DNA from: an uncultured Pseudomonadota bacterium
Lineage (GTDB): Bacteria > Myxococcota_A > UBA796 > GCA-2862545
Assembly (NCBI GenBank): GCA_913061235.1
Contig: CAJXTB010000019.1
Span: forward strand, 1 to 64,000
Length of the DNA stretch: 64,000 nt
Reading direction: 5' to 3'
Both the position numbers and the translations under genes were made by a program. The notes under the pieces are model-generated. The model saw only the letters and a list, made by a program, of their open reading frames with translations, had not been told where the DNA came from and searched no databases. Below are positions 1 to 64,000 of this stretch, one piece after another. The first letter of the stretch is position 1, and each line of letters begins with the position of its first letter.

Positions 1-309
1 GATGGCACTGCAGGCGTCACGTTCACACCGCTCGAGTTCGTGGAGCGTCTGGCGGGGCTGGTTCCTCCGCCGCGGGCTCACCTCGTGCAAACCCACGGCG
101 TGCTCGCAGGGCGCTCCGCCTGGCGCCGTGAGGTTGTTCCGGCTCCACCTGCGTCCGCACCGCAGCGACCAGCGCTGTCGAAGAAGGCGACGCCCGTTCA
201 CAATGCCAGCTACCTGACCCGGGCGGAGCTGTTGTGGCGTGTGTTCGCGGTGGATGGGTGGCGGTGTTTTTGTTGTGGCGGGTCAATGACCCTGCGCGCG
301 GTTCCCTAG
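1..309 (+). pseudogene. IS91-type transposase, C-terminal fragment
   Basis: The open frame enters from the left edge and reads as the tail of a Y2/IS91-group transposase. The segment LAGLVPPPRAHLVQTHGVLA is followed by a VVPAPPAS linker and LTRAELLWRVFAVDGWRCFCCGG, which ends in the Cys-pair (CFCCGG) region typical of these proteins. In intact relatives the frame continues for several dozen residues after the Cys motif. Here it stops at a TAG that lies inside an inverted repeat (306-324), so the end is truncated. Upstream catalytic residues are outside the window. The fragment is probably inactive and marks an old insertion site. Family recognition is from sequence memory of the C-terminal pattern. 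Confidence 0.7.
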
Positions 310-476
310 AGCGCCAATCAGGTAGTCTCCCATCGGCTGGCCGCCGGTCCACGACGGGGGCGTCGTCCTACGTCGGTCACGGGGCAAGCCAAGCTCCCTC
401 CTGGCTCCTAGCCCACGCCGCGGCTTGGCTGGCCACCCTCGGTCCGACCTCGCAAGTTACCTGACTGGCGCTCTAG
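306..476. repeat. 171-bp segment bounded by 19-bp inverted repeats
   Basis: CTAGAGCGCCAATCAGGTA at 306-324 is matched in inverted orientation by TACCTGACTGGCGCTCTAG at 458-476, with 18 of 19 positions identical. The intervening ~130 bp holds no convincing coding frame. The left copy supplies the stop codon that ends the transposase fragment. The layout fits a small non-autonomous (MITE-like) insertion or paired subterminal repeats of a decayed element. I see no clear target-site duplication. Confidence 0.6.
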
Positions 477-540
477 CCGCGCGCCACGTTGTGCGTCCTG
501 GACGACGTCGTTCGTCCGCAGTGTCTAGTTCCCCACGCGA

Positions 541-869
541 GTGTGCTGCGACATGGACACCCCCGGCGGGCCGTGGGCAGTGCTGTAGTGGGCCACCAGC
601 GCAAACTTTCACGCCAACGCCCATGATGTCGTCTCCAGCACCGAATCGGAGTGGTCAATAGACATCGAAACCGCTGAAAGTTACTGGAACACGGTGACAA
701 CCACCGGCTTCGAGGTCGATGGCGGTCCCACGTACATCTGGCAAGACGCCGTGAAGTACGGCATCTCCAACCGTCCCAATGTCGAGTACCTGTCCGCGGG
801 CGCAACCAAGCGACCTGGAACTGCAACGCCTCCGGCAGCAAGGTCTTCAAGCGCGCGATTCGCAACTGA
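541..869 (+). pseudogene. Broken gene resembling a fibrinogen-like (FReD) domain protein
   Basis: Three pieces in the plus direction read like one protein. A CDMDTPGGPW segment recalls the CDM-TDGGGW signature that opens fibrinogen-related domains. A TAG interrupts the frame at 586-588. The same frame then resumes with a Trp/Tyr-rich stretch (601 to about 790), and the coding sense shifts near 790 into another frame that ends WNCNASGSKVFKRAIRN and a TGA at 867-869. One stop and one frameshift are therefore needed to reconstruct it. No start or signal peptide survives. The fibrinogen assignment rests on a short motif and is tentative; the broken state is clear. Confidence 0.4.
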
Positions 870-890
870 GGCGCCGCTGAACACGTGCCG

Positions 891-1259
891 TCAGTCCACA
901 CCCCAGCGACCCGCAGCCAGGCCCATAATCGTGGGCCCTGACACCAACAGCGAGGGCATCGGAACCCACCCACGCTCTGCTCGCGCATCTAGCAGCTCAT
1001 CAACACTCGGTACATGGTCCCAGACGGCGACCGCCGTCACAGCAGCGTTTCAGGTGGTGTCGTAGACCAGCACCAACCCGTCATCCAATTCCACAACGAG
1101 ATCGATGGTGTACTCGTCCATTTGATGCGCGTCGTGAAGAGTGAAACCAGCGGCAATGACCGCGTTCACGACTCGTTCGGTCGTGGTCTGGCGGTCGAGC
1201 CAAGTCGTGAGCTCCGCGAGGCGGGGAGCAGGAATGGAGAAGTGTGGAGTCAGCTGCAT
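891..1259 (-). pseudogene. Small protein gene interrupted by an in-frame TGA
   Basis: From ATG at 1259 the minus strand reads 69 plausible residues ending LDDGLVLVYDTT, then TGA at 1050-1052. The same frame then continues for about 50 protein-like residues (NAAVTAVAVWDHVPSVDELL and onward) to a second TGA at 891-893. The two parts have matching character, with acidic residues and an alternating hydrophobic pattern, and look like one protein of about 120 residues with a nonsense mutation. No ribosome-binding site is evident. The family is not recognised. The 69-residue product could still be made. It sits among other broken genes, which favours decay. Confidence 0.4.
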
Positions 1260-1313
1260 GGGAGGTCATAGCGGGAGGGTCACTCTCTCGACCGCTACAT
1301 CATCCGCCGATGC

Positions 1314-2135
1314 TTAGTGTTCGCTCTTCGGCTCTCGTCGCAGCACGTAGCGGACTGACACAGCAGCAGACCACACCTTCGTCGCCATGCCACCCACCGC
1401 CAACGGCGCACGGACTTGGGCGTTCAGGCCCCACTTCTTGCCCACAGCAATCGTTGCACCACCGGTCGCCGCAAGCTCACGCATGGGAGGGGTCAGCATC
1501 GGATGACTGCCCTCCATCTGCTCGGACACGGACAGTCCAAGCCACGGCACAACCGCGCCAAAGCGACGGGCACCGCGTAGGTCCGCTCGGAAGAACGGCC
1601 CCTGGAGACGCCCGTCCCAGCCCCGGTACACGGGAACCCGAGCTGAGGCGGACGGAAGCACCAACCACGTCGACCCCAGTGCCGCGTCAACAGACAGGCG
1701 TGGGTCCACAGAAGCAGTAGAGAGCGGCGTGAAGGTGAACGCACTGCCCACACCGCCGGTTGGAATCGACAGTCCAGCACGCACCGTCACGACAGCCGTG
1801 GGTTTCGCCACTGCTCGATACACCGCATGGAGCGTGGCATCGCGGGAGTCCAGCGACCCATCAGACCGACGCTGAACGCCGAATCCTGCGTCTACACCCC
1901 ACCGGCCCGTGGCCCAGTATTCACCGCGCACAGAGGCCATTCCCACGACCAGATTCGGACCTACACCCGTCCACAACCCCAGCTGAATGGCGCCTTGTTT
2001 GCCCTGTAGTGGGGCGTCGACATCGGTTCTCCCGACCGGGAGAGTGCTATCGCTTCAACCGCTTCATTGAGCTTGCGCCGGCAGAGCAGCGAGAGTCAGA
2101 AAGGCGAAGGTCGAAAAAGAGACGAACAGATTCAT
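1314..2135 (-). pseudogene. Outer-membrane beta-barrel-like protein split by two in-frame TGA codons
   Basis: The first 23 codons from ATG at 2135 encode a good signal peptide, with a hydrophobic core and a PAQA cleavage motif. TGA codons follow at 2064-2066 and 2055-2057, and the same frame then continues for about 245 residues. That body has alternating aromatic/Gly-rich strands (GLWTGVGPNLVVGM near its start, WSAAVSVRYVLR near its end), as expected of an outer-membrane barrel. Signal peptide and barrel are in register, so the gene was probably once continuous. The barrel alone could start at TTG 1976 but would lack an export signal. The two TGAs sit in a short duplication (TGAAGCG repeated at 9-bp spacing), which may be the cause of the break. 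Confidence 0.6.
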
Positions 2136-2170
2136 GAAGTCAGCCTAGCTGTGCGCAACGCGCGGCGGTG

Positions 2171-2938
2171 TCAGGGCTTGTACTCAAATGCCCACGCGAC
2201 CTTCTGCGCTGCAGGCAATGACGCGAGGTTTAAGGCATTGTTCGGGTCCAATACATCTTGCACCTGGAAGGCGTACCAGCCCGGCTCAAGCGCTTCGGTC
2301 GGCTTGACCAGGTAGGCCTCGCGGCTGCGCATAGGCGACAGCTCAACCGCAACGACTCCGGCAGACGTGTACAGATTGGCATCCGCTTCTTCGGTGCCGA
2401 AGGGACCTGCGATCTCAACCTTGGCCGAGTAGGTCAGCTTGTGCAGCTCCAAGCCCAGACGAGTGACCTCCTCCAGACGAAGCTCAGTCTGGAAAATGAC
2501 CTCAAACGGCGTGCGTCCAGCGGTTGTTGAGATGGCCTGTAGGCCGCTGACCTTGGACAGCTCATTGCCAATGACCTGGACCGGCGTGGGATCCAGCTGC
2601 TTGTAGGCCGTCTGACCGACCACGTAGAATCCACGCTCTTCAGGGCGGGGGTACAGCGCAATATTCGGCGGAGCGACCGTGCCATCTTCGGCGGCAGTGA
2701 CCACGACTTCGTCTTGAACGAAACCGTCTTTTCCAACGCGTAGGGTCATGGGGTAGGTCGGATTTTCGACCGAGAAGTAGCCGTGGTCGTCAGCCGTAAT
2801 GTTGGTGCCGTCGATCAGAATCGACGCCCCTGCAATCTGCGAACCCCAGATGTCGAGCACCTGTCCGTCGAGTGTGGCAGGTGCGGTCTCTCCGCAGGCC
2901 AGCGTGAACGCACACAAGGCAACCAACGAGCGAGTCAT
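2171..2938 (-). CDS. Lipoprotein with N-terminal carboxypeptidase-regulatory-like domain
   Basis: The product is 255 residues. It starts MTRSLVALCAFTLAC, a lipoprotein signal with Cys15 as the lipidation site. The following ~70 residues (DGQVLDIWGSQIAGASILID) resemble a carboxypeptidase-regulatory/CNA-B-like beta-sandwich with the usual GYFSV step. The rest is an unassigned beta-rich region without catalytic motifs. The start at ATG 2938 is supported by GGAG about 6 bases upstream; a longer frame upstream lacks this. The protein probably sits at the outer or inner membrane facing the periplasm. Its signal region is duplicated near 6944-6996. Function is unknown. Confidence 0.75.
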   Translation of the reverse strand: MTRSLVALCAFTLACGETAPATLDGQVLDIWGSQIAGASILIDGTNITADDHGYFSVENPTYPMTLRVGKDGFVQDEVVVTAAEDGTVAPPNIALYPRPEERGFYVVGQTAYKQLDPTPVQVIGNELSKVSGLQAISTTAGRTPFEVIFQTELRLEEVTRLGLELHKLTYSAKVEIAGPFGTEEADANLYTSAGVVAVELSPMRSREAYLVKPTEALEPGWYAFQVQDVLDPNNALNLASLPAAQKVAWAFEYKP

Positions 2939-3036
2939 GACGTCTCCATTCAATCCGCGCCAGGTGTAACGCGGGGGAAGAGCACTGTGCTCACCGCCGC
3001 GTTTCACCAGACGCAATGGGTTCCGTCCGCCCAGCC

Positions 3037-5982
3037 CTATCCGCGAGAGCGGCGACGCAGAGCCGGCAAGATGCCGAGCAGCGCGAGCATGCCTAGTGGC
3101 GAAAGCGGCATGTTCGAGCTCGATGAACATCCGCAGCTGCTAGACCCGCCAGCGACCACTTCGTCGTCATCCCCACAGATCCCGTCGCCATCACTGTCAC
3201 CGATCTGGTCATCGCCGACACAAAGATCTTGGTCATCGCAGACGCCGTCATTGTCGGAATCACCCGTGGCGTCATTGCCAACACACACGTCTTGGTCGTC
3301 GCAAATGGCATCGCTGTCGGTATCGCCCGTTGCGTCATCGCCAAGACACAGATCTTCATCATCACAAACGCCATCACCGTCGGCATCGCCCGTGGCGTCG
3401 TCACCGGCACACAGGTCGTCGTCGTCGCAAATGCCGTCGCTGTCGGTATCACCGGTCGCGTCGTCGCCAACGCACATGTCTTGATCGTCGCACACCGTGT
3501 CGTCGTCGATATCGCCGGTTGCGTCGTCGCCGCTGCACAGGTCGATATCCTCGCACACGCCGTCAAGGTCTAGGTCGCCGGTGGCATCGTCACCTTCACA
3601 CTCGTCTCGGTCGTCGCACACGCCGTCATCATCGGAGTCACCCGATTCATCGTTACCCAAACAAACATCGCAGTCATCAGGGACGTCGTCACCGTCTGCA
3701 TCTTGGCTATCGTCGCCAAAGCACACGTCGCACGTGTCTGCGATGCCATCGTCATCGTCGTCGGCCTCAAACAACTCAATGACGCCATCGTCGCAAACGG
3801 GGTGAAGAAGGGGGCCGCCAGCATCGGGATCGAGAACATGGGTACTAGCCACGTCTTCTCCACTGACCGAGTCGGTCCATGACGCATCCGCGGTGATGGA
3901 GATGGAGTCGACAATGTCCTGGGTGATCTGCAGCGTCAACACGGCACCTGGCTCAAGCGACGCAATCATCAGCTGACCTTGGACATCCGACAGTGCGGTG
4001 AAGCCATCATCATCGGCGCTGTTGGTGAGCACACGCGGCACAGGTTCCGACCCATTGGAGTCTTCGACCAAGACAACCTGGAATGTCCCGCTCAGACCCT
4101 CAAGAACATCGATCAGTACGTCGACGTCGGTGGCGGCGGCGTTGCCGTTGTTCCGCACCTCCACTGTGTAGACCGCCGAATCGCCTATGACGACGCTATC
4201 GAGCGCGTCCCACCGAAGAGTGACCTCCACATCCGAGGCTTCAATGGCCATCGCTACGACGGCGCTGTTGACCACAACGCCGTTGAGGCCTGTTTGATAG
4301 CGAATCTCAAAGTCGGTGGAATCAGACGGCACGTCAAACAACTCGAAGACATCGATGTCTACGCTTCGGTCGACGTCGAGCCACGCTGGTGTGGTGACGG
4401 CATCGGTATCCAACGACACAATGCTGCCGTCGAAGAGCTCGCCACCCATGTTGTAGGGCCCACTCACCCAATCCGACACGTCTAGACCGTCCCCACACTC
4501 CGGACAGTCTACAAACAGCCCTTCATCACCGCTGACTGTTGCGTCTCCGAGGGCCGCTACGATGCCAATACGGGCGTCAGGTACAAGCGCGGACTTCCAC
4601 CCTTCAAGCAGCAGACTCTGTTGATCACTCAATAGGTAATCTTGCCCTTCGTACTGACGAATACGGCGAAAGGGCTCATCCGGTTGCTCAAACACAACCA
4701 ACAAGCTCCAAAAGGAAGCTCGGGCGTCGGTGCCGCACGGCACGCCCGACACCGAGACATCTCCGGAGCCGGTGACCAAGGATGTGACGTCGGCACGGTA
4801 GCTGCGCAGAATGTCTTCGCCCGCCGCGAACAACAGTTCCTCGTCAGCCGTGACTTCTTGCACACCCGATGTGGTCAGCTCAACGCGGTCCGACGCATCG
4901 GATGTGTCATTCGCATCACCACCACAGGTCCACGACAGGCTCGCAAAGGCCACCTCCGCCCCATCAGGCAGTGTGAGAAGGCTAGTCGAGGCATCGTCTG
5001 TGGGGGCTGGAGCGCCAATCTGAAGGAAAGAGCCGCGGATGAGCCAGTCATTGACGGGCTCCAGCGGCGTTGGCGGGTTCTCCACCTCGCACTCCAACTC
5101 CACAACCACCAGACCATTACCACCGGTGCGCGACCGACCGCCAAGGCCGACTCCGGCCTGATATCCGAGGTGGTCCTGCATAGGCGGGACCTTGATGGAC
5201 TGCTCGCTGAACAACACCGCGCCGTCAGCAATGTCGGAGCGCACGAAGCCATGGCCCCCTTCGCCAGCATCTGCAAAGGTGCCACGGAAGCTGTGCACGT
5301 CTACCCCAGAGACGCCGCCGACGTAGCCGCCACCGCCGCCGCCGTAGCCCCGTGTGCTGACCTCACCGCCGTCCTGGCCCATCAGGGGGAGGTAGCCGTC
5401 AGTGACCGGTAGGTTGCCATTGCCACCTGCCGACTCATCTTCGCTGCCGCGCTCGGGACCATCGCCACTACCACCGCCGCCTCCCGCCACAATCAGGCTT
5501 TGGTCGAGGGCAAACACCCCAGTGAAAACGCCGGATAAGCCACCACCGGCACCGACTTCTGCGAGGCCAGCACTCGTGCTCTGGTCTCCCTTTCCGCCGC
5601 CGCCGTAGGTCCGCGGCGTACTACCGTTTCCGGCACGTCGGAACTGGCCACCCTCGCCAACCACAATCGCGAAGACATCGCCCTCAACCACGTCCAGACT
5701 ACCCGACGAAAAGCCACCGGTGCCACCGGACATCAAGTCATTGCTCCAGGCAAAGCCGCCGCCACCGGCACCCCAAACGCTGAAGCGGGCGCGCAACGTG
5801 CCGTCCGGAACGGTGAACGATTGGTCCTCTCCGGTGTATTCAAAACGGATGGCCTGTTGGTAGCCTTCCTCAGGGACCGTTCCATCTCCTGCGTCACCAC
5901 AAGATTGGGCGTGGGCAGCCAGAGGCGACACAACAGTGGTGAGTAGACCCGCTGCAAAAACGAGATGGGAACGGGTGCGCAT
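3037..5982 (-). CDS. Large secreted protein: Gly-rich domain, DUF11-like repeat, TSP3 repeats, MYXO-CTERM-like tail
   Basis: The protein has about 981 residues. MRTRSHLVFAAGLL begins a signal peptide ending AHAQ. A glycine-rich region (roughly residues 55-290, many GGGG runs) follows, then a central domain and a DUF11/CARDB-like repeat (VEVRNNGNAAATDVDVLIDV). About ten 21-residue Asp-rich thrombospondin type 3 repeats of the form C-GDDATGD-D-DG-CDD-D come next; these bind calcium in known proteins. The C terminus has SSSCGCSSSS, a hydrophobic segment and RRRSRG, matching the MYXO-CTERM layout used for sorting to the myxobacterial surface. ATG 5982 is chosen because AGGAG lies 6 bases upstream and the signal peptide begins there. 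A surface or adhesive role is likely but inferred. Confidence 0.85.
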   Translation of the reverse strand: MRTRSHLVFAAGLLTTVVSPLAAHAQSCGDAGDGTVPEEGYQQAIRFEYTGEDQSFTVPDGTLRARFSVWGAGGGGFAWSNDLMSGGTGGFSSGSLDVVEGDVFAIVVGEGGQFRRAGNGSTPRTYGGGGKGDQSTSAGLAEVGAGGGLSGVFTGVFALDQSLIVAGGGGGSGDGPERGSEDESAGGNGNLPVTDGYLPLMGQDGGEVSTRGYGGGGGGYVGGVSGVDVHSFRGTFADAGEGGHGFVRSDIADGAVLFSEQSIKVPPMQDHLGYQAGVGLGGRSRTGGNGLVVVELECEVENPPTPLEPVNDWLIRGSFLQIGAPAPTDDASTSLLTLPDGAEVAFASLSWTCGGDANDTSDASDRVELTTSGVQEVTADEELLFAAGEDILRSYRADVTSLVTGSGDVSVSGVPCGTDARASFWSLLVVFEQPDEPFRRIRQYEGQDYLLSDQQSLLLEGWKSALVPDARIGIVAALGDATVSGDEGLFVDCPECGDGLDVSDWVSGPYNMGGELFDGSIVSLDTDAVTTPAWLDVDRSVDIDVFELFDVPSDSTDFEIRYQTGLNGVVVNSAVVAMAIEASDVEVTLRWDALDSVVIGDSAVYTVEVRNNGNAAATDVDVLIDVLEGLSGTFQVVLVEDSNGSEPVPRVLTNSADDDGFTALSDVQGQLMIASLEPGAVLTLQITQDIVDSISITADASWTDSVSGEDVASTHVLDPDAGGPLLHPVCDDGVIELFEADDDDDGIADTCDVCFGDDSQDADGDDVPDDCDVCLGNDESGDSDDDGVCDDRDECEGDDATGDLDLDGVCEDIDLCSGDDATGDIDDDTVCDDQDMCVGDDATGDTDSDGICDDDDLCAGDDATGDADGDGVCDDEDLCLGDDATGDTDSDAICDDQDVCVGNDATGDSDNDGVCDDQDLCVGDDQIGDSDGDGICGDDDEVVAGGSSSCGCSSSSNMPLSPLGMLALLGILPALRRRSRG

Positions 5983-6111
5983 AAGGGCTCCTAGACATGC
6001 GACGTTGTCGGAGTGCAGCAGTGCAACCAAGGCTTCAACGTCGAGCCGGCGCAACATGAAGAGGGCTAGGTTTTATGTCGACCTTTTCGTTTGGCTCCCC
6101 ATTCAAGCCAC

Positions 6112-6163
6112 CGAACATCCCGTCTCAGATGACGATGCTGTCGACTCTTCGGATGTTCGAACA
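6112..6163. promoter_or_regulatory. Inverted repeats in divergent promoter region, possible TetR operator
   Basis: TGTTCGAACA at 6154-6163 is a perfect 10-bp palindrome. CGAACATCC at 6112-6120 is the exact inverted copy of GGATGTTCG at 6151-6159. These sites lie between the divergent MYXO-CTERM protein gene and the TetR-type regulator gene, where an autoregulatory operator would be expected. Function is inferred from position only. Confidence 0.35.
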
Positions 6164-6263
6164 GTGTTCTACGAAATCGCAAACCAAGTCAGCGGCGAGT
6201 CCATCCCCTTTGCGCACCACTACAGGCCTAGGCAAGAAACTCCCAGACGGAGTACGCGATGGC

Positions 6264-6845
6264 ATGCCCATCCATCCTACCGACCGTATTCTGGCCGCAA
6301 TGCGCACGTTGCTGAACGACGAAGGCCCGAAGGCCATCACGTTTCGGCGGGTGAGCGAGACATCGGGTTTGAGCGTAGGCACCGTGGCCTACTACTTTGG
6401 AAGTCGAGACGGCCTGTTTGAAGCCGCCCTCGACTCCTGGCATGACGTGGTCAGCGGGTATGTCCGCGCCATGGTCACGCCGGACGCGGCAAAGGCTAAG
6501 GCTGCCGCAGCAAACGCCGTCGATGCCCTTGTACGGCGCGCCCTAAACAGCAGACCTACCATTCGTTTGCGCACCATGGCATGGATGCTCAACTGGCGAC
6601 TTCCAACCGAACGCAGACGTGAAGTCTCCCACAATCTCAATAGTATCTCCGCTCTTCCGTGGGCCACGCACTGGCCCGTCGCCGACCGACGAGTGCTGTC
6701 CCTGGCCATGACGTTCGCGGTGCAGCGATTCGCCTGTTTGGACGACGATGAACTGCTCGACTTCACCGGCGCAGCCACGGTCGAAGAGGCACACAAGACG
6801 GTGCAACGCGTCATCCAACGGCTCCTGGATGACCTGTCCGAATAG
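6264..6845 (+). CDS. TetR-family transcriptional regulator
   Basis: This is a 193-residue regulator. Residues 4-50 form the TetR helix-turn-helix (TDRILAAMRTLLNDEGPKAI, then VGTVAYYFGSRDGLFEAAL, the recognition helix and TetR signature). The C-terminal ligand/dimer domain is helical and has no recognisable ligand motif. ATG 6264 gives the usual TetR length. A longer frame back to 6075 would add 63 non-conserved residues and run through the inverted repeats at 6112-6163, so the short form is preferred, although the Shine-Dalgarno match is poor. It is divergent from the large secreted protein gene and may control it and itself. Confidence 0.8.
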   Translation: MPIHPTDRILAAMRTLLNDEGPKAITFRRVSETSGLSVGTVAYYFGSRDGLFEAALDSWHDVVSGYVRAMVTPDAAKAKAAAANAVDALVRRALNSRPTIRLRTMAWMLNWRLPTERRREVSHNLNSISALPWATHWPVADRRVLSLAMTFAVQRFACLDDDELLDFTGAATVEEAHKTVQRVIQRLLDDLSE

Positions 6846-6989
6846 ATCCACCGGTCCCTTTATGCGAACCGGAATTGTTCCGATTTTCGACTCATCTGAC
6901 TCGGTATCCTCGTCGTCACAGCTCGAAGGGGTCGCGGTCTGTACGCAGGCCAGCGTGAACGCACACAAGGCAACCAACGAGCAAGTCAT
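6846..6989 (-). pseudogene. Duplicated lipoprotein signal-peptide fragment
   Basis: ATG 6989 opens MTCSLVALCAFTLAC, nearly identical to the start of the lipoprotein at 2171-2938, and a 53-bp stretch (6944-6996) almost matches 2893-2945. After the lipobox Cys the sequence becomes a short Ser/Asp/Glu-rich stretch. The frame then runs on antisense through the TetR gene to 6543, where similarity to the paralogue is lost. The simplest reading is a duplicated 5' end whose body was lost or replaced. A small lipoprotein could still be made from it, so the pseudogene label is provisional. Confidence 0.45.
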
Positions 6990-7110
6990 GCCGTCTGCAG
7001 TCCATCCGCTGCCCGTGTGACGCGGATGACGACCGAGGGGCTCTTGTACCCGCTTCGCAAGCCGACACACCGCATTCAACCGTCCCCTCACGCTGCGTGG
7101 CCGGCACATC

Positions 7111-7623
7111 ATGGCTGCGCTAGTTCGCGGCATGTCAACCAGTCCATCCAAGGTCATCCTGCGCACCACTGAAAGACAGGAATGGCTCGACCTACGGCGC
7201 TCGAGAGAATCACCGGCGATGGTTCAATACGAGCATCCACACCGCACCGTATTCACGCCGCTCGAGGACGCTGCGTGGTGGGAACGAACCGTAGTTTTTG
7301 GGCATTTCCGCGTTTGGACGCTCTTGTATGGCGACGACATCGCTGGCTTCGTCAACGCCTTTGCCTTCACACACGAGCCACAACGTACCTGCGAGACTGG
7401 CATCGTGGTGTTTGAGCCCTTTCAGCGCCAGGGAGTAGCAACCGCCGCCTACCAAGCCCTACTGCCGCTCCTACGCAGCGAGCTTCGAATCGAGCAGACA
7501 TGGTGCGGGATTCACCCGGACAACCAGCCTTCCTTACGCCTATTCAACAGCCTCGGGTACCGCAGAGATGGGACTGTGTCTGACCCGCCCATTGAATGGG
7601 TCAAGATGACGCTGACGCTGTAA
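7111..7623 (+). CDS. GNAT-family N-acetyltransferase
   Basis: The product is 170 residues (163 from the alternative ATG 7132). It has the GNAT order: an N-terminal strand/helix region, a central beta strand CETGIVVFEPFQ, and the acetyl-CoA binding motif QRQGVATAAYQALL (Q-x-x-G-x-A). The later segment IHPDNQPSLRLFNSLGYRRDG is characteristic of RimJ/RimL-like acetyltransferases that modify N termini or small amines. The substrate cannot be read from the sequence. Neither start has a strong ribosome-binding site. It is convergent with the small gene at 7630-7890. Confidence 0.8.
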   Translation: MAALVRGMSTSPSKVILRTTERQEWLDLRRSRESPAMVQYEHPHRTVFTPLEDAAWWERTVVFGHFRVWTLLYGDDIAGFVNAFAFTHEPQRTCETGIVVFEPFQRQGVATAAYQALLPLLRSELRIEQTWCGIHPDNQPSLRLFNSLGYRRDGTVSDPPIEWVKMTLTL

Positions 7624-7629
7624 ACGCGA

Positions 7630-7890
7630 CTACCGCTCGCTAGTAAACCAGTGGTCCAGCGTTCCATCTTCCAGCTCCGCCATGGCGTGCTCCACAAAGT
7701 CCCGCCACGTCGTCCACTGCTGAAGCTTCACAGCGTCCGCCACCGTCGCATCGCCAGCCAGTCGCTCCGTGAGTTTCGGAATCTCTCGGTCCACTGCCCA
7801 AGCACGCAGTCTCTGCATGAACGCATGAGCGACGACGACGGCGTCTTCCGGGGCAACGTCCACCGCCCCACCGTCCTCAAACAGACTCAC
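7630..7890 (-). CDS. Small acidic protein translationally coupled to the GbsR-like regulator
   Basis: The product is 86 residues, starting at GTG in the overlap GTGA with the stop of the upstream regulator gene. It is acidic and predicted helical (VVVAHAFMQRLRAWAVDREI; WTTWRDFVEHAMAELEDG), with no Cys, signal peptide or membrane segment. I do not recognise the family. The start-stop overlap indicates co-translation with the regulator, so it may be a partner or modulator of it; that is inference. Confidence 0.65.
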   Translation of the reverse strand: MSLFEDGGAVDVAPEDAVVVAHAFMQRLRAWAVDREIPKLTERLAGDATVADAVKLQQWTTWRDFVEHAMAELEDGTLDHWFTSER

Positions 7891-8441
7891 GAGGCGCCAC
7901 GAAATGCGGAAAGACGACCGCGAATGGGCAGTAGCGACAGCTTACCGACCTCTGCAAAACGCTCGACCATCCGGTAGCCAATACGCGCCAAGTCGTGAAG
8001 TCCACGCAGACGAGCCAGCATAAACAGCAGCTCTTCGTCATCTGGGTTCTCGCGCCGTGCGGCTTCGAGCACTTCGATCGCTTCGCCGAACCGTTCGACA
8101 GCGCGCCCCACCAACCGCAGCTCCCGCTCGCGAACAATACGCCGGACGATTCCCCACACATCTGTGTCCGCGCTGTAGTGACGCTTCCGATCATCCAATT
8201 TTGCAGCGCGATGGACGAGACCCCACTGCCCCAGCTCGGCGAGCGCCATGGACACGGCACCTGCCGACAGGCTGGTCAACTCGGCAATTCTGTCCGCAGG
8301 CAATGGCCCGGGTGAAAGGTACAGCAAGGTCCAAATACGGCCCATAGATGCCTTGAATCCCCAAAACGAGATCAGCTCACCCATGGTCTCCGCAGCCAAA
8401 CCAATGGCTCGCGCACGGGCATGTTCAGGTGTGTCTGCCAC
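7887..8441 (-). CDS. GbsR/MarR-type transcriptional regulator
   Basis: This is a 184-residue winged-helix regulator. GRIWTLLYLSPGPLPADRIA followed by LTSLSAGAVSMALAELGQWGLVHR is the GbsR-type winged helix (roughly residues 30-80), and a helical C-terminal half follows with a RRIVRERELRLVGRAVERF segment. GTG 8441 is chosen because GGGAGG lies 5 bases upstream and the frame above it is not protein-like. It is divergent from the polyprenyl synthase gene, with an AT-rich inverted repeat between them. A role in controlling the adjacent quinone genes is plausible but not shown. Confidence 0.85.
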   Translation of the reverse strand: MADTPEHARARAIGLAAETMGELISFWGFKASMGRIWTLLYLSPGPLPADRIAELTSLSAGAVSMALAELGQWGLVHRAAKLDDRKRHYSADTDVWGIVRRIVRERELRLVGRAVERFGEAIEVLEAARRENPDDEELLFMLARLRGLHDLARIGYRMVERFAEVGKLSLLPIRGRLSAFRGAS

Positions 8442-8487
8442 AGGACCTCCCGGCCTCCCTTCACACACCTGATGTCGCTTCGCATCA

Positions 8488-8515
8488 CTTTCTTCAAAAG
8501 AGATTGAAATGAAAG
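8488..8515. promoter_or_regulatory. AT-rich inverted repeat overlapping a putative promoter, candidate GbsR-like operator
   Basis: CTTTCTTCAA (8488-8497) and TTGAAATGAAAG (8504-8515) form an inverted repeat, with TTCAA/TTGAA exact around a 6-nt centre and CTTTC/GAAAG outside. The right arm provides TTGAAA, a good -35, with a weak -10 (TACCTG) 17 bases on at 8527-8532, reading toward the polyprenyl synthase gene. It is an AT-rich island in a GC-rich region between divergent genes, a normal place for a regulator site. Confidence 0.45.
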
Positions 8516-8552
8516 CCTTCCATGGATACCTGCCTGCCACACGGAGGCCGAC

Positions 8553-9593
8553 ATGAGCGTGTCTGCACAGACCCTGACTCTTCCTGGAGGCGTGGCAACA
8601 CGTCGCCGACCCGCTGGTTTGGCAGCGGGAGCGCCGTTGTCCGTCATCAACGGACCGGTAGCTGCCATGAAGTTGGTCTCGCCAGAACTCACCCAAGCCG
8701 AAGCTATGCTGCGCGAGCTGGTCATCTCGGACGTGGCCGCGGTGCCTACCGTCGCCGGGTACTTGGTCAACGCTGGCGGTAAGCGATTCCGTCCCGCGCT
8801 CACCGCCCTTGCAGCGCGCGTCATTGGGTACGACGGCGACGTCCTGTCGCTCATGTGCGCCGGCGAGATGCTTCACATTGGCTCACTCCTACACGACGAC
8901 GTTGTGGACGGGGGTACCGAACGCCGCGGACGCCCGGCAGCGCACACCGTCTGGGGAAATCCGGTCGCCGTGCTCTCCGGAGACTTCTGCCTGGCCCGCT
9001 CGGTGCTGCTCGCCGCTGAAGCCGGCGGACACCGCGTTGTCACCGAGCTCGGTCATGCCGTCACCCGCATGGCCGAAGGTGAGGTCCTGCAGCTGCAGCG
9101 CGCTCACGACCTATCGACCGACCTCGACGGCTACTTGGACGTCATTGAACGCAAGAGCGCGGCCCTCATTGCCTGGTGCGCCGCCGCACCTGCATGGGCG
9201 AGCGGAGATGAACGCACAGCCACTGCCTTGGCGCGCTTCGGCCGCCGCGCGGGTGTCGCTTTTCAAGTGACAGACGACGTTCTCGACTTCCATAGCGGAA
9301 CCGGAAAGGTACCAGGCGCAGACGTCCGAGAAGGCAAGATCACCTTGCCGCTGTTGTTCGCCTTTGAGGCTGACCCCACCCTTCGCGACCGAGTTGCCGA
9401 AGGTGTTGGCAATGCGGACGCCACCCCGGCTCTGCTCGAAGCAATCCGTGCGACGGGCGCACTCGACCGAGCGCTCGCCTATGCAGACACCCTCGTCAAC
9501 GAAGCTATCGAGGGGCTCACCGACCTCCCGGACGGTCCGGGCAAGGATGCCCTAGCAATGCTTGGACGCACCTTGGTGGACCGCGCCACATGA
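8553..9593 (+). CDS. Polyprenyl diphosphate synthase (quinone side chain)
   Basis: This is a 346-residue all-helical isoprenyl chain elongase. GGKRFRPAL is the conserved IPP-binding region, the first Asp-rich motif is LLHDDVVDGGTERRGRP (DDxxD), and the second is FQVTDDVLDF. These residues bind Mg2+-diphosphate and allow sequential addition of IPP to an allylic primer. The family includes heptaprenyl, octaprenyl and solanesyl synthases, and chain length cannot be read reliably here. ATG 8553 has GGAGG 7 bases upstream. The stop overlaps the ubiX start (ATGA), and the gene opens the menaquinone cluster, which fits production of the isoprenoid tail used by MqnP. Confidence 0.9.
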   Translation: MSVSAQTLTLPGGVATRRRPAGLAAGAPLSVINGPVAAMKLVSPELTQAEAMLRELVISDVAAVPTVAGYLVNAGGKRFRPALTALAARVIGYDGDVLSLMCAGEMLHIGSLLHDDVVDGGTERRGRPAAHTVWGNPVAVLSGDFCLARSVLLAAEAGGHRVVTELGHAVTRMAEGEVLQLQRAHDLSTDLDGYLDVIERKSAALIAWCAAAPAWASGDERTATALARFGRRAGVAFQVTDDVLDFHSGTGKVPGADVREGKITLPLLFAFEADPTLRDRVAEGVGNADATPALLEAIRATGALDRALAYADTLVNEAIEGLTDLPDGPGKDALAMLGRTLVDRAT

Positions 9594-10174
9594 CCAAGCG
9601 ACTCATCATTGGCGTGAGTGGCGCCTCCGGCGCGCCGTATGCCGAGCGCCTACTCTCCTTCTTGAAGCACCACCAGCAGGAGCTTGACCTCGACGTCCAC
9701 GTTGTCTTCTCAAAGATGGGCAAGCTGGTGTGGCGCGAAGAAGTCGGCACGGACCCGGCAGATTTTGGCTTTCCTATCTTTGGCTCGGGAGACTTCACCG
9801 CTCCCATGGCCTCAGGAAGCGCGCGCTTCGACGCCATGGCCGTCGTCCCATGCAGTGCGGGTTCACTGGCCAGAATCGCTCATGGTGTCAGCGCCGACCT
9901 CGTAGGTCGCGCTGCCGACGTCATGCTCAAGGAGCGACGCCCGCTCATTCTGGTTCTACGCGAGAGTCCCTACAGCCTGGTTCAGCTGCGCAACATGGTT
10001 GCCGTTGCCGAAGCCGGCGCCTTGGTCATGCCCGCATCCCCCAGTTTCTACAGCAAGCCCGACGGAATGACTGCCTTCTTGGACACCGTCACTGCCCGCA
10101 TCCTAGACCAGCTCGGAATCGACAATACGTTGATGACGCGCTGGGCTGGGCTTCATCGAAAGGAGAACACATGA
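9590..10174 (+). CDS. ubiX: UbiX-type flavin prenyltransferase
   Basis: This is a 194-residue protein of the UbiX/Pad1 flavoprotein family, which joins dimethylallyl phosphate to reduced FMN to make prenyl-FMN, the cofactor of UbiD decarboxylases. GVSGASGAPYAERLL is the N-terminal FMN-phosphate loop, VVPCSAGSLARIAHGVSADL is the central conserved segment, and RRPLILVLRESPYS is the signature near the C-terminal half. It overlaps the preceding and following genes by 4 bases each. In futalosine pathways a UbiX/UbiD pair acts in late decarboxylation; no UbiD homologue is in this window. Confidence 0.92.
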   Translation: MTKRLIIGVSGASGAPYAERLLSFLKHHQQELDLDVHVVFSKMGKLVWREEVGTDPADFGFPIFGSGDFTAPMASGSARFDAMAVVPCSAGSLARIAHGVSADLVGRAADVMLKERRPLILVLRESPYSLVQLRNMVAVAEAGALVMPASPSFYSKPDGMTAFLDTVTARILDQLGIDNTLMTRWAGLHRKENT

Positions 10175-11313
10175 GTCTCGCCACGATTGAACCTGCCCTT
10201 CCCGCCATTGCGATGCGAGCCATCGAGCGTGCCGGCCTGACCGACATCGCCCACAAGGTCCTGCAAGGAGAGCGCTTGACCATGGCCGACGGCCAGCGTC
10301 TCTACCAGACGGCGGACTTGGCTGCTGTCGGCGCCCTGGCCAACTTCGTCCGCGAAAAACGGCACGGAGACCTGACCTACTTCAACCGCAACCAGCACAT
10401 CAACGCTACGAATGTCTGCGAAGCCACATGCATCTTCTGCAGCTTCAGTCGTTTGAAGACCGGCGACCCCAACGCGTACACCATGACTCTGAAGCAGGCC
10501 GTTCACCGCATTGAGCAGCTTCGCGACAGCTTCGTGACCGAAGTCCACATTGTCAATGGGCTGAACCCCGACCTCCCGTTCAGCTACTACACAGACCTGT
10601 TGCGAGCCATCAAAACAGAGCGGCCGGACCTGCACATCAAGGGCTTCACTGCCGTAGAGATCTTCTACTACAGCGGCAAGTACGGCATGACGTACGAAGA
10701 GGTCCTGGTTGCGCTGATGGATGCCGGCCTCGACTCACTTCCCGGCGGTGGCGCCGAGATCTTCCATCCACGGGCCCGTCGCAAGCTGTGTCACGACAAG
10801 GTGGATGCTGACGGCTGGATCGAGATTCACCGCGTTGCTCATGGTCTAGGCATGCGCACGAACGCGACCATGCTGTTCGGCTCTATCGAGACCATTGACG
10901 AACGCCTCGACCACATGCTTCGCCTACGCTCGCTACAAGACGAGACCGGCGGCTTTCAGACGTTCATCCCGCTCAAGTTCCACGCAGACAACAACGCGCT
11001 GCGCAACCTGCGGGAAGCAACTGGCTTTGACTGCCTGCGTACCCTCGCTATCAGCCGCTTGATGCTCGACAACTTCCCGCACATCAAGGCCTACTGGCCC
11101 ATGCTCGGTGTGGACTTGGCCCAGATGAGCCTGTCCTTCGGCGTCAACGACCTCGACGGCACGGTTCGCGAAGAGCGCATCTACCACATGGCCGGCGCCG
11201 ACACCCCGCAGGGCCTCACCCGTCCACAGCTGATTGCGCTGATTGAACGGTCAGGACGCATACCTGTGGAGCGGGACACGCTGTACCACGTGGCCGCAGA
11301 AGCCAGTCAGTAG
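10171..11313 (+). CDS. mqnE: Aminofutalosine synthase MqnE (radical SAM)
   Basis: This is a 380-residue radical SAM enzyme that joins the adenosyl moiety of SAM to the MqnA product to give 6-amino-6-deoxyfutalosine. The 4Fe-4S ligands are in CEATCIFCSF (CX3CX2C, about residues 88-95). NRNQHINATNVC just before, GLDSLPGGGAEIF in the middle, and IKAYWPMLGVDLAQMSLSFG near the end are hallmarks of the MqnE/MqnC group; the GGAEIF form and the NATNVC segment favour MqnE. AAAGGAG lies 6 bases before ATG 10171, and the start overlaps the ubiX stop. It is part of the futalosine menaquinone cluster. Confidence 0.92.
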   Translation: MSLATIEPALPAIAMRAIERAGLTDIAHKVLQGERLTMADGQRLYQTADLAAVGALANFVREKRHGDLTYFNRNQHINATNVCEATCIFCSFSRLKTGDPNAYTMTLKQAVHRIEQLRDSFVTEVHIVNGLNPDLPFSYYTDLLRAIKTERPDLHIKGFTAVEIFYYSGKYGMTYEEVLVALMDAGLDSLPGGGAEIFHPRARRKLCHDKVDADGWIEIHRVAHGLGMRTNATMLFGSIETIDERLDHMLRLRSLQDETGGFQTFIPLKFHADNNALRNLREATGFDCLRTLAISRLMLDNFPHIKAYWPMLGVDLAQMSLSFGVNDLDGTVREERIYHMAGADTPQGLTRPQLIALIERSGRIPVERDTLYHVAAEASQ

Positions 11314-11356
11314 GCTGTGAGCAGCCTGTTGTGAGCTGTGAGAACTCGGAGGGTCG

Positions 11357-11530
11357 AGATGTCAGATGTCAGATGTCAGATGTCAGAGCAGGGACCGCAA
11401 GCGGCCCCGGCGTTTCATCCAGTGTTTTGGCAACTCACGACGCAGAATGTTCGGCTACCACTCTCTGAATCTCCCAAGGCGCACCCGGCGCAAGCCGGTT
11501 GTTCTGACCTCTGACCTCTGACCTCTGACA
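11357..11530. repeat. Paired inverted arrays of heptanucleotide repeats in the mqnE-mqnA gap
   Basis: Four copies of AGATGTC run from 11357 to 11384. Three copies of TCTGACC plus TCTGACA run from 11503 to 11530. The second array is essentially the reverse complement of the first, so a transcript could pair them over about 28 nt with a ~118-nt loop. The 320-bp gap (11314-11634) has no convincing gene. The spacer between the arrays includes a small GCACCCGGCGCAAGCCGG stretch. The gap may contain a terminator/promoter or an expanded short tandem repeat element. Confidence 0.65.
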
Positions 11531-11634
11531 TCCGAACCACGGCAAACCTCCAGAGCGCGACTCGAGCAACGGCCAATCTACGAAACGCGACTCCAAACCG
11601 CCCCAGAACTCCATGACACCACGGACCCCAAATC

Positions 11635-13116
11635 ATGAAGAAAATCGCCACCGTTGGATATGTCAACGCCATCCCGCTCACCGCAAAGCTGGACCGCGAG
11701 CGCTACGAGGTCATTGCTGACGTCCCCGCAAACATTGCCAAGCAGCTCACAGACCGAGTCGTTGACGTTGCCCTGGTGCCCGTCGCCACCGTGCTCGCAA
11801 ATCCCGAGCTGCGCATTGTTCCAGGACAAGCCATTGGCGCCGATGGTGCCGTCACCAGCGTGCTTCTTGTGGCTGAGACCGAGCCCGAAGAGTGGACCGA
11901 GCTGTGCCTAGACGGCGAGAGCCGAACCAGCGCCATGCTCACCCGCACCCTGCTCACCGGTCCGTTCGGCAAGCGCTTGCGAGAGGACTTGGTGGTCCGC
12001 GAGATTCCCGCCGGAACCGCCCGCGACACCGCCAGCGGAACCATCGCCAGTCTGGTCATCGGTGACGCTGCCCGTGAGCTTCCCGACCGCCTGACCGTTC
12101 GTCTGGACCTCGGTCAGCTGTGGAAAGACTGGACCAAGCTTCCGTTCGTCTTTGCCGTCTGGGCCGCCTACGACGGTCTCGACCCGCAGGTTCGCCAAGA
12201 CCTCCGCAACGCCGCCATTACCGGCCTTGCCGAACGCGCCGACCTCGTCATTCCCGAAGACGTCGACTACGTGACCAACGCGATTCGTTACGACTTCGAC
12301 GACCGTGCACTGATGGGCCTGCGACGCTTTGCCGCCCTTGCCGAGCGCGCTGGCCTCATCGACAACGGCCACGTCAACCTGTTCGGTCCGACCTACGAGA
12401 CCATCCCGGCGAAAGCGGATGTCGACGGACTGCTCCTGGCATTGCTAGACGGCGAAGAGGTTGATGTCGACGGGCTGACCACGCTGCTCGAACACGGGCC
12501 TGTTGCCGTTCTCGGACTCGCAGCCGACCTCAAGCGACGCGAGACCGACACGTCCAACACCGTCCGCTACGTTGTCAGCGACACCGCACCCGACACCATT
12601 CAAGCAGCCGACCTACGCGACGCCGACGTGCGAAAAGCCCTGATGGCGCAGAGCTATCGCGGTGACCTGGCATGCCTGTATGTATCGGTAGGCGCACTGG
12701 ACACGCCGAACGACCGGGCATCACTCTTGGTCATCCTGCGGGACCTGCTGGCTCGATGTCCGAAGACGGTTGCCCTGGCCCCTGTGCCCATCGCAGGCCC
12801 AACGGTCGTGGACCACACCGCCAGCGACGCACTGCGCTTTACTGCGGTCGCCCGCCTCTTCCTGGACATTCCGCTGCTCGCAGCCCCCCTCGGCAGCTAC
12901 CACATGGACGTCCTACAGACGCGCCTGCGCATGGGCTGTGCCGCGATTGTTCCGGTGAGTGAGGACCAAGTAGACGACGTAGAGCGACACATCCGAGAGG
13001 CAGGTCTGATCGCCGTGCCATGCGACGAGAACTTCGAGCCCTCCGGTGACGCAAAGACAGATGGCGCCGCAATTTTCCGCCGGCAGCCGTGGGCACGCGT
13101 TGGGCCACCAGTCTAG
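11635..13116 (+). CDS. mqnA: MqnA (chorismate dehydratase) fused to a degenerate MqnE/MqnC-like domain
   Basis: The product has 493 residues; stand-alone MqnA is usually around 270-290. Residues 1 to about 260 carry the MqnA pattern: GYVNAIPL, VDVALVPVATVL, GADGAVTSVLLVAE, SRTSAMLTRTLL, ASLVIGDAAR and DLGQLWKDWTKLPFVFAVWA. It should dehydrate chorismate to 3-enolpyruvylbenzoate. Residues about 263-493 resemble the N- and C-terminal parts of MqnE/MqnC (LLEHGPVAVLGLAADLKRR; FTAVARLFLDIPLLAAPLGS; VERHIREAGLIAVPCDENF) but lack the CX3CX2C cluster motif and much of the barrel. The extra domain therefore cannot do radical SAM chemistry. It may be a scaffold or docking module. Confidence 0.85.
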   Translation: MKKIATVGYVNAIPLTAKLDRERYEVIADVPANIAKQLTDRVVDVALVPVATVLANPELRIVPGQAIGADGAVTSVLLVAETEPEEWTELCLDGESRTSAMLTRTLLTGPFGKRLREDLVVREIPAGTARDTASGTIASLVIGDAARELPDRLTVRLDLGQLWKDWTKLPFVFAVWAAYDGLDPQVRQDLRNAAITGLAERADLVIPEDVDYVTNAIRYDFDDRALMGLRRFAALAERAGLIDNGHVNLFGPTYETIPAKADVDGLLLALLDGEEVDVDGLTTLLEHGPVAVLGLAADLKRRETDTSNTVRYVVSDTAPDTIQAADLRDADVRKALMAQSYRGDLACLYVSVGALDTPNDRASLLVILRDLLARCPKTVALAPVPIAGPTVVDHTASDALRFTAVARLFLDIPLLAAPLGSYHMDVLQTRLRMGCAAIVPVSEDQVDDVERHIREAGLIAVPCDENFEPSGDAKTDGAAIFRRQPWARVGPPV

Positions 13117-13173
13117 CATTCAAAGGACCGGAGCACACATGTCCATCACCGCATCAACGCTGTACACCCACGC

Positions 13174-14313
13174 ATGAAAACCCTCCGCGCCACAGGTGTC
13201 TGGACGGAACGTGGTCTGCTGCCCGACCACACGGTCGTGGTCGGTGATGACGGCGTGATTGCCGATGTCCGACCTGCCATTGCCTCCGACGGCCCCGCAG
13301 CAGATGGCTGGCTGGTGCCCGGCCTGGTCAATGCTCACACACACATCGAGCGGACCGGTCCCATGGCCGCCGGCGGAAACGGGCTTGCGGCCTGGGTAGA
13401 CGCATCGGTCGGTCCCGAAGGCGACGCTGACGCCGGGGCTTCAGAGCTTCATGCCGCTGGAACCGCCGTAGTCAGCGACATCTCGAACAGTGGAGACACC
13501 GGAGAGTCGCTCGCTGCGGCCAACATCACCGGGGTCATCCAATACGAGCTTCTCGGCCATGACCCCACTCGGGTTCGCGAGGCCCTTCGCTTCATTGACG
13601 CCTTCCGCGCAACAGGCCCGCTGGCCATCCGGCCCACAGCCCACGGACCGCACAGCACAGCACCCGCGGTGCTCACCGCATCCATGAGGGCGCCCTCTCC
13701 GCATCCGGCGTCCATCCACGTGGCCGAGCATCGCGACGAATCCGACTATTTGCTAGATGGTAGCGGCCCCTTCGCAAAGCTGCTCGCCAAGTGGGGAGTC
13801 GACACCAGCCGCTTCACACCGCCCGGCACCTCGGCTATCCAATACCTGGCTGCCCTTGATTTGTTGGGTCCCATGACCCTCGCCGTGCACTGTGTGGATA
13901 CCGACATGGCGGACATGGAAGCGCTCGTTGAGAGTAGGACTCCCATCTGCGTCTGCCCACGCAGTTCCCTGCACATCGGCGGAGAGTTCGCAGACATCAA
14001 GACCCTGCTAAAGACCGGTGCCACCGTTGTTCTCGGCACAGACGGTCGTGGGTCGTCGCCAGATCTAGACATCCTCGGAGAGTTCCAAGCGTTGTACGAC
14101 GCCGCTCCGCTCCTACCGCTGACGTGGGCCCTCGCGGCCTGCACACACATCGCCGCAGACGCCCTCGGATTCCCGACCTACGGCCGACTTCGAGCCGGCA
14201 TGGCTCCCGGCGTGTTGCTTTTGCACGGGATTCGACGACCAAGCGACCTCGCCACACCGCCTTCACGTGAGTGGCTGGTGCAACCCGGCGTTTCTGCTGG
14301 AGTCTTCTCATGA
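13174..14313 (+). CDS. mqnX: Metal-dependent amidohydrolase, probable aminofutalosine deaminase
   Basis: This is a 379-residue amidohydrolase. VPGLVNAHTHIERTG contains the HxH metal pair, TAHGPHS and HVAEHRDES supply further His residues, HCVDTD is in the middle, and LGTDGRGSSPDLDI carries the catalytic Asp. The family deaminates purine-type rings. In futalosine clusters lacking the MTAN route, the related MqnX converts aminofutalosine to futalosine, and the placement between mqnA and mqnP supports this. ATG 13174 begins directly with the N-terminal beta strand; the ribosome-binding site is weak. The stop overlaps the mqnP start by 4 bases. The substrate is inferred from context. Confidence 0.82.
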   Translation: MKTLRATGVWTERGLLPDHTVVVGDDGVIADVRPAIASDGPAADGWLVPGLVNAHTHIERTGPMAAGGNGLAAWVDASVGPEGDADAGASELHAAGTAVVSDISNSGDTGESLAAANITGVIQYELLGHDPTRVREALRFIDAFRATGPLAIRPTAHGPHSTAPAVLTASMRAPSPHPASIHVAEHRDESDYLLDGSGPFAKLLAKWGVDTSRFTPPGTSAIQYLAALDLLGPMTLAVHCVDTDMADMEALVESRTPICVCPRSSLHIGGEFADIKTLLKTGATVVLGTDGRGSSPDLDILGEFQALYDAAPLLPLTWALAACTHIAADALGFPTYGRLRAGMAPGVLLLHGIRRPSDLATPPSREWLVQPGVSAGVFS

Positions 14314-15167
14314 ATGCAGTCGTCACCTATGGCCGCATGGTCAAGCTCTCGCACACCATCTTCGCGCTGCCCTTCGCCCTGGCGAGCGGCTGGCTGGCCT
14401 GGCGACATGTAGACGTGCCAGCCATCTCCTGGCTCTGGGTTGTGGTGTGCATGGTCGGCGCACGGTCGAGTGCCATGGGCTTCAACCGAATCGTGGACCG
14501 CGACATTGATGCGGCCAACCCACGCACAGTCACCCGCGAGATTCCATCGGGTCAGATCAGCCTCGGTGCCGCCTGGGCCTTCACCCTGCTCTCCGCAGCC
14601 ATATTTGTTGTTGGCGCTGGATTTCTCGGCAGTCTAACCCTGTACTTGTCGCCTATCGCTCTGGCCGTGGTGTGGGGGTACTCGCTGTGCAAGCGCTTCA
14701 CCTCCATGGCGCACATCGTATTGGGGCTTGCCCTGGCCTTGGCACCTACCGCCGTGTGGATTTCGTTCACCCAATCATACGCAGTCGCTCCCCTTCTGCT
14801 GTCCCTCGCCGTAGGCACCTGGGTCGCTGGCTTCGACATCATCTACAGCTGCCAAGATGCGGACTTTGACCGTGAACGCGGCCTGCACTCCATTCCGGCG
14901 CGGCTGGGCGTCAAGGGCGCGCTCATTGTGTCGGCCCTGCTTCACGTGGCGACCATCGGATGCCTCGCCGCCCTGCCCTTCGTAGAGCCTATGGGCCCCA
15001 GCTACTGGGTTGGCGTGGTGCTGATTGCAGGAGTGCTCATCTACGAGCACGCCATTGTGACCCCAACGGACCTGTCACGCATCAACAAGGCCTTCTTCGA
15101 CCTCAACGGGTACATCTCGCTCGTGTTTCTCGCCGCCGTGGCTCTGTCTGGGTTCACAATGTCCTAA
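14310..15167 (+). CDS. mqnP: UbiA-family prenyltransferase, probable MqnP
   Basis: This is a 285-residue integral membrane protein with about eight or nine helices. The first Asp-rich motif NRIVDRDIDAANPRT and the second DIIYSCQDADFDRERGLHSI are those of UbiA prenyltransferases, which bind Mg-polyprenyl diphosphate. KLSHTIFALPFAL near the N terminus is typical of the UbiA/MqnP group. It should attach the polyprenyl tail to the 1,4-dihydroxy-6-naphthoate-derived ring in the inner membrane. ATG 14310 overlaps the upstream stop and has GGAG about 8 bases before it; the frame above it is part of the amidohydrolase region. Confidence 0.88.
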   Translation: MNAVVTYGRMVKLSHTIFALPFALASGWLAWRHVDVPAISWLWVVVCMVGARSSAMGFNRIVDRDIDAANPRTVTREIPSGQISLGAAWAFTLLSAAIFVVGAGFLGSLTLYLSPIALAVVWGYSLCKRFTSMAHIVLGLALALAPTAVWISFTQSYAVAPLLLSLAVGTWVAGFDIIYSCQDADFDRERGLHSIPARLGVKGALIVSALLHVATIGCLAALPFVEPMGPSYWVGVVLIAGVLIYEHAIVTPTDLSRINKAFFDLNGYISLVFLAAVALSGFTMS

Positions 15168-15215
15168 ACCGCACCGTTCGGCGTCCCGATGCACCTGGTG
15201 AACCCCCGGTGCACC

Positions 15216-15683
15216 ATGCGACGTCTCGCCATCTTCCTTGCTCTTCTCGCTCCCACCGTTGGCCTTGCCGCGGACAGCCACAGCTTGGAAATCCACATTG
15301 AGCCCAGCATGGGCGTTCAGGTGGATGCCACGCCCCAGACCCTGCGTTTCCCTGCTGCAGCGCCTGGAATGGCCCTCGACGAGACCACCGCAACTGCGTC
15401 CACCTCGATTGGGTACACACTAGACGACCAACGAGCTCTCATGGTCGAGGTAGACCGCGACCCCTACCTGGAAGGCGGCTTGTCCATCGTTGCACGCGCC
15501 CAAGGTTCGAACTGCGGAGACCCCATAGACGTAGATCTGACCACGTTCCCACAGCCCCTGATCGAACGTACAGGTACGGGCGTCTGCGCAGAGCAAATCA
15601 CCGTGGACTACGAAGGAACCGTCGAAGATAGCGTGCGTCTGCACCATGACTACTACACCGTGGTGACGTACACAGTGCTGTGA
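15216..15683 (+). CDS. Small exported beta-sandwich-like protein A (possible fibre subunit)
   Basis: The product has 155 residues, with a signal peptide MRRLAIFLALLAPTVGLA. The mature part starts DSHSLEIHIEPSMGVQV and is rich in beta strands, with two Cys about 30 residues apart (SNCGDP and GVCAEQ) and a C-terminal alternating strand YYTVVTYTVL. It shares the DSHS N terminus, spacing, Cys pair and ending with the next gene, so the two are paralogues. The shape recalls WxL-like or pilin-type subunits, but no WxL motif is present. ATG 15216 is chosen over 15189 because the signal peptide begins there. Function is inferred from the chaperone/usher-like neighbours. Confidence 0.7.
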   Translation: MRRLAIFLALLAPTVGLAADSHSLEIHIEPSMGVQVDATPQTLRFPAAAPGMALDETTATASTSIGYTLDDQRALMVEVDRDPYLEGGLSIVARAQGSNCGDPIDVDLTTFPQPLIERTGTGVCAEQITVDYEGTVEDSVRLHHDYYTVVTYTVL

Positions 15684-15754
15684 CACTCACTGACGGTAGC
15701 GGAATCACAAATCCTCATGCTACATTCCCCGGACATCCAAAGAGGGGAAGACAC

Positions 15755-16243
15755 ATGCTTCGCTACGGAATCGCGCTTGCCGCGACCATGATTTCAACGA
15801 GCGCCTTTGCTCAGGACAGCCACTCGATCGATCTTCAGGTTGAGTCGTCGTCGTCCGTCGCCGTTAGCGGCTCCGTCAGCTTTGCATGGAATGCGCCACT
15901 GCCTGGCCAGCCCTACTCGACCAGTCCAGACGGCTTGAACTCTACCTCGGTGACTCTCGACTACACGTCGGATGGCGCCAGCGGTGGCATCGAAGCAACG
16001 TCTGACACTGACTTCGAGACCAGCTGGGGCATTAGCGTGACAGTCGACTCCACCAGCGCCACCTGCGGTTTCGGGAACTCTCTCGTGAACCTCGGCGCGG
16101 GTTCCAACCAGATCATTAGCTTCAGCGGTGGTACCTGCTCTGAGAGCGCGAGTCTCGAATACTCAGCTGAGATCTCCAACCCCAGCATCTTCTCCGCTAT
16201 GAACAGCGGCGCCATCGCCACCATTACCTACACGATGTTCTAG
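15755..16243 (+). CDS. Small exported beta-sandwich-like protein B (possible fibre subunit)
   Basis: The product has 162 residues. MLRYGIALAATMISTSAFA is a signal peptide, and GAGGGGAAG precedes ATG 15755 at good spacing. The mature protein begins DSHSIDLQVESSSSVAV, has two Cys (TCGFGN, GTCSES) and ends AIATITYTMF, in parallel with protein A. It is Ser/Thr/Gly-rich and acidic, as is common for polymerised surface subunits. The next gene starts directly after its stop. A structural role on the surface is an inference from the operon; no enzyme motif is present. Confidence 0.72.
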   Translation: MLRYGIALAATMISTSAFAQDSHSIDLQVESSSSVAVSGSVSFAWNAPLPGQPYSTSPDGLNSTSVTLDYTSDGASGGIEATSDTDFETSWGISVTVDSTSATCGFGNSLVNLGAGSNQIISFSGGTCSESASLEYSAEISNPSIFSAMNSGAIATITYTMF

Positions 16244-17026
16244 TTGAGGCGGTGCTTCCTGGCCGGCTTGAGCCTGGGGTTCTTGTCGGTCGCACAGGCC
16301 GGCAATATCGTCCTCGTCTCAGACATGACAACCGCGCACAATGCAGCTCCCGGCTCGATTGTGCGAGGCATTCTTGAGGTTCGTAACACCGGTGATGAGG
16401 CAGAGTCACTATCCCTGTCGCTGAGGGACTTCGCCACGCGCGCGCCCGATACCCGAGACGTCATGGACACAGGCACTACCGACCGGTCCATGGGTTCGTG
16501 GCTGTCCATGGAACAGGATGCACTGACCATCCCCCCGGGCCAGCTTCGCTCCATTCCCTACCAGATTCAGGTACCCGAGGACCTCGACCTAGAAGGAACC
16601 TACTGGACCATCCTCATGTTGGAGGAAGGCAGCACTCCCACCGTTGCGACAGCCAACGGGCTCTCCCTGATGCAGCGCTCGCGCATTGCCACACGCGTGC
16701 TGGTCAATGTAGACGGCGGCTCGAGGGTGGTGACGTTCACAGCGAGCGGCCTTGAACGGCAAGGCGAGAGCACGCTGTTCTACACAGACATCGAGAACAC
16801 AGGCACAACCGCTCTTCCGCTAGCTCCGAAGCTGGAGTTGTACGACCAGCAGGGCCATAAACAAGCTACCTACCGCAGTCAGCAGGCCACCCTGTATCCA
16901 GGAAGCAGCTGGCGCTATTCTATTGACCTGACGGCGGCTCCACCTGGCGACTACACAGCCATCCTCATTGCGGACGGGGGAGCAGGTGCACTCTTCGGTG
17001 CTCGTCACCCTGTTCACTTGGACTAG
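16244..17026 (+). CDS. Periplasmic chaperone-like / DUF916-like Ig-fold protein
   Basis: The product has 260 residues. A TTG immediately after the previous stop opens a signal peptide (LAGLSLGFLSVAQA), and no better start exists in frame. Two Ig-like beta domains are suggested: the first with VRGILEVRNTGDEAESLSL and IPYQIQVPEDLDLEGTYWTI, the second with FYTDIENTGTTALPLAPKLE and PGDYTAILIADGG. The layout resembles pilus chaperones and the DUF916-type proteins that accompany WxL subunits. Its end overlaps the start of the next gene by about 40 bases. It is likely the periplasmic partner of proteins A and B. Confidence 0.65.
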   Translation: MRRCFLAGLSLGFLSVAQAGNIVLVSDMTTAHNAAPGSIVRGILEVRNTGDEAESLSLSLRDFATRAPDTRDVMDTGTTDRSMGSWLSMEQDALTIPPGQLRSIPYQIQVPEDLDLEGTYWTILMLEEGSTPTVATANGLSLMQRSRIATRVLVNVDGGSRVVTFTASGLERQGESTLFYTDIENTGTTALPLAPKLELYDQQGHKQATYRSQQATLYPGSSWRYSIDLTAAPPGDYTAILIADGGAGALFGARHPVHLD

Positions 17027-20000
17027 CGCGCTCGTCCTGTGGTGTGGGCTGATGAGCACGGCGTCTGCGGTGACTGTCGACCCGCCAGTGGAGAGTCTTG
17101 TCGCTGAACCGGGTGAGGCTATCACTCTCGCCTTCACCGTTCAGGGTGACGGAACAGCGGCACGCGTCGACCCACAAGTGCTTTTGCCGCCGCAGTGGCG
17201 CTTGCTCGTACCTGAGAGCCCGTTCGGGGTAGGCCCCACCGACACACTGGTGAAGTTGCTGACAGTGGTCGTGGCCATCAATGCAGACGTGGGTTCGTAC
17301 GACGTCCGGTACGTTGTGGACGACGGTGAAGCGATTGCCGAAGTCGAAGTCGCCGGACGTGACGACATCCAGCTATCGATTCGTGGCTTGCCGGAAGCTG
17401 TCGTTCGCGGCGCCACAATCCCAGTCGACATCGCCGCGTACAACAGCGGAAACACAACCATATCGCCCGTCTTAGAGTTTCGTGGCTCACGTGGTTTCGC
17501 ACCCATGCAAGCCCTGACAATCGGCCCCATCGCCCCCGGCGAGAGCCTGATCACTACCGTACAGGTGGTCTCGCGTGGGGCAACCGGCGAGACGTCATTG
17601 CGGGTCGCTGCCAGACAAGACGACGCCATCATCGGGCGCGCATCAACCAGTAGTCTCACCGCCATGGCCCAAGACGAAAAGCGAAGGGACCGCGTCATTC
17701 TGCCAGCGTCTGTTCAGGCTGCAGCCTGGATGACCCACCTGCGCAATGAGACCCAAGTCGGACCTCAGCTGTCCGCCGAGGCACACGGATTCCTAGACCC
17801 GGGGAACGACCACCGCCTCGATGTCTCCCTGCGGGGCCCTGACGTGCTCGGACTGACTGCAGGGGGCTTCCTTCGCAGTGAATACCGTGGTCGCTACACC
17901 TACAAAGATGGCAACCGGGGTGTCGATGTCCGCCTCGGAGATGAGCGCTACAACGACACCGTGTTCACAGTGCGGACGCGACGGCAACGGGGTGTAGCCG
18001 TCGATGTGGACCTCGGGCGTCTCACCGTTGGCGCAATGGCGGTTCGAGACCGCTTCGTAGACGCCCCCCGAACGGTCATCGGGCCGCGCGCTTCGCTTGA
18101 GCTGTCAAAGGGTCTGTCGGTCGGTGCTTCTGCCGTCCGACAACAACAGGGCGATGACGTGTCGTTCATTGCCAGCCAGTTTGGACAGTTCGACAAGAGC
18201 GCGCGCGACCGACGGTTCTTGGTTCGCTACGAGGTCGCGTACGGCGATGGCGGCGCAGGCCATGTGGACGGCAGCACGCGAGTGGGCCCCGTCCTCATCA
18301 GTGCGACCGCTCGTCACGCCGAGTCTAGCTTCACCGGGGAGTTTGCAGGCCAGACACTCGCGACAGCACGTACAACCCTACGAATCGGACAGAAGCTGAC
18401 GCTGTCCGGAAATGGAAGCTACCGACTCGATGCCGGACGCGACGCGGATCCAATGCCACGCGACACAACGTTTCGTGTCGCCGGAGCCACTGCAACTTGG
18501 CGCCCAAGCACGCTGCTGACCACGGCTCTGTCCTACCAATACCGTGACCTGCTCGACCGTCTAGGGCCAGGCTTCCAGCGAAGCCAGAACACAGTGACGG
18601 TGTCTGCATTGACCCAGGGAACAGCGGGTCGGTTGCAGGTCTCGGGCATCGCTCGATTTGGCGAAGACGAGCAATACGGAAGCGGAAACAGCCAAGAAGT
18701 CCGCATGACAGCGTCGACTACAGCGCGTCGACCAGTGACCCTGTACACAACCACCGGCTACGTCATCGCGACTGGAGCGCAGACCCTTGCTCGCGAGCGC
18801 TTCTACAGCAGCGCGGGCGTGCGCATCATTTCCGCAGACGACTGGCAGAGCGACCTGTCCTACGGCGTCAACCTCTTCCCCCAAGGCTTCCTACCCGCAC
18901 AGCATCAAGCGCGGGCGCACCTGTCCTGGCGGCTGCCGTGGTCTCACCTCATCAACGCAGACGCCAACTTCAGCTCCGGGCTCAACAACGTACGTGCGTC
19001 CGCCATCGCTGGGTACGAGGTTCCCTTCGGCATCCCGACTACACGCACCGGCATCGACGGCCGCGTCATGGGCCACGTTCTACGTGCAGACGACACCCCT
19101 GTTGTGGGCGCCCAGATGCGCTTCGGCAACTACATCGCACAGACCGATGACACCGGACGCTTCTTGTTCAACGGCCTCTCTCACACCGTTCAGCCCCTGG
19201 ACATTGTGCGCTCCACACTTGCAGCCGGCGAAGTTGTAGACGGTGATCTGCCTCAGGATGTCCGCCCCAACAAACGCAGCGAACAGCTCGAAGACATCAT
19301 CATTCGGGTGGTCTCAGCAGGTCAGGTAGAGGCTGAAGTCTGGCGATACAGCCTGTCCAACCCACTGCAGGTGAGACTCGCCGGCGCCCCTCCAGAATAC
19401 CGCCGAGAGTCTCCCGTTGTCGGAGCTCCGCTGACCCTGACCAACGGTGATAAGACTCGCTTCGGCCTAACAAATGAGCGTGGCATCGTAGAGGTTGGTC
19501 AGCTGCCTCCTGGGCGGTGGTCGGCAATGCTCGCGTTGCCGCGCGACGAACCTGACGTGCGCATCGAACAGCCCCGCTTCATGGTGATGGTCGACGGCGG
19601 CGAGATGTCGTCGTACACACTCCGCGTTGTCCCCGATGTTCTGCCGCTAAATCTCCTTGTCGACAGCAGCATCACCTTACGCGTGGGCGAACAGGCCACA
19701 CCCGAAACACCGCTCACTGTCCCAACAACCGACGAGCCAACAGGTGACGAGCCCACCAGTGAGGAGCTCACAACACTCGTTCGCCTTGAGATTCGGCCCG
19801 AAACACTCATTCTCGACCCGAGTGAAGAGGTCCAGCTTCGAGCGCTCGCCGTCTACAGCGACGACACCGCACAGACCCTCGAAGACGGGGTGAGCTGGAG
19901 CTCGAGCAATCCTGGTGTCGCTCGCGTCAACGGAGACGGCTTGCTGACGGCACAGGCAGACGGGAACACCCAAGTGACGGCACAGGTCGCGCAGACCACA

Positions 20001-21050
20001 TCGGCTCCGGTCTCCGTTGAAGTTGTCGACGTGCCCGTTGTTGGACTCAGTCTCGATACCGCCGAAGTTCTGTTGAGCGTCGGCCAGCGCCAGACACTCG
20101 GCGTGCAAGCGGTGTATGTTGACGGCCGCATTCGCGCAGTCAGCGAAGGACTGCAGTGGACGATCAGCGATACCCAAGTAGCTAGAGTCACATCCTCGGG
20201 AGAGCTCATCGGCGTGGCCTCGGGGACCGCACAGGCGTGGGCGGAGTTCGCGGGCGTGCGGACCTTCCCAGCGACGGTCGTTGTCGGTAGCGTATCTGCG
20301 GTCACGTTGAACCTGACCAACACCCAACTGCGTCCTGGAGACGCCTTCCGCCCCGTCGTCAACGCGTCCCTCGCGAACGGGGACAAGCAGGACGTCACAG
20401 CCTTGGTGGAGTGGCGAGTTGGAAATCCCGATGTCCTCCGCCAGTTCGGCGTGGAGTTCGTTGCCCAATCACCCGGAAATACAACGCTGACAGCCGTCTT
20501 CAACGGGCGACCGTCGAACGGCGTTCAAGTCACCGTACAAGCCCCACTTGGCCTGCTCGTTGAGCCCGAAGTCGACACAATACCTGTCGGAAAATCCACC
20601 CGCTTTGCCGCCCGCGCCATCTACCCAGATGGCACCACAACTACGCCGGAACGCCCCACATGGTCCACCTCGGACAGCACCCGCGCATCGGTCACCACAG
20701 AGGGCCGGGTCACAGCAATTCGGACTGGAACCGTGGAGCTTGTGGTGGAGGCGGACGGCACAAGCACTCGGCGGTCGCTGCGCATAGTGGACGGCCAACG
20801 CACCATGCGCCCCAACGTCGCACAGCAGCGTCTCGAAGCCGGCGACAACCAGCTGCGTGTCATTGGAGCCTACGCCGACGGGACCGAAGTCGACCTGACA
20901 CCTTGGGTGCAGACCTGGACGTCATCCAACCCAGAGGTCGTTCGCGTCAACAGCACGGGCGTCGCAACGGAAGTGTCCAACGGTCAGGCCAACATCACCG
21001 CGCGTCTAGACGGTGAGACGGTCATCTTCGAGTTGGATGTTCGGTTGTAG
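16986..21050 (+). CDS. Usher-like outer-membrane barrel with BIG2-type Ig repeats
   Basis: The product has about 1354 residues. Signal and Ig-like N-terminal domains (residues ~1-230, CARDB/NEW3-like: VDIAAYNSGNTTISPVLEF) are followed by a long beta-barrel region (~240-680, alternating strands, many Arg/Tyr/Gly). A carboxypeptidase-regulatory-like domain (GHVLRADDTPVVGAQMRF ... DDTGRFLFNGL) sits where ushers carry a C-terminal plug-like domain. About four to five BIG2-like repeats (WSSSNPGVARVNGDGLLTA type, ~940-1354) complete it. A Pro/Thr/Glu-rich linker precedes the repeats. GTG 16986 was taken; TTG 16968 and GTG 16998 are alternatives. It may export or anchor proteins A and B. It is not a standard PapC sequence. 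Confidence 0.7.
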   Translation: MHSSVLVTLFTWTSALVLWCGLMSTASAVTVDPPVESLVAEPGEAITLAFTVQGDGTAARVDPQVLLPPQWRLLVPESPFGVGPTDTLVKLLTVVVAINADVGSYDVRYVVDDGEAIAEVEVAGRDDIQLSIRGLPEAVVRGATIPVDIAAYNSGNTTISPVLEFRGSRGFAPMQALTIGPIAPGESLITTVQVVSRGATGETSLRVAARQDDAIIGRASTSSLTAMAQDEKRRDRVILPASVQAAAWMTHLRNETQVGPQLSAEAHGFLDPGNDHRLDVSLRGPDVLGLTAGGFLRSEYRGRYTYKDGNRGVDVRLGDERYNDTVFTVRTRRQRGVAVDVDLGRLTVGAMAVRDRFVDAPRTVIGPRASLELSKGLSVGASAVRQQQGDDVSFIASQFGQFDKSARDRRFLVRYEVAYGDGGAGHVDGSTRVGPVLISATARHAESSFTGEFAGQTLATARTTLRIGQKLTLSGNGSYRLDAGRDADPMPRDTTFRVAGATATWRPSTLLTTALSYQYRDLLDRLGPGFQRSQNTVTVSALTQGTAGRLQVSGIARFGEDEQYGSGNSQEVRMTASTTARRPVTLYTTTGYVIATGAQTLARERFYSSAGVRIISADDWQSDLSYGVNLFPQGFLPAQHQARAHLSWRLPWSHLINADANFSSGLNNVRASAIAGYEVPFGIPTTRTGIDGRVMGHVLRADDTPVVGAQMRFGNYIAQTDDTGRFLFNGLSHTVQPLDIVRSTLAAGEVVDGDLPQDVRPNKRSEQLEDIIIRVVSAGQVEAEVWRYSLSNPLQVRLAGAPPEYRRESPVVGAPLTLTNGDKTRFGLTNERGIVEVGQLPPGRWSAMLALPRDEPDVRIEQPRFMVMVDGGEMSSYTLRVVPDVLPLNLLVDSSITLRVGEQATPETPLTVPTTDEPTGDEPTSEELTTLVRLEIRPETLILDPSEEVQLRALAVYSDDTAQTLEDGVSWSSSNPGVARVNGDGLLTAQADGNTQVTAQVAQTTSAPVSVEVVDVPVVGLSLDTAEVLLSVGQRQTLGVQAVYVDGRIRAVSEGLQWTISDTQVARVTSSGELIGVASGTAQAWAEFAGVRTFPATVVVGSVSAVTLNLTNTQLRPGDAFRPVVNASLANGDKQDVTALVEWRVGNPDVLRQFGVEFVAQSPGNTTLTAVFNGRPSNGVQVTVQAPLGLLVEPEVDTIPVGKSTRFAARAIYPDGTTTTPERPTWSTSDSTRASVTTEGRVTAIRTGTVELVVEADGTSTRRSLRIVDGQRTMRPNVAQQRLEAGDNQLRVIGAYADGTEVDLTPWVQTWTSSNPEVVRVNSTGVATEVSNGQANITARLDGETVIFELDVRL

Positions 21051-21105
21051 TACGCCGACGAGTAACCACACGCCGCCCGCTTCCATACAGCTGCCGCGGC
21101 GCCGC

Positions 21106-21135
21106 TTGACATCCAAAGCGACGCATCCTTACCAT
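21106..21135 (+). promoter_or_regulatory. Sigma70-type promoter of the RiPP operon
   Basis: A perfect TTGACA (-35) at 21106-21111 is followed after 18 bases by TACCAT (-10) at 21130-21135. The start codon of the precursor gene is about 30 bases further on and has AGGAGG in front. It is the clearest housekeeping-type promoter I see in the window, and it separates the RiPP genes from the usher-like gene upstream. Confidence 0.6.
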
Positions 21136-21165
21136 CCAGCCGCACTCAACCGGCCAGGAGGCCTG

Positions 21166-21546
21166 ATGTCCCTACAAGATATGCTACTAAAATCCGCTCT
21201 AATTGGCCTAACCGCTGGTACCATGATGGCCTGTGGCGCTGCGGATGAGGCGACTCAAGCGGCCACAGAAGCTGCCGCTGCCGCTGAAGGTGCGGCACAC
21301 ACTGCTGGTGACGCCGCAGAAGGTGCGGCACACGCTGCTGGTGACGCCGTCGAAGGTGCGGCACACGCTGCTGGTGACGCCGTCGAAGGCGCTATGGAAC
21401 ACGGCGAACAAGCGGCCGCTGCTGCTGCTCACGAGTGCCGCGGCATGAACGAGTGCTCCGGCCAAGGTGGCTGTGGTGTCGAAGGGCAGAACGAGTGTCG
21501 GGGACAGAATCCATGTTCCGGCAAGGGTGGCTGCAAGACCTCATGA
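21166..21546 (+). CDS. Cys-rich RiPP precursor peptide with lipoprotein-like signal (bufferin/MNIO substrate)
   Basis: The product has 126 residues. An N-terminal signal ends MMACG, a lipobox-like sequence with Cys23. An Ala/Glu-rich helical spacer follows with three 11-residue repeats (EGAAHAAGDAV). The C-terminal ~35 residues carry two copies of a motif ECRGxNxCSGxGGC, giving six Cys. Such Cys-rich C-terminal cores next to DUF692 enzymes are substrates for Cys modification in bufferin and methanobactin-type pathways. AGGAGG lies 7-12 bases before ATG 21166. The stop overlaps the MNIO start (ATGA). The mature product should be periplasmic or membrane-anchored and metal-binding; copper is a guess from family knowledge. 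Confidence 0.85.
   Translation: MSLQDMLLKSALIGLTAGTMMACGAADEATQAATEAAAAAEGAAHTAGDAAEGAAHAAGDAVEGAAHAAGDAVEGAMEHGEQAAAAAAHECRGMNECSGQGGCGVEGQNECRGQNPCSGKGGCKTS
21286..21384 (+). repeat. Three 33-bp tandem repeats inside the precursor gene
   Basis: Units at 21286-21318, 21319-21351 and 21352-21384 are almost identical and encode 11-residue blocks EGAAHTAGDAA, EGAAHAAGDAV and EGAAHAAGDAV. A partial fourth block follows. The 11-residue period with small and charged residues predicts an amphipathic helix. The near identity at DNA level points to recent expansion and possible copy-number variation among strains. Confidence 0.85.
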
Positions 21547-22394
21547 TGAAGCGGCCAGCCGTCTCGCGGTTCGCCGTGCCCGACCTTGGTATTGGGGTTG
21601 GTTACCGGGTTCCTCACTACCGTCAGGTCGTGGAAGAACAACCCGAGATGGACTGGTTTGAGGTTCTCTCTGAGAACTTCATGGTGGATGGTGGCTCGCC
21701 GCGGCATTGGCTGCGCGAGCTCGCCAAACGCTACCCCCTCGTGCTGCACGGCGTGGCCACCTCCCTAGGTGGAGAGGGAGACCCTGGGCATCTGCGCCGA
21801 CTCGCTGCTCTTGTCGCCGAGGTCCGCCCCCCTTGGGTCAGCGACCACTTGTGTTTCACCGGTAGTCACACAGCGAACGCCCACGATCTGCTGCCGTTGC
21901 CGTACACCCCAGAAGTACGCGACCACGTCATTGGCCGTATCCGCGAGGTAAGCGAAGCGGTCGGCACCCTGTACGCCGTCGAGAATGTGTCGTCGTACTT
22001 GAGTTGGAAGGCGAGCGAGGTCCCAGAGTGGGAGTTCCTCACCCAAGTTGTTGAGGGCGCCGACTGCGGCATCTTACTCGACGTCAACAACGTCTTCGTC
22101 TCCTCCGTCAATCATGGCTTTGACCCCATGGAGTACATCAACAACATCCCGCTGGACCGCGTCGTACAGATTCATCTCGCCGGTCACAGCATCAAAGATG
22201 GCTACCGCCTCGACACGCATGACGGCCCAGTGTGCGACGAAGTGTGGGAGCTGTATGCCGCCGTCATCCAGCGCATGGGCTCGGTCTCGACGCTCATCGA
22301 ATGGGACGGGGATGTCCCCGAGTTCAGCCGTCTGCAGCAAGAAGCCAACCAAGCGCGCACCATCCGCGACGCCGCGTTGCTCGCCCTTGTCTAG
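21543..22394 (+). CDS. MNIO-family (DUF692) multinuclear iron RiPP-modifying oxygenase
   Basis: This is a 283-residue TIM-barrel enzyme of the MbnB/TglH/bufferin B group. Conserved family segments are present: GIGVGYRVPHY, DWFEVLSENFM, YPLVLHGVATSLGG, WVSDHLCFTG, YAVENVSSYLSW, GILLDVNNVFVSSVNHGFDP, VVQIHLAGH, LDTHDGPV and STLIEWD. The His, Asp and Glu residues are those that bind two or three irons in characterised members. Members oxidise Cys residues of precursor peptides. ATG 21543 overlaps the precursor stop; a second ATG at 21546 is equally possible, and either start is translationally coupled. Its partner is the next gene. Confidence 0.93.
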   Translation: MMKRPAVSRFAVPDLGIGVGYRVPHYRQVVEEQPEMDWFEVLSENFMVDGGSPRHWLRELAKRYPLVLHGVATSLGGEGDPGHLRRLAALVAEVRPPWVSDHLCFTGSHTANAHDLLPLPYTPEVRDHVIGRIREVSEAVGTLYAVENVSSYLSWKASEVPEWEFLTQVVEGADCGILLDVNNVFVSSVNHGFDPMEYINNIPLDRVVQIHLAGHSIKDGYRLDTHDGPVCDEVWELYAAVIQRMGSVSTLIEWDGDVPEFSRLQQEANQARTIRDAALLALV

Positions 22395-22419
22395 TCTTCC
22401 ACCCGACTGGCGTGAACAG

Positions 22420-23130
22420 ATGGTCGAGATGATTCGAGGGAACCGTCCACTCGATGGCACGTGGTTCCGCGGAGGACCGGTGTTGTCGCCCACCGACCAG
22501 ATCGGGGTGTACGCCGAGCAATACCGACTGCGCCTTCCAGAGGCTGTCATCTACGAGCTCCGCGGCCTCGAAGCGCTGCTCGGTGACGCCCTGCCGCCAC
22601 TCGTGGCCCAGTATCTGCAGCACTACCCATCGCAGACCTGGACCCTCGACCGAGTAGCCGACCAGTTCGAGGAATTCTTGGCCAGCATCCATGCACCGGT
22701 CGAACAAACAGACATGGCACGCCTCGACATTGCCGTCAGTCACGCCTTCACTGCACCGGATGCGCGAACCTTCGACGCCAGCACGCTGCAAGCAGAGACC
22801 CAGCTCGTCCTTCAGCCGCCCGTTGTCCTGCTCGAGCTCTCCACGAGTGTCTTTCGCACCAGAAGTGCAGCACTGTCAGGCCTCGACCTACCCGAGATGG
22901 AGTTTGCCGACTTCCGCGTGGTCCTCTTTCGGCCGGAGCGAAAAATCCGGCATCTTGTCCTCGCAGACGCAGCCTACAAGCTGCTCAACGCATTCAAGAC
23001 CCCAACCAGCTTGGCAGACGGTCTACAGACGCTCTCACAAGATGCATTCACCGCAAACGCACTCGCCGCAAACCTTGGCGATTGGATGCGAACGTTCGCG
23101 AAGTCGCGCATTCTCGGACCGCCAGCCTAA
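22420..23130 (+). CDS. DUF2063 (MbnC-like) partner of the MNIO enzyme
   Basis: The product has 236 residues. The N-terminal part VYAEQYRLRLPEAVIYELRGLEALLGD is the DUF2063 putative DNA-binding-like domain seen beside DUF692 proteins (typical Y-x-x-x-x-R-L-x-E-A form). The C-terminal half (VVLFRPERKIRHLVLADAAYKLLNAF) matches the MbnC-like part that recruits the precursor peptide. ATG 22420 is used; an in-frame TTG at 22387 would overlap the MNIO stop and add the plausible segment SSLPPDWREQ, and neither has a clear ribosome-binding site. The enzyme pair should work as a heterodimer. No DoxX gene follows, which some bufferin operons have. Confidence 0.88.
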   Translation: MVEMIRGNRPLDGTWFRGGPVLSPTDQIGVYAEQYRLRLPEAVIYELRGLEALLGDALPPLVAQYLQHYPSQTWTLDRVADQFEEFLASIHAPVEQTDMARLDIAVSHAFTAPDARTFDASTLQAETQLVLQPPVVLLELSTSVFRTRSAALSGLDLPEMEFADFRVVLFRPERKIRHLVLADAAYKLLNAFKTPTSLADGLQTLSQDAFTANALAANLGDWMRTFAKSRILGPPA

Positions 23131-23134
23131 AGAG

Positions 23135-24346
23135 CTACTCGCCTAGGCTGGCGTAGATCGCGTCACAGATCGAGATGGTACGCGGACTACGAATGTGGAA
23201 GTCCATCGCGTTGGGAATGTATGCAATCGACAAGCGGCGGACCGGGTCAGCCCAACCCAACGCACCACCGGCACCTGGATGGCCGAATGCGGAGAGTTCC
23301 GGGCCAAAGACGCCCGGGTCTTCTTTGACGAAGCCGTATGAGAAGCCCATTGGACGCTTCAACACCGAGTCTTCCTCCGCAAAGCTGTCACGCTCCACCA
23401 GCAGATCGATCTGTTCGGGTCGCACGAGCTGCACACCATCCAGTCCGCCGTTCACGAGCGCTTGGTAGACACGCGCCAGTCCACGAGCCGAGCCCATGGC
23501 ATTCGCCCAGGCCAACTCCTGACGACGCACGCGGGTGCGGTTGAAGTTCTGAACGCCCCGGGCACCCAAATCAGCCGGATTACGGAACGCGGCTCCGGTG
23601 AAGCTGGTCTTGTCAAAAACCACCGAGCGGTAGACCTTACCTTCCGTTCCACGAGACAAGAACAGTCGGGGCAGGATGTTCTTCAGCAAGCCACGCTTGC
23701 CCTGAGGGTAGGTGGTCGCAACGCGCCCGTCTTCGGATGCTGGTAGGCCCAAGAAGACGTCAGCTTCGAGGGGCTTTGCGACCTCATCCCGCAAGAAGGT
23801 GCCGATCGAGATGCCGGTGATCTTGCGGAACAGAACGGCCACGAAGAGTCCATAGGTGACGCCATGGTAGCCCTGACGCGACCCCGGTTCCCACAGCGGT
23901 TTCTGGACTTCCAGCGCCTTGGCAACGACCCCGATATCTTCCAGGTCTACAAGTGATATCGGCCGCTCTACGCCCACCACACCCGCTGTGTGATTGAGCA
24001 TCTGACGAACGGTGATGTCCTGCTTTCCCGCTTGGGCGAACTCGGGCCAGTAACTGGCAACCGTGGCGTCGTAGTCGAGCTGACCACGGTCGTGCAGCAT
24101 CAGAAGACAGGTCGCCGCAAGCCCCTTTGTGGCACTGAACATCACGCCAAGCGTGTCCGCTTTCCACGGCTCGCCGGTCTCTTTGTCGGCGACGCCACCC
24201 CACAGGTCAACAACGCGCTCACCCTCTAGGTAGACGCACAGCGACGCCCCAACTTCGCCACGCTTGCGAAAGTTGTACTCAAACGCGTCGCGCACCGCAG
24301 CAAACTGTGGGCGAACAGAACCAGACACCAGGGAAGAAGCGCTCAT
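23135..24346 (-). CDS. Serine hydrolase of the beta-lactamase class C / EstB-like family
   Basis: The product has 403 residues. The catalytic S-x-x-K motif is SATKG, YHGVTYG supplies the Tyr motif region, and the C-terminal FGHPGAGG replaces the K-T-G box, as in EstB-type esterases. There is no signal peptide, so a cytoplasmic esterase or lactonase-like role is more likely than antibiotic resistance. The gene is convergent with the DUF2063 gene (4-base gap) and divergent from the membrane protein gene at 24404. The true substrate is unknown. Confidence 0.87.
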   Translation of the reverse strand: MSASSLVSGSVRPQFAAVRDAFEYNFRKRGEVGASLCVYLEGERVVDLWGGVADKETGEPWKADTLGVMFSATKGLAATCLLMLHDRGQLDYDATVASYWPEFAQAGKQDITVRQMLNHTAGVVGVERPISLVDLEDIGVVAKALEVQKPLWEPGSRQGYHGVTYGLFVAVLFRKITGISIGTFLRDEVAKPLEADVFLGLPASEDGRVATTYPQGKRGLLKNILPRLFLSRGTEGKVYRSVVFDKTSFTGAAFRNPADLGARGVQNFNRTRVRRQELAWANAMGSARGLARVYQALVNGGLDGVQLVRPEQIDLLVERDSFAEEDSVLKRPMGFSYGFVKEDPGVFGPELSAFGHPGAGGALGWADPVRRLSIAYIPNAMDFHIRSPRTISICDAIYASLGE

Positions 24347-24403
24347 GCCGCATCACCTACCACGCCGCTCCCTCACACGGTGCCTTTGGGTTACCGTGCG
24401 CGC

Positions 24404-24967
24404 ATGAAAGCACGCTCAAATACGGTCTCGTTCGGCTTGTTCGCCGCGGTCTCACTGCTGATCGCGGTGGTGGTCTTCCTCATGGCTGGTGGGTTCTTCT
24501 CCCGCTGGGACGGCGTTGTCACCAATGTCGCCTCGCCCATTGATGGCTCGCGAACATCAGTGTGGGTCTACGAAGAGGGGGACATGCGCAAGCTCACCCT
24601 CCCGACCTCCGCGGTGCGTGGCCACGGGTTCACCTTGAACGCACGCGGATATCCACCCGCACCTCTACCAGACGACCTGCCCGTCACTCGCAAGAGCCGC
24701 TTCTCGCTGAACTTCATCATGACCGACCCCGAACGGTCGGCTCAGATCTACCCAACCACGTCCAGCTCAGCCCTGGCCATCGCGGTTATCGCCTTCTTCC
24801 TACTGTTATTCGGCAGGAACATGGTGGTGTCTGGCTCGCCTTTCAACATCGAGCCCCGTAAGCTAGAGCTGCCTAAGCAACAGACCCCCATGGGTCAGGT
24901 GGCACCGCAGAAGAAGGCACGCTCGAAGAAGGGCCCTCCTCCGCCCAATAAGCGGCGGCGGCGGTAG
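24404..24967 (+). CDS. Two-helix membrane protein of unknown function
   Basis: The product has 187 residues. A transmembrane helix near residues 10-32 (LFAAVSLLIAVVVFLMAGGF) is followed by a ~90-residue extracytoplasmic beta-rich segment, a second helix near 124-143 (ALAIAVIAFFLLLF), and a basic cytoplasmic tail ending PPPPNKRRRR. I do not recognise the family. ATG 24404 starts the first helix with a normal basic N terminus; a GTG at 24380 could add eight residues. The stop is 6 bases before the asparagine-synthetase-like gene, so the two are probably co-transcribed. Confidence 0.7.
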   Translation: MKARSNTVSFGLFAAVSLLIAVVVFLMAGGFFSRWDGVVTNVASPIDGSRTSVWVYEEGDMRKLTLPTSAVRGHGFTLNARGYPPAPLPDDLPVTRKSRFSLNFIMTDPERSAQIYPTTSSSALAIAVIAFFLLLFGRNMVVSGSPFNIEPRKLELPKQQTPMGQVAPQKKARSKKGPPPPNKRRRR

Positions 24968-24973
24968 GTAAAC

Positions 24974-26770
24974 ATGTCCGGTATCGGCGGAATTTTTCAC
25001 CTACGCGGGCGCAAGCCTAGCAAGCCAGCCATTCAGACAATGGCCACACTGCACCAGGCCGAAGACCAGCTGTTCAACGGCGGCGTTGGTCTCGTTGGCA
25101 ACTGTGTGTACAACAATGACGTGCTGGTCGTCCTAGACGGTTGGATCGACGACCTCGACGACCTCGTCAGACGTGCGGGTCACACCACCGGCGTCGACAG
25201 CGCTTCGCACGCCGTCGCAATCGCCTATCGCAAGTGGGGAATCGGCCTGTTCGACCGGCTCGATGGCGAGTTCTCGGTGGCGATCTGGGAGCCCGAACCG
25301 CGTCGGCTCATCTTGGCACGAGACCGCATGGGAACGCGTCCGCTGTTCTGGACGCGCACAGACAACGCCTTCGCCTTCGCGACATCGCTCCCAGCACTGC
25401 TGGAGCTTCCCTGGGTCGACCGGGTCATCGCTCGCGAAAACCTGTCGGAGTACCTGTCATTCGGCACTGTGCACGCCCCCAGAACCTTGGTTCAAGACGT
25501 CTACCAAGTCGAGCCCTCGCACTGGTTGCGCATTGACGCGGACGAGCTCACGAGCCGTCGCTGGTGGCGTCCTCACTATGCCGCAGTAGGCACGCGGAAT
25601 CCTCGTCCATCAGAGGTTGTTCCTGCTCTACAAGAAGCTGTCCAGCGTGCTGTTGCCCGACGCATGCGACCTGGACTTCGACCCGCTCTGTACCTATCCG
25701 GGGGTCTTGGTTCCACGGCGATCGCCGCAGCAGCGCGAACAATGGGACGCAACCTGCCGTCCTTCACCGTCACCTTATCTGACGACCCCCATCCAGAGTC
25801 CCCTTTCGCCGGCCGGATTGCAAAGCTACTGCACCTGGACCACCGCGAGACCGTGGTGGAGACGCGTGATGTCGCGAAGGCGTTCGACAAGTCCGCAATG
25901 GCCATGGGCCAGCCCCTCGGTGCCGCGTCAGCCATCCTGCTCCAGCTGCTCGCGGACGCTGCAGGGACTCGGGCAGATGTCGTCTTCTCCGGAGACGGCA
26001 GCGAGGAGTTGTTCGGTGGACGCATGCTCGACGGTCTGTCGCGCTCCATCAGTGCCGCCAACGTCTACTCCCAGGTTCCCAGCGGTATCCGTCGCCTGCT
26101 TCACAGCACCCTGGACAAGTCAGAACGCGGACAGCGCATGCAGTCCGACCCAAGCGCATGGGGTCTAGAGCAAGAACTCGGCGGAACCAACCTCTTCGGA
26201 GTTCATGAGCGCCGCGCGCTCTTCGCCGACAAGAGCTTGGCCCGGGACGACATCCGCACCACCGTGCTCGCACCGTTTTATACGGACAATCCCACCGACC
26301 CCATCAACGCCATTCTCCATGCGTGGCTGCGCAGTCGTCTGATGGAGGGGGCCTTGGTGCGAACCGGACGTACAACCGCTGCATCGGGCCTAGACGCGCG
26401 CTACCCGCTGCTCGACCGAGAAGTTGTCAGCCTGGCAACAGCCCTTCCCGGAAAGGCCAAGATTGCTCGTGGACCCGCATCTCTGCATACCCGCTGGCCA
26501 CTTCGGTCCATTCTTACCGGCGTGCTTCCGCCTCCTCTGCTCAACCGACCCAAGCGCAGCCTGCCGCTGCTTCATGGGTGGCTGAGCGGTGCTGGGCGCC
26601 TGTTCACAGAGGAGCGCCTGGTGGAGGTCTCCGAGGCGAGCCACCAGATGTTCGAGCGTCGAGCGCTCATGTCACTGCGCAGACGGGTCGGCCAAGAACC
26701 CGGTGCAGCACGGCGTTTGTGGGCACTGTTCTTCTTGCAGCGCTGGATCGACGCGAATCGCATGCGGTGA
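24974..26770 (+). CDS. Asparagine-synthetase-like protein with altered catalytic residues
   Basis: The product has 598 residues: an N-terminal Ntn glutaminase-like domain (~1-210; ARDRMGTRPLFWT, LDGEFSVAIWE) and a C-terminal PP-loop synthetase domain (~230-590). In AsnB enzymes residue 2 is the nucleophile Cys; here the start reads MSGIGG, giving Ser2. The ATP pyrophosphatase motif SGGLDSS reads SGGLGST (Gly246 replaces Asp), and GDGGDELFGG reads GDGSEELFGG. The glutaminase is therefore likely inactive and ATP use is questionable. It may be an amide-forming enzyme of another kind or a degenerate paralogue. It follows a membrane protein gene by 6 bases. Confidence 0.85.
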   Translation: MSGIGGIFHLRGRKPSKPAIQTMATLHQAEDQLFNGGVGLVGNCVYNNDVLVVLDGWIDDLDDLVRRAGHTTGVDSASHAVAIAYRKWGIGLFDRLDGEFSVAIWEPEPRRLILARDRMGTRPLFWTRTDNAFAFATSLPALLELPWVDRVIARENLSEYLSFGTVHAPRTLVQDVYQVEPSHWLRIDADELTSRRWWRPHYAAVGTRNPRPSEVVPALQEAVQRAVARRMRPGLRPALYLSGGLGSTAIAAAARTMGRNLPSFTVTLSDDPHPESPFAGRIAKLLHLDHRETVVETRDVAKAFDKSAMAMGQPLGAASAILLQLLADAAGTRADVVFSGDGSEELFGGRMLDGLSRSISAANVYSQVPSGIRRLLHSTLDKSERGQRMQSDPSAWGLEQELGGTNLFGVHERRALFADKSLARDDIRTTVLAPFYTDNPTDPINAILHAWLRSRLMEGALVRTGRTTAASGLDARYPLLDREVVSLATALPGKAKIARGPASLHTRWPLRSILTGVLPPPLLNRPKRSLPLLHGWLSGAGRLFTEERLVEVSEASHQMFERRALMSLRRRVGQEPGAARRLWALFFLQRWIDANRMR

Positions 26771-26803
26771 CTGGTTAAGCTCGGCTCCCACACCGGAGCT
26801 TGC

Positions 26804-28441
26804 GTGAGCTATCTCGCCATCGCCCGAAAGTACCGCCCTGGTACATTCGACGAAATCGTAGGTCAAGAGCACGTTACCCGCACATTGCGCAATGCAATTG
26901 CTCGGGGACGCGTACACCACGCCTTCCTATTCACCGGCGCTCGCGGGGTTGGAAAGACCACTGCCGCGCGTGCACTGGCCAAATCACTGAACTGTGAGCG
27001 CGGACCCACCGCTGAGCCGTGCGGCGAGTGTGTGTCGTGTGTCGAAATTGCCGCGGGTCGCAACCCGGACCTCATTGAGATCGATGGCGCTTCGAACAAC
27101 TCCGTCGACGACATCCGGGACCTGTGCGACAACGTGCAGTACGCGCCGCAGCGCGGTGGCTCGAAGATCTACCTCATCGATGAAGTCCACATGCTCTCAA
27201 AGGGCGCCTTCAATGCGCTACTGAAGACACTTGAGGAACCCCCACCTCACGTGGTGTTCATCTTTGCCACGACAGAGCCCAACAAGATTCCGGACACCAT
27301 CCTGTCGCGGGTCCAGCGCTTCGACTTCAAGCGCATCCCCGAACAAGGGGTCATCAAGCGCCTCGCACGTATTGCTGAGTCCGAAGGTAGCGGCATCTCT
27401 GAGCACGGACTGCGGCTCATTGCCCGGTCTGGCGAAGGCTCTATGCGCGACTCCGAGTCGCTGCTGGACCAGGTCATCAGCTTTGCCGGCGTGGATGTGT
27501 CGGACCAAGAAGTCGCAGACATCCTTGGCCTTGTAGACCGGCGACTCCTGCACGACATGCTCGCTGGGCTTGTCTCTGGAGATGCTGGCAAGTGCCTAGA
27601 CGTCGTCGCCACCGTCTACGAGTACGGCTACGACCTCGGCCAGTTCACCTCCGAGCTGCTGGAAGTGGTTCGCAACGCCACCTTCCTGCGCTTGTCGCCT
27701 GCCTCTCATCAGCACATCGACCTGCCCGCTGAAGAAGCTGTGGTCCTCGAAGAAATCGTCAAAGACGTCAACCCAGAAGTGCTGACCCGCGTGTTCTCGG
27801 CACTCATGGCAGTCATTGATGACCTGGCCCGCGCTGGCCGCCCGAGGCTTGTCCTCGAGATGGCGGTCGCCCGACTGGCCACCATCCGCCCGGTTCAACC
27901 CGTAGGTGCCCTGGTGGAGCGCCTTCAGACCATCCAGCGCGACCTTCGCGTAGCGGGTCATATTGGCCCCACAGCAGGTCTACGTGGCGGCGCATCTCGT
28001 CAGAGCTGGTCGGACGCTGCGGTGATTAGCGAAGCGGCGAAGGTTGCTGCGCCAGCGGCTGGGAGCGCTCCGATGATGCGGGCGTCTCTACCCAAAAAGC
28101 CGTGGGCCTTCATCGCCGCTGAGCTGCACCCCAACACCGCATGGATGAAGGAGGCAGAGACACGGCGCGCCGGGGACGTACTGGTTCTGTCCATGTCCAA
28201 TGCCAAGCTTCAGGCGGACATTCGCAGACTGGCACAGACGGAAGAGTTCCAAGACGTCTTCCGACGTGCATACGGCCCGAAGACCACGCTGGAGGTCACT
28301 CTGACCCCGCGCATCAAAGATCCCGAAGAAGCTGCATTGCGCAAGTCTGCACTTGAAAACCCGCAGCTTCGAACCATTATCGACACCCTTGGCGCACGCG
28401 TCATCAAGGTACGTCCCACCGAAACTGGAGAAGACTCATGA
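26804..28441 (+). CDS. dnaX: DNA polymerase III subunit gamma/tau
   Basis: The product has 545 residues. The clamp-loader AAA+ ATPase (~1-230) has Walker A FTGARGVGKTTAARAL, a four-Cys zinc site (CERGPTAEPCGECVSC), Walker B YLIDEVHMLS, and sensor 1 FATTEPNKIP. The C-terminal part (~370-545) is the less conserved tau-like region. GTG 26804 has CGGAGC about 6 bases upstream and begins at the normal MSYLAIARKYRP segment. The stop overlaps the ybaB start, forming the classic dnaX-ybaB-recR operon. It loads the sliding clamp at the replication fork. Confidence 0.97.
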   Translation: MSYLAIARKYRPGTFDEIVGQEHVTRTLRNAIARGRVHHAFLFTGARGVGKTTAARALAKSLNCERGPTAEPCGECVSCVEIAAGRNPDLIEIDGASNNSVDDIRDLCDNVQYAPQRGGSKIYLIDEVHMLSKGAFNALLKTLEEPPPHVVFIFATTEPNKIPDTILSRVQRFDFKRIPEQGVIKRLARIAESEGSGISEHGLRLIARSGEGSMRDSESLLDQVISFAGVDVSDQEVADILGLVDRRLLHDMLAGLVSGDAGKCLDVVATVYEYGYDLGQFTSELLEVVRNATFLRLSPASHQHIDLPAEEAVVLEEIVKDVNPEVLTRVFSALMAVIDDLARAGRPRLVLEMAVARLATIRPVQPVGALVERLQTIQRDLRVAGHIGPTAGLRGGASRQSWSDAAVISEAAKVAAPAAGSAPMMRASLPKKPWAFIAAELHPNTAWMKEAETRRAGDVLVLSMSNAKLQADIRRLAQTEEFQDVFRRAYGPKTTLEVTLTPRIKDPEEAALRKSALENPQLRTIIDTLGARVIKVRPTETGEDS

Positions 28442-28761
28442 ACCCGTTTGACCTTGGCAATATGGGCGGCCTGCTCGGCGGCCTGCAACAACGTATGGCC
28501 GATATGAAGGAAAAGGCGTCCAATACGACTGTCGAAGGCGTCGCTGGCGGCGGACTCGTCAAGGTCAGCGTGACCTGCGACTACCATGTGGCCGGCGTCA
28601 CCATCAGCCCAGATGCCATGGACGACCGTGAGATGCTCGAAGACCTCGTACGCGCCGCGCTCGCTGAAGCCCTTCGCCAAGCCCGCGACGAGACCAGCAA
28701 GGGCATGAAGGACATGGCCGGCGGTCTGCCCATTCCTCCCGGTCTGATTCCCGGACTGTGA
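28438..28761 (+). CDS. ybaB: YbaB/EbfC nucleoid-associated protein
   Basis: This is a 107-residue small acidic/helical DNA-binding protein. The family core MKEKASNTTVEGVAGGGLVKVSVTCDYHV and the following VTISPDAMDDREMLEDLVRAALAEA are standard. It dimerises and binds DNA non-specifically. The position between dnaX and recR, with ATGA and GTGA overlaps on either side, is the usual bacterial arrangement and supports a shared role in DNA repair and nucleoid organisation. Confidence 0.93.
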   Translation: MNPFDLGNMGGLLGGLQQRMADMKEKASNTTVEGVAGGGLVKVSVTCDYHVAGVTISPDAMDDREMLEDLVRAALAEALRQARDETSKGMKDMAGGLPIPPGLIPGL

Positions 28762-29354
28762 GACAGCCCGACCCCATTCGCAAGGCCGTCCAGCAGCTCT
28801 CCCGGTTCCCTGGAATTGGTGAGAAGAGTGCTACGCGCCTGGTCTATTGGTTGCTGCGTGCACCCGAAGGCACCGCCCAAGAGATGGGTGCGGCCCTCGA
28901 AGAGCTTGCAGCGAGCGTCAAGGAATGCAGCAACTGCTGCAATCTCACCGCCAGCGACCCGTGTCGCTTTTGTGCAGACACCAAGCGCTTTGACGACACC
29001 ATCTGTGTGGTGGAGTCTCCGCAAGACCTGCTCGCCTTCGAACGGGCTGCTGAGTACCGCGGCCGATTCCACGTGCTTCATGGCTCATTGTCACCGCTAG
29101 ATGGCATTGGTCCAGACGCCCTACGCATTCGGCGCTTGCTGGAGCGACTGCGCGATGGCACCGTCAAAGAGGTCATCGTTGCCACCGACCCAGACGTTGA
29201 AGGAGACGCTACAGCCTTGTATTTGGCACGCCTTCTCGACGGACTCGGTGTTGTCGTGAGCCGCCTCGCCCACGGCATCTCCGTGGGTACTGAGATTGAG
29301 TATGCAGACGCCGTGAGCCTGTCCCGGGCTCTTGAAAACCGGAGATCTCTGTGA
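28758..29354 (+). CDS. recR: Recombination mediator protein RecR
   Basis: The product has 198 residues. An N-terminal helix-hairpin-helix (LSRFPGIGEKSATRLVYWLL) is followed by a four-Cys zinc motif (CSNCCNLTASDPCRFC) and a Toprim domain with VVESPQDLLAFE and ATDPDVEGDATALYL. RecR works with RecF/RecO in gap repair and RecA loading. The GTG start overlaps the ybaB stop, and the gene in turn overlaps thiS by 4 bases. Confidence 0.96.
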   Translation: MRQPDPIRKAVQQLSRFPGIGEKSATRLVYWLLRAPEGTAQEMGAALEELAASVKECSNCCNLTASDPCRFCADTKRFDDTICVVESPQDLLAFERAAEYRGRFHVLHGSLSPLDGIGPDALRIRRLLERLRDGTVKEVIVATDPDVEGDATALYLARLLDGLGVVVSRLAHGISVGTEIEYADAVSLSRALENRRSL

Positions 29355-29554
29355 TTTCAGTGACAGTGAACGGAGAGGCGCGCGAGGTTGCCCAGGGCAT
29401 GACTCTCGACACCCTCGTGAGCGAGCTCGGACTGCCCGCAGACGGTATCGCGACCGCCATCAACCGAGATGTCGTCCCTCGAAGCACCTATGCCCAGACC
29501 GTGCTCACGGACGGCATGGTCATCGAAATCATCCGCGCTGTTGGTGGTGGGTGA
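29351..29554 (+). CDS. thiS: Sulfur-carrier protein ThiS
   Basis: This is a 67-residue ubiquitin-fold protein ending VGGG, the C-terminal Gly-Gly that is adenylated and thiocarboxylated to deliver sulfur. VTVNGEAREVAQGMTLDTLV and the IATAINRDVVPRS segment are ThiS-like. GTG 29351 overlaps the recR stop. No other thiamine genes (thiG, thiF) and no thiamine riboswitch are nearby, so it may supply sulfur for thiamine elsewhere in the genome or for another process. Confidence 0.85.
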   Translation: MISVTVNGEAREVAQGMTLDTLVSELGLPADGIATAINRDVVPRSTYAQTVLTDGMVIEIIRAVGGG

Positions 29555-30144
29555 TGGCGACTGAAATCTTCCGTGACCACCACCTGCTCGTTGTCGACAA
29601 GCCAGCCGGCATCGCCACTCAAGCCGACAAGAACGGCCAGCCGGGCTTGTACGACGCACTCCGTGCAGACGACCCAACCCTCGCACTGCACCATCGCCTC
29701 GACCGTCCCGCATCTGGCCTGGTCGTGTTCGGCCGCAGTGGCCTCGCCAACAAGTCGCTGGCTGACGGGTTCCGCACCCACAGCATCCAGCGAACCTACG
29801 TGGCCATCTTGGTCGGAGACGCTGTCAGCGGCACGTGGGACGCTCCCATCGACGGCAAGAGCGCACGCAGCGACGTCACCGTCCTACACAGCGCAAACGG
29901 CTTCACCGCGGTGTCCATGTCGCTACACACCGGACGCACGCATCAGCTCCGGCGCCACGCAGCCATGAACGGCACACCGATAGCCGGCGACCGACGCTAC
30001 GGCGGAAGCGCTTCACGCGCATGGGGCCGACTCGCACTACACGCAGCCACGCTCAGTCTCAAGCACCCCGAGACAAGAGCCAAGCACACGTTCGAGTCGC
30101 CGCTGCCCGAGGACTTGGCGGCGTTGTGGGCGCTGGCTCACTAG
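29554..30144 (+). CDS. RluA-family pseudouridine synthase
   Basis: The product has 196 residues, with the catalytic motif LHHRLDRPASGLVVFGRS (Asp in HRLD) and the later TGRTHQLRRHAAMNGTPIAGD, both typical of RluA/RsuA-type synthases that isomerise uridine in rRNA or tRNA. It has no S4 domain and is short, closest in form to the RluA group that modifies tRNA or 23S rRNA. ATG 29554 shares its A with the thiS stop; a GTG at 29551 is an alternative. The RNA target is not predictable. Confidence 0.88.
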   Translation: MATEIFRDHHLLVVDKPAGIATQADKNGQPGLYDALRADDPTLALHHRLDRPASGLVVFGRSGLANKSLADGFRTHSIQRTYVAILVGDAVSGTWDAPIDGKSARSDVTVLHSANGFTAVSMSLHTGRTHQLRRHAAMNGTPIAGDRRYGGSASRAWGRLALHAATLSLKHPETRAKHTFESPLPEDLAALWALAH

Positions 30145-30312
30145 GCCGACCGCACCAACACAAGTCCCCATATCGGCAGTGAGCCGTAGGTCTCACTCAA
30201 CAAAGCCGACGAGAGTTGACCGGATAAACAACGCCTGCCCCATCTATGAGGCAACGTCGGCAACACCGTCCATGCACCTGTGAGCTATGCTTCGCAGCAC
30301 GGAGGAAGGGGC

Positions 30313-31950
30313 TTGAAGGGACAGACGCTGGCAGACGGTCGATACGTCCTAGGCTCACCACTCGGAAGCGGAGGAATGGCCACGGTCTACCAGGCCACGG
30401 ACACCCGCTTGCATGTGGAGCGGGCGGTGAAGATTCTGTCTCCCGAACTGGCTCGCTCGGCAAAATTGATGGAGCGATTCGAGCGAGAAGCACGGGTTAT
30501 GGCCAAGCTTGAGCATCCCAACATTGTGCCAGTGCACGATGTTGGGCGTGACGGCGCCACCGTCTACCTGGTCATGTCGTTGTTCCAAGCCGGCTCGCTG
30601 GATGACCACCTGCTGAATGTCGGTCCACTGCCTCCGCATGACGCGGTCAAGGCAACCCACGGCGTCGTCCTCGCGCTCAAGGCAGCTCACGCAAGCGGCA
30701 TCATCCACCGCGACGTCAAGGCGCAGAACGTACTCATCGACTCCCACGGCAACCCACGGCTGTGCGACTTTGGAATCGCTCACGTCTCAACCGACCGCAG
30801 GCTCACTGGCACAGGTGCACAGCTCGGCACGTGGGCCTTCATGGCGCCTGAACAACGTGCAGGTCAGTCCATTGACGAGCGCGTCGATGTCTATGCGGTG
30901 GGTGCCATGTTGCTCATGCTCGTCACCGGTGAGATTCCTAATGATCTGCACGCCACTGACGCACATGATGGCCAGTTCAAGGGCGTACCCGACGCACTAC
31001 GCGCGGTCATTGTACGTGCGACCCGCTTTCACCCACGGGACCGGCATGACGGCGCCACCGAGCTGCTGGCAGACCTGGATACCCTACTTGCGACGCTGCC
31101 CGACACCCCACCAATGCGCCTCGGTCGTACGCTAGCCGTCGACAATCGAACGCCCACCAACGACACGCTGGTCGGGTGGGATCAAGACCACACCTCGGCT
31201 CATGACTCCATCTCCCATGAATTGGTGACACAGCAGCCTGCCCCTGATTCACCGCCAACGCTCGCCGGCCGTGAAGACCTCCAGCGCCTCACCACAACAT
31301 CCGGCTGGATGGCACGGGGCATGGGTGCTTTGGTGATCGGATTTCTGACCCTGACGCTACTCGTCATCGGCGGCTCTTTCGCAGGATGGGCTGCCTGGTC
31401 TTCGATGGCGGACAGCACCGCCACCGCGTCCGAGAGCGAAGGGCCAGACCTCTCAATCGCGGAACCTGAACCTGGCCTTCCCACGCCCGAACCCATCGCT
31501 ATTCCCACGCCCGAACCCATCGCTATTCCCACGCCAGATACGCGGCCGGAGCCTGCCGCACAGCCACGGCCACAGCCCGTTGTAGAGCCACAGCCCATCG
31601 CGCAACCACAGCCCACCGAGCAAGTGCTCGCGACGCCGTCTCCAGACCCCGCCCCGACCGACACACCTCCAATCGTGTTGGAGCAACCGCCCGAGCCACA
31701 ACCCCAAGTTGACGTACCCGTGGCGCTGCCCGGTTACGGCGTCACCATTACGTCCATCCCCTGGTCAACGGTGACTATCGATGGGACTTCCAAGGGAACC
31801 ACACTGTGGACAGACGAACTACCCTCTGGCCAGTACACCGTACGGCTACAAGCCGCAGACTACCCCGACTTAATTCGCGTTGTCACAGTAGCCGATGGAC
31901 CTTTGGCCTTCTGCTGGGACTTCTCGGAACAGGCGGTCTGCGCTCGGTAG
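30313..31950 (+). CDS. Ser/Thr protein kinase with Pro-rich extracytoplasmic part and PEGA-like end
   Basis: The product has about 545 residues. The kinase domain (~1-260) has the Gly loop [12 protein letters not shown] in AVKIL, catalytic [11 protein letters not shown] and APEQ. A membrane helix ([20 protein letters not shown], ~340) follows, then a Pro/Glu/Gln-rich linker with PTPEPIAI repeats and a C-terminal PEGA-like beta domain ([17 protein letters not shown]). It is a bacterial Hanks-type receptor kinase of myxobacterial style. TTG 30313 is preferred because AGGAAGGGG lies just upstream; GTG 30280 would add 11 residues without such a site. It overlaps the next gene by 145 bases. Confidence 0.85.
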
Positions 31951-32987
31951 CGGCCACACCACTCGTCTATGAAGGTACGCCTCCAGACTCACTTCCAGAG
32001 GGAGCCGAGCTGGTCTCGTTCGACGAACTCCGCCAAGCGCCCCCCGCCCTTCGGTCTGGACTTCCCGTCGAGGCATGTGGGAGCGAGGCGTCCACCGACA
32101 CCACCGACATCCAGAGCGCATTGCTGTACGCCGAGCTGGACCGCGCAGAGACACTCGCAAGCGATGCGATGGCCTGGGCACCCTGCGCCGAACTCTCGGC
32201 TCCAGAGCTGTCCGACCTGGTCCGCATCTGGGGAATCGTCGCCGTCCATCAAGACGGACCGGGGGCTGAACGCTTCGCCATCGGCCGAGGCATGTTTCCC
32301 GAAATGGCCTGGGACGACCGATTCGCCCCCCGGTACCGAGAGGCATTCGACGCCTATGAGCCAGCCTTCAAACAGACACAGCTCACCGTCTTCCCACCCG
32401 GTGACTTGCTGTTCGACGGCAGTACGCCGAACAGCACAACGGTAACGACCGGGCGCCACGCCGTAGCACTCGGGTCCAACGGTGCTTGGGTGGCCCTCTT
32501 AGATGCCGCAGATACCTTGGTGATTCCTCAAGCCTACCCAGACGATGCCCTGTCTTGGATGGCCGACGAGACCCTGCGTCCCGCGCTGACAGAGCTTCTG
32601 GCCGTCACACTGGGCGAAGGCGAACGCGCCATGGTGCAACACGACGGCACCGTATGGATGGGAACAACCGGACGGGTCGATTGGCAAGTAGTTTCCTCAC
32701 AAATCCGCCCACCCATGCCTTCTGATCCGATCGTCAAGCGGTCACCAACCGGACCCATCATGGCCATCTCGGGAGGGCTACTCACCGTAGTCGGCATTGG
32801 GCTTGCCGCAGGAGGCTACGCGATGGCCGCATCAAACGCCGAACCGAACTTGCCCACCACCGGCGCTGTCCGGGATGATCGCTACGCCACCGGAAAGACG
32901 CTGTCCCAAGCCGGGCTAGGCATTGGCATCGCTGGAGGTGTCTTGACCGGCACCGGCATCGCCTTCACGGTTGGAGGTGCACGATGA
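31806..32987 (+). CDS. Exported protein of unknown function with C-terminal Gly-rich helices
   Basis: The product has 393 residues. The start is uncertain: GTG 31806 gives a long basic N terminus before a signal-like hydrophobic segment [14 protein letters not shown] ending SVAA. The middle is an acidic globular region with two Cys and no recognised motif. The C-terminal ~100 residues have two Gly/Ala-rich hydrophobic stretches ([25 protein letters not shown] and a similar one) that look like paired membrane helices. It overlaps the kinase end and the next lipoprotein start, indicating an operon; it may be a target or partner of the kinase. Confidence 0.6.
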
Positions 32988-34465
32988 GACTGTGGCTCCT
33001 CCTTCTGGCTGCATGCCCGCTTCCCGAGTTCATCCCCGACGACACCGACGGGGACACGGTGGTTGATGTCGACACCGACACCGATACCGATACCGATACC
33101 GACGTCGACACCGATACAGATGCGGACACCGACGTTGACGACGACAGTGATGGTAGCCCGTCGCTCGAAGACTGTGACGACAATGACAACCGTCGTTTCC
33201 CCGGCAACATCGAGGTTTGCAACAACGGTGTTGACGAAGACTGTAGCAATACCGACTGCATCACAGGGCAAGTGTCACAGTACGAGGAGTCCCGCTTCCC
33301 GGGCCGCGCACCTGTCTCCGCTATCGGTAGTGTGGATTTTGAGGCCGGGACGTATGCGTTCGGATTGGGCAATTCCGCGCTACAAACGTCGTGGGAACTG
33401 CACGACGGCCTCAACCTTGTGTTCAGAGGTTCCAAGCCGCTGGGGGGAGGGGCAATCCATGTCTTGAGCGTTCCGACCTTAGTAGGCATCGGGGCCAACT
33501 GGGTGGTCTACCGTCCCCAAGGCGAGTTCCTCGACCTGTACCATGTGATGCAGGGAACGGAAGAATTGGACCGACGCATTCTGAGCCAACAGATGGGGTT
33601 CCCCGCCGTGAACGGCGACTTGAGTTCGATCGTGCCAATGCCAGGCCAAGAGGCTTTCGCGGCACTCGTCCGCTTCACCGGAGGGGGGGGCGCGGTCTCT
33701 TTCATCACCGCCAGCAATGTCAACAACCGCACCTACACACCGGCAAATGGCACGACCATCACAGTGCTAGAGGAAGGGTACGGTTCACCTGCGGACATCG
33801 CCGAACTCGACCTAGACGTCGCACACTCAACAGCCGCCATTGCCCATGCAGGCGACGTCGCATTCGACCCAGCCGGTGTGCTCATCGTCGACACCTCGGC
33901 CTCATTCACGGCCGACGACGCTAGCAGTCGTGTCCTCGGAACAATCACCTTGGACGCCACCACAATGGACACCAACGGCACCATTGTTGGACCGGTGTTG
34001 CACGCAGCACAGCTCGACGGTGTGGGATCCAATGACCTCGTCGTAGGCGTCCCCACAACGGGTTGCGTCTACATCTTCAGCGATGACATGCTGCAGACGT
34101 CTCGCCCGATCTCAAGCGCCTGGCACACCTACTGCCTGGACCCCGCTTCGCGTCTCGGATGGGCCATCACAAGCATCGACGACCGCGACGGAGACGGGCT
34201 CCAGGAGCTAGTCATCACCGCTCCAGGCAGCACCACAGTCGCCGACGGCGCCATACACGTTCTGTACACAGGCCGACTGAACACCCCAGTGAGCGCCGAG
34301 CACCCTGCAGACGTCGTCCTGACGCTAGCCAGCAACGGCGACCCAGGCCTAGGCACAAGCATCGCCCCCTACCCAGCCGGCTCATCGACACCCGACTTCA
34401 TCGTCACGACCGACTTCGGTCTCAACAACGTCTTGACCACCTTCGCAATTGACCTGGGGCCGTAG
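32984..34465 (+). CDS. Lipoprotein with Asp-Thr repeat linker, MopE-like motif and beta-propeller-like body
   Basis: The product has 493 residues. [11 protein letters not shown] is a lipoprotein signal. An unusual DTDTDTDTD linker follows, encoded by six-base repeats at about 33062-33131. Next is DCDDNDNRRFPGNIEVCNNG...DEDC, the MopE/Asp-Cys metal-binding type motif. The body has FG-GAP/VCBS-like segments (LVVGVPTTGCVYIF; GWAITSIDDRDGDGLQELVITAPG) as in extracellular propellers. It overlaps the preceding gene by 4 bases and ends before the repeat block. A surface-exposed protein is likely; no enzyme function is suggested. Confidence 0.78.
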   Translation: MRLWLLLLAACPLPEFIPDDTDGDTVVDVDTDTDTDTDTDVDTDTDADTDVDDDSDGSPSLEDCDDNDNRRFPGNIEVCNNGVDEDCSNTDCITGQVSQYEESRFPGRAPVSAIGSVDFEAGTYAFGLGNSALQTSWELHDGLNLVFRGSKPLGGGAIHVLSVPTLVGIGANWVVYRPQGEFLDLYHVMQGTEELDRRILSQQMGFPAVNGDLSSIVPMPGQEAFAALVRFTGGGGAVSFITASNVNNRTYTPANGTTITVLEEGYGSPADIAELDLDVAHSTAAIAHAGDVAFDPAGVLIVDTSASFTADDASSRVLGTITLDATTMDTNGTIVGPVLHAAQLDGVGSNDLVVGVPTTGCVYIFSDDMLQTSRPISSAWHTYCLDPASRLGWAITSIDDRDGDGLQELVITAPGSTTVADGAIHVLYTGRLNTPVSAEHPADVVLTLASNGDPGLGTSIAPYPAGSSTPDFIVTTDFGLNNVLTTFAIDLGP

Positions 34466-34690
34466 CAAAGCCCAAGGCGTGAAGCGCCAAAGCGAAGCGC
34501 AAAGCTAGCGAAGCGCTGTTCAAAGCATGCGAAGCCAGGCCGCAGGCCCAAGCGAAGCGTAGGCCAGGCCGCAGGCCAAAGAGAAGCGTAGGCCAGGCCG
34601 CAGGCCAAAGCGAGCGCAGGCCGGACCGTAGGCCAAAGCGAAGCACAAAGGCCGAAGGCCAGCGCGAAGCGCAAAAGGCGCCACGAAGAG
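34466..34690. repeat. Non-coding ~29-bp degenerate tandem repeat block
   Basis: The 225 bp after the lipoprotein gene consist of iterations of a GC-rich unit of about 29 bases built from GGCCGCAGGCC and AAAGCGAAGCG. At least four clear copies run from about 34531 to 34646, with more decayed copies on either side. Many units contain short palindromes (GGCCGCAGGCC, AGGCC). No credible gene is present. It lies between the end of the plus-strand operon and the minus-strand RNA cluster. Confidence 0.8.
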
Positions 34691-34802
34691 AGCGCGTGTC
34701 AGGGTGCGTTCAGAACGCCGGCACCAGCGCCGACGCGTAGCTCGCTACGCTAGAAGCGCAGGGCCAAGTTCTGGGCGTACACTGGCACGCGCGGATTGGA
34801 GG

Positions 34803-34903
34803 AGAGAGCCGGGCGATCACTGGCCCCGTGAAGAACGGCTACCGTTGCTTCCTTTCGGACCTGGCGGGGTTCACCGGACACAGTCCAGTGGACCCGACTC
34901 TCA
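34803..34903 (-). ncRNA. ffs: Signal recognition particle RNA (4.5S-type)
   Basis: The reverse complement contains GCCAGGTCCGAAAGGAAGCA, the highly conserved SRP RNA apical region with its GNRA tetraloop. Flanking CACTGG/CCAGTG and GAGAGTCGGG/CCCGGCTCTC arms pair to close a single long hairpin about 100 nt long. The ends were set from this terminal stem. It lies downstream of two tRNA-Ser genes and tadA on the same strand, a common bacterial neighbourhood. It binds Ffh for co-translational targeting. Confidence 0.88.
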
Positions 34904-34967
34904 CCTCCAACCCGCGAAATCGCGATGCTGGAGACCATATTAAGTGACGACGATGACAGTCAGTTCG

Positions 34968-35055
34968 TGGCGGAGGGACAGGGATTCGAACCCTGGGTAA
35001 GTTGCCCTACACATGAATTCCAATCATGCGCCTTCGTCCACTCGGCCACCCCTCC
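34968..35055 (-). tRNA. tRNA-Ser (anticodon GGA)
   Basis: The reverse complement folds as a class II tRNA: acceptor GGAGGGG, D-arm GCCGAGTGG..., anticodon stem CATGA/TCATG with loop TTGGAAT (anticodon GGA, reading UCC/UCU), a long variable arm, TTCGAAT T-loop and an encoded CCA. The long variable arm is diagnostic of Ser. Confidence 0.95.
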
Positions 35056-35083
35056 TTATTCACGAACTGACTGTCTTCAATGA

Positions 35084-35173
35084 TGGCGGAGGAGGAGGGA
35101 TTCGAACCCTCGTTGAGGTTGCCCCCAAACTGGATTTCGAATCCAGCGCCTTCAACCACTCGGCCACCCCTCC
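35084..35173 (-). tRNA. tRNA-Ser (anticodon CGA)
   Basis: The reverse complement is a class II tRNA with acceptor GGAGGGG/CTCCTCC, anticodon stem CTGGA/TCCAG and loop TTCGAAA (anticodon CGA, reading UCG), a long variable arm, GGTTCGAATCC T-arm and encoded CCA. It lies directly downstream of tadA and 28 bases before the other tRNA-Ser, so they are likely co-transcribed. Confidence 0.95.
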
Positions 35174-35179
35174 TCTCAA

Positions 35180-35641
35180 TCATCGTCGACGTAGAGCCCG
35201 AAAGAAGGCCTGAAGACGTTCACGCGATTCATCTTCCAACACGCCAGACACCACCGGAAACCGGTGATTTAGTCCAGCGAAGGACGACAGATCGGCGAGC
35301 GTTCCTAGGAACCCTCCCTTGGGATCAGTGCAACCGTACACACACCCGGCAATGCGGGAGTTGACCATCAAACCCGCACACATGGCGCAGGGTTCTAAGG
35401 TCACGTAAACAGTACAGCCTTCTAGACGCCAAGACCCTAAGATCTCTGCCGCCTTCTGCATGGCCAGAAACTCAGCATGGGCTGCTGGGTCTTGATCACG
35501 CTCTCGAAGGTTGTGCCCCACTGCAATGATCTCATCTTCGAAGACCACGACCGCACCGACAGGAACTTCCCCAATCGCTGCAGCGTTGTCCGCGAGAGTC
35601 AATGCATGGCGCATGTACTGCTCGTGTACAGTCAAATTCAT
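35180..35641 (-). CDS. tadA: tRNA adenosine-34 deaminase TadA
   Basis: The product has 153 residues. The zinc site is HAE (PAAHAEFLAM, His and the catalytic Glu) and PCAMC (TLEPCAMCAGLM). These belong to the cytidine-deaminase fold; TadA makes inosine at tRNA-Arg position 34. ARRRR-type ends and the DPKGGFLGTLADL segment are typical. ATG 35641 gives the standard MNLTVHEQYM start; an upstream ATG at 35659 would add six residues without conservation. It is the first gene of the minus-strand RNA cluster. Confidence 0.93.
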   Translation of the reverse strand: MNLTVHEQYMRHALTLADNAAAIGEVPVGAVVVFEDEIIAVGHNLRERDQDPAAHAEFLAMQKAAEILGSWRLEGCTVYVTLEPCAMCAGLMVNSRIAGCVYGCTDPKGGFLGTLADLSSFAGLNHRFPVVSGVLEDESRERLQAFFRALRRR

Positions 35642-35834
35642 CACTTGGTCAAAGAGCATTCAGAGAACAACGTCCCTAAGCGACGCGCCTTCTATGGAAC
35701 CTGTGCCCTGATGTCAACACTCAACGGCAACCTACAGTTCGCTGTACACTGTTCGTACAAATGGATCGACATCCCTTCACGGAATCCCAACCGCTGTTGC
35801 GGGGTCCATACATGCCAGACTTTGGAGCTACTTG

Positions 35835-36596
35835 ATGCGCACCCTTTTCACCGCCCTAGCGTTAGCCTTGTCCGTTCCGGCGCTCGCCGGCACCATTGAC
35901 TTGACCACGGCAGACGGCGTCCAAATTGGAGCCACAACGTACGGAAGCGGCGACAACGGTGTCGTCCTCATTCACGGAAACGGCCGAGACGCAGAAGATT
36001 GGTCCCACTTCGGCGAGCGACTCGCCACCCGCGGATTTCATGTTGTTGCCGTCGACCTTCGGGGTCACGGCCACTCTGCAGCGGCGGCTGAGCTGACTGC
36101 GGCGACTTACCCGCTGATGGTTGCAGATGTTGACGCCGCAACGGCATGGCTACGCGCAAATGGCGCTGCGAAAGTCCATTTGGTCGGAGCAGAGTTCGGT
36201 GCAAACCTCGCGGTGATCTCAGCGGCCGCTGATACCGAAATTAATGACATCGCCCTGCTCTCAGCGGGCATGAACTTGCAAGGCGTCGCAAGCCCGACCG
36301 CCATGGAGACCTACGGCGCCCGCCCCGCACTGGTGATCGCCAGCGCCGGAGACAGCTACAGCGCCCGCTCGGCCACCGTGTTGGAAGGCAAGGCCGCTGG
36401 ACCCGTGTACGTCGAGATCTTGGACGGTGAAGCCAAGGGTGTGCGCATGCTCACTCGTGACCCACAGCTCGAAGGAAAGCTCATTGCTTGGCTCAACGGC
36501 ACCTACGATCTCGATGGTCGCCGGGGTGGTCGCACGGTCACAACGGAAGCCGGAGAAGACGTTGAGACAAGCGGCGTTCGTTTCGGCGATCAGTAG
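35835..36596 (+). CDS. Exported alpha/beta-hydrolase-fold protein lacking the nucleophile Ser
   Basis: The product has 253 residues. MRTLFTALALALSVPALAG is a signal peptide, with GGAG about 7 bases before ATG 35835. The fold is clear: VVLIHGNGRDAEDW (oxyanion region), VVAVDLRGHGHS, and then VHLVGAEFGANLAV at the nucleophile elbow. Active hydrolases read G-x-S-x-G there; this one has Glu120 in place of Ser. It is therefore probably not a conventional hydrolase. The C-terminal His is not obvious. It may be a binding protein or use another mechanism. Confidence 0.8.
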   Translation: MRTLFTALALALSVPALAGTIDLTTADGVQIGATTYGSGDNGVVLIHGNGRDAEDWSHFGERLATRGFHVVAVDLRGHGHSAAAAELTAATYPLMVADVDAATAWLRANGAAKVHLVGAEFGANLAVISAAADTEINDIALLSAGMNLQGVASPTAMETYGARPALVIASAGDSYSARSATVLEGKAAGPVYVEILDGEAKGVRMLTRDPQLEGKLIAWLNGTYDLDGRRGGRTVTTEAGEDVETSGVRFGDQ

Positions 36597-36645
36597 TCCG
36601 TCGTCATCGGTTGCCAGAGCGGACGCTGACGTCTACTAGGCACCC

Positions 36646-37860
36646 ATGAACTCCATGAAGCCACCTGCCCTCGTCATCGCCCTTGCAGAGGGCGTCAAGG
36701 CCCTTGGAGGTACTGCGTACGCCGTCGGCGGCGTGGTGCGCGACCATCTGCTGAATCGGCCCATCTACGATTGGGACATTGAGGTTCACGAGGTCCCCGA
36801 AGTGGAGCTCGTCTCCCTGCTCCGGCGACTCGGCCATGTAGACGCCGTGGGTAAGGCATTCGCCGTCTTCAAGCTCACCAAACGAGGACTCACCCTCGAC
36901 GTGTCCTTGCCACGCCAAGATTCCAATGCCGGCCCCGGACACAAGGGAATTGACGTTGTCGGCGACCCGTTTCTCGGGATTCGCGAAGCGAGCCGTCGAC
37001 GGGATCTGACTCTCAACGCCATCCTCTGCGACCTGCTGACAGGCGAGCTGCTCGACCCGTTCGGAGGCGTTGACGATCTCAACAACGGCATCCTACGCGC
37101 CGTTGATGAGCAGACATTCCTAGAAGATCCACTGCGTTCCTTGCGCGTGGTCCAGTTTGCCGCACGGCTCAATGCCGCACCGACCCCCGACCTCATTGTC
37201 CTGTGCCAGCGCGCCACTGTCGACGAGCTGCCTGCCGAGCGCATCCGAGGAGAGTGGTTCAAGCTGCTGCTCGCGGATCACCCCAGCGTGGGCCTGGACG
37301 TCGCAAGACGGGCCAACCTCCTCGACCGCGTCTTCCCGGGCACCGCCACCGATTCCGGCACAACCCTCGACCGCATGGTCCCGACCCGTGACGCGGAACC
37401 TCACCCAGGGCGCAAGCTGGCCCTAATGCTCACGGGGTGGCTGGCCACGGCAACAGACCCCGAGGCCATGCTCGACGTCCTGTTCATCCACAAGTGGCAG
37501 GGCTACCGCTTGCGAGAAGCGGTCCTGAAGGCCGTTGACGCCCTACACAAGCCCTCGGCCAGTGACAGCGACCTACGGCGACTGGCAACCCTTGCAGAGC
37601 CCTTCCTGACCCTCTCCGTAGCTCATGCGCAAGGCACCGAGCCTGGCACGCATCCGGCGCTGGCACGGGCCACCGAGCTCGGCCTTCGCTACGACGCAGA
37701 AACGCCGCTGCTTCAAGGCCGGGACCTGTTCGCACTGGGCGCCAAGCCCGGTCCGCACATGGGCACCCTTCTCACGGTTGTCTACGACGCTCAGATCGAT
37801 GGCAGCGTGCGCACCCGTGACCAAGCGCTCACGCTCGCCCAAGCTCACCTCACCGCGTAG
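36646..37860 (+). CDS. cca: CCA-adding tRNA nucleotidyltransferase (class II)
   Basis: The product has 404 residues. The nucleotidyltransferase head has YAVGGVVRDHLL (Gly-Gly) and YDWDIEVHE (catalytic DxD), the class II segment EASRRRDLTLNAI, and DPLRSLRVVQFAARL with the RNA-binding helices after it. It restores or adds the 3' CCA of tRNAs, or acts on poly(A) substrates in related families. Both tRNA-Ser genes here already encode CCA, so it would mainly do repair. It is convergent with the lipoprotein genes to the right, with a hairpin between them. Confidence 0.9.
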   Translation: MNSMKPPALVIALAEGVKALGGTAYAVGGVVRDHLLNRPIYDWDIEVHEVPEVELVSLLRRLGHVDAVGKAFAVFKLTKRGLTLDVSLPRQDSNAGPGHKGIDVVGDPFLGIREASRRRDLTLNAILCDLLTGELLDPFGGVDDLNNGILRAVDEQTFLEDPLRSLRVVQFAARLNAAPTPDLIVLCQRATVDELPAERIRGEWFKLLLADHPSVGLDVARRANLLDRVFPGTATDSGTTLDRMVPTRDAEPHPGRKLALMLTGWLATATDPEAMLDVLFIHKWQGYRLREAVLKAVDALHKPSASDSDLRRLATLAEPFLTLSVAHAQGTEPGTHPALARATELGLRYDAETPLLQGRDLFALGAKPGPHMGTLLTVVYDAQIDGSVRTRDQALTLAQAHLTA

Positions 37861-37880
37861 CCTGACCGGCCCCGAAACGA

Positions 37881-37913
37881 CAAGAGGCCCACCCTGTAGG
37901 GGTGAGCCTCTTG
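37881..37913. terminator. Hairpin between convergent genes, probable bidirectional terminator
   Basis: CAAGAGGC (37881-37888) pairs with GCCTCTTG (37906-37913). The inner CCACCC...GGGGTG region extends the stem around a TGTA loop. It lies 20 bases after the cca stop and 36 bases before the stop of the convergent lipoprotein gene. A long U-tract is absent, so strength is uncertain. Confidence 0.6.
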
Positions 37914-37948
37914 TGTCTAGCCCAACAAATCGGGCGAAACACAGTCTG

Positions 37949-38902
37949 TTAGAACTGGCCGCCGCGAGGAGTATCCCGTGGGTCACCACAGAAACACGGC
38001 TCGTTGTCGCAGTCCTTCTCGTCCGCTTCGAGTTCGCACAACTGGTCCAGGCGGTCGCCGTTGCAGTAGGCCTGCTCGAACGCAATCGCGCCAGTGACCG
38101 TTGGAACTTCGCTGGAACCGAACCATGGGCCCGGACCGTTCGCGACTTCCCAGTCAATGGCTTCGCCAGGAACCACGCACTCGTAGTCAGCGGTATCTTC
38201 GTCGATGCTAAGTGCAGTCCGAAGTCCACGACACGAGCCGTCAGCGAGCAGCAGACCGTAGCCAAGACGGTCATCGTCAAGTGGCGTACTCCATGCCGAC
38301 ATCTTCACGACGTACGACACACCCGGCTGGGTGTTGGAGATGGTGCACGACTCAACCGAGCCGCGACCCGAGTGACCGTTGGCAGATGCGATCTGGCTCG
38401 GGATGACACACTCGTTCAGCTCGATCTCAATCGGGTTGCCGAGAGAGTCTTCGTAACGAATCGCGAAGTCGCCAATCGTCTCACCAGGGGAGCCGTTGTA
38501 GTAGATGGCAAGCCCAACTTCGATGTCTAGGTCACCGTCGTCGTTCAAGTTGTCCGGGTAGGCCCAACGGTTGACGCGACCACGGGCAGCGACCGACTGG
38601 TTCCATGTGAGGAACTCAGGGTCAACCCAGACACAGACGTCGCCGCCGGTGCCGGTAAACGTGTAGGTCACGCCCGATTCCGTTGCGTCGCCAGTCGCCG
38701 CGACCTGTCCGTAGACAGAGGCTGCAGCAGCATCTTCCGCTGAATCAACGGTAGCGACTTCGATCTCGCCCAGGTCAATGACCGGGTCGATTTCGTCTGG
38801 AAGTTCCGGGAACAGGAAGTCACCCGAGTAGTCGCATGCGACCACTGTGAGTAGACCAGCGACAATGCCGCCCAACTGCATCATGTTCTTAAATGAGTAC
38901 AT
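37949..38902 (-). CDS. Lipoprotein of TonB-receptor operon (second lipoprotein)
   Basis: The product has 317 residues. MYSFKNMMQLGGIVAGLLTVVAC is a lipoprotein signal. The mature part is acidic, beta-rich and has about nine Cys, several in pairs near the C terminus (CNGDRLDQLCELEADEKDCD, then CFCGD), suggesting disulfides. No family recognised. The start ATG directly follows the stop of the upstream lipoprotein gene (TAAATG), so it is in one operon with that gene and the TonB-dependent receptor. It may be a surface-exposed substrate-binding partner. Confidence 0.75.
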   Translation of the reverse strand: MYSFKNMMQLGGIVAGLLTVVACDYSGDFLFPELPDEIDPVIDLGEIEVATVDSAEDAAAASVYGQVAATGDATESGVTYTFTGTGGDVCVWVDPEFLTWNQSVAARGRVNRWAYPDNLNDDGDLDIEVGLAIYYNGSPGETIGDFAIRYEDSLGNPIEIELNECVIPSQIASANGHSGRGSVESCTISNTQPGVSYVVKMSAWSTPLDDDRLGYGLLLADGSCRGLRTALSIDEDTADYECVVPGEAIDWEVANGPGPWFGSSEVPTVTGAIAFEQAYCNGDRLDQLCELEADEKDCDNEPCFCGDPRDTPRGGQF

Positions 38903-39802
38903 TTAGAGGCCCTCCACCTTGTAGCCAATCTCAATCTCGGCAATGTCTTCAATCGACTCGTACTGAAAGCCTGCTTGTGAGACCCAGTCGCCTTCCTGAA
39001 TGTAGTCCGACGGACGATTCAGGAGGTCACGGTACTGCCGGCCACCGTCAACGTTGATGTTGTACTCGGTATCCGTGAAGCCCAGATTGGACTGGCAAGT
39101 CTCGAATCCGTAGACCTCATCCGACGGCGAGTCCATCCAACCCCAGAGGGTGAATCCTTCACCATCTTCGAAGTCTTCAAAGTACTCTTGCTGCCAGATT
39201 ACGAACTCGGCTTCCCACTGACCATCTGTGCGCTGCACAAAGTCGAGGTCGCCAGAGTCGATGACATCATCGCCGTTGCGGTCTTCGGATGCGATGAGAC
39301 GGACTTCGTCATCTGAAGAGGCTTCGAGAATATCGAAACACACCTGGCGAAGGTACTCGCCCGACGTGACGGTATCGCCAAAAGCATCTTCGATGGGCTG
39401 GCCCACTTGAGCCTGCCAGTCGATGATTTCGTCGTAGTTGACGTAGCGTCCACTGGCCACTCGGCAGTTCAGCTCTTGAAGACACGCAAACCGGATGTCA
39501 CCAATCGTGGTGCCACCGTACGGGAAGGTGTCACCCGGGAGTCCGTCTTGGAAGCTCGGTCCAATGACAGGATGGGTGTACTGGAAGATGGAGTCGGAGA
39601 CGCCCGGGTATAGACCGAGCACAACCGGACCGATGAGTCGGACGTCAGTGACCGTGTCTTCGATACCATCGACAACGATGGTTCGGGTGCCAGCACTTTC
39701 AGGAAGTACGACGGTGCCGAGGAGGTTCTCGATGGGGAGGTTCTCATCGAAAGAGCAACCGGCGAGGACAAGGCCTGAAGCCATTAGTAGTGAAAATCGC
39801 AT
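38903..39802 (-). CDS. Lipoprotein of TonB-receptor operon (first lipoprotein)
   Basis: The product has about 299 residues, with MRFSLLMASGLVLAGC as the lipoprotein signal (LAGC lipobox). The body is acidic with many Tyr/Trp/Asp residues (GEGFTLWGWMDSPSDEVYGF) and no enzyme motif. An in-frame ATG at 39811 adds three residues; the Shine-Dalgarno AAGGA is better spaced for 39802. It lies immediately downstream of the receptor gene. Such receptor/lipoprotein sets often form surface uptake complexes; that role is inferred. Confidence 0.75.
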   Translation of the reverse strand: MRFSLLMASGLVLAGCSFDENLPIENLLGTVVLPESAGTRTIVVDGIEDTVTDVRLIGPVVLGLYPGVSDSIFQYTHPVIGPSFQDGLPGDTFPYGGTTIGDIRFACLQELNCRVASGRYVNYDEIIDWQAQVGQPIEDAFGDTVTSGEYLRQVCFDILEASSDDEVRLIASEDRNGDDVIDSGDLDFVQRTDGQWEAEFVIWQQEYFEDFEDGEGFTLWGWMDSPSDEVYGFETCQSNLGFTDTEYNINVDGGRQYRDLLNRPSDYIQEGDWVSQAGFQYESIEDIAEIEIGYKVEGL

Positions 39803-39814
39803 GGTGTGCATTCC

Positions 39815-42580
39815 TTAGAAGCCGTAGCGGAGGCCGAACTGCAAGCGCAGTGGAGCCTGACGAGCGACTGTAAACAGACGGTTCTCGGTGTAGAACAGTG
39901 ACGAGAGGCTGTCGGGCGCGCGGTTGTTGAACAAGTTGCGTGCTTCGAAGTCCAGAGTCAGCTTGCCCTTGCGGACATCGATTTCCTGCTGGAACTTAAT
40001 CGAGAACTGCCACTGACCTGGGAAGCGGAAGTACTGGCCACGCGGACGAATGCGCAGGCTGTAGCTCTGGTTCTCTTCCGAGTAGTAGAAGCGCTCAAGA
40101 GGCTGGCCACTGTAGTAAGTGAAGCTGAAGCCAACAATCTGGGTCCACGGGTCAGTCGGGAGCTTCCACGAACCGAACGCCTTCACAGCGTGGTTGAGGT
40201 CGGTGTTGAGCTGACCGTAGTTGAACTGAGTCTGCGGGTCATTGGCGAACGAGCCACTGGTCGCGAAGGGCGAGGAGCCAATCGACTGCGTGTAGGTGTA
40301 CACGAGCTGACCGAACCAGCGCTTGCTGTTGATCTTGCGAATCTCGAAGTCGGCCTGGAAGTAGTCGCGTGTTGCGAGCTGCGGCGTACGGAGACGCTGC
40401 ACATTCAGGAAGGGGTTCGAGTTGCGTGAACCGATGACTGCAGAGCCGTCTTCGTCGTAGATGACGTTGGTCTCGTCCGACTCGAAGAGGTTGCGAGTGA
40501 ACTTACCGGCCAAGGTAGCGCCGACTGCGACGTCTTCCACAACTTCCTGCTGGAGGATGAGGAGGACTTCGTCAACGCGTGGCAGGCGAACGGTGTCATG
40601 CGAGATGTTCGGGTTGGCGCGAGGACCAACGTCGTACACTTCAGAAGGACCGTTCAAGAAGCCGGCGTTGCCAGTACGGCCACCGAAGAACTCACCGAGG
40701 AACAACTTGGAGCCAAAGGAGCTTGCTGACGTGAAGTCAGCGACAGCCAGACGACCCGTGTCGTTGAAGCGACCGTAGCCACCAGCAATCTTGGTCTTGC
40801 CCTTTCCAAAGGGGTCCCACGCCGCGTACAAACGAGGGCCGAAGAGGTTTCCAGTCAGGACAGGCTCGCCAAGGTCGTTGCGCTGCACCGTGTTGTCGAA
40901 ACGCAGGCCATACTTGATGGTCAGGTTGTCGATGGGCTTGTACGCGTCTTGGACGAAGAAGTTGAACTGGCTACCGCTTGTGCGGAACTTGATGGGTCCG
41001 GTGATTTCCAACCAGTAGTAGTTCTCGAACGTGTTCGGGTCGAAAGCGACCCGGTTGACGTCGAAGTACTGGGTGTTGCCACTGATACCGTTGATCTGGT
41101 CCCAGACAGTCTGAACGCCTTCGACGCCGAACTTGAAGTCATGAGAGCCGCCGAGCGGGTCGGTCACGCCAACGATGCTGAGCTTGGTGCTGCCCTGGTA
41201 GCGAAGGCGGTCGTCAAAGGCGAACTGACCGAGCGACACAGAGTTGAAGGCACCGGAGAAACCAACGCGGCCGGGAGTGTCCCAATCGACTTCGTCTTCC
41301 TGCTCGCCAGGCTTGCAGGGGTGGTAGCCAATGTCGAGGTTGTGAGTACACGGAACCGAGCCGACTTCAATGAAGGACTTCTGGACCACGAACTGGGTGT
41401 CGAGGTTGGCCTTGGTGGACAAGAACCACTGCCAGCGAGCCTGGGTGACGAAGCCGCCCTGGTACTGACGGCCCTGGGCTTCCGGCTTGACAAAGGGGTC
41501 ACCCTGCTGGGTGTTGTCAATGGCCGAAGGGTCCATCTGGAGGAACGAGGTGAAGCGATGCTCGGCACTTGGCTGAACAGTGAACTTCGCCAGCACGTAG
41601 TGAGCGTCGTAGTCGCGAGGAACCGGAACACCGGTCAGAGCGATCAGCGAACGGTCATGCTGGTAGGAGAGGATGAACCACGCCTTGTCACGAACGATGG
41701 GGCCGGAGACGCGAGCGCTGACCTGAAGGACCTGGAAGCTGCTGTCGAAACCGGTCGGAGCGAGCTGGAAGCCGTCCGAGGTGTAGCGAGCGTCCATGCG
41801 CGGGCGAAGGTCGCCGTTCACGTAGAAGATCGAGGTGTCGAACTCGAGGTTGTTCGTTCCGGTCTGGGTGACCAGGTTGACGATACCGCCCAAGGACACG
41901 CCGTACTCAGGCTCGTAGCCGCCGAGAAGGACTTCGATCTGCTCAATGGCGTCGTAGTTGAAGTTCAGCGAGAACGTACCGGTGACGGGGTCGGTGATGT
42001 TGACACCGTCCAGCAGGTAGGTGTTCTCGTTGCTTGCGCCACCAGCAATGTTCGGGTTGCCGCCACCGCCGACAACACCAGCCGTCATGCCAACAGCGCT
42101 CTGGTAGGAGCGACCTGCAGGAATCTGGTTGAGGAAGTCACGGGTGAGGACCTGACCGCGTGTGGTGCTCGTGACGTCAACAGCCGGGGGCTTGCCGACG
42201 ACTTCGATGACCATGTCACCGTCGGAGCCGTACTCCATGGCGATGGTTGGCGTCGCCTGACGACCAATCTGCACCTGGATGCCAGAGTAGTCGACGGTCG
42301 AGAAGCCGTCCTTGGTCGCAACGATGTCGTACATGCCCGGAGGCAATTGAACGAACTGAAATACGCCGCTCGCGTTGGACGTACGAGTCTGTGAACCACC
42401 GATGAGGTTCTCACCCGTAAGGACAAGTTCCACGCCTGGCACAGACAGGTCGTCGTCATCCACAACATTTCCACGAATCTCGCCCGTGGTCTGCGCGAAA
42501 CTCGGCAGAGCCATAAACAGGGCTAGAAGCGTGCCAATGGCGCGCATGAATTGTGGGAGAGGGATTCTCAGGCGGTACAT
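39815..42580 (-). CDS. TonB-dependent receptor-like outer-membrane protein (Oar-like, with regulatory domain)
   Basis: The product has 921 residues. Signal (MRAIGTLLALFMALPSFAQ), then a carboxypeptidase-regulatory-like domain (GEIRGNVVDDDDLSVPGVEL, ~30-110), a plug domain (LLDGVNITDPVTG; GGYEPEYGVSLGGIVNLVTQTGT), and a 22-strand-type barrel ending in ...FGLRYGF with a terminal Phe. This is the Oar/SusC-like architecture of myxobacteria. ATG 42580 follows a GGGGGG stretch at about 8 bases and gives a proper signal peptide; the longer frame upstream does not. It is first in an operon with two lipoproteins. The ligand is unknown. Confidence 0.9.
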   Translation of the reverse strand: MYRLRIPLPQFMRAIGTLLALFMALPSFAQTTGEIRGNVVDDDDLSVPGVELVLTGENLIGGSQTRTSNASGVFQFVQLPPGMYDIVATKDGFSTVDYSGIQVQIGRQATPTIAMEYGSDGDMVIEVVGKPPAVDVTSTTRGQVLTRDFLNQIPAGRSYQSAVGMTAGVVGGGGNPNIAGGASNENTYLLDGVNITDPVTGTFSLNFNYDAIEQIEVLLGGYEPEYGVSLGGIVNLVTQTGTNNLEFDTSIFYVNGDLRPRMDARYTSDGFQLAPTGFDSSFQVLQVSARVSGPIVRDKAWFILSYQHDRSLIALTGVPVPRDYDAHYVLAKFTVQPSAEHRFTSFLQMDPSAIDNTQQGDPFVKPEAQGRQYQGGFVTQARWQWFLSTKANLDTQFVVQKSFIEVGSVPCTHNLDIGYHPCKPGEQEDEVDWDTPGRVGFSGAFNSVSLGQFAFDDRLRYQGSTKLSIVGVTDPLGGSHDFKFGVEGVQTVWDQINGISGNTQYFDVNRVAFDPNTFENYYWLEITGPIKFRTSGSQFNFFVQDAYKPIDNLTIKYGLRFDNTVQRNDLGEPVLTGNLFGPRLYAAWDPFGKGKTKIAGGYGRFNDTGRLAVADFTSASSFGSKLFLGEFFGGRTGNAGFLNGPSEVYDVGPRANPNISHDTVRLPRVDEVLLILQQEVVEDVAVGATLAGKFTRNLFESDETNVIYDEDGSAVIGSRNSNPFLNVQRLRTPQLATRDYFQADFEIRKINSKRWFGQLVYTYTQSIGSSPFATSGSFANDPQTQFNYGQLNTDLNHAVKAFGSWKLPTDPWTQIVGFSFTYYSGQPLERFYYSEENQSYSLRIRPRGQYFRFPGQWQFSIKFQQEIDVRKGKLTLDFEARNLFNNRAPDSLSSLFYTENRLFTVARQAPLRLQFGLRYGF

Positions 42581-42899
42581 AAACACGCCCCCCGTCGAGT
42601 GAAAGATTGGTTTTGAACTGGCAAATACGTAGGGAACCACAAAATGCGACAGCTCTCTGGAAGACACCAGAGATACTGGACTAGAGGCCGTTGGTCAACA
42701 ACCGCACGCATCCTTTGCAAGCCATGAGGTGGCTAAGGCGGCGGGTTCGTTAACCCAAAGTCTCGCGCAATCCCGTGGCGTCCTCCAAAGTCACCGGGTG
42801 TCACCGGTACGATGACAAACTGACGTCTTGGTTTCGGAATGTCTATGGCTGCGATCTGAAGGTCGTTGGCGCACACCTTGCGCGGGTTAGGCGGCGCAC
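42581..42899. other. Divergent intergenic region with a perfect hairpin
   Basis: These 319 bases separate the receptor gene and the sulfatase-fold gene. No gene is apparent. TCTCTGG (42654-42660) and CCAGAGA (42667-42673) are perfect inverted repeats around a 6-nt loop, and GGGTT/AACCC (42743-42756) form a shorter one. They may be regulator sites for the receptor operon. No clear -35/-10 pair could be assigned. Confidence 0.4.
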
Positions 42900-45395
42900 A
42901 TGACCGAACGCTCCGTCTCTTGCCTGTTTGCCACTGCCTTAGCCCTGGCGGCCTGTCGTCCAGATCTGCCTCCAGAGAAGGTGCCCTCGGCGCAGGCGTC
43001 AGCCATTGCACTGACGTCCGCCGTTCCGATGGTCGAACTCGAAATTCCCGAGGATAGTCGCGGTGGAGCGCTGCCTCCGGCACGGATCACAATCGCCGAT
43101 TCGTGGCAGCTCGCATCCAGCCGGGCGGGCAACGCTGTGTGGCAGGCACCGCTACCGATTCGTCTTCGGTCGCTGTTCTTTCAGAATCCACCGCCGGGGC
43201 TGGTCGTCTACGACGCCAACGGCGAGCGCGTTCCACATGGACCGGGAGAAGGCACCCGCTGGAGCTTCGACGCGACCACGATTCGTGTTCAGACCACCGA
43301 TGCTGGCGCACCTACGGGCTGGAGCCTCGAGTACCCGCTGGCGGGTCTGCGAGAATCCACCCTGAACTATGGCTTCTCGGGAGCGGTGGATAAGGCGAGC
43401 TTCGTTCACACCACGATTCAAGACGGGGCAAACTCCCGAACAGGCCTTCTACTGCCAGCCCCCGGTGTCGTTGCCTGGGACGTGACCGTGCCCAAAGCCG
43501 GCGAGCTCCGGTTCGACGCCGGTATCGTTGCACCCGAAGTCGTGGACGGAGAACCAACCGACGGCGTCGTTGTTGTTGTGGAGGTCGAGACAGCGGATGG
43601 CATTGAGCGCGCCGGGCGATTCCGACTGGATACGGACATCCAGCCCCGTCGCATCCCATTGGACCGCTGGGCAGAACAGTCCGTTCGTCTAAGGCTTCGG
43701 ACGGAGCCGAGAATCTCAGCGCGCTCCGACTACGCCTTCTTTGGTGCGCCATCGCTGACGTCCAACACCAGCGACCCTCAGCGCGTGATCCTGGTGTTCA
43801 TCGACACGTTGCGTCCAGACCACCTCGGTATCGGCGGCTACGAGCGTGACACCTCACCAGCCATCGACGCCTTCGCACGCGAGGCGGTGGTCTTCGACCA
43901 AGCACGTTCGGTCGCCCCGTGGACACTGCCCACAGCACGCTCAGTGACCACCGGCCGTCACCCAGAGGTCTACGACCTCAGCACCACTCTCCAGGCCCGG
44001 TTCCGCGAACAGGGTTTCGCAACGGCGATGCTCGCTGGAAACGTCTTCCTGTCGGCAAACTTCGACATGAACCGAGACTGGGACCTTCACCGAGTGACCA
44101 ACTGGCCCCCTGCGAGCGAACAAGTGGACCGAGCCTTGTCGTGGCTGGACCAACAAGACGGGCGCGATTCCCTGTTGATGCTGCACTTCATGGACGCCCA
44201 CCTCCCGTACGTCGAGCCGGAGAGCTACCGACACCTGTACGCAGGCGCGGCACCGGCATCGCTCGGCGAAGAGTTTCACCGGGGCCAAGTTCTGCGCGCA
44301 GCAGGGAACGACCCAACGGTTCGCCAGTACGTGATTGACCGGTATGACGGGAACATCCGATTCATCGATGACCAGCTTTCTAGGCTGTTCTCAGCGCTCA
44401 ATGATGACGACATTGTGGTGCTCTTTAGCGACCACGGCGAAGAGTTCTGGGATCACGGCGGCTTTGAACACGGCCACACCTTGTACGACGAGCTGCTCCG
44501 AGTACCGCTCGTCATCCGCGCAAACGGCCACACCGGACGGGTCACAGAGCCCGTGTCGCTGATCGACATTACCCCTACCCTTCTCGACTTGGTTGGCCTG
44601 GACACAGACGGTCTGGACGGCATCAGTCTACGCCCGGCCCTACAGGACAACGCAGAGGCCCGCCTGGCGCTATTTGAGCGAGACCAGGCACTCGGCAGGC
44701 CCCTATACGGAGACATTCGCTGGGGAGTGCTTCACGGCACGCAGAAGTGGACCACCGTTGGGGACACCGAACGCCTTGTCGATATTGGTGTAGACCCTGC
44801 CGAACGACGAAATGTTCTGGTCAGCGCCCCCGCACTCGCCGCGCCCTTCGCAGGCTACCTTGGCCATGCCTTAGGCACCGTTGTGCCGGAGGTGATTCGC
44901 CTCCATGTCGCGCCCGTCGCCCGCCCGTCCAACAACGACGTTGTCGTGCGCCTGACCGTGCCCGGCGGCGTACAGAAGGTGTGGGTGGCAGAAGACCCGA
45001 CCAATAAGTCACGGGCAACCATTCGTACCAACGGCGACGTCGTCACCGCCTCCTGGTCATCAGGCTACCGAGACACCCGCGAGGTGTATGTACTGCCTAC
45101 CTTGCCCATCGCTGAGATCGCCGGGACACTGTCCGCAACCGCCGTCTACGGTCAGCAAGAAGACACCCCGACCAACACCTACCGACCTACCGAGTTGGGC
45201 GCACCGAAGGCCAACCTCATGGTGGGCCGCGTCGCCAACCGCAACATCCTAGTGACGACCGCGCGGGTTCCCATTCCGCTCGAAGGCGGAGTTCCACTCG
45301 ATGCGACCGATCCCGAGCTTCTCTCTGCACTACAAGAGATGGGCTACGCCGTGGGTCCAGATGCCGACGACGACTCCGACTCGTCTCTACGCTAG
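42900..45395 (+). CDS. Sulfatase/alkaline-phosphatase-fold lipoprotein with Thr at the nucleophile position
   Basis: The product has 831 residues. MTERSVSCLFATALALAAC is a lipoprotein signal. An N-terminal beta domain (~30-290) precedes the catalytic domain: VILVFIDTLRPDHLG (metal Asp), then APWTLPTARSVTTGRHP, which occupies the usual C/S-x-P-x-R site with Thr342 in place of Cys/Ser. VVLFSDHGEEFWDHGG (Asp-His metal ligands) and YDELLRVPLVI follow. A Thr here suggests phosphotransfer or phosphodiester chemistry as in LtaS/EptA-type enzymes rather than formylglycine sulfatase. It is convergent, overlapping the PlsC-type gene by 9 bases. Confidence 0.85.
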   Translation: MTERSVSCLFATALALAACRPDLPPEKVPSAQASAIALTSAVPMVELEIPEDSRGGALPPARITIADSWQLASSRAGNAVWQAPLPIRLRSLFFQNPPPGLVVYDANGERVPHGPGEGTRWSFDATTIRVQTTDAGAPTGWSLEYPLAGLRESTLNYGFSGAVDKASFVHTTIQDGANSRTGLLLPAPGVVAWDVTVPKAGELRFDAGIVAPEVVDGEPTDGVVVVVEVETADGIERAGRFRLDTDIQPRRIPLDRWAEQSVRLRLRTEPRISARSDYAFFGAPSLTSNTSDPQRVILVFIDTLRPDHLGIGGYERDTSPAIDAFAREAVVFDQARSVAPWTLPTARSVTTGRHPEVYDLSTTLQARFREQGFATAMLAGNVFLSANFDMNRDWDLHRVTNWPPASEQVDRALSWLDQQDGRDSLLMLHFMDAHLPYVEPESYRHLYAGAAPASLGEEFHRGQVLRAAGNDPTVRQYVIDRYDGNIRFIDDQLSRLFSALNDDDIVVLFSDHGEEFWDHGGFEHGHTLYDELLRVPLVIRANGHTGRVTEPVSLIDITPTLLDLVGLDTDGLDGISLRPALQDNAEARLALFERDQALGRPLYGDIRWGVLHGTQKWTTVGDTERLVDIGVDPAERRNVLVSAPALAAPFAGYLGHALGTVVPEVIRLHVAPVARPSNNDVVVRLTVPGGVQKVWVAEDPTNKSRATIRTNGDVVTASWSSGYRDTREVYVLPTLPIAEIAGTLSATAVYGQQEDTPTNTYRPTELGAPKANLMVGRVANRNILVTTARVPIPLEGGVPLDATDPELLSALQEMGYAVGPDADDDSDSSLR

Positions 45396-46298
45396 AGGCG
45401 GGGTGTCGGCATCCGGCTGAAGGTGCTCCGGTAGCGCCTGGCGAACGGCGTGCCACGCAGCCGTGAGCGCGTCACGTGTAGAGCCAGCGGCTTCGACGGA
45501 GATGGGTGTTCCGTACGTGATTGTGTAGTCCGCAGGTGACAATGTGTCGGACCCAATTGGGAACATGACGTCCGTGCCCGAGTGAGACATGGGCACAATC
45601 TGGCAGCCAGGAACGGCCAGATAGCGGTGTACCCCCCTCAAGAAAGAGCCCATACGACCGTTACGCGTCCGGGTGCCTTCAGGGTAGATTTGAAGCACAA
45701 GACCGCGTTCCGGCAGCGACTTACCAATCTTGAGCGACTGAATCGCCTGACGCGCCAGGTCGCGCGCAGAGACGTTCACATTAGACACGGCACCCGACTG
45801 GGGAACCGGAAGCGTGGACAGGCAGGCAGCCGCAAAGCGCCTGAACAGAGCCTCGTACACCTTGGGCCCGGCGACCGTGACCAGACGGTTGGCAATGTCT
45901 TCGCGACCCATCTGCGCCAGCGCGGCATCTGTGGCTTGGGTGTCTACGTACGACAGGTGGTTGCCGATGACGACCACAGGCCCTTGGGTCAGCGCGGAAT
46001 CAACGTTCTCGATGCCGTTGACAGTCACTGTCTTGAACAGAGTCCCGAGCCAGTCTCGAGACAATGGCCGCAAGAGCGGCAGAGCTTCGTACAGTTGAAT
46101 TTCCGCGCCCACTGACGCGAGGTGGTCGCGAACAACAATGCCTTCGGCGTCTGTCCACGTGGCAACGCGCTCTCGGACCGCGTGGGTCGCAGCCAGACGC
46201 GCTTGCGGTTCGCTAATGTGGGTGGCGAGGAACTCCGGCAGGGCTGCAAACAGCGTGGACGGCGGGAGATTGGTGAGTTGTTCGAGAGAAAGGTCCAT
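45387..46298 (-). CDS. PlsC-type 1-acyl-glycerol-3-phosphate acyltransferase
   Basis: The product has 303 residues. Acyltransferase block I is GNHLSYVD (HX4D), block III is LQIYPEGTRTRNGRMGSFLRG (PEGT), and a pro-rich block IV-like region follows. The N-terminal ~90 residues are helical and unlike short PlsC proteins. It makes phosphatidate-type lipids or other acyl transfers at the inner membrane. Its start overlaps the stop of the NifU-like gene by ATGA-type overlap, forming an operon. Confidence 0.85.
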   Translation of the reverse strand: MDLSLEQLTNLPPSTLFAALPEFLATHISEPQARLAATHAVRERVATWTDAEGIVVRDHLASVGAEIQLYEALPLLRPLSRDWLGTLFKTVTVNGIENVDSALTQGPVVVIGNHLSYVDTQATDAALAQMGREDIANRLVTVAGPKVYEALFRRFAAACLSTLPVPQSGAVSNVNVSARDLARQAIQSLKIGKSLPERGLVLQIYPEGTRTRNGRMGSFLRGVHRYLAVPGCQIVPMSHSGTDVMFPIGSDTLSPADYTITYGTPISVEAAGSTRDALTAAWHAVRQALPEHLQPDADTPPLA

Positions 46299-46699
46299 CA
46301 GGCAGCCGTCACGTCAGAGGGGAGTTCGATGAGGGATTGAAAGCCCTCCAGTTCTTCTTCCAACAACCGTTCAACGCCCATCTGCAGCGTCATGCGCGAC
46401 GATGGGCAGCCGACGCAAGCTCCGAGTAGGCGCACATAGATGTGGCCCTCGTCAATACGCACAACCTCAATGTCGCCGCCGTCGGACTCCAGCGCGGGCC
46501 GAACCATCTCATCTACCAGCTCTTCGACCTGGGCACGGGTGAAGTGCGTGATCACATCACCATTATCATCTACGACGGGCCCGCTGGACTCGGCGACAAC
46601 CGGCTCAGGAGCGCTTTCTTGCTCGCCGCGAATCCGGTCGCGTAGGCTCACCACAACGGGAAAGCGATTCTTAATGGCTCGCTTCAAACGGTCGCGCAT
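46298..46699 (-). CDS. NifU C-terminal-domain (Nfu-type) iron-sulfur protein
   Basis: The product has 133 residues. An N-terminal ~45 residues are basic then acidic, followed by the Nfu domain: VEELVDEMVRPALESDGGDIEVVRIDEG and GACVGCPSSRMTLQMGVERLL, whose CXXC pair binds a 4Fe-4S cluster. It carries or transfers clusters to client proteins. The window includes radical SAM enzyme MqnE as a possible client, but that is only co-occurrence. Its stop overlaps the acyltransferase start. Confidence 0.85.
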   Translation of the reverse strand: MRDRLKRAIKNRFPVVVSLRDRIRGEQESAPEPVVAESSGPVVDDNGDVITHFTRAQVEELVDEMVRPALESDGGDIEVVRIDEGHIYVRLLGACVGCPSSRMTLQMGVERLLEEELEGFQSLIELPSDVTAA

Positions 46700-46793
46700 G
46701 ACGGTCCCCTAGGAGGTTGGAGCGCGTAACTCACGGCTAGTCGTTGCGCCGTGGGCCGCCCGGTGGATACCCGCATGCCTCGGAGAGACCGTC

Positions 46794-47195
46794 ATGAGCC
46801 ATCCCACCGTCCGCGTCGTCAGTGCTGAGATCCAACGTGACGGCCACTACCTGCTCACCCAGCGCCTTAGCAAGGCGGTGATGCCCGATCTGTGGGAGTT
46901 TCCAGGTGGACGCGTCCAAGTCGGCGAGACTGACGAAGCCGCGCTCGAGCGGGCTCTTGAGCGACGCATAGGGGTCTGCGCACGCGTGGGCAGTCAGGTC
47001 TTGGAAGTGACGCACAACTACGACGACTACAGCGTGGTTCTCGTGGTCTACCAATGCGACGTTGGCACTGCAGAACCCGCTGCTCTAGACGTGCAGAACA
47101 CAGCATGGGTCACCCCAGAAAACTTCGGTCAGTATCCCTTCCCTGCCGCGGACGAAGCCACCGTTCGCCTGCTGATCGGCGCGCTGGACTCATGA
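46794..47195 (+). CDS. Nudix-fold protein with degenerate catalytic box
   Basis: The product has 133 residues, similar to MutT in length and layout (LWEFPGGRVQVGETDEAAL). The Nudix box pattern GX5EX7REUXEEXGU is only partly kept: the Gly, first Glu and Arg are present, but RELxEE reads RALERR at residues 53-58, so the metal-binding Glu residues are gone. It may bind nucleotides without hydrolysing them, or use other ligands. It overlaps psd by 4 bases. Confidence 0.8.
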   Translation: MSHPTVRVVSAEIQRDGHYLLTQRLSKAVMPDLWEFPGGRVQVGETDEAALERALERRIGVCARVGSQVLEVTHNYDDYSVVLVVYQCDVGTAEPAALDVQNTAWVTPENFGQYPFPAADEATVRLLIGALDS

Positions 47196-48025
47196 AGGAC
47201 GCCCTGATTGTCTCTGCCCTGAGCCTGATGCCTCGCAAGACGGGCGCACGGGCAATGGGAGCCATGGCTCGCCGTCCGCTGTCCAAGCTGATGACCCGCG
47301 CATTCGTGCGTGTCTACGGCGTGGACATGAGCGAAGCCGACGCCCCAGCGTCGTCGTACAACACGCTCGAAGCACTCTTCACCCGGACCCTCCGCGAAGG
47401 GGCTCGCCCCATCGATGACGCGCCTAATGCCTTGGTCTCACCGGTAGATGGTCGCTGTGCAGCGGTCGGACGGACCGAGAACGGCTGCATCGATCTGGCA
47501 CCCGGACGCCAGCTCGACATTGCCAAGCTCGTTGGCCAGCCGTTCGATGCCGAGCTGGACGTAGCGGTGCTCTACCTGTCCCCAAAGGACTACCACCGGG
47601 TTCACGTCGCCCGAGAGGGTGAGCTGGTTCGCTGGCGCTACGTGCCCGGAACCCTGTGGCCGGTCTTCCCTGCCGCCGTGCGCAAGGTCGACGGGCTGTT
47701 CAGTCGCAACGAGCGCGTGGTCGTTGAGCAAGACACCACCGAAGGTCCGCTGTGGTCGGTACTTGTGGGCGCATTCGGTGTAGGACGCATCACCCTGTCC
47801 GCCTGCGACATCGTGACCAATAGCGGGCGTGACGGAACGCAAGCGAACTTGGCCCCACCCGTGAGCGTGGACCGTGGTGAGGAGCTCGGTGTGTTCCACC
47901 TCGGCTCCACGGTCGTTCTCGCCGCTCCCACAGGACGCTGGCGACTCACCGTCAAACCCGGCGACGTTGTGCGCATGGGACGAACTATCGGCACTGTCAC
48001 GCCGCAACTGACTGGACCTGTCTGA
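47192..48025 (+). CDS. psd: Phosphatidylserine decarboxylase
   Basis: The product has 277 residues. VSPVDGRCAAVG and LSPKDYHRVHVAREG are the conserved catalytic segments (Asp and His), and FHLGSTVVLAA contains the LGS(T) self-cleavage site where Ser becomes the pyruvoyl group. It makes phosphatidylethanolamine from phosphatidylserine in the membrane. ATG 47192 overlaps the Nudix gene, and the stop overlaps the mutS2 start by one base, so the genes form one operon. A longer upstream frame is not protein-like. Confidence 0.93.
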   Translation: MKDALIVSALSLMPRKTGARAMGAMARRPLSKLMTRAFVRVYGVDMSEADAPASSYNTLEALFTRTLREGARPIDDAPNALVSPVDGRCAAVGRTENGCIDLAPGRQLDIAKLVGQPFDAELDVAVLYLSPKDYHRVHVAREGELVRWRYVPGTLWPVFPAAVRKVDGLFSRNERVVVEQDTTEGPLWSVLVGAFGVGRITLSACDIVTNSGRDGTQANLAPPVSVDRGEELGVFHLGSTVVLAAPTGRWRLTVKPGDVVRMGRTIGTVTPQLTGPV

Positions 48026-50388
48026 TGGACCTCGACCAAGCCACCCTCGTCGCACTCGACTGGACCCCCCTTCTCCACGCGCTGTCCGAGCAAGCGCGGA
48101 CATCACTCGGGGCACGCGCCTGCGTGAAGATGGTGCCCATGAGCACCGTGGCGCCGATTCAGGCTGCCTTCGACGTGACCGACGAAGTCCTAGAGCTGTG
48201 GCGTGAGGGCATGGACCTTCCGATCGGTGAAGTTGCCAACATTCGTGCCGTGTTGGTGGGTGCTACCAAAGGTGAAGTGCTCGACATCACAGCGCTGCGC
48301 CAAGTGCGGGACACCGCCGAAGGGCTGGACCGGCTTCGAAGTGCGTGTGCGATGGGCATGGACGACAGGCCCTTGCTGGCCGAGATGGCGTCTGAGATCT
48401 ACGTCGACCCCATGCTGCAAGACGAGCTGTTGGCCGCCTTCGACAACCTGGGGCAGCTGTCGGCACACCGCTGGCCCGAGCTGGGCGAGCTGCGTGAGGC
48501 CATCAGCGGACTGCACGCCAGCATCCGCAAGACCCTCGACAACATCCTCAAAGACGAGAGCTTCGCGGACCTGCTTCAGGACAGCTTCGTCACCCAACGG
48601 CGCGACCGATACGTGGTCCCCATCAAGGCCCACGCCAAGCGCTGGGACCTGGGCATTGTTCACGGGACGAGCGGCTCGGGGGCAACGGCATTCATTGAGC
48701 CCAACGCCGTGGTCGAGGCCAACAACCGTCTGAAGATAGCTGAAGGGCAGCTCGAAGCCCTAGAGCGGCGCATCATGGCGCAGCTCTCACGCATGGTCGC
48801 AACAGAGGCGCCCAACCTGGAGCGCGGCCTTCAAGCAGCCACAGCCATTGATGTCGTGTTCGCTCGCGCAGGTCTGGCGCGACTGCTCAACATGAACCGA
48901 CCGGCGGTGACCGATGGCGGCGCGATTCGGCTGAAGAACGCGCGACATCCCGTGTTGACGCTGCGCAATGTTCCGGTTGTGCCGAACGACCTGACAGTTG
49001 GCGACGGTGCGCCGGTATTGGTGCTGTCGGGACCGAATGCCGGCGGAAAGACCGTGGCCTTGAAGACGCTCGGACTGTGCGCGTTGCTGATTCGCTGGGG
49101 CTGTTTCGTGCCTGCTGACGAAGGCAGCCGCGTGGACGTGTTTCACGACGTGCTCGCGGACATTGGCGACTCTCAGACCATCGACGAAGACCTGTCATCG
49201 TTCACAGGCCAGCTTGCTGTCCTCAACGCCATGCTGGGACGCGCCAGTGCCGGAAGCCTGCTGCTTCTCGACGAGATTGCGACGGGAACCGACCCCACGC
49301 AGGGCGCTGCTCTGGCGGCGGCAGTCGTTGAAGCGCTGTGCAACAAGGGAGCCACAGTCGTTGCGACGACCCACTACGCCCAGCTCAAGGGCCTAGCCGC
49401 AACCGACGACCGGTTCAGCATTGCAGCCGTCGAGCACGGCGGAGGACAGCCGACCTACAAGGTGGTTGCCGGCGCTACTGGCGAGTCGCACGGACTCGAG
49501 GTCGCAGGCCGTGTGGGAATGGATCCCGCCGTCCTGGCACGTGCGCGCCACCACATGGGCGACTCCGAGGCCGCATTTACCCGGGCACTCGAAGAGCTCG
49601 ATGCCCAGCGAGACCGCCTGCGCACCTCCATTGAAGACCTGGACAGTCAGCGCTTGAGCTTGGCCAAGCGGGAAAAGACTCTCGCGGCTCGTGAGTCCAC
49701 GGTGGCGGCGAACGCCAAGCGCCTCGAAGAGCAAGCTGCAAGTGGCTATCGCTCGCGTCTGGCCAATGCCGAAGACGCCATTGCATCTGTGGTTGCCGAG
49801 CTTCAGCGGGCACCGGGTCACGCCGCAGTTGCGAAAGCAAAGGCGACTCTCACAGCCCTCAGAGGCTTGGCGCCTCAGGCCGAGACTGCCGAACCCGAAG
49901 ACATCGAGGTCGAAGTTGGCGACTTTGTGCGCCTACGCGGCAGTGCCAAGTCCGGCGAGGTGCTGGATATCCGCGGTGCCAAGCTCACCGTACGCATGGG
50001 CGGCATGACACTGCGTGTGAACCGCAATGAGGTCGAGCGGACCTCGGCCCCCGTGGCCCCCAAGAAGAAGAAGGCCAGCAAGAAGAAGGCGCAACTCAAG
50101 GACAAGGCCGAGCGCCGCGTTCCAATCGATCAGGCCCTTCGCATGCTCAACAACACCTTGGACCTTCGCGGTGAGCGGGTGGACGAAGCTCTGGAGCTCG
50201 TTGACCGCTTCCTCGATGACGCATCGCGGGCTCGCTACGATGCCGTCTTCGTGCTGCATGGCCACGGAACAGGCGCCATGAAGAAGGCCGTTCGTCAGCA
50301 CCTTCGCGGCAATCCATACATCCAGACCTCATCGCCAGCCAATGCTGACCAAGGCGGAGACGCTTACACCGTCGGCATTCTCAAGTAG
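48025..50388 (+). CDS. mutS2: MutS2 ATPase with C-terminal Smr endonuclease domain
   Basis: The product has 787 residues. Core and lever helices precede the ATPase: Walker [18 protein letters not shown], Walker [15 protein letters not shown], and the ABC-type signature region. A coiled-coil lever ([23 protein letters not shown]) follows. The C-terminal ~80 residues are the Smr domain ([38 protein letters not shown]). MutS2 does not correct mismatches; known roles are resolving collided ribosomes and suppressing recombination. It is followed by aroC with AGGAG inside its stop region. Confidence 0.95.
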
Positions 50389-50395
50389 GAGCCTC

Positions 50396-51484
50396 ATGGG
50401 CAGTCAGTTCGGCACGTTGTTTCGCGTGACCACCTTCGGCGAGAGCCACGGCGGAGGACTCGGGGCCATCGTCGAAGGGTGCCCTCCAGGACTCCACATC
50501 GACTGGCAGGCCGTTCAAGCCGAGCTTGAGCGACGTCGTCCAGGTCAGTCCGACCTGACCACGCAACGCAAAGAAGGCGACAAGGTCGAGGTGCTCTCCG
50601 GCATGTTCGAGGGCAAGACCCTAGGCACGTCCATTGGACTGATGATTCGCAACAAGGACGCCAAGTCCGCGTCGTACGAGCCCTTCCGGGACCGGTACCG
50701 TCCGTCCCACGCCGACTACACATACGACGCCAAGTACGGCCACCGGGCTTGGGCCGGCGGTGGACGCGCAAGCGCACGAGAGACCGCAGCACGCGTCGCA
50801 GCCGGTGCTATCGCTAGGCAAGTGCTGCAAGACCTTGGAGGGGTCGAGGTCGTCGCGTGGGTCGACCGCGTTCAGAACGAATCGAGCGTAGTGGACTCCG
50901 CAACCGTTTCGCTGGCCGACGTCGACAGCAATATCGTTCGCTGTCCAGATGCCGACGCCGCAGCTCGCATGGAGACGGTCATCCGAAAGGCCCGCAAGCA
51001 GGGCGACACCGTGGGTGGCGTGGTTCGCTGCGTGGCTCGCAATGTGCCAGCAGGACTCGGTGCGCCCGTGTTCGACAAGCTCGAAGCCGACCTGGCCAAA
51101 GCGATGTTGTCGCTCCCCGCGGCCAAAGGGTTCGAGTCGGGCTCAGGCTACGACGGCACCTACCAGACGGGACTACAACACAACGACCCGTTCATTCCCG
51201 ACGGAAAAGGCGGTATTGCCACACGCACCAACAACAGCGGTGGCATCCAAGGCGGCATCAGCAACGGCATGCCGATTGAGGTGAGCGTCGCCTTCAAGCC
51301 CGTCGCCACCGTCTTCCGCGAACAAGACACCGTGGACACCGACGGAAACGCCACAACCGTCATCCCACGTGGACGTCATGACCCATGTGTACTGCCTCGC
51401 GCCGTTCCCATGGTTGAAGCCATGATGTGCCTGACACTCGTGGACCATTGGCTCCGCTGGCGCGGACAGGTCGGCGAGCGCTAG
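50396..51484 (+). CDS. aroC: Chorismate synthase
   Basis: The product has 362 residues. [27 protein letters not shown], the RxRxS-type and [19 protein letters not shown] motifs are FMN-binding chorismate synthase signatures, and [15 protein letters not shown] is near the C terminus. It converts EPSP to chorismate, which is the substrate of MqnA elsewhere in the window. ATG 50396 has AGGAG at 6 bases, made from the mutS2 stop. The last codons share CTAG with the convergent gene at 51481. Confidence 0.96.
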
Positions 51485-52734
51485 CGAATCGCATCTGCAT
51501 GAGGCGTTCCGCGCGAGACCACCTCCACAACCTGGGTAGTGCTCGCCTCAACCGAGAACCTTGTGGCAAGGACATCCTCCAGCAAGCACTCTCCCTTCAC
51601 CACATCACCCGACATAAGCGTGAGAACGGTGTTCGCCTGGTCCGCGGGAACATCAAGTTCAATGCGCCATCGGCTCCCCGTCAGCATGCCGTTGACTCGG
51701 TAATTGCCGGTAGATAGCCCCGTTCGAGTGACGGCCTCGGCGATGCTTCTCACCTCGAGTTCAAACGTATACTTCGGAAGTCGAAGGTGCTGAATCGCCA
51801 TGCGCTGTTCCTTGACGGACATCGCAGCCAGGGACTTGAGCGAGCCCCGCAGCCGTTTCGGAAGAGGACCGGATCGTTCCTTGGGTTGTTCCGTCACCGA
51901 ACCCATTGAAGGTCGCGAAGCCTCCATCACTACATCCCCCCCAGGCACGGGTTGTGGCGCAGCATGCCCAGCATCGTAAGGCGTGGCATCCATTGGAAGC
52001 TCCGGCAGAGCAACGCCCGATTTCTTAGCAATGGACGTCTCAATCGCTGAAGCCACAGCGGTCAACGCTTGGACAATGTGTTCTAGCTCGGGCGTACTCA
52101 CCGGCATGAAGTCGAGATGAAGCTCAATGGCTCGGTCATCAATGACAGCATCCGGGTACATCTTGAATACCAACTCCAGCGCCTTTCGAATTCCCGGAAG
52201 CCGCACCAACGGGACCACCTCGTCGACATCTTCACCGCTGATGAGCAGCATGGAGTCGAGAGACATCACGTCCGTCGCAAAAGGGCGTTGGCCGGTGACT
52301 CCAAGCTTGAGCTGGTTCATCAGGGTCTTTTGACGGATGGACAACACAGGAACCGCACCACGAATCGGTACTCGAAACACCGACTTCGCATAGACCAAAA
52401 TCTCTGCGGTCGACCCAATCGTCTGATGCCGACGATGCCGACGAACCCGCCGAAATGTCGCTGTAGCCTTGAACGCGACGCCTTCGATCTGACCACGAAA
52501 CTGCACACCGTGCAGCCCTCCTTCCGCCGGCCAGTTGTGACTCTGGGCAAAGGACATCCACGCATCGGCAGTGGCGTTGCCCAGCTCACCGCTCTCACGT
52601 CCCCACCGGTTGAGACCGCTGATGAGCGCGACGACGAAAATTCCCAGCACAATGAGTGTGGGAATGGCCTCGTAGATGTCGATGTCGATGTCGATGACGC
52701 GCCTCCGTAGGGAGCCTACCGCACACGAGACCAA
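51481..52734 (-). CDS. Membrane-anchored protein of unknown function with Asp-Ile repeat near its N terminus
   Basis: The product has about 417 residues. After a short N terminus a DIDIDI stretch, encoded by a GATGTC hexamer repeat (~52676-52699), precedes one transmembrane helix ([15 protein letters not shown]). The rest is a soluble cytoplasmic or periplasmic body with a long middle domain and a Pro/Ala-rich linker (~260-300). No family recognised. The start is doubtful: only TTG 52734 is available in frame, while a GGAGG lies 7 bases before an ATC codon that could be a non-standard start. It is convergent with aroC. Confidence 0.7.
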
Positions 52735-52777
52735 AGTATTTCGTACCGCACCGCCTGCGGTCCCCCACTACGCGAAG

Positions 52778-52816
52778 AGGCGGGTGCGGAGACGACGAAT
52801 CGCTCCACACCCGCCC
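52778..52816 (-). terminator. Hairpin downstream of typA
   Basis: AGGCGGGTG/GGAG and CTCC/CACCCGCC arms pair around an 11-nt loop, 27 to 65 bases beyond the typA stop on the minus strand. There is no strong U-tract. It probably ends typA transcripts before the next gene. Confidence 0.4.
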
Positions 52817-52842
52817 CTAGGACAAGTCATTCTCGTCGAGAA

Positions 52843-54654
52843 CTACTTAGTGTCGCCGCGACGAATCGTCCGCAAGTTGCTCTTGAGCTCTTTCTTGCGA
52901 ATACGAATGTTGTTCGGAGTGACTTCAACCCACTCGTCATCGTCGATGAACTCAATGGCTTGCTCAAGGCTAAGCACCTTGGGCGGGGTCAAGATGAGCT
53001 TCTCGTCAGCACCAGCAGAGCGGATGTTGTTGAGCTGCTTTGGACGAGTCGGGTCAACGTTGAGGTCATTGGCGCGGGCGGCGATGCCAACGATCATGCC
53101 TTCGTAGACTTCAACCTGCGAACCGACCATCAACTCACCGCGCGGCTGCAGCTTGTGCAGTGCGTAAGCAGTGGTCTTACCGGTACGGTCAGCAACCAAG
53201 GTGCCGCGAGTACGACCGGGAATGAAGCCCACGTCATCGTCCCAGCCGTCAAACTGGGTGTTCATGACGGCTTCGCCGCGTGAGGTTGTCATCAGCTCGC
53301 TACGGAAGCCAATGAGGCCACGGGACGCAACACGGTAGATCATCATGCTGCGGCCGGAACCGTCGGTCTTGAGATCGTTCATTTCGCCCTTACGAGCAGC
53401 CATCATTTGAGTGATGGCGCCAACGTGGACATCTGGAACGTCAATGAAGGCCATTTCGAAGGGCTCAAGGGTCTTTCCGCCCTCTTCCTTCTTCACAACT
53501 TCCGGGCGCGACAACGACAGCTCGAAGCCTTCGCGACGCATCTGCTCAACGAGGATGGCCAGCTGAAGCTCGCCACGACCGTAGACCTTGAAGGACTCGC
53601 GGTTTTCAGTCTGGTCCAAGCGAAGAGACACATTGGACATCAGCTCACGCTCGAGGCGCTCACGGATTTGACGTGCGGTGAGCATCTTGCCGTCTTGGCC
53701 CGCGTACGGGCTGGTGTTGATGCTGAAGGTCATGCCGATGGTCGGCTCGTCAATGCGCAGGCGCGGCATAGCGAATGGCTCTTCACCCGTCGAGAGCGTG
53801 TCACCGACGGTGATGCCGTCAATACCAGCAACAGCGACGATATCGCCTGGCTCAGCGTACTCGACTTCGTGACGCTTGAGGCCCATCCACGAGTAGAGAA
53901 GTCCGAGCTTCACAGTGCGCTGGCCATCTTCGCCGAAGTGGGTAGCGAACTGGTTGCGACGGAGCTTGCCCGAGAACAACCGACCGAGGCTGATACGGCC
54001 CACGTAGGGGTCGTAGTCGAGGCTGGTGACGAGCAGCTGTGCAGGACCGTCAGTATCTTCTGGCAGCTTTGGTGCTGGCAGGTTGTTGATCATGACGTCG
54101 AGCAGTGGACGAAGGTCCGTGCCGGGCACGTTGAGGTCGGTCTGTGCAATGCCGTCGCGAGCAACGGCGAACAAGACAGGGAACTCCAACTGTTCGTCAT
54201 CGGCGCCTAGATCGATGAACAGGTCGTAGACCTCGTCCAACACTTCTTCGGCACGGGAGTCCGGACGGTCGATCTTGTTGATGACCACGGCCACCTTGTG
54301 CCCTTCAGCCATGGCCTTGCCAAGCACGAAGCGGGTCTGAGGCAGCGGGCCCTCACTGGCGTCAACCAGCAAGATGACGCTGTCAACCATCTTCATCACG
54401 CGCTCGACTTCGCCGCCGAAGTCAGCATGACCCGGGGTGTCCATGATGTTGATCTTGACGCCCTTGTACACAACAGCGGTGTTCTTGGACGAGATGGTGA
54501 TGCCACGCTCGCGCTCAAGGTCCATCGAGTCCATCACGCGGTCGTCGATGCGCTCGTGCTCTTGAAAGCTGTGACACTGATGCAGAAGACCATCGACCAA
54601 TGTGGTCTTGCCGTGGTCAACGTGCGCGATGATGGCGACGTTACGAAACTCCAT
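52843..54654 (-). CDS. typA: Translational GTPase TypA/BipA
   Basis: The product has 603 residues. G1 [17 protein letters not shown]2 [13 protein letters not shown]3 [15 protein letters not shown], and G4 NKIDRPDSR are all present. Domains III and V and the C-terminal TypA-specific domain follow ([41 protein letters not shown]). It assists ribosome assembly and stress growth. ATG 54654 has GGGAG about 7 bases upstream and begins at the conserved [17 protein letters not shown] start. Confidence 0.97.
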
Positions 54655-54738
54655 GGAGCACTCCCAGAACCCCACTTTGCGAGGGCGCCGGCCTGTAGCG
54701 CGTCAGACCGCTACCGACGAACAAGGAGTCACATCCCC

Positions 54739-55239
54739 ATGCCCCAAAGGTGTACAATCCCGCCGCACTACCGCACACTCTTGCACCGAACTGTCGTAGG
54801 CACCGGGCCATCTATTGCTTGGGTCCTACTCAATCCGAGTACGGCCGATGCATCCTGTGACGACCCCACGTTACGACGCGTGCTGGGATTTTCCCGCCGC
54901 GCGCACTTCGCATCTGTGACCGTCGCCAATCTGTTCACGTTCCGAGCCACTAAGCCACGCGATCTTCTGGCTGCACTTCGCTCGGGTATCGATGTCATAG
55001 GCCCCAATGCGGACCACGCACTGACCGTAGCCACTCAATGCGACGCCATCGTGATGGCTTGGGGCCGTCCGGCAAATCTCACGGTGAGCAGGCGTGCTGA
55101 CGATGTTCGCCAGGTCCTACAAGCGAGTAGACGGCCGCTGTTCAGCATTGGTCCCCTGCTAAATGGCGGGCATCCCAGACACCCCCTGTACGCGCCGTAC
55201 GTTCTCGGACTGCACCCACCGAACATGTCGTTGATGTAA
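54739..55239 (+). CDS. DUF1643-family protein
   Basis: The product has 166 residues. WVLLNPSTADASCDDPTLRRVLGFSR and VTVANLFTFRATKP are the DUF1643 pattern, and LGLHPPNMSLM is near the end. The family's biochemical role is not established. ATG 54739 has AGGAG about 10 bases upstream. It is divergent from typA. Confidence 0.85.
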   Translation: MPQRCTIPPHYRTLLHRTVVGTGPSIAWVLLNPSTADASCDDPTLRRVLGFSRRAHFASVTVANLFTFRATKPRDLLAALRSGIDVIGPNADHALTVATQCDAIVMAWGRPANLTVSRRADDVRQVLQASRRPLFSIGPLLNGGHPRHPLYAPYVLGLHPPNMSLM

Positions 55240-55305
55240 CGGTGATCCACGACTGCGGTGTCTACACACTCCCTGACCGCAGCCACCTTGGTCTGAGGAG
55301 CCCCG

Positions 55306-57612
55306 TTGTACCTGACCGTCTTGATAGCGCTGGCCTTCGCAGATCCGGGAGACCTCGGCTCGAACGCAGGCCATGCCCTCAACGGCGAGTTGACGGGCAG
55401 TGTACGTGCTCGCGGCTCCGGGGACCGCCTGCCCTGTACGCTCACGGTAGGCGACGAAACCGTTACTTGCCAGGAAGACGGTAGCTTCTCGCTGAGACTT
55501 GCCCCCGGCACGTACTCGGTGACGGTGCAGAGCGAGGACTTTGCCGACCTACTCGCGACTGAGACGGTTGTCACAGCCACAACCACCGAAATCGTCTACC
55601 GGCTGCAGCCCTACAGCAACGACACCACCATCATTGTGTACGACGACGGTCCGCGCGAGTACGTCTCACGAACGGTCTTGTCGGCCGACGAGCTGGCGAG
55701 CGTACCCGGAAGCTTTGGCGACCCCATCCGCGCCATCCAGAACCTGCCCGGCGTCGCCCGTCCCGCGGGTCCCCAAGGCGACATTGTGGTTCGAGGCGCA
55801 GAAGCCATCAACACCGGCGCGTACATAGACGGCATGCCGGTCCCATTCCTCTTTCACATGTTCGTAGGACGCAGCGTGGTCAATCCGGCCGTCCTCGAAG
55901 ATGTGGAGTTCTTTCCAGGCGGCATGCCGAGCGACTTTGGCGACGTGACCCAGGCCGTCGTCAACGCACGCACCTACTACGAGCCGCCAAAACAGGGACT
56001 GCACGGCCGCGTCAACGTCGACCTGCTGGACGGCGGGTTCGGAATGACGGCACGCCAAGGGCCCTGGTCGCTCAGTGCTGGCGGTCGCGTCTCTTGGGTC
56101 AGCGGATTGATTGGGATCAGCTCGCAGATCATCGCAAAAGCAGGGAGCGACCCAAGCTACAAGGTTGGCTGGGTCAGTCCCTACTACAGCGATTTCCAGC
56201 TGCGGGGCACCCGGCAGATGGGCGACTACCAGCTCGCGGTGTCGTTCATCGGTGCTCGCGATGCCCTCAAGGTTGTGCCAGACCGGTGGGACCGCGACGG
56301 CGACGGGTTTCACGACCCCAACCCCGTTGACGAAGTGGAGCGGCCCTTCGACCCCAACACGCTACTCGACTCACAGTTCTACCTGGGCGAGGTTCGCCTA
56401 GACGGCAAGCGGACCGAACACAAGAGCACCACACGGTTGGTGCTGGGCTGGGACCGGCAGTCGAGCCTGTTCAGCGAGTTCGGCCAGCTCTCGCAAGCCC
56501 CCGAGCTGGGGAAGGTTGAGCAGATCACAGTGATTGCCGAGCGCAGCGATATTGTCCGCATCAGCGACACCCTGACCGTTCGCGGCGGCGGACGCTTCCA
56601 GATGCGACCCACGCGCACTGAGTCTTGGCGCGATGGAACGACGGAAACCCCCAGCGTTGTCGGTCAAGACAACCGTCTGACAGCTGGGTTGTGGGCGGAC
56701 GCGCAGCTCGACACCGGACGTTGGTGGCTGTCCCCCGGAGTCCGCCTGAATGGCCACCGATTCAGCGGGCGAAACACGGTGCTGCCCGAGCCACGCCTGA
56801 CCGCCCGGTACGACGCGAGCAACGCCATTGAGCTGACGGCCTTCGTCGGTCGCTTCAGCCAGACGCCACCCGGCCATCGAACCGCACCGGGAATTGGCAA
56901 TCCTGATCTGCCCGTCATGCAGGCATGGCAGACCTCTGTGGGCCTCAACTCCAAGCTCAACAACGGCATCACCATCGATGCCACCGTGTTCGCGTCGTAC
57001 ATGCCGCACCTGACCGTGACCAGCCAACAGATCAGCCTGGCGACAGACCCGCTGAACGACTTCGACAACGCGCTGACCACTGTGGTCACCAACGGCTACG
57101 CCGACACCCGAGGAGCTGCGGTGGGCCTCGAAGCCATGGCTCGTCTTCGTCCGCAAGGCATGTGGCACGGATGGGTCGGCCTGACCTTGAGCAAGTCGTT
57201 CCGCGAGGGCGCCGATAGCTGGTATCCAGGCGACTACGACATGCCGATCTCCGCCATCGTCGTCGCCGCACGCAAGCTACCGAAGAACTGGCAGCTGTCC
57301 GGGCGCTTTCGCATGAGCAGTGGCCAGCCCTACACCCCGTCTGTGTCCATATACAGCTCGGACGAGATGTACTGGAACGCGTATGGCGGTCCCATCAACA
57401 GTGAGCGTCTGCCCCTGTTGCACTCGCTGGACCTGCGCATTGAGAAGGAGTGGCTTGGCGAGCGAGCGAGCTGGACTTGGTATGTGGACGTCATGAACGT
57501 GTACAACCGAAAGAACCCGTTCATGCCCAGCTTCAACTCCAACTATCAACGACTGACCCGCGAGGTCTACGTGCCGATCATTCCCACAACGGGTCTACAG
57601 GTGGACTTCTGA
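55306..57612 (+). CDS. TonB-dependent receptor-like outer-membrane protein
   Basis: The product has 768 residues. A TTG start with GAGGAG 5-10 bases upstream opens a short signal (LTVLIALAFA). A carboxypeptidase-regulatory-like domain (LTVGDETVTCQEDGSFSLRLAPGTYSVTV, ~35-100), a plug (IRAIQNLPGVARPAGPQGDIVVRGAEAINTGAYIDGMPVPF), and a barrel ending ...VPIIPTTGLQVDF (terminal Phe) follow. The regulatory domain is shorter than in the receptor at 39815-42580. The stop overlaps the start of a lipoprotein gene; this is the second receptor-lipoprotein operon of the window. Confidence 0.88.
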   Translation: MYLTVLIALAFADPGDLGSNAGHALNGELTGSVRARGSGDRLPCTLTVGDETVTCQEDGSFSLRLAPGTYSVTVQSEDFADLLATETVVTATTTEIVYRLQPYSNDTTIIVYDDGPREYVSRTVLSADELASVPGSFGDPIRAIQNLPGVARPAGPQGDIVVRGAEAINTGAYIDGMPVPFLFHMFVGRSVVNPAVLEDVEFFPGGMPSDFGDVTQAVVNARTYYEPPKQGLHGRVNVDLLDGGFGMTARQGPWSLSAGGRVSWVSGLIGISSQIIAKAGSDPSYKVGWVSPYYSDFQLRGTRQMGDYQLAVSFIGARDALKVVPDRWDRDGDGFHDPNPVDEVERPFDPNTLLDSQFYLGEVRLDGKRTEHKSTTRLVLGWDRQSSLFSEFGQLSQAPELGKVEQITVIAERSDIVRISDTLTVRGGGRFQMRPTRTESWRDGTTETPSVVGQDNRLTAGLWADAQLDTGRWWLSPGVRLNGHRFSGRNTVLPEPRLTARYDASNAIELTAFVGRFSQTPPGHRTAPGIGNPDLPVMQAWQTSVGLNSKLNNGITIDATVFASYMPHLTVTSQQISLATDPLNDFDNALTTVVTNGYADTRGAAVGLEAMARLRPQGMWHGWVGLTLSKSFREGADSWYPGDYDMPISAIVVAARKLPKNWQLSGRFRMSSGQPYTPSVSIYSSDEMYWNAYGGPINSERLPLLHSLDLRIEKEWLGERASWTWYVDVMNVYNRKNPFMPSFNSNYQRLTREVYVPIIPTTGLQVDF

Positions 57613-58451
57613 TGCGCGCACTCCTCACCAGCCTTGTGGCCCTGTCTGCCTGCAGTCAATGGGACGCACCCGTCGTTCGGGCGCTCGACTACCGAATCGA
57701 CCGTCCGCGTGTCGTCGCTGTGCAGACCGACCTCGAGCAGATCGGACGTGGACAGTCCGTGCTCATTGACGGCCTCATCCTGTCCGACACACCCCCACAG
57801 AGCGTACAAGTGCTTGTCTGCGGGTTCGTAGAGGGTCAGCGAACGCGCGTAGGAGACGCCCGATGCTTCCAGAATGACGAGTTGGTCCAACAAATCGCGA
57901 CTGCGCTTCCGGCCATCTGGACGCCGCCGGAGATCAGCGGAGACTGTCCGGACTTCAATGACGCCTTTACCGATACCTTCCAACCAAACACCGAAGTCGA
58001 TAACACTGCCCCTCCCCCCCTTGTACGCCTGTGCGCCGCTGACGTGCTGCTCGCCGTCCGTGCAACGTGGGCGGACGGGCGAACCGCAATGGGCTCTACC
58101 CACATTGAAATCGCCTCGGAGGACGGGCCCACGCCACCCCGGGAGCTGCGCCTGCCGTTGCAGCTTCGTGTGCCCCCAACAGCGTCTGCAGGCGATGAGG
58201 TTGCCCTCGAGGCAGTCTTCGGCGACCCGACGCGCTCTCGCGGCTACCAGTGGTACGTCAGCGATGGCGAGCTGCTCAAGACCGGTCTCACCCGCATTCA
58301 GCGGCTCGAAGACGAATACGCGCTCACCGACAACATCCTGCGCATCCCAGACGACTACAGCGGCCCCTTGACCGTCGCCCTCGTCGCCAATGGCTCGTAC
58401 TTCAGTGGTCAGACCGTCTGGCGAACCGCCGTGATTGAGGTGACGCCATGA
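57612..58451 (+). CDS. Receptor-operon lipoprotein
   Basis: The product has 279 residues. MRALLTSLVALSAC is a lipoprotein signal. The mature protein has about six Cys and beta-rich Ig-like stretches (GDEVALEAVFGDPTRSRGYQWYVSDGE). No family recognised. ATG 57612 overlaps the receptor stop by one base, and the stop overlaps the next start by ATGA, so translation is coupled. It is likely the surface partner of the receptor. Confidence 0.8.
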   Translation: MRALLTSLVALSACSQWDAPVVRALDYRIDRPRVVAVQTDLEQIGRGQSVLIDGLILSDTPPQSVQVLVCGFVEGQRTRVGDARCFQNDELVQQIATALPAIWTPPEISGDCPDFNDAFTDTFQPNTEVDNTAPPPLVRLCAADVLLAVRATWADGRTAMGSTHIEIASEDGPTPPRELRLPLQLRVPPTASAGDEVALEAVFGDPTRSRGYQWYVSDGELLKTGLTRIQRLEDEYALTDNILRIPDDYSGPLTVALVANGSYFSGQTVWRTAVIEVTP

Positions 58452-58861
58452 AGTGGACCATCGGATTCATGATGGTGTGTTCTGCCTGCGGGACCGGCTT
58501 GTTGCCGAACAAGGCTCCCCAGGTCACCCACGTCAACGGCACTCAACTTCAGATGCCCATTCGCGGGTACGGCCAGCTCCCGGGCGCCTTTGTCACTCCT
58601 GGCCAGACGCTGATATTTCAGTTTGAGATCAACGAGCCCAGCTCCCCCGGGTACGACGTCTACTGGCCCGAACCCCTGCCCGGCTGGCACTGGGAGGCCG
58701 AGACTCTGACGGCGACGTGGACGGTGCCGGATGTGATTGTCGACTACGACCTGAGCACATCCATGCTCATTGTGGACCGCGACAAGACCGACCCCCGCTT
58801 TACTCAGGTCTACATCCCCCTCGAGCAGCTCTACGACGAGGACGAGTTCGTCGACGAGTAG
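58448..58861 (+). CDS. Small receptor-operon lipoprotein
   Basis: The product has 137 residues. MKWTIGFMMVCSAC is a short lipoprotein signal with Cys14 as lipidation site. The rest is a single beta domain (FQFEINEPSSPGYDVYWPEPLPGWHWE) with an acidic C terminus ending EDEFVDE. Unassigned. It is the last gene of the operon; a convergent small gene follows after 6 bases. Confidence 0.75.
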   Translation: MKWTIGFMMVCSACGTGLLPNKAPQVTHVNGTQLQMPIRGYGQLPGAFVTPGQTLIFQFEINEPSSPGYDVYWPEPLPGWHWEAETLTATWTVPDVIVDYDLSTSMLIVDRDKTDPRFTQVYIPLEQLYDEDEFVDE

Positions 58862-58867
58862 ACCCTT

Positions 58868-59233
58868 CTACAGCCGGCCAACCATCAAGCCGTCGACCGC
58901 GAAGTCCGGTCCAGCGCCGACCAAGATGTCGTTTCCGGGGCCGCTGTCCACTCGGTAGGTCAGCTCATCCGTCAGCGCAGTGAACACGTCGTCTCCGCCG
59001 TGAAGGTTCACCACCAGGTCTGGGGTCTGAGTGCGTGGAATACGCCATGAGCGAATCCCAGAGTCTTGGGTCACCCGAACCATCCACTCGGTTCGCGTGC
59101 TGTACACCACGACCTGCTCGGCGTCGTTGGTGCCGTCAATGACCAGTGCGTCACCGTCGACAAACACCTGCACGTCATCCATCGAGGGCTGCATCTGCGA
59201 CGACAGAGCAGCAAGACCGAGCAAGACCGTCAT
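58868..59233 (-). CDS. Small exported protein with RTX-like calcium-binding motif
   Basis: The product has 121 residues. The N-terminal MTVLLGLAALSSQM is a short signal-like segment. NLHGGDDVFTAL and GPGNDILVGAG are RTX/hemolysin-type Gly-Asp motifs that form calcium-binding beta rolls in larger proteins; only about two are present. GGAGG lies 6 bases before ATG 59233. It may be a truncated or stand-alone member. Low certainty on function. Confidence 0.6.
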   Translation of the reverse strand: MTVLLGLAALSSQMQPSMDDVQVFVDGDALVIDGTNDAEQVVVYSTRTEWMVRVTQDSGIRSWRIPRTQTPDLVVNLHGGDDVFTALTDELTYRVDSGPGNDILVGAGPDFAVDGLMVGRL

Positions 59234-59393
59234 GGGAACCTCCGTGCGAGGTCACCAACGGGTGCGCCTCACATACACAAGATGCCCTGTGTGGCGCGTC
59301 TTCACCGTTGGCCTTGCACAGCGGTTGTGTGAGGTTGTGTAAGGGCAAGCTGACCCGTCGTCGTGCGGAACCACGCGTCGGCCTCCTGCGCTC

Positions 59394-59807
59394 TTAAGAC
59401 GGGTCCACAGGGACAATCGCAAAGCACTCAGCGACGATAGCCTGCCCATCAAGCTGCAAACAAGCGGCGTAATCAGCGGTGGAGCAGTCCGGCTTATGCA
59501 TGCGGGCCGAGGATGTACTGCCTACCGTCACCGACGATGGCTTCAGTTGGAAATGGGCGGTCCAAGACTCTCCCGGTTCCAGCGTATTCCGCTCTCGCGT
59601 GGGAAGAAAATGGCTGTCATCGGCAACCCAGATCTGGCCGTAAACCGCCAACGTCATGGCTTTTCCACCGGTATTGGACAGCTCGCAATCCAACGCCACG
59701 CAGTCCGCGTTGCCAAGGCCACAAGGGGAAGCGACCGCGGCCACACTGTAGGAAGGCCGTGAGCAACCACTCGCGAGTAGACCCATCAGGAGTACAAGCG
59801 ACCGCAC
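59394..59807 (-). CDS. Small lipoprotein of unknown function
   Basis: The product has 137 residues. GTG 59807 opens VRSLVLLMGLLASGC, a lipoprotein signal; a longer frame upstream has an Arg-rich, non-signal N terminus. The mature part has about six Cys (CGLGNADCVALDC; CSTADYAACLQLDG) and a beta-type middle (WTAHFQLKPSSVTVG). No family recognised. It follows the AgmX-domain gene stop by 7 bases, so may be in its operon. Confidence 0.6.
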   Translation of the reverse strand: MRSLVLLMGLLASGCSRPSYSVAAVASPCGLGNADCVALDCELSNTGGKAMTLAVYGQIWVADDSHFLPTRERNTLEPGESWTAHFQLKPSSVTVGSTSSARMHKPDCSTADYAACLQLDGQAIVAECFAIVPVDPS

Positions 59808-59814
59808 TTCAGGC

Positions 59815-61236
59815 CTACTGGAAGATGTACGGGTACGTGATCCGGCTGGCCGAACCGGAGCTCTCGGGGAACTCAATCCCGCCAATCGCAGTGCCCAAGC
59901 AGCTGTCTAGGCTGGAGCCAGCGAACTCACCCTGGGTCACACCAATGCCGGTTGCACGGCCCGTTGGCTGCAAGGTGAAGCGCACATCAACACGGCCAGG
60001 AAGCTCGCCATTCGACTGCATGTACGAGAAGAAGCAGCGCTTCACGTCCAGGTTGTTGCGCAGGAGTAGGTCGAGCACCTGCATGGGGACAGCTGCCCCA
60101 GCGGAAGGAGCGGGTGCAGGCGCTGGAGCCGGTGCAGGCGCTGGAGCCGGTGCAGGCGCTGGAGCCGGTACAGGGCGCGGCGTGACGGTCACAGGGGCCG
60201 GAGAAGGCGTGGGACGCGTTGGCGCAGGTGTGGGGCGCACTGGAGCCGGCGTAGGACGCGTTGGCGCAGGTGTGGGCCGCACTGGAGCAGGTGTGGGCGA
60301 CGGACGAGGACTGGCGACCGGAGCCGGAGCTTCCACAGGCGCAGGAACAGCCGACGGCGCTGGTGCGGGCACCGCGTCAGGCGCTGGTGCGGGCACAATC
60401 TCAATCTGAGCAAGCGTGCCGTCAATGCCGTAGTTGATGCTCTCGTTGGCGTTGAGATTGTCCCAGCTGACCAAGGCGTGCGTTGCACCCAGAATCAGAG
60501 CAATGGCTCCACCAGCGACCATGCCGGCAAGGATGGACAATATCCGACGTGCTGGGTACCGACCAAATCGGCCGGTGACGATGTACAGCAGCGCAACAAC
60601 GGACCCGCCGGCTGCGAAGAACAGCCCGATGGGACGAAGGCCAATGCCGACGCGACCGAACTTATCGGAGACGACGGACAACAACATGATGCCGATGCCA
60701 GCAATGAAGACCGAGGCGAAGATGCCCTTCATGTCTCCCTGAATGAAGCCACCACCACCGGGCGGAGTGCTCGGTGCGGAGCGGGGTACTGCAGGCGGTG
60801 CGCTGGGACTGCCTGGGCGCGGTCCGACGACAGTCGCCGGCTCATCTGCACCCGCAGCCTGAGGGTTGTTCTGAACCCACTGGGTGTACTCATCGCTCTC
60901 TAGGCGTGGAGGCGAACCTGGACGGTTTACAAAGGGCGTGGGAGTCGGTCCGCGGCGCGCAGAGCGTCCACTTCCGATGACGCGGGGCAATGTTTCTTCG
61001 GGTTCATCGAGCTCGATGGGCCGTGTATGCGGGCGAGCAGCACTGGCATTGTCACGCCCAAACGGTGTCCGACGGATGAGAGTGCGCTCTTCCTGCTCGA
61101 ATCCATCTGCACCCGTTGGCCGAGGAATCAGCATTCGATGTGCACAGTTGCGGCACGTGGCCTTGTTCACAGGCTTTGTGAGCTTATCGTCCGGGACCTT
61201 GTAGACGGCCCCGCAATTGTCGCAAACCACGCGCAT
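59815..61236 (-). CDS. Zinc-ribbon membrane protein with AgmX/PglI-like C-terminal domain
   Basis: The product has 473 residues. An N-terminal zinc ribbon (MRVVCDNCGAVYKVPDDKL ... CRNCAHRM, two CxxC pairs) is followed by a Pro/Arg-rich linker and about three membrane helices (~175-255). A long Pro-Ala repeat spacer encoded by 18-bp repeats (APAPAPAP, PTPAPVRPTPAPTR) and a C-terminal domain with VKRCFFSYM ... VDVRFTLQPTGRATGIGV complete it. The last part matches the AgmX/PglI-type domain of myxobacterial gliding and adventurous motility proteins. AGGAG precedes ATG 61236. A role in envelope complexes is inferred from homologues. Confidence 0.85.
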   Translation of the reverse strand: MRVVCDNCGAVYKVPDDKLTKPVNKATCRNCAHRMLIPRPTGADGFEQEERTLIRRTPFGRDNASAARPHTRPIELDEPEETLPRVIGSGRSARRGPTPTPFVNRPGSPPRLESDEYTQWVQNNPQAAGADEPATVVGPRPGSPSAPPAVPRSAPSTPPGGGGFIQGDMKGIFASVFIAGIGIMLLSVVSDKFGRVGIGLRPIGLFFAAGGSVVALLYIVTGRFGRYPARRILSILAGMVAGGAIALILGATHALVSWDNLNANESINYGIDGTLAQIEIVPAPAPDAVPAPAPSAVPAPVEAPAPVASPRPSPTPAPVRPTPAPTRPTPAPVRPTPAPTRPTPSPAPVTVTPRPVPAPAPAPAPAPAPAPAPAPAPSAGAAVPMQVLDLLLRNNLDVKRCFFSYMQSNGELPGRVDVRFTLQPTGRATGIGVTQGEFAGSSLDSCLGTAIGGIEFPESSGSASRITYPYIFQ

Positions 61237-61341
61237 CAGTGAACTCCTGGGGACAACGGTTGCCGTGCCCCGGTCTAACCATTCCGCCTTGAGCGGAGCA
61301 CCCTAAGAACAGCGACCCCACCCCGTCAAGCCAGAGGTACG

Positions 61342-61956
61342 TCAACGAACGAACTGCTCGATGGCGCGGTTGAACTCGGCTCGGTCGACAAGGTCGCCCA
61401 AGTAGTCCATCTTCTGGGTGTCCCAGACAAGCACCGGGCACTGGTCCCAGCCGTCCATCCACTCTTCATACAAGCCGTTTAAGCGACGTAAGTAGCTTGC
61501 CGGGATGGCCTGTTCACCAGGACGTCCGCGCTGTTTGATGCGCTTACGAATCGAGCGAACAGGGCACTTGAGGTAGATGAGCAAGTCGGGTGGCGCCAAA
61601 TTCGAGCGCATGGCTCGATACAGCTCCATGTAGGTCTCGTAGTCGTCCTTTGCCATCCGGCGCGAGCGGTACAAGTTCGTCGCGAAGATCTCGGCGTCTT
61701 CGTAGATCGTGCGGTCCTGGACGATCGTTCCGTCACTGCGTTCCAGCTCGCAGTGGAGCCGGTACTTGTGCGACAAGAACCAGATCTGCGAGTGAAACGC
61801 CCACTGACGCATGTCTTCATAGAACTTGTCTAGGAAGGGATTGGTCGCAAACGGCTCAAAGACAGGCGTAAACCCGTACCTCTCGGTGAGGTACGTGGTC
61901 AGCGTTGTCTTACCGACTCCAATGCTTCCTGCGACGGCTACAAAACGCTCGGCCAC
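61342..61956 (-). CDS. Deoxynucleoside kinase family protein
   Basis: The product has 204 residues. P-loop GSIGVGKTTLTTYL (~residues 10-23) and VQDRTIYEDAEIFA (the DRS-like catalytic motif) with ELYRAMRSNLAPPDLLIYL and a lid RIKQRGRPGEQAI are those of dNK/dGK-type kinases, which phosphorylate deoxynucleosides. GTG 61956 has GGGAG about 6 bases upstream. The exact deoxynucleoside cannot be assigned. Gene stands alone on the minus strand. Confidence 0.88.
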   Translation of the reverse strand: MAERFVAVAGSIGVGKTTLTTYLTERYGFTPVFEPFATNPFLDKFYEDMRQWAFHSQIWFLSHKYRLHCELERSDGTIVQDRTIYEDAEIFATNLYRSRRMAKDDYETYMELYRAMRSNLAPPDLLIYLKCPVRSIRKRIKQRGRPGEQAIPASYLRRLNGLYEEWMDGWDQCPVLVWDTQKMDYLGDLVDRAEFNRAIEQFVR

Positions 61957-61992
61957 CCAACACTCCCTGACGTGGCCTTCCCGTATCGCATG

Positions 61993-64000
61993 TCACCGGT
62001 CGAAGTCACCCACGTTTCCAGCAGGATCCGCCAACTGCGCCCCAGCCGGCACATCCACGACGAATCGAGCCCGTCCACCGGCAATTTCCACAGGCTCTAG
62101 GGTCATTTCGATGGGTCCCTCGGACGCGCTCGGCGGTGGAGCGCTCAGGGTCAACGTGCCGCGAACCGGGTTACGACCTTGTGAATTGCCGTCTAGGTCC
62201 AAGGAGCGGTACCCGTTGACCGGGGCATCAAACCACGCCCAGAAGCCGTCTGCGGTGTCTTCTGTCTGCATGACGGCTGGAACAACCTCAAAGGCATCTC
62301 CTTCGACGGTGTAGTCAGCGCTAGGCCACGGCCATGTGGTCGCTCCACCGGTGTAGCGCTTGCCATGAGCGACCAAACGGTAGGTTCCAAGTGGAAGCCC
62401 AGCGCGGTAGCCATCATGGGCAGCAACCTGCCATCCGGCCCACCAGTAGTGAACCTGTTCGTCGGTCACTGGAGTCAGCGGGAACGGCGTGTGGCCGGTG
62501 AGGATGTCCCCGAAGGTGTCGGTGACCTTGCGGCCCGAGCGTGAGCGCACTGGCGCCCAGGTATCGCCATCCAAGCGCTCAAGAACAACCTCGGGCAGGT
62601 CGACCGTAGGGTCACCACCTTCCCAAGCGAGCTGAACAATTCCGGTCAAGCGCTCCACTTGCTCGGGTGTCTCCAGAGTGGCCGGAATCTCAGGCGGGGT
62701 CCAGTAGTACTCGGGTAGCTCGGTCAAGCGGGTGCCGGCGTTCGGGGTCATGTCGACCTGAAGCTCGGGAAGCGGCTTGTCCTCGTACTCAGTCGGGCCG
62801 TACCAGCCCCAGGGGTCCTGATCTTCGCGGACGTTGGTGTTGAGCACTTCGTCGCCGTATTCGAGCATGCCCTCCATGATGTGCTCGCCTTGAAGTGGTC
62901 CCCACAGCGCGATGCTGGGCTCGTACCCACCCATCAGCCAGTCTTCGGGAATCAACAAGTAGCCTTCGTGGTCCTGCGAGTAGCCAACGGTCCACGCGTA
63001 CGGGTGGCCAAGCTCAGCCTCGGAACGACGCCGCCACTGCTCTGCGTACATTGCAGTGACTTCGCCAGGGAAGAACCCACCGAACACGTCTAGGGACTGC
63101 TCGGTACCATCCGGGAGTAGTGTTGGAATGGGGCCAAAGCGCGAAACGGTCGTTCCCGCCTTGAGCGATTCCTTGAACGGCGCTTCGAGTGTCTCCGCTC
63201 CAATCCCCATGAGCAGGCCAACAACACCGGCCATGAAGCCGACTTCAACACACGAATCGTAAGGTGCGACGCCAGCACCCAGCGAGCCTGCGGTACCTGT
63301 GGGAAGGTTGATGGTGCCTTCGCCGCAGAATGCTGCTCCATTGGGAGCGTTGAACTCATCGATCGGAGAGATGATGGAGCCGTCTTCTGCATAGACGATG
63401 TTGTCCGGATCCGTGTCTTCCAGGTCAACGAGCGGCGCGTAGCGAAGGTCCATTGTACCGTCACGGGTCACGCGAATATCGGTTGGGTACTGCCAGATGT
63501 GACGCGATGCGGTCTCGATACGGATGGCATCTGACGACGTTGGCGTGCGCTGCCAGATGTCGAACAACAAGGGCGCCGCCTGCTCGCCCAAGTTTTCAGG
63601 CCTAGCGTACCCGTCATCACGGCCGGCCGGAGATGCATCTCCACCGGCACCCTGAAGATGCATGACGACAACAGGCTCGTCCCACTGCTCTTGAAGGGCC
63701 AGCTCGATGGCTCCTGGAGCGTCTGAAGAGACCAGTGAGTTTTGGTCGAACACCGAGATGCCGTGAATGCCGAATGTGACCACGGCGGCCATTGGAGAGC
63801 CGTCCAGGCGGTCAATACGCAGCATGTTCACGTTCGGGTCCTTGCCATTGACCTCCGGGCCGTCTTCCCACACCTGCAGATCGTTGTTTATGCCGCGGCG
63901 GTCCCGATAAATGCGGTCCTCTGGATCCCAGTCCGTAGTCCAGCTCGTGCCTATGGCGACCGGCTCGCGGGTCTCGTAGGCGTCCATTGCGACACCCACG
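61993..64000 (-). CDS. Neutral/alkaline ceramidase-like protein (N terminus outside window)
   Basis: The frame is open to the right edge and gives at least 668 residues. FGIHGISVFDQNSLVSSDAPG and VVMHLQGAGGDASPAG resemble neutral ceramidase (HG...SSDN..G and Q-x-x-x-GD-x-SP) segments, near the N terminus of the visible part. The C-terminal ~200 residues are beta-rich, as in the C-terminal Ig-like domain of that family. The first metal ligands and signal peptide would lie beyond the window. Substrate assignment (ceramide) is by family resemblance only; it could be another amidase of the fold. Confidence 0.6.
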   Translation of the reverse strand, partial: VGVAMDAYETREPVAIGTSWTTDWDPEDRIYRDRRGINNDLQVWEDGPEVNGKDPNVNMLRIDRLDGSPMAAVVTFGIHGISVFDQNSLVSSDAPGAIELALQEQWDEPVVVMHLQGAGGDASPAGRDDGYARPENLGEQAAPLLFDIWQRTPTSSDAIRIETASRHIWQYPTDIRVTRDGTMDLRYAPLVDLEDTDPDNIVYAEDGSIISPIDEFNAPNGAAFCGEGTINLPTGTAGSLGAGVAPYDSCVEVGFMAGVVGLLMGIGAETLEAPFKESLKAGTTVSRFGPIPTLLPDGTEQSLDVFGGFFPGEVTAMYAEQWRRRSEAELGHPYAWTVGYSQDHEGYLLIPEDWLMGGYEPSIALWGPLQGEHIMEGMLEYGDEVLNTNVREDQDPWGWYGPTEYEDKPLPELQVDMTPNAGTRLTELPEYYWTPPEIPATLETPEQVERLTGIVQLAWEGGDPTVDLPEVVLERLDGDTWAPVRSRSGRKVTDTFGDILTGHTPFPLTPVTDEQVHYWWAGWQVAAHDGYRAGLPLGTYRLVAHGKRYTGGATTWPWPSADYTVEGDAFEVVPAVMQTEDTADGFWAWFDAPVNGYRSLDLDGNSQGRNPVRGTLTLSAPPPSASEGPIEMTLEPVEIAGGRARFVVDVPAGAQLADPAGNVGDFDR

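Follow-up and report, generated by a model that had tools for sequence, protein, structure and literature searches.

The 64,000-nucleotide window analysed here carries, on its + strand, an operon of three overlapping genes that encode a 126-aa Cys-rich precursor, an MNIO/DUF692 enzyme and a DUF2063 partner. An MNIO RiPP operon of this composition had been proposed in an earlier sequence-only reading, and all three genes were found where that reading placed them, with matches to PF05114 (338.6 bits; cut-off 25) for the enzyme and to PF09836 (30.5 bits; cut-off 27.2) for the partner. The features of the locus are as follows.

21106–21135, + strand: possible sigma-70-like promoter, TTGACA-18-TACCAT (consensus match, within chance expectation)
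21156–21162, + strand: probable Shine-Dalgarno region (AGGAGG) of the precursor gene (from sequence)
21166–21546, + strand: precursor gene, Buf2-type, 126 aa, lipobox Cys23
21166–21234, + strand: predicted signal peptide through lipobox Cys23 (SALIGLTAGTMMA/C), from Cys23 conservation and the h-region motif
21286–21389, + strand: 33-bp tandem repeat encoding an 11-residue Ala/Glu/His spacer repeat
21436–21474, + strand: core repeat 1, CRGMNECSGQGGC
21496–21534, + strand: core repeat 2, CRGQNPCSGKGGC
21543–22394, + strand: MNIO (DUF692), putative bufferin maturase, BufB-like (NF050167, PF05114, tree, conserved motif residues)
22387–23130, + strand: predicted DUF2063 + RRE partner, PME-type 1 (BufC-like), 247 aa (PF09836, AlphaFold2, Foldseek)

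The precursor and MNIO genes overlap by ATGA at 21543–21546, and the MNIO and DUF2063 genes by TTGTCTAG at 22387–22394, which supports coupling of the genes; the DUF2063 gene starts at TTG 22387 or ATG 22420 and ends at 23130. The "strong promoter" described earlier is unproven, because the single match to the consensus lies within the 0.5 ± 0.8 matches expected by chance. Directly adjoining the operon upstream is a gene for a 1360-aa Big_2-domain protein (window 16968–21050), and downstream lies a convergent gene for a beta-lactamase-family protein; neither neighbor suggests a functional link to the operon. Among the genes next to the operon, none was recognisable as a copper gene or a regulator. 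The operon also contains no DoxX gene, as the sequence-only reading had remarked, and the only DoxX match of the genome is on another contig (C9).

The precursor begins with MSLQDMLLKSALIGLTAGTMMAC(23)..., a stretch that resembles a signal peptide and ends in Cys23, an assignment made from the sequence and its homologues. In the alignment of 15 homologues, Cys23 was nearly invariant and G14 and L15 of the signal peptide were invariant; the lipobox reads TMMAC, which is non-canonical. The h-region motif A-[LIMFV]-x-G-[LIVMF]-x-[AIS]-[GA] occurred in 14 of the 15 family precursors and in none of 37 background lipoprotein-like signal peptides, a comparison in which the motif was written after the family had been seen and the background was small and picked by a simple rule. 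In the family precursors the motif is A-x-x-G-[LI]-x-A-G-like, and a similar stretch appears in Buf1 precursors, for which the profile match was weak: the Buf1 alignment matched the window precursor over the signal peptide only, at 14% probability. According to preliminary published evidence, the recognition sequence includes the signal peptide (PMC12452194). The arrangement of a lipobox Cys and a spacer, which had been taken as unfamiliar among MNIO systems, is indeed present, but its novelty did not hold up, given that about 16% of Buf2 bufferins have a predicted lipoprotein signal peptide (PMC12452194) and that NedA is an MNIO-modified lipidated peptide purified in triacylated form (PMC12636315). 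The spacer, previously called helical, is a tandem repeat of an 11-residue unit, present in about 3.2 copies with 95% matches. It is poorly conserved in relatives, with a pairwise column identity of 0.35 versus 0.72 in the core. A conserved metal site in the spacer was considered, with three of four His lying near one helix face, but was rejected for a segment that is a tandem repeat and is not conserved.

The C-terminal core (HECRGMNECSGQGGCGVEGQNECRGQNPCSGKGGCKTS) contains six Cys, to which Cys23 is additional, and the two Cys-rich motifs reported earlier, ECRGMNECSGQGGC and ECRGQNPCSGKGGC, were confirmed in the precursor. A search of 58 genomes from its family and order returned homologues with the same layout; the core was common to all 14 aligned homologues, the lipobox Cys to nearly all, and the six core Cys were invariant in the 15-precursor alignment. 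All 15 aligned precursors matched NF050166 (BufA2) at E≤0.01, and hhalign comparison of the core with the Buf2 alignment gave 97.4%. The score of the window precursor, 18.5 bits, is below the curated BufA2 cut-off of 60, as are those of canonical relatives from the same family (24.9–58.9 bits); more distant homologues exceed the cut-off (60.4–79.2 bits). This shortfall would fit an unrelated Cys-rich lipoprotein that stands before an MNIO gene by chance, but we consider that explanation highly improbable, as it is strongly contradicted by the recurrence of the Buf2 core before MNIO genes across many genomes, some of whose records carry the labels of other phyla. A Buf2 precursor is recognised by an N-terminal signal peptide, six conserved Cys and a position upstream of MNIO and PME1 genes, all of which were found here, and on sequence homology the core is assigned as the six-Cys Buf2 core.

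In the search of core and enzyme against curated families that the sequence-only reading had recommended, the precursor stayed under its cut-off and the MNIO passed NF050167 (MNIO_BufB) with 337 bits (cut-off 310). The enzyme was under the cut-offs of the HvfB, ApyH, ChrH and MbnB models and scored lower against each of them (HvfB, 224.5 bits) than against NF050167. In a tree of 107 MNIO sequences, made by a quick search with SH-aLRT support only, it fell within a supported set of 18 rows (SH-aLRT 97), of which, besides the window, 14 have an adjoining Buf2 core and 3 are unassigned. The His/Asp/Glu/Asn active site of the MNIO superfamily was found in an alignment of 108 sequences, to which 3bww and TglH were also aligned. 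The enzyme keeps H68, D100, H101, E146, N147, D179, N182, H210, D223, H225, E252 and D254, the twelve active-site motif positions that are at least 90% conserved over the 108 MNIOs. By these sequence comparisons, the MNIO is a bufferin maturase of the BufB-like type.

For the DUF2063 partner, a phmmer search against the PDB gave no useful match. Its AlphaFold2 model (pLDDT 94.2, built from 33 sequences comprising the window and fetched loci) had as top Foldseek matches 8hi7 (TglI; 1.1e-7) and 3dee (NGO1945; 1.9e-7), and the RRE protein TbiB1 was a weak fold match. PME-type 1 proteins, in the sense of PMC12452194, have a DUF2063 signature and an RRE-type domain in about 250–260 aa. The match to PF09836 and the TglI/NGO1945 fold, in a protein of 247 aa, therefore place the partner, as modelled, in PME-type 1 (DUF2063 + RRE).

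Gene content and order, the predicted partner fold and the homology of enzyme and core all point to a bufABC-type operon in minimal form, encoding a lipid-anchored Buf2 bufferin (captophorin) that would carry 5-thiooxazole and buffer copper, a reading to which we give a probability of roughly 0.85. Points against it are the low BufA2 score of the precursor, the replacement of Lys at all four core Cys-Lys positions, the non-canonical lipobox and the lack of a recognisable copper gene or regulator beside the operon. Its chemistry, lipidation and metal are predictions from relatives: characterised MNIO–PME1 products contain 5-thiooxazole and generally bind Cu (PMC12668002). The PME-type 1 partner would bind the precursor in the cytosol, probably via the conserved signal-peptide h-region, and the MNIO would oxidise core Cys there, converting each to 5-thiooxazole with the loss of 4 H. 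Sec would then export the peptide, Lgt would diacylate Cys23 and LspA would cleave (both enzyme families are present in the genome). In the periplasm the tethered core, kept at a distance from the membrane by the fast-evolving Ala/Glu/His spacer, may then bind excess Cu(I). The product is probably a membrane-anchored metal chelator, as had been proposed. The accompanying suggestion of a new product is contradicted by the known Buf2 core and by the MNIO score above the NF050167 cut-off, and nothing points to a new metal.

Among known systems, Buf2 bufferins (BUF_6/12Cys; NF050166, NF050167) share with the window the C-x-G-x-N-x-C-x-G-x-G-G-C spacing, signal peptide and six core Cys, the precursor–MNIO–DUF2063 order, the MNIO family and the partner fold; the window system differs in that neither repeat has Lys behind its first or second Cys, in missing the BufA2 cut-off and in having no DoxX. 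The captophorin Cys-Lys group (PMC12668002/PMC13097082) likewise combines an MNIO, a PME1 and a Cys-rich precursor, but differs in its multiple Cys-Lys motifs and in the residue after the catalytic Asp. In DAG-RiPPs or RiPP-lipoproteins, such as lipo-NedABC and DybA (PMC12636315), a lipobox Cys also precedes an MNIO-modified core; here the core is of Buf2 type rather than EGKCG or CPACGMG, and lipidation is predicted only. TglHI and MbnBC are related to the window pair in enzyme sequence and partner fold, but they are distant in sequence and differ in precursors and chemistry.

The core reads CRG/CSG/CRG/CSG, with Arg or Ser at all four Cys-Lys positions, and the only Cys-Lys dipeptide left in the precursor is C123-K124, near the C-terminus. 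This change from Cys-Lys to Cys-Arg or Cys-Ser, the true motif difference, had gone unflagged in the earlier reading. Lys followed the second Cys in 131 of the 139 repeats counted in 78 precursors that have a full repeat. Only two precursors, that of the window and one with a single matching repeat, lacked Lys behind both the first and the second Cys in every repeat counted. A degenerate DNA pattern that describes the Lys-type repeat occurred 85 times (the sum of listed counts) in 35 of the 71 genomes of the class and not at all in the source genome, and the same pattern with WSN (Ser and some other codons) at the Lys codon occurred 5 times in three genomes, three of these occurrences being in the source genome; both patterns gave zero control matches. 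The loss of Lys beside the reactive Cys is a real peculiarity of the system, and its only unusual feature. EGKCG-type FonBC tolerates some residues around the Cys and not others, and left test motifs with a charged residue after the Cys unprocessed (PMC12668002), so which Cys would react here cannot be assumed.

The source genome encodes a second Buf2-like lipobox precursor of 106 aa on contig C31 (L104 6585–6905), with a mixed core (CKG/CSG/CRG/CAG) and no adjoining MNIO or DUF2063 gene. Only one bufferin-type MNIO (338 bits) was found in the genome, the other two MNIOs scoring 111 and 57, and only one DUF2063 protein was over the cut-off, so the simplest inference is that the C31 precursor is matured in trans by the MNIO–partner pair of the operon. 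There is precedent for bufferin precursors whose genes lie apart from those of MNIOs (PMC12452194), and in two related genomes, G010 and G019, the Buf2 precursor (L111, G010:C598; L107, G019:C209) and the best bufferin-type MNIO are on different contigs. The idea that the C31 precursor marks a syntenic ancestral locus was rejected, as its neighbors differ from those that the precursor loci of G019 and G010 have in common. Elsewhere, a precursor-like ORF near a contig start (L115 44–277) precedes a bufferin-type MNIO and has a repeated KSSCSAEN[GS]C and no Buf2 core. Long Cys-motif proteins, possibly large MNIO substrates, precede the MNIO at L044, L067 and L140; the first two have C-x-G-x-N-x-C motifs, and that of L140 (303 aa) has a CxxCH motif and stretches that are rich in Asp and resemble EF-hands.

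The absence of the Lys-type pattern from the source genome and the mixed K/S/R/A core of C31 would be compatible with a Buf2 core under relaxed constraint, in which Cys-Lys loss reflects decay or only partial modification, with metal bound by thiols that are left unmodified. We regard this as improbable, because the six core Cys, the Gly/Asn positions, the conserved enzyme residues and the operon are intact, and the Cys pattern is kept in two separate precursors. Slightly less probable still is a specialised Buf2 variant, in which Arg or Ser after the Cys tunes which Cys is modified or which metal is bound. Ser in both window core repeats and Ser/Ala in the C31 paralogue speak for it, as does the Gly that follows the catalytic Asp in the window MNIO, a position occupied by Phe in Lys-Cys enzymes and Asp in Cys-Lys enzymes (PMC12668002); however, the clade MNIOs L134, L126, L122 and L120 have the same Gly with an adjoining Cys-Lys core, and covariation between this residue and the substrate residue after Cys was accordingly rejected. 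That the MNIO still modifies the Lys-free core (CRG/CSG), selecting other Cys or favoring another metal, and that one pair matures two unlinked lipid-anchored precursors, is a combined proposal that we hold to be doubtful.

Returning to the bufABC-type reading, the system is best filed under Buf2 bufferins, as a variant that is divergent and poor in Lys, and not as a new RiPP class; it is placed as a variant because the BufA2 score and the single Cys-Lys fall short of the family, and the enzyme, partner, gene order and Cys pattern agree with it. An apparent new RiPP class is thereby removed and placed in Buf2. The conserved h-region motif of the signal peptide is relevant to how enzyme and partner recognise a precursor without a classical leader. 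As a Buf2 system without the Cys-Lys motif by which PMC12668002 defines the group, beside relatives that share its active-site Gly and have kept their Lys, the locus is a natural experiment that could test the role of Lys in 5-thiooxazole formation or metal binding.
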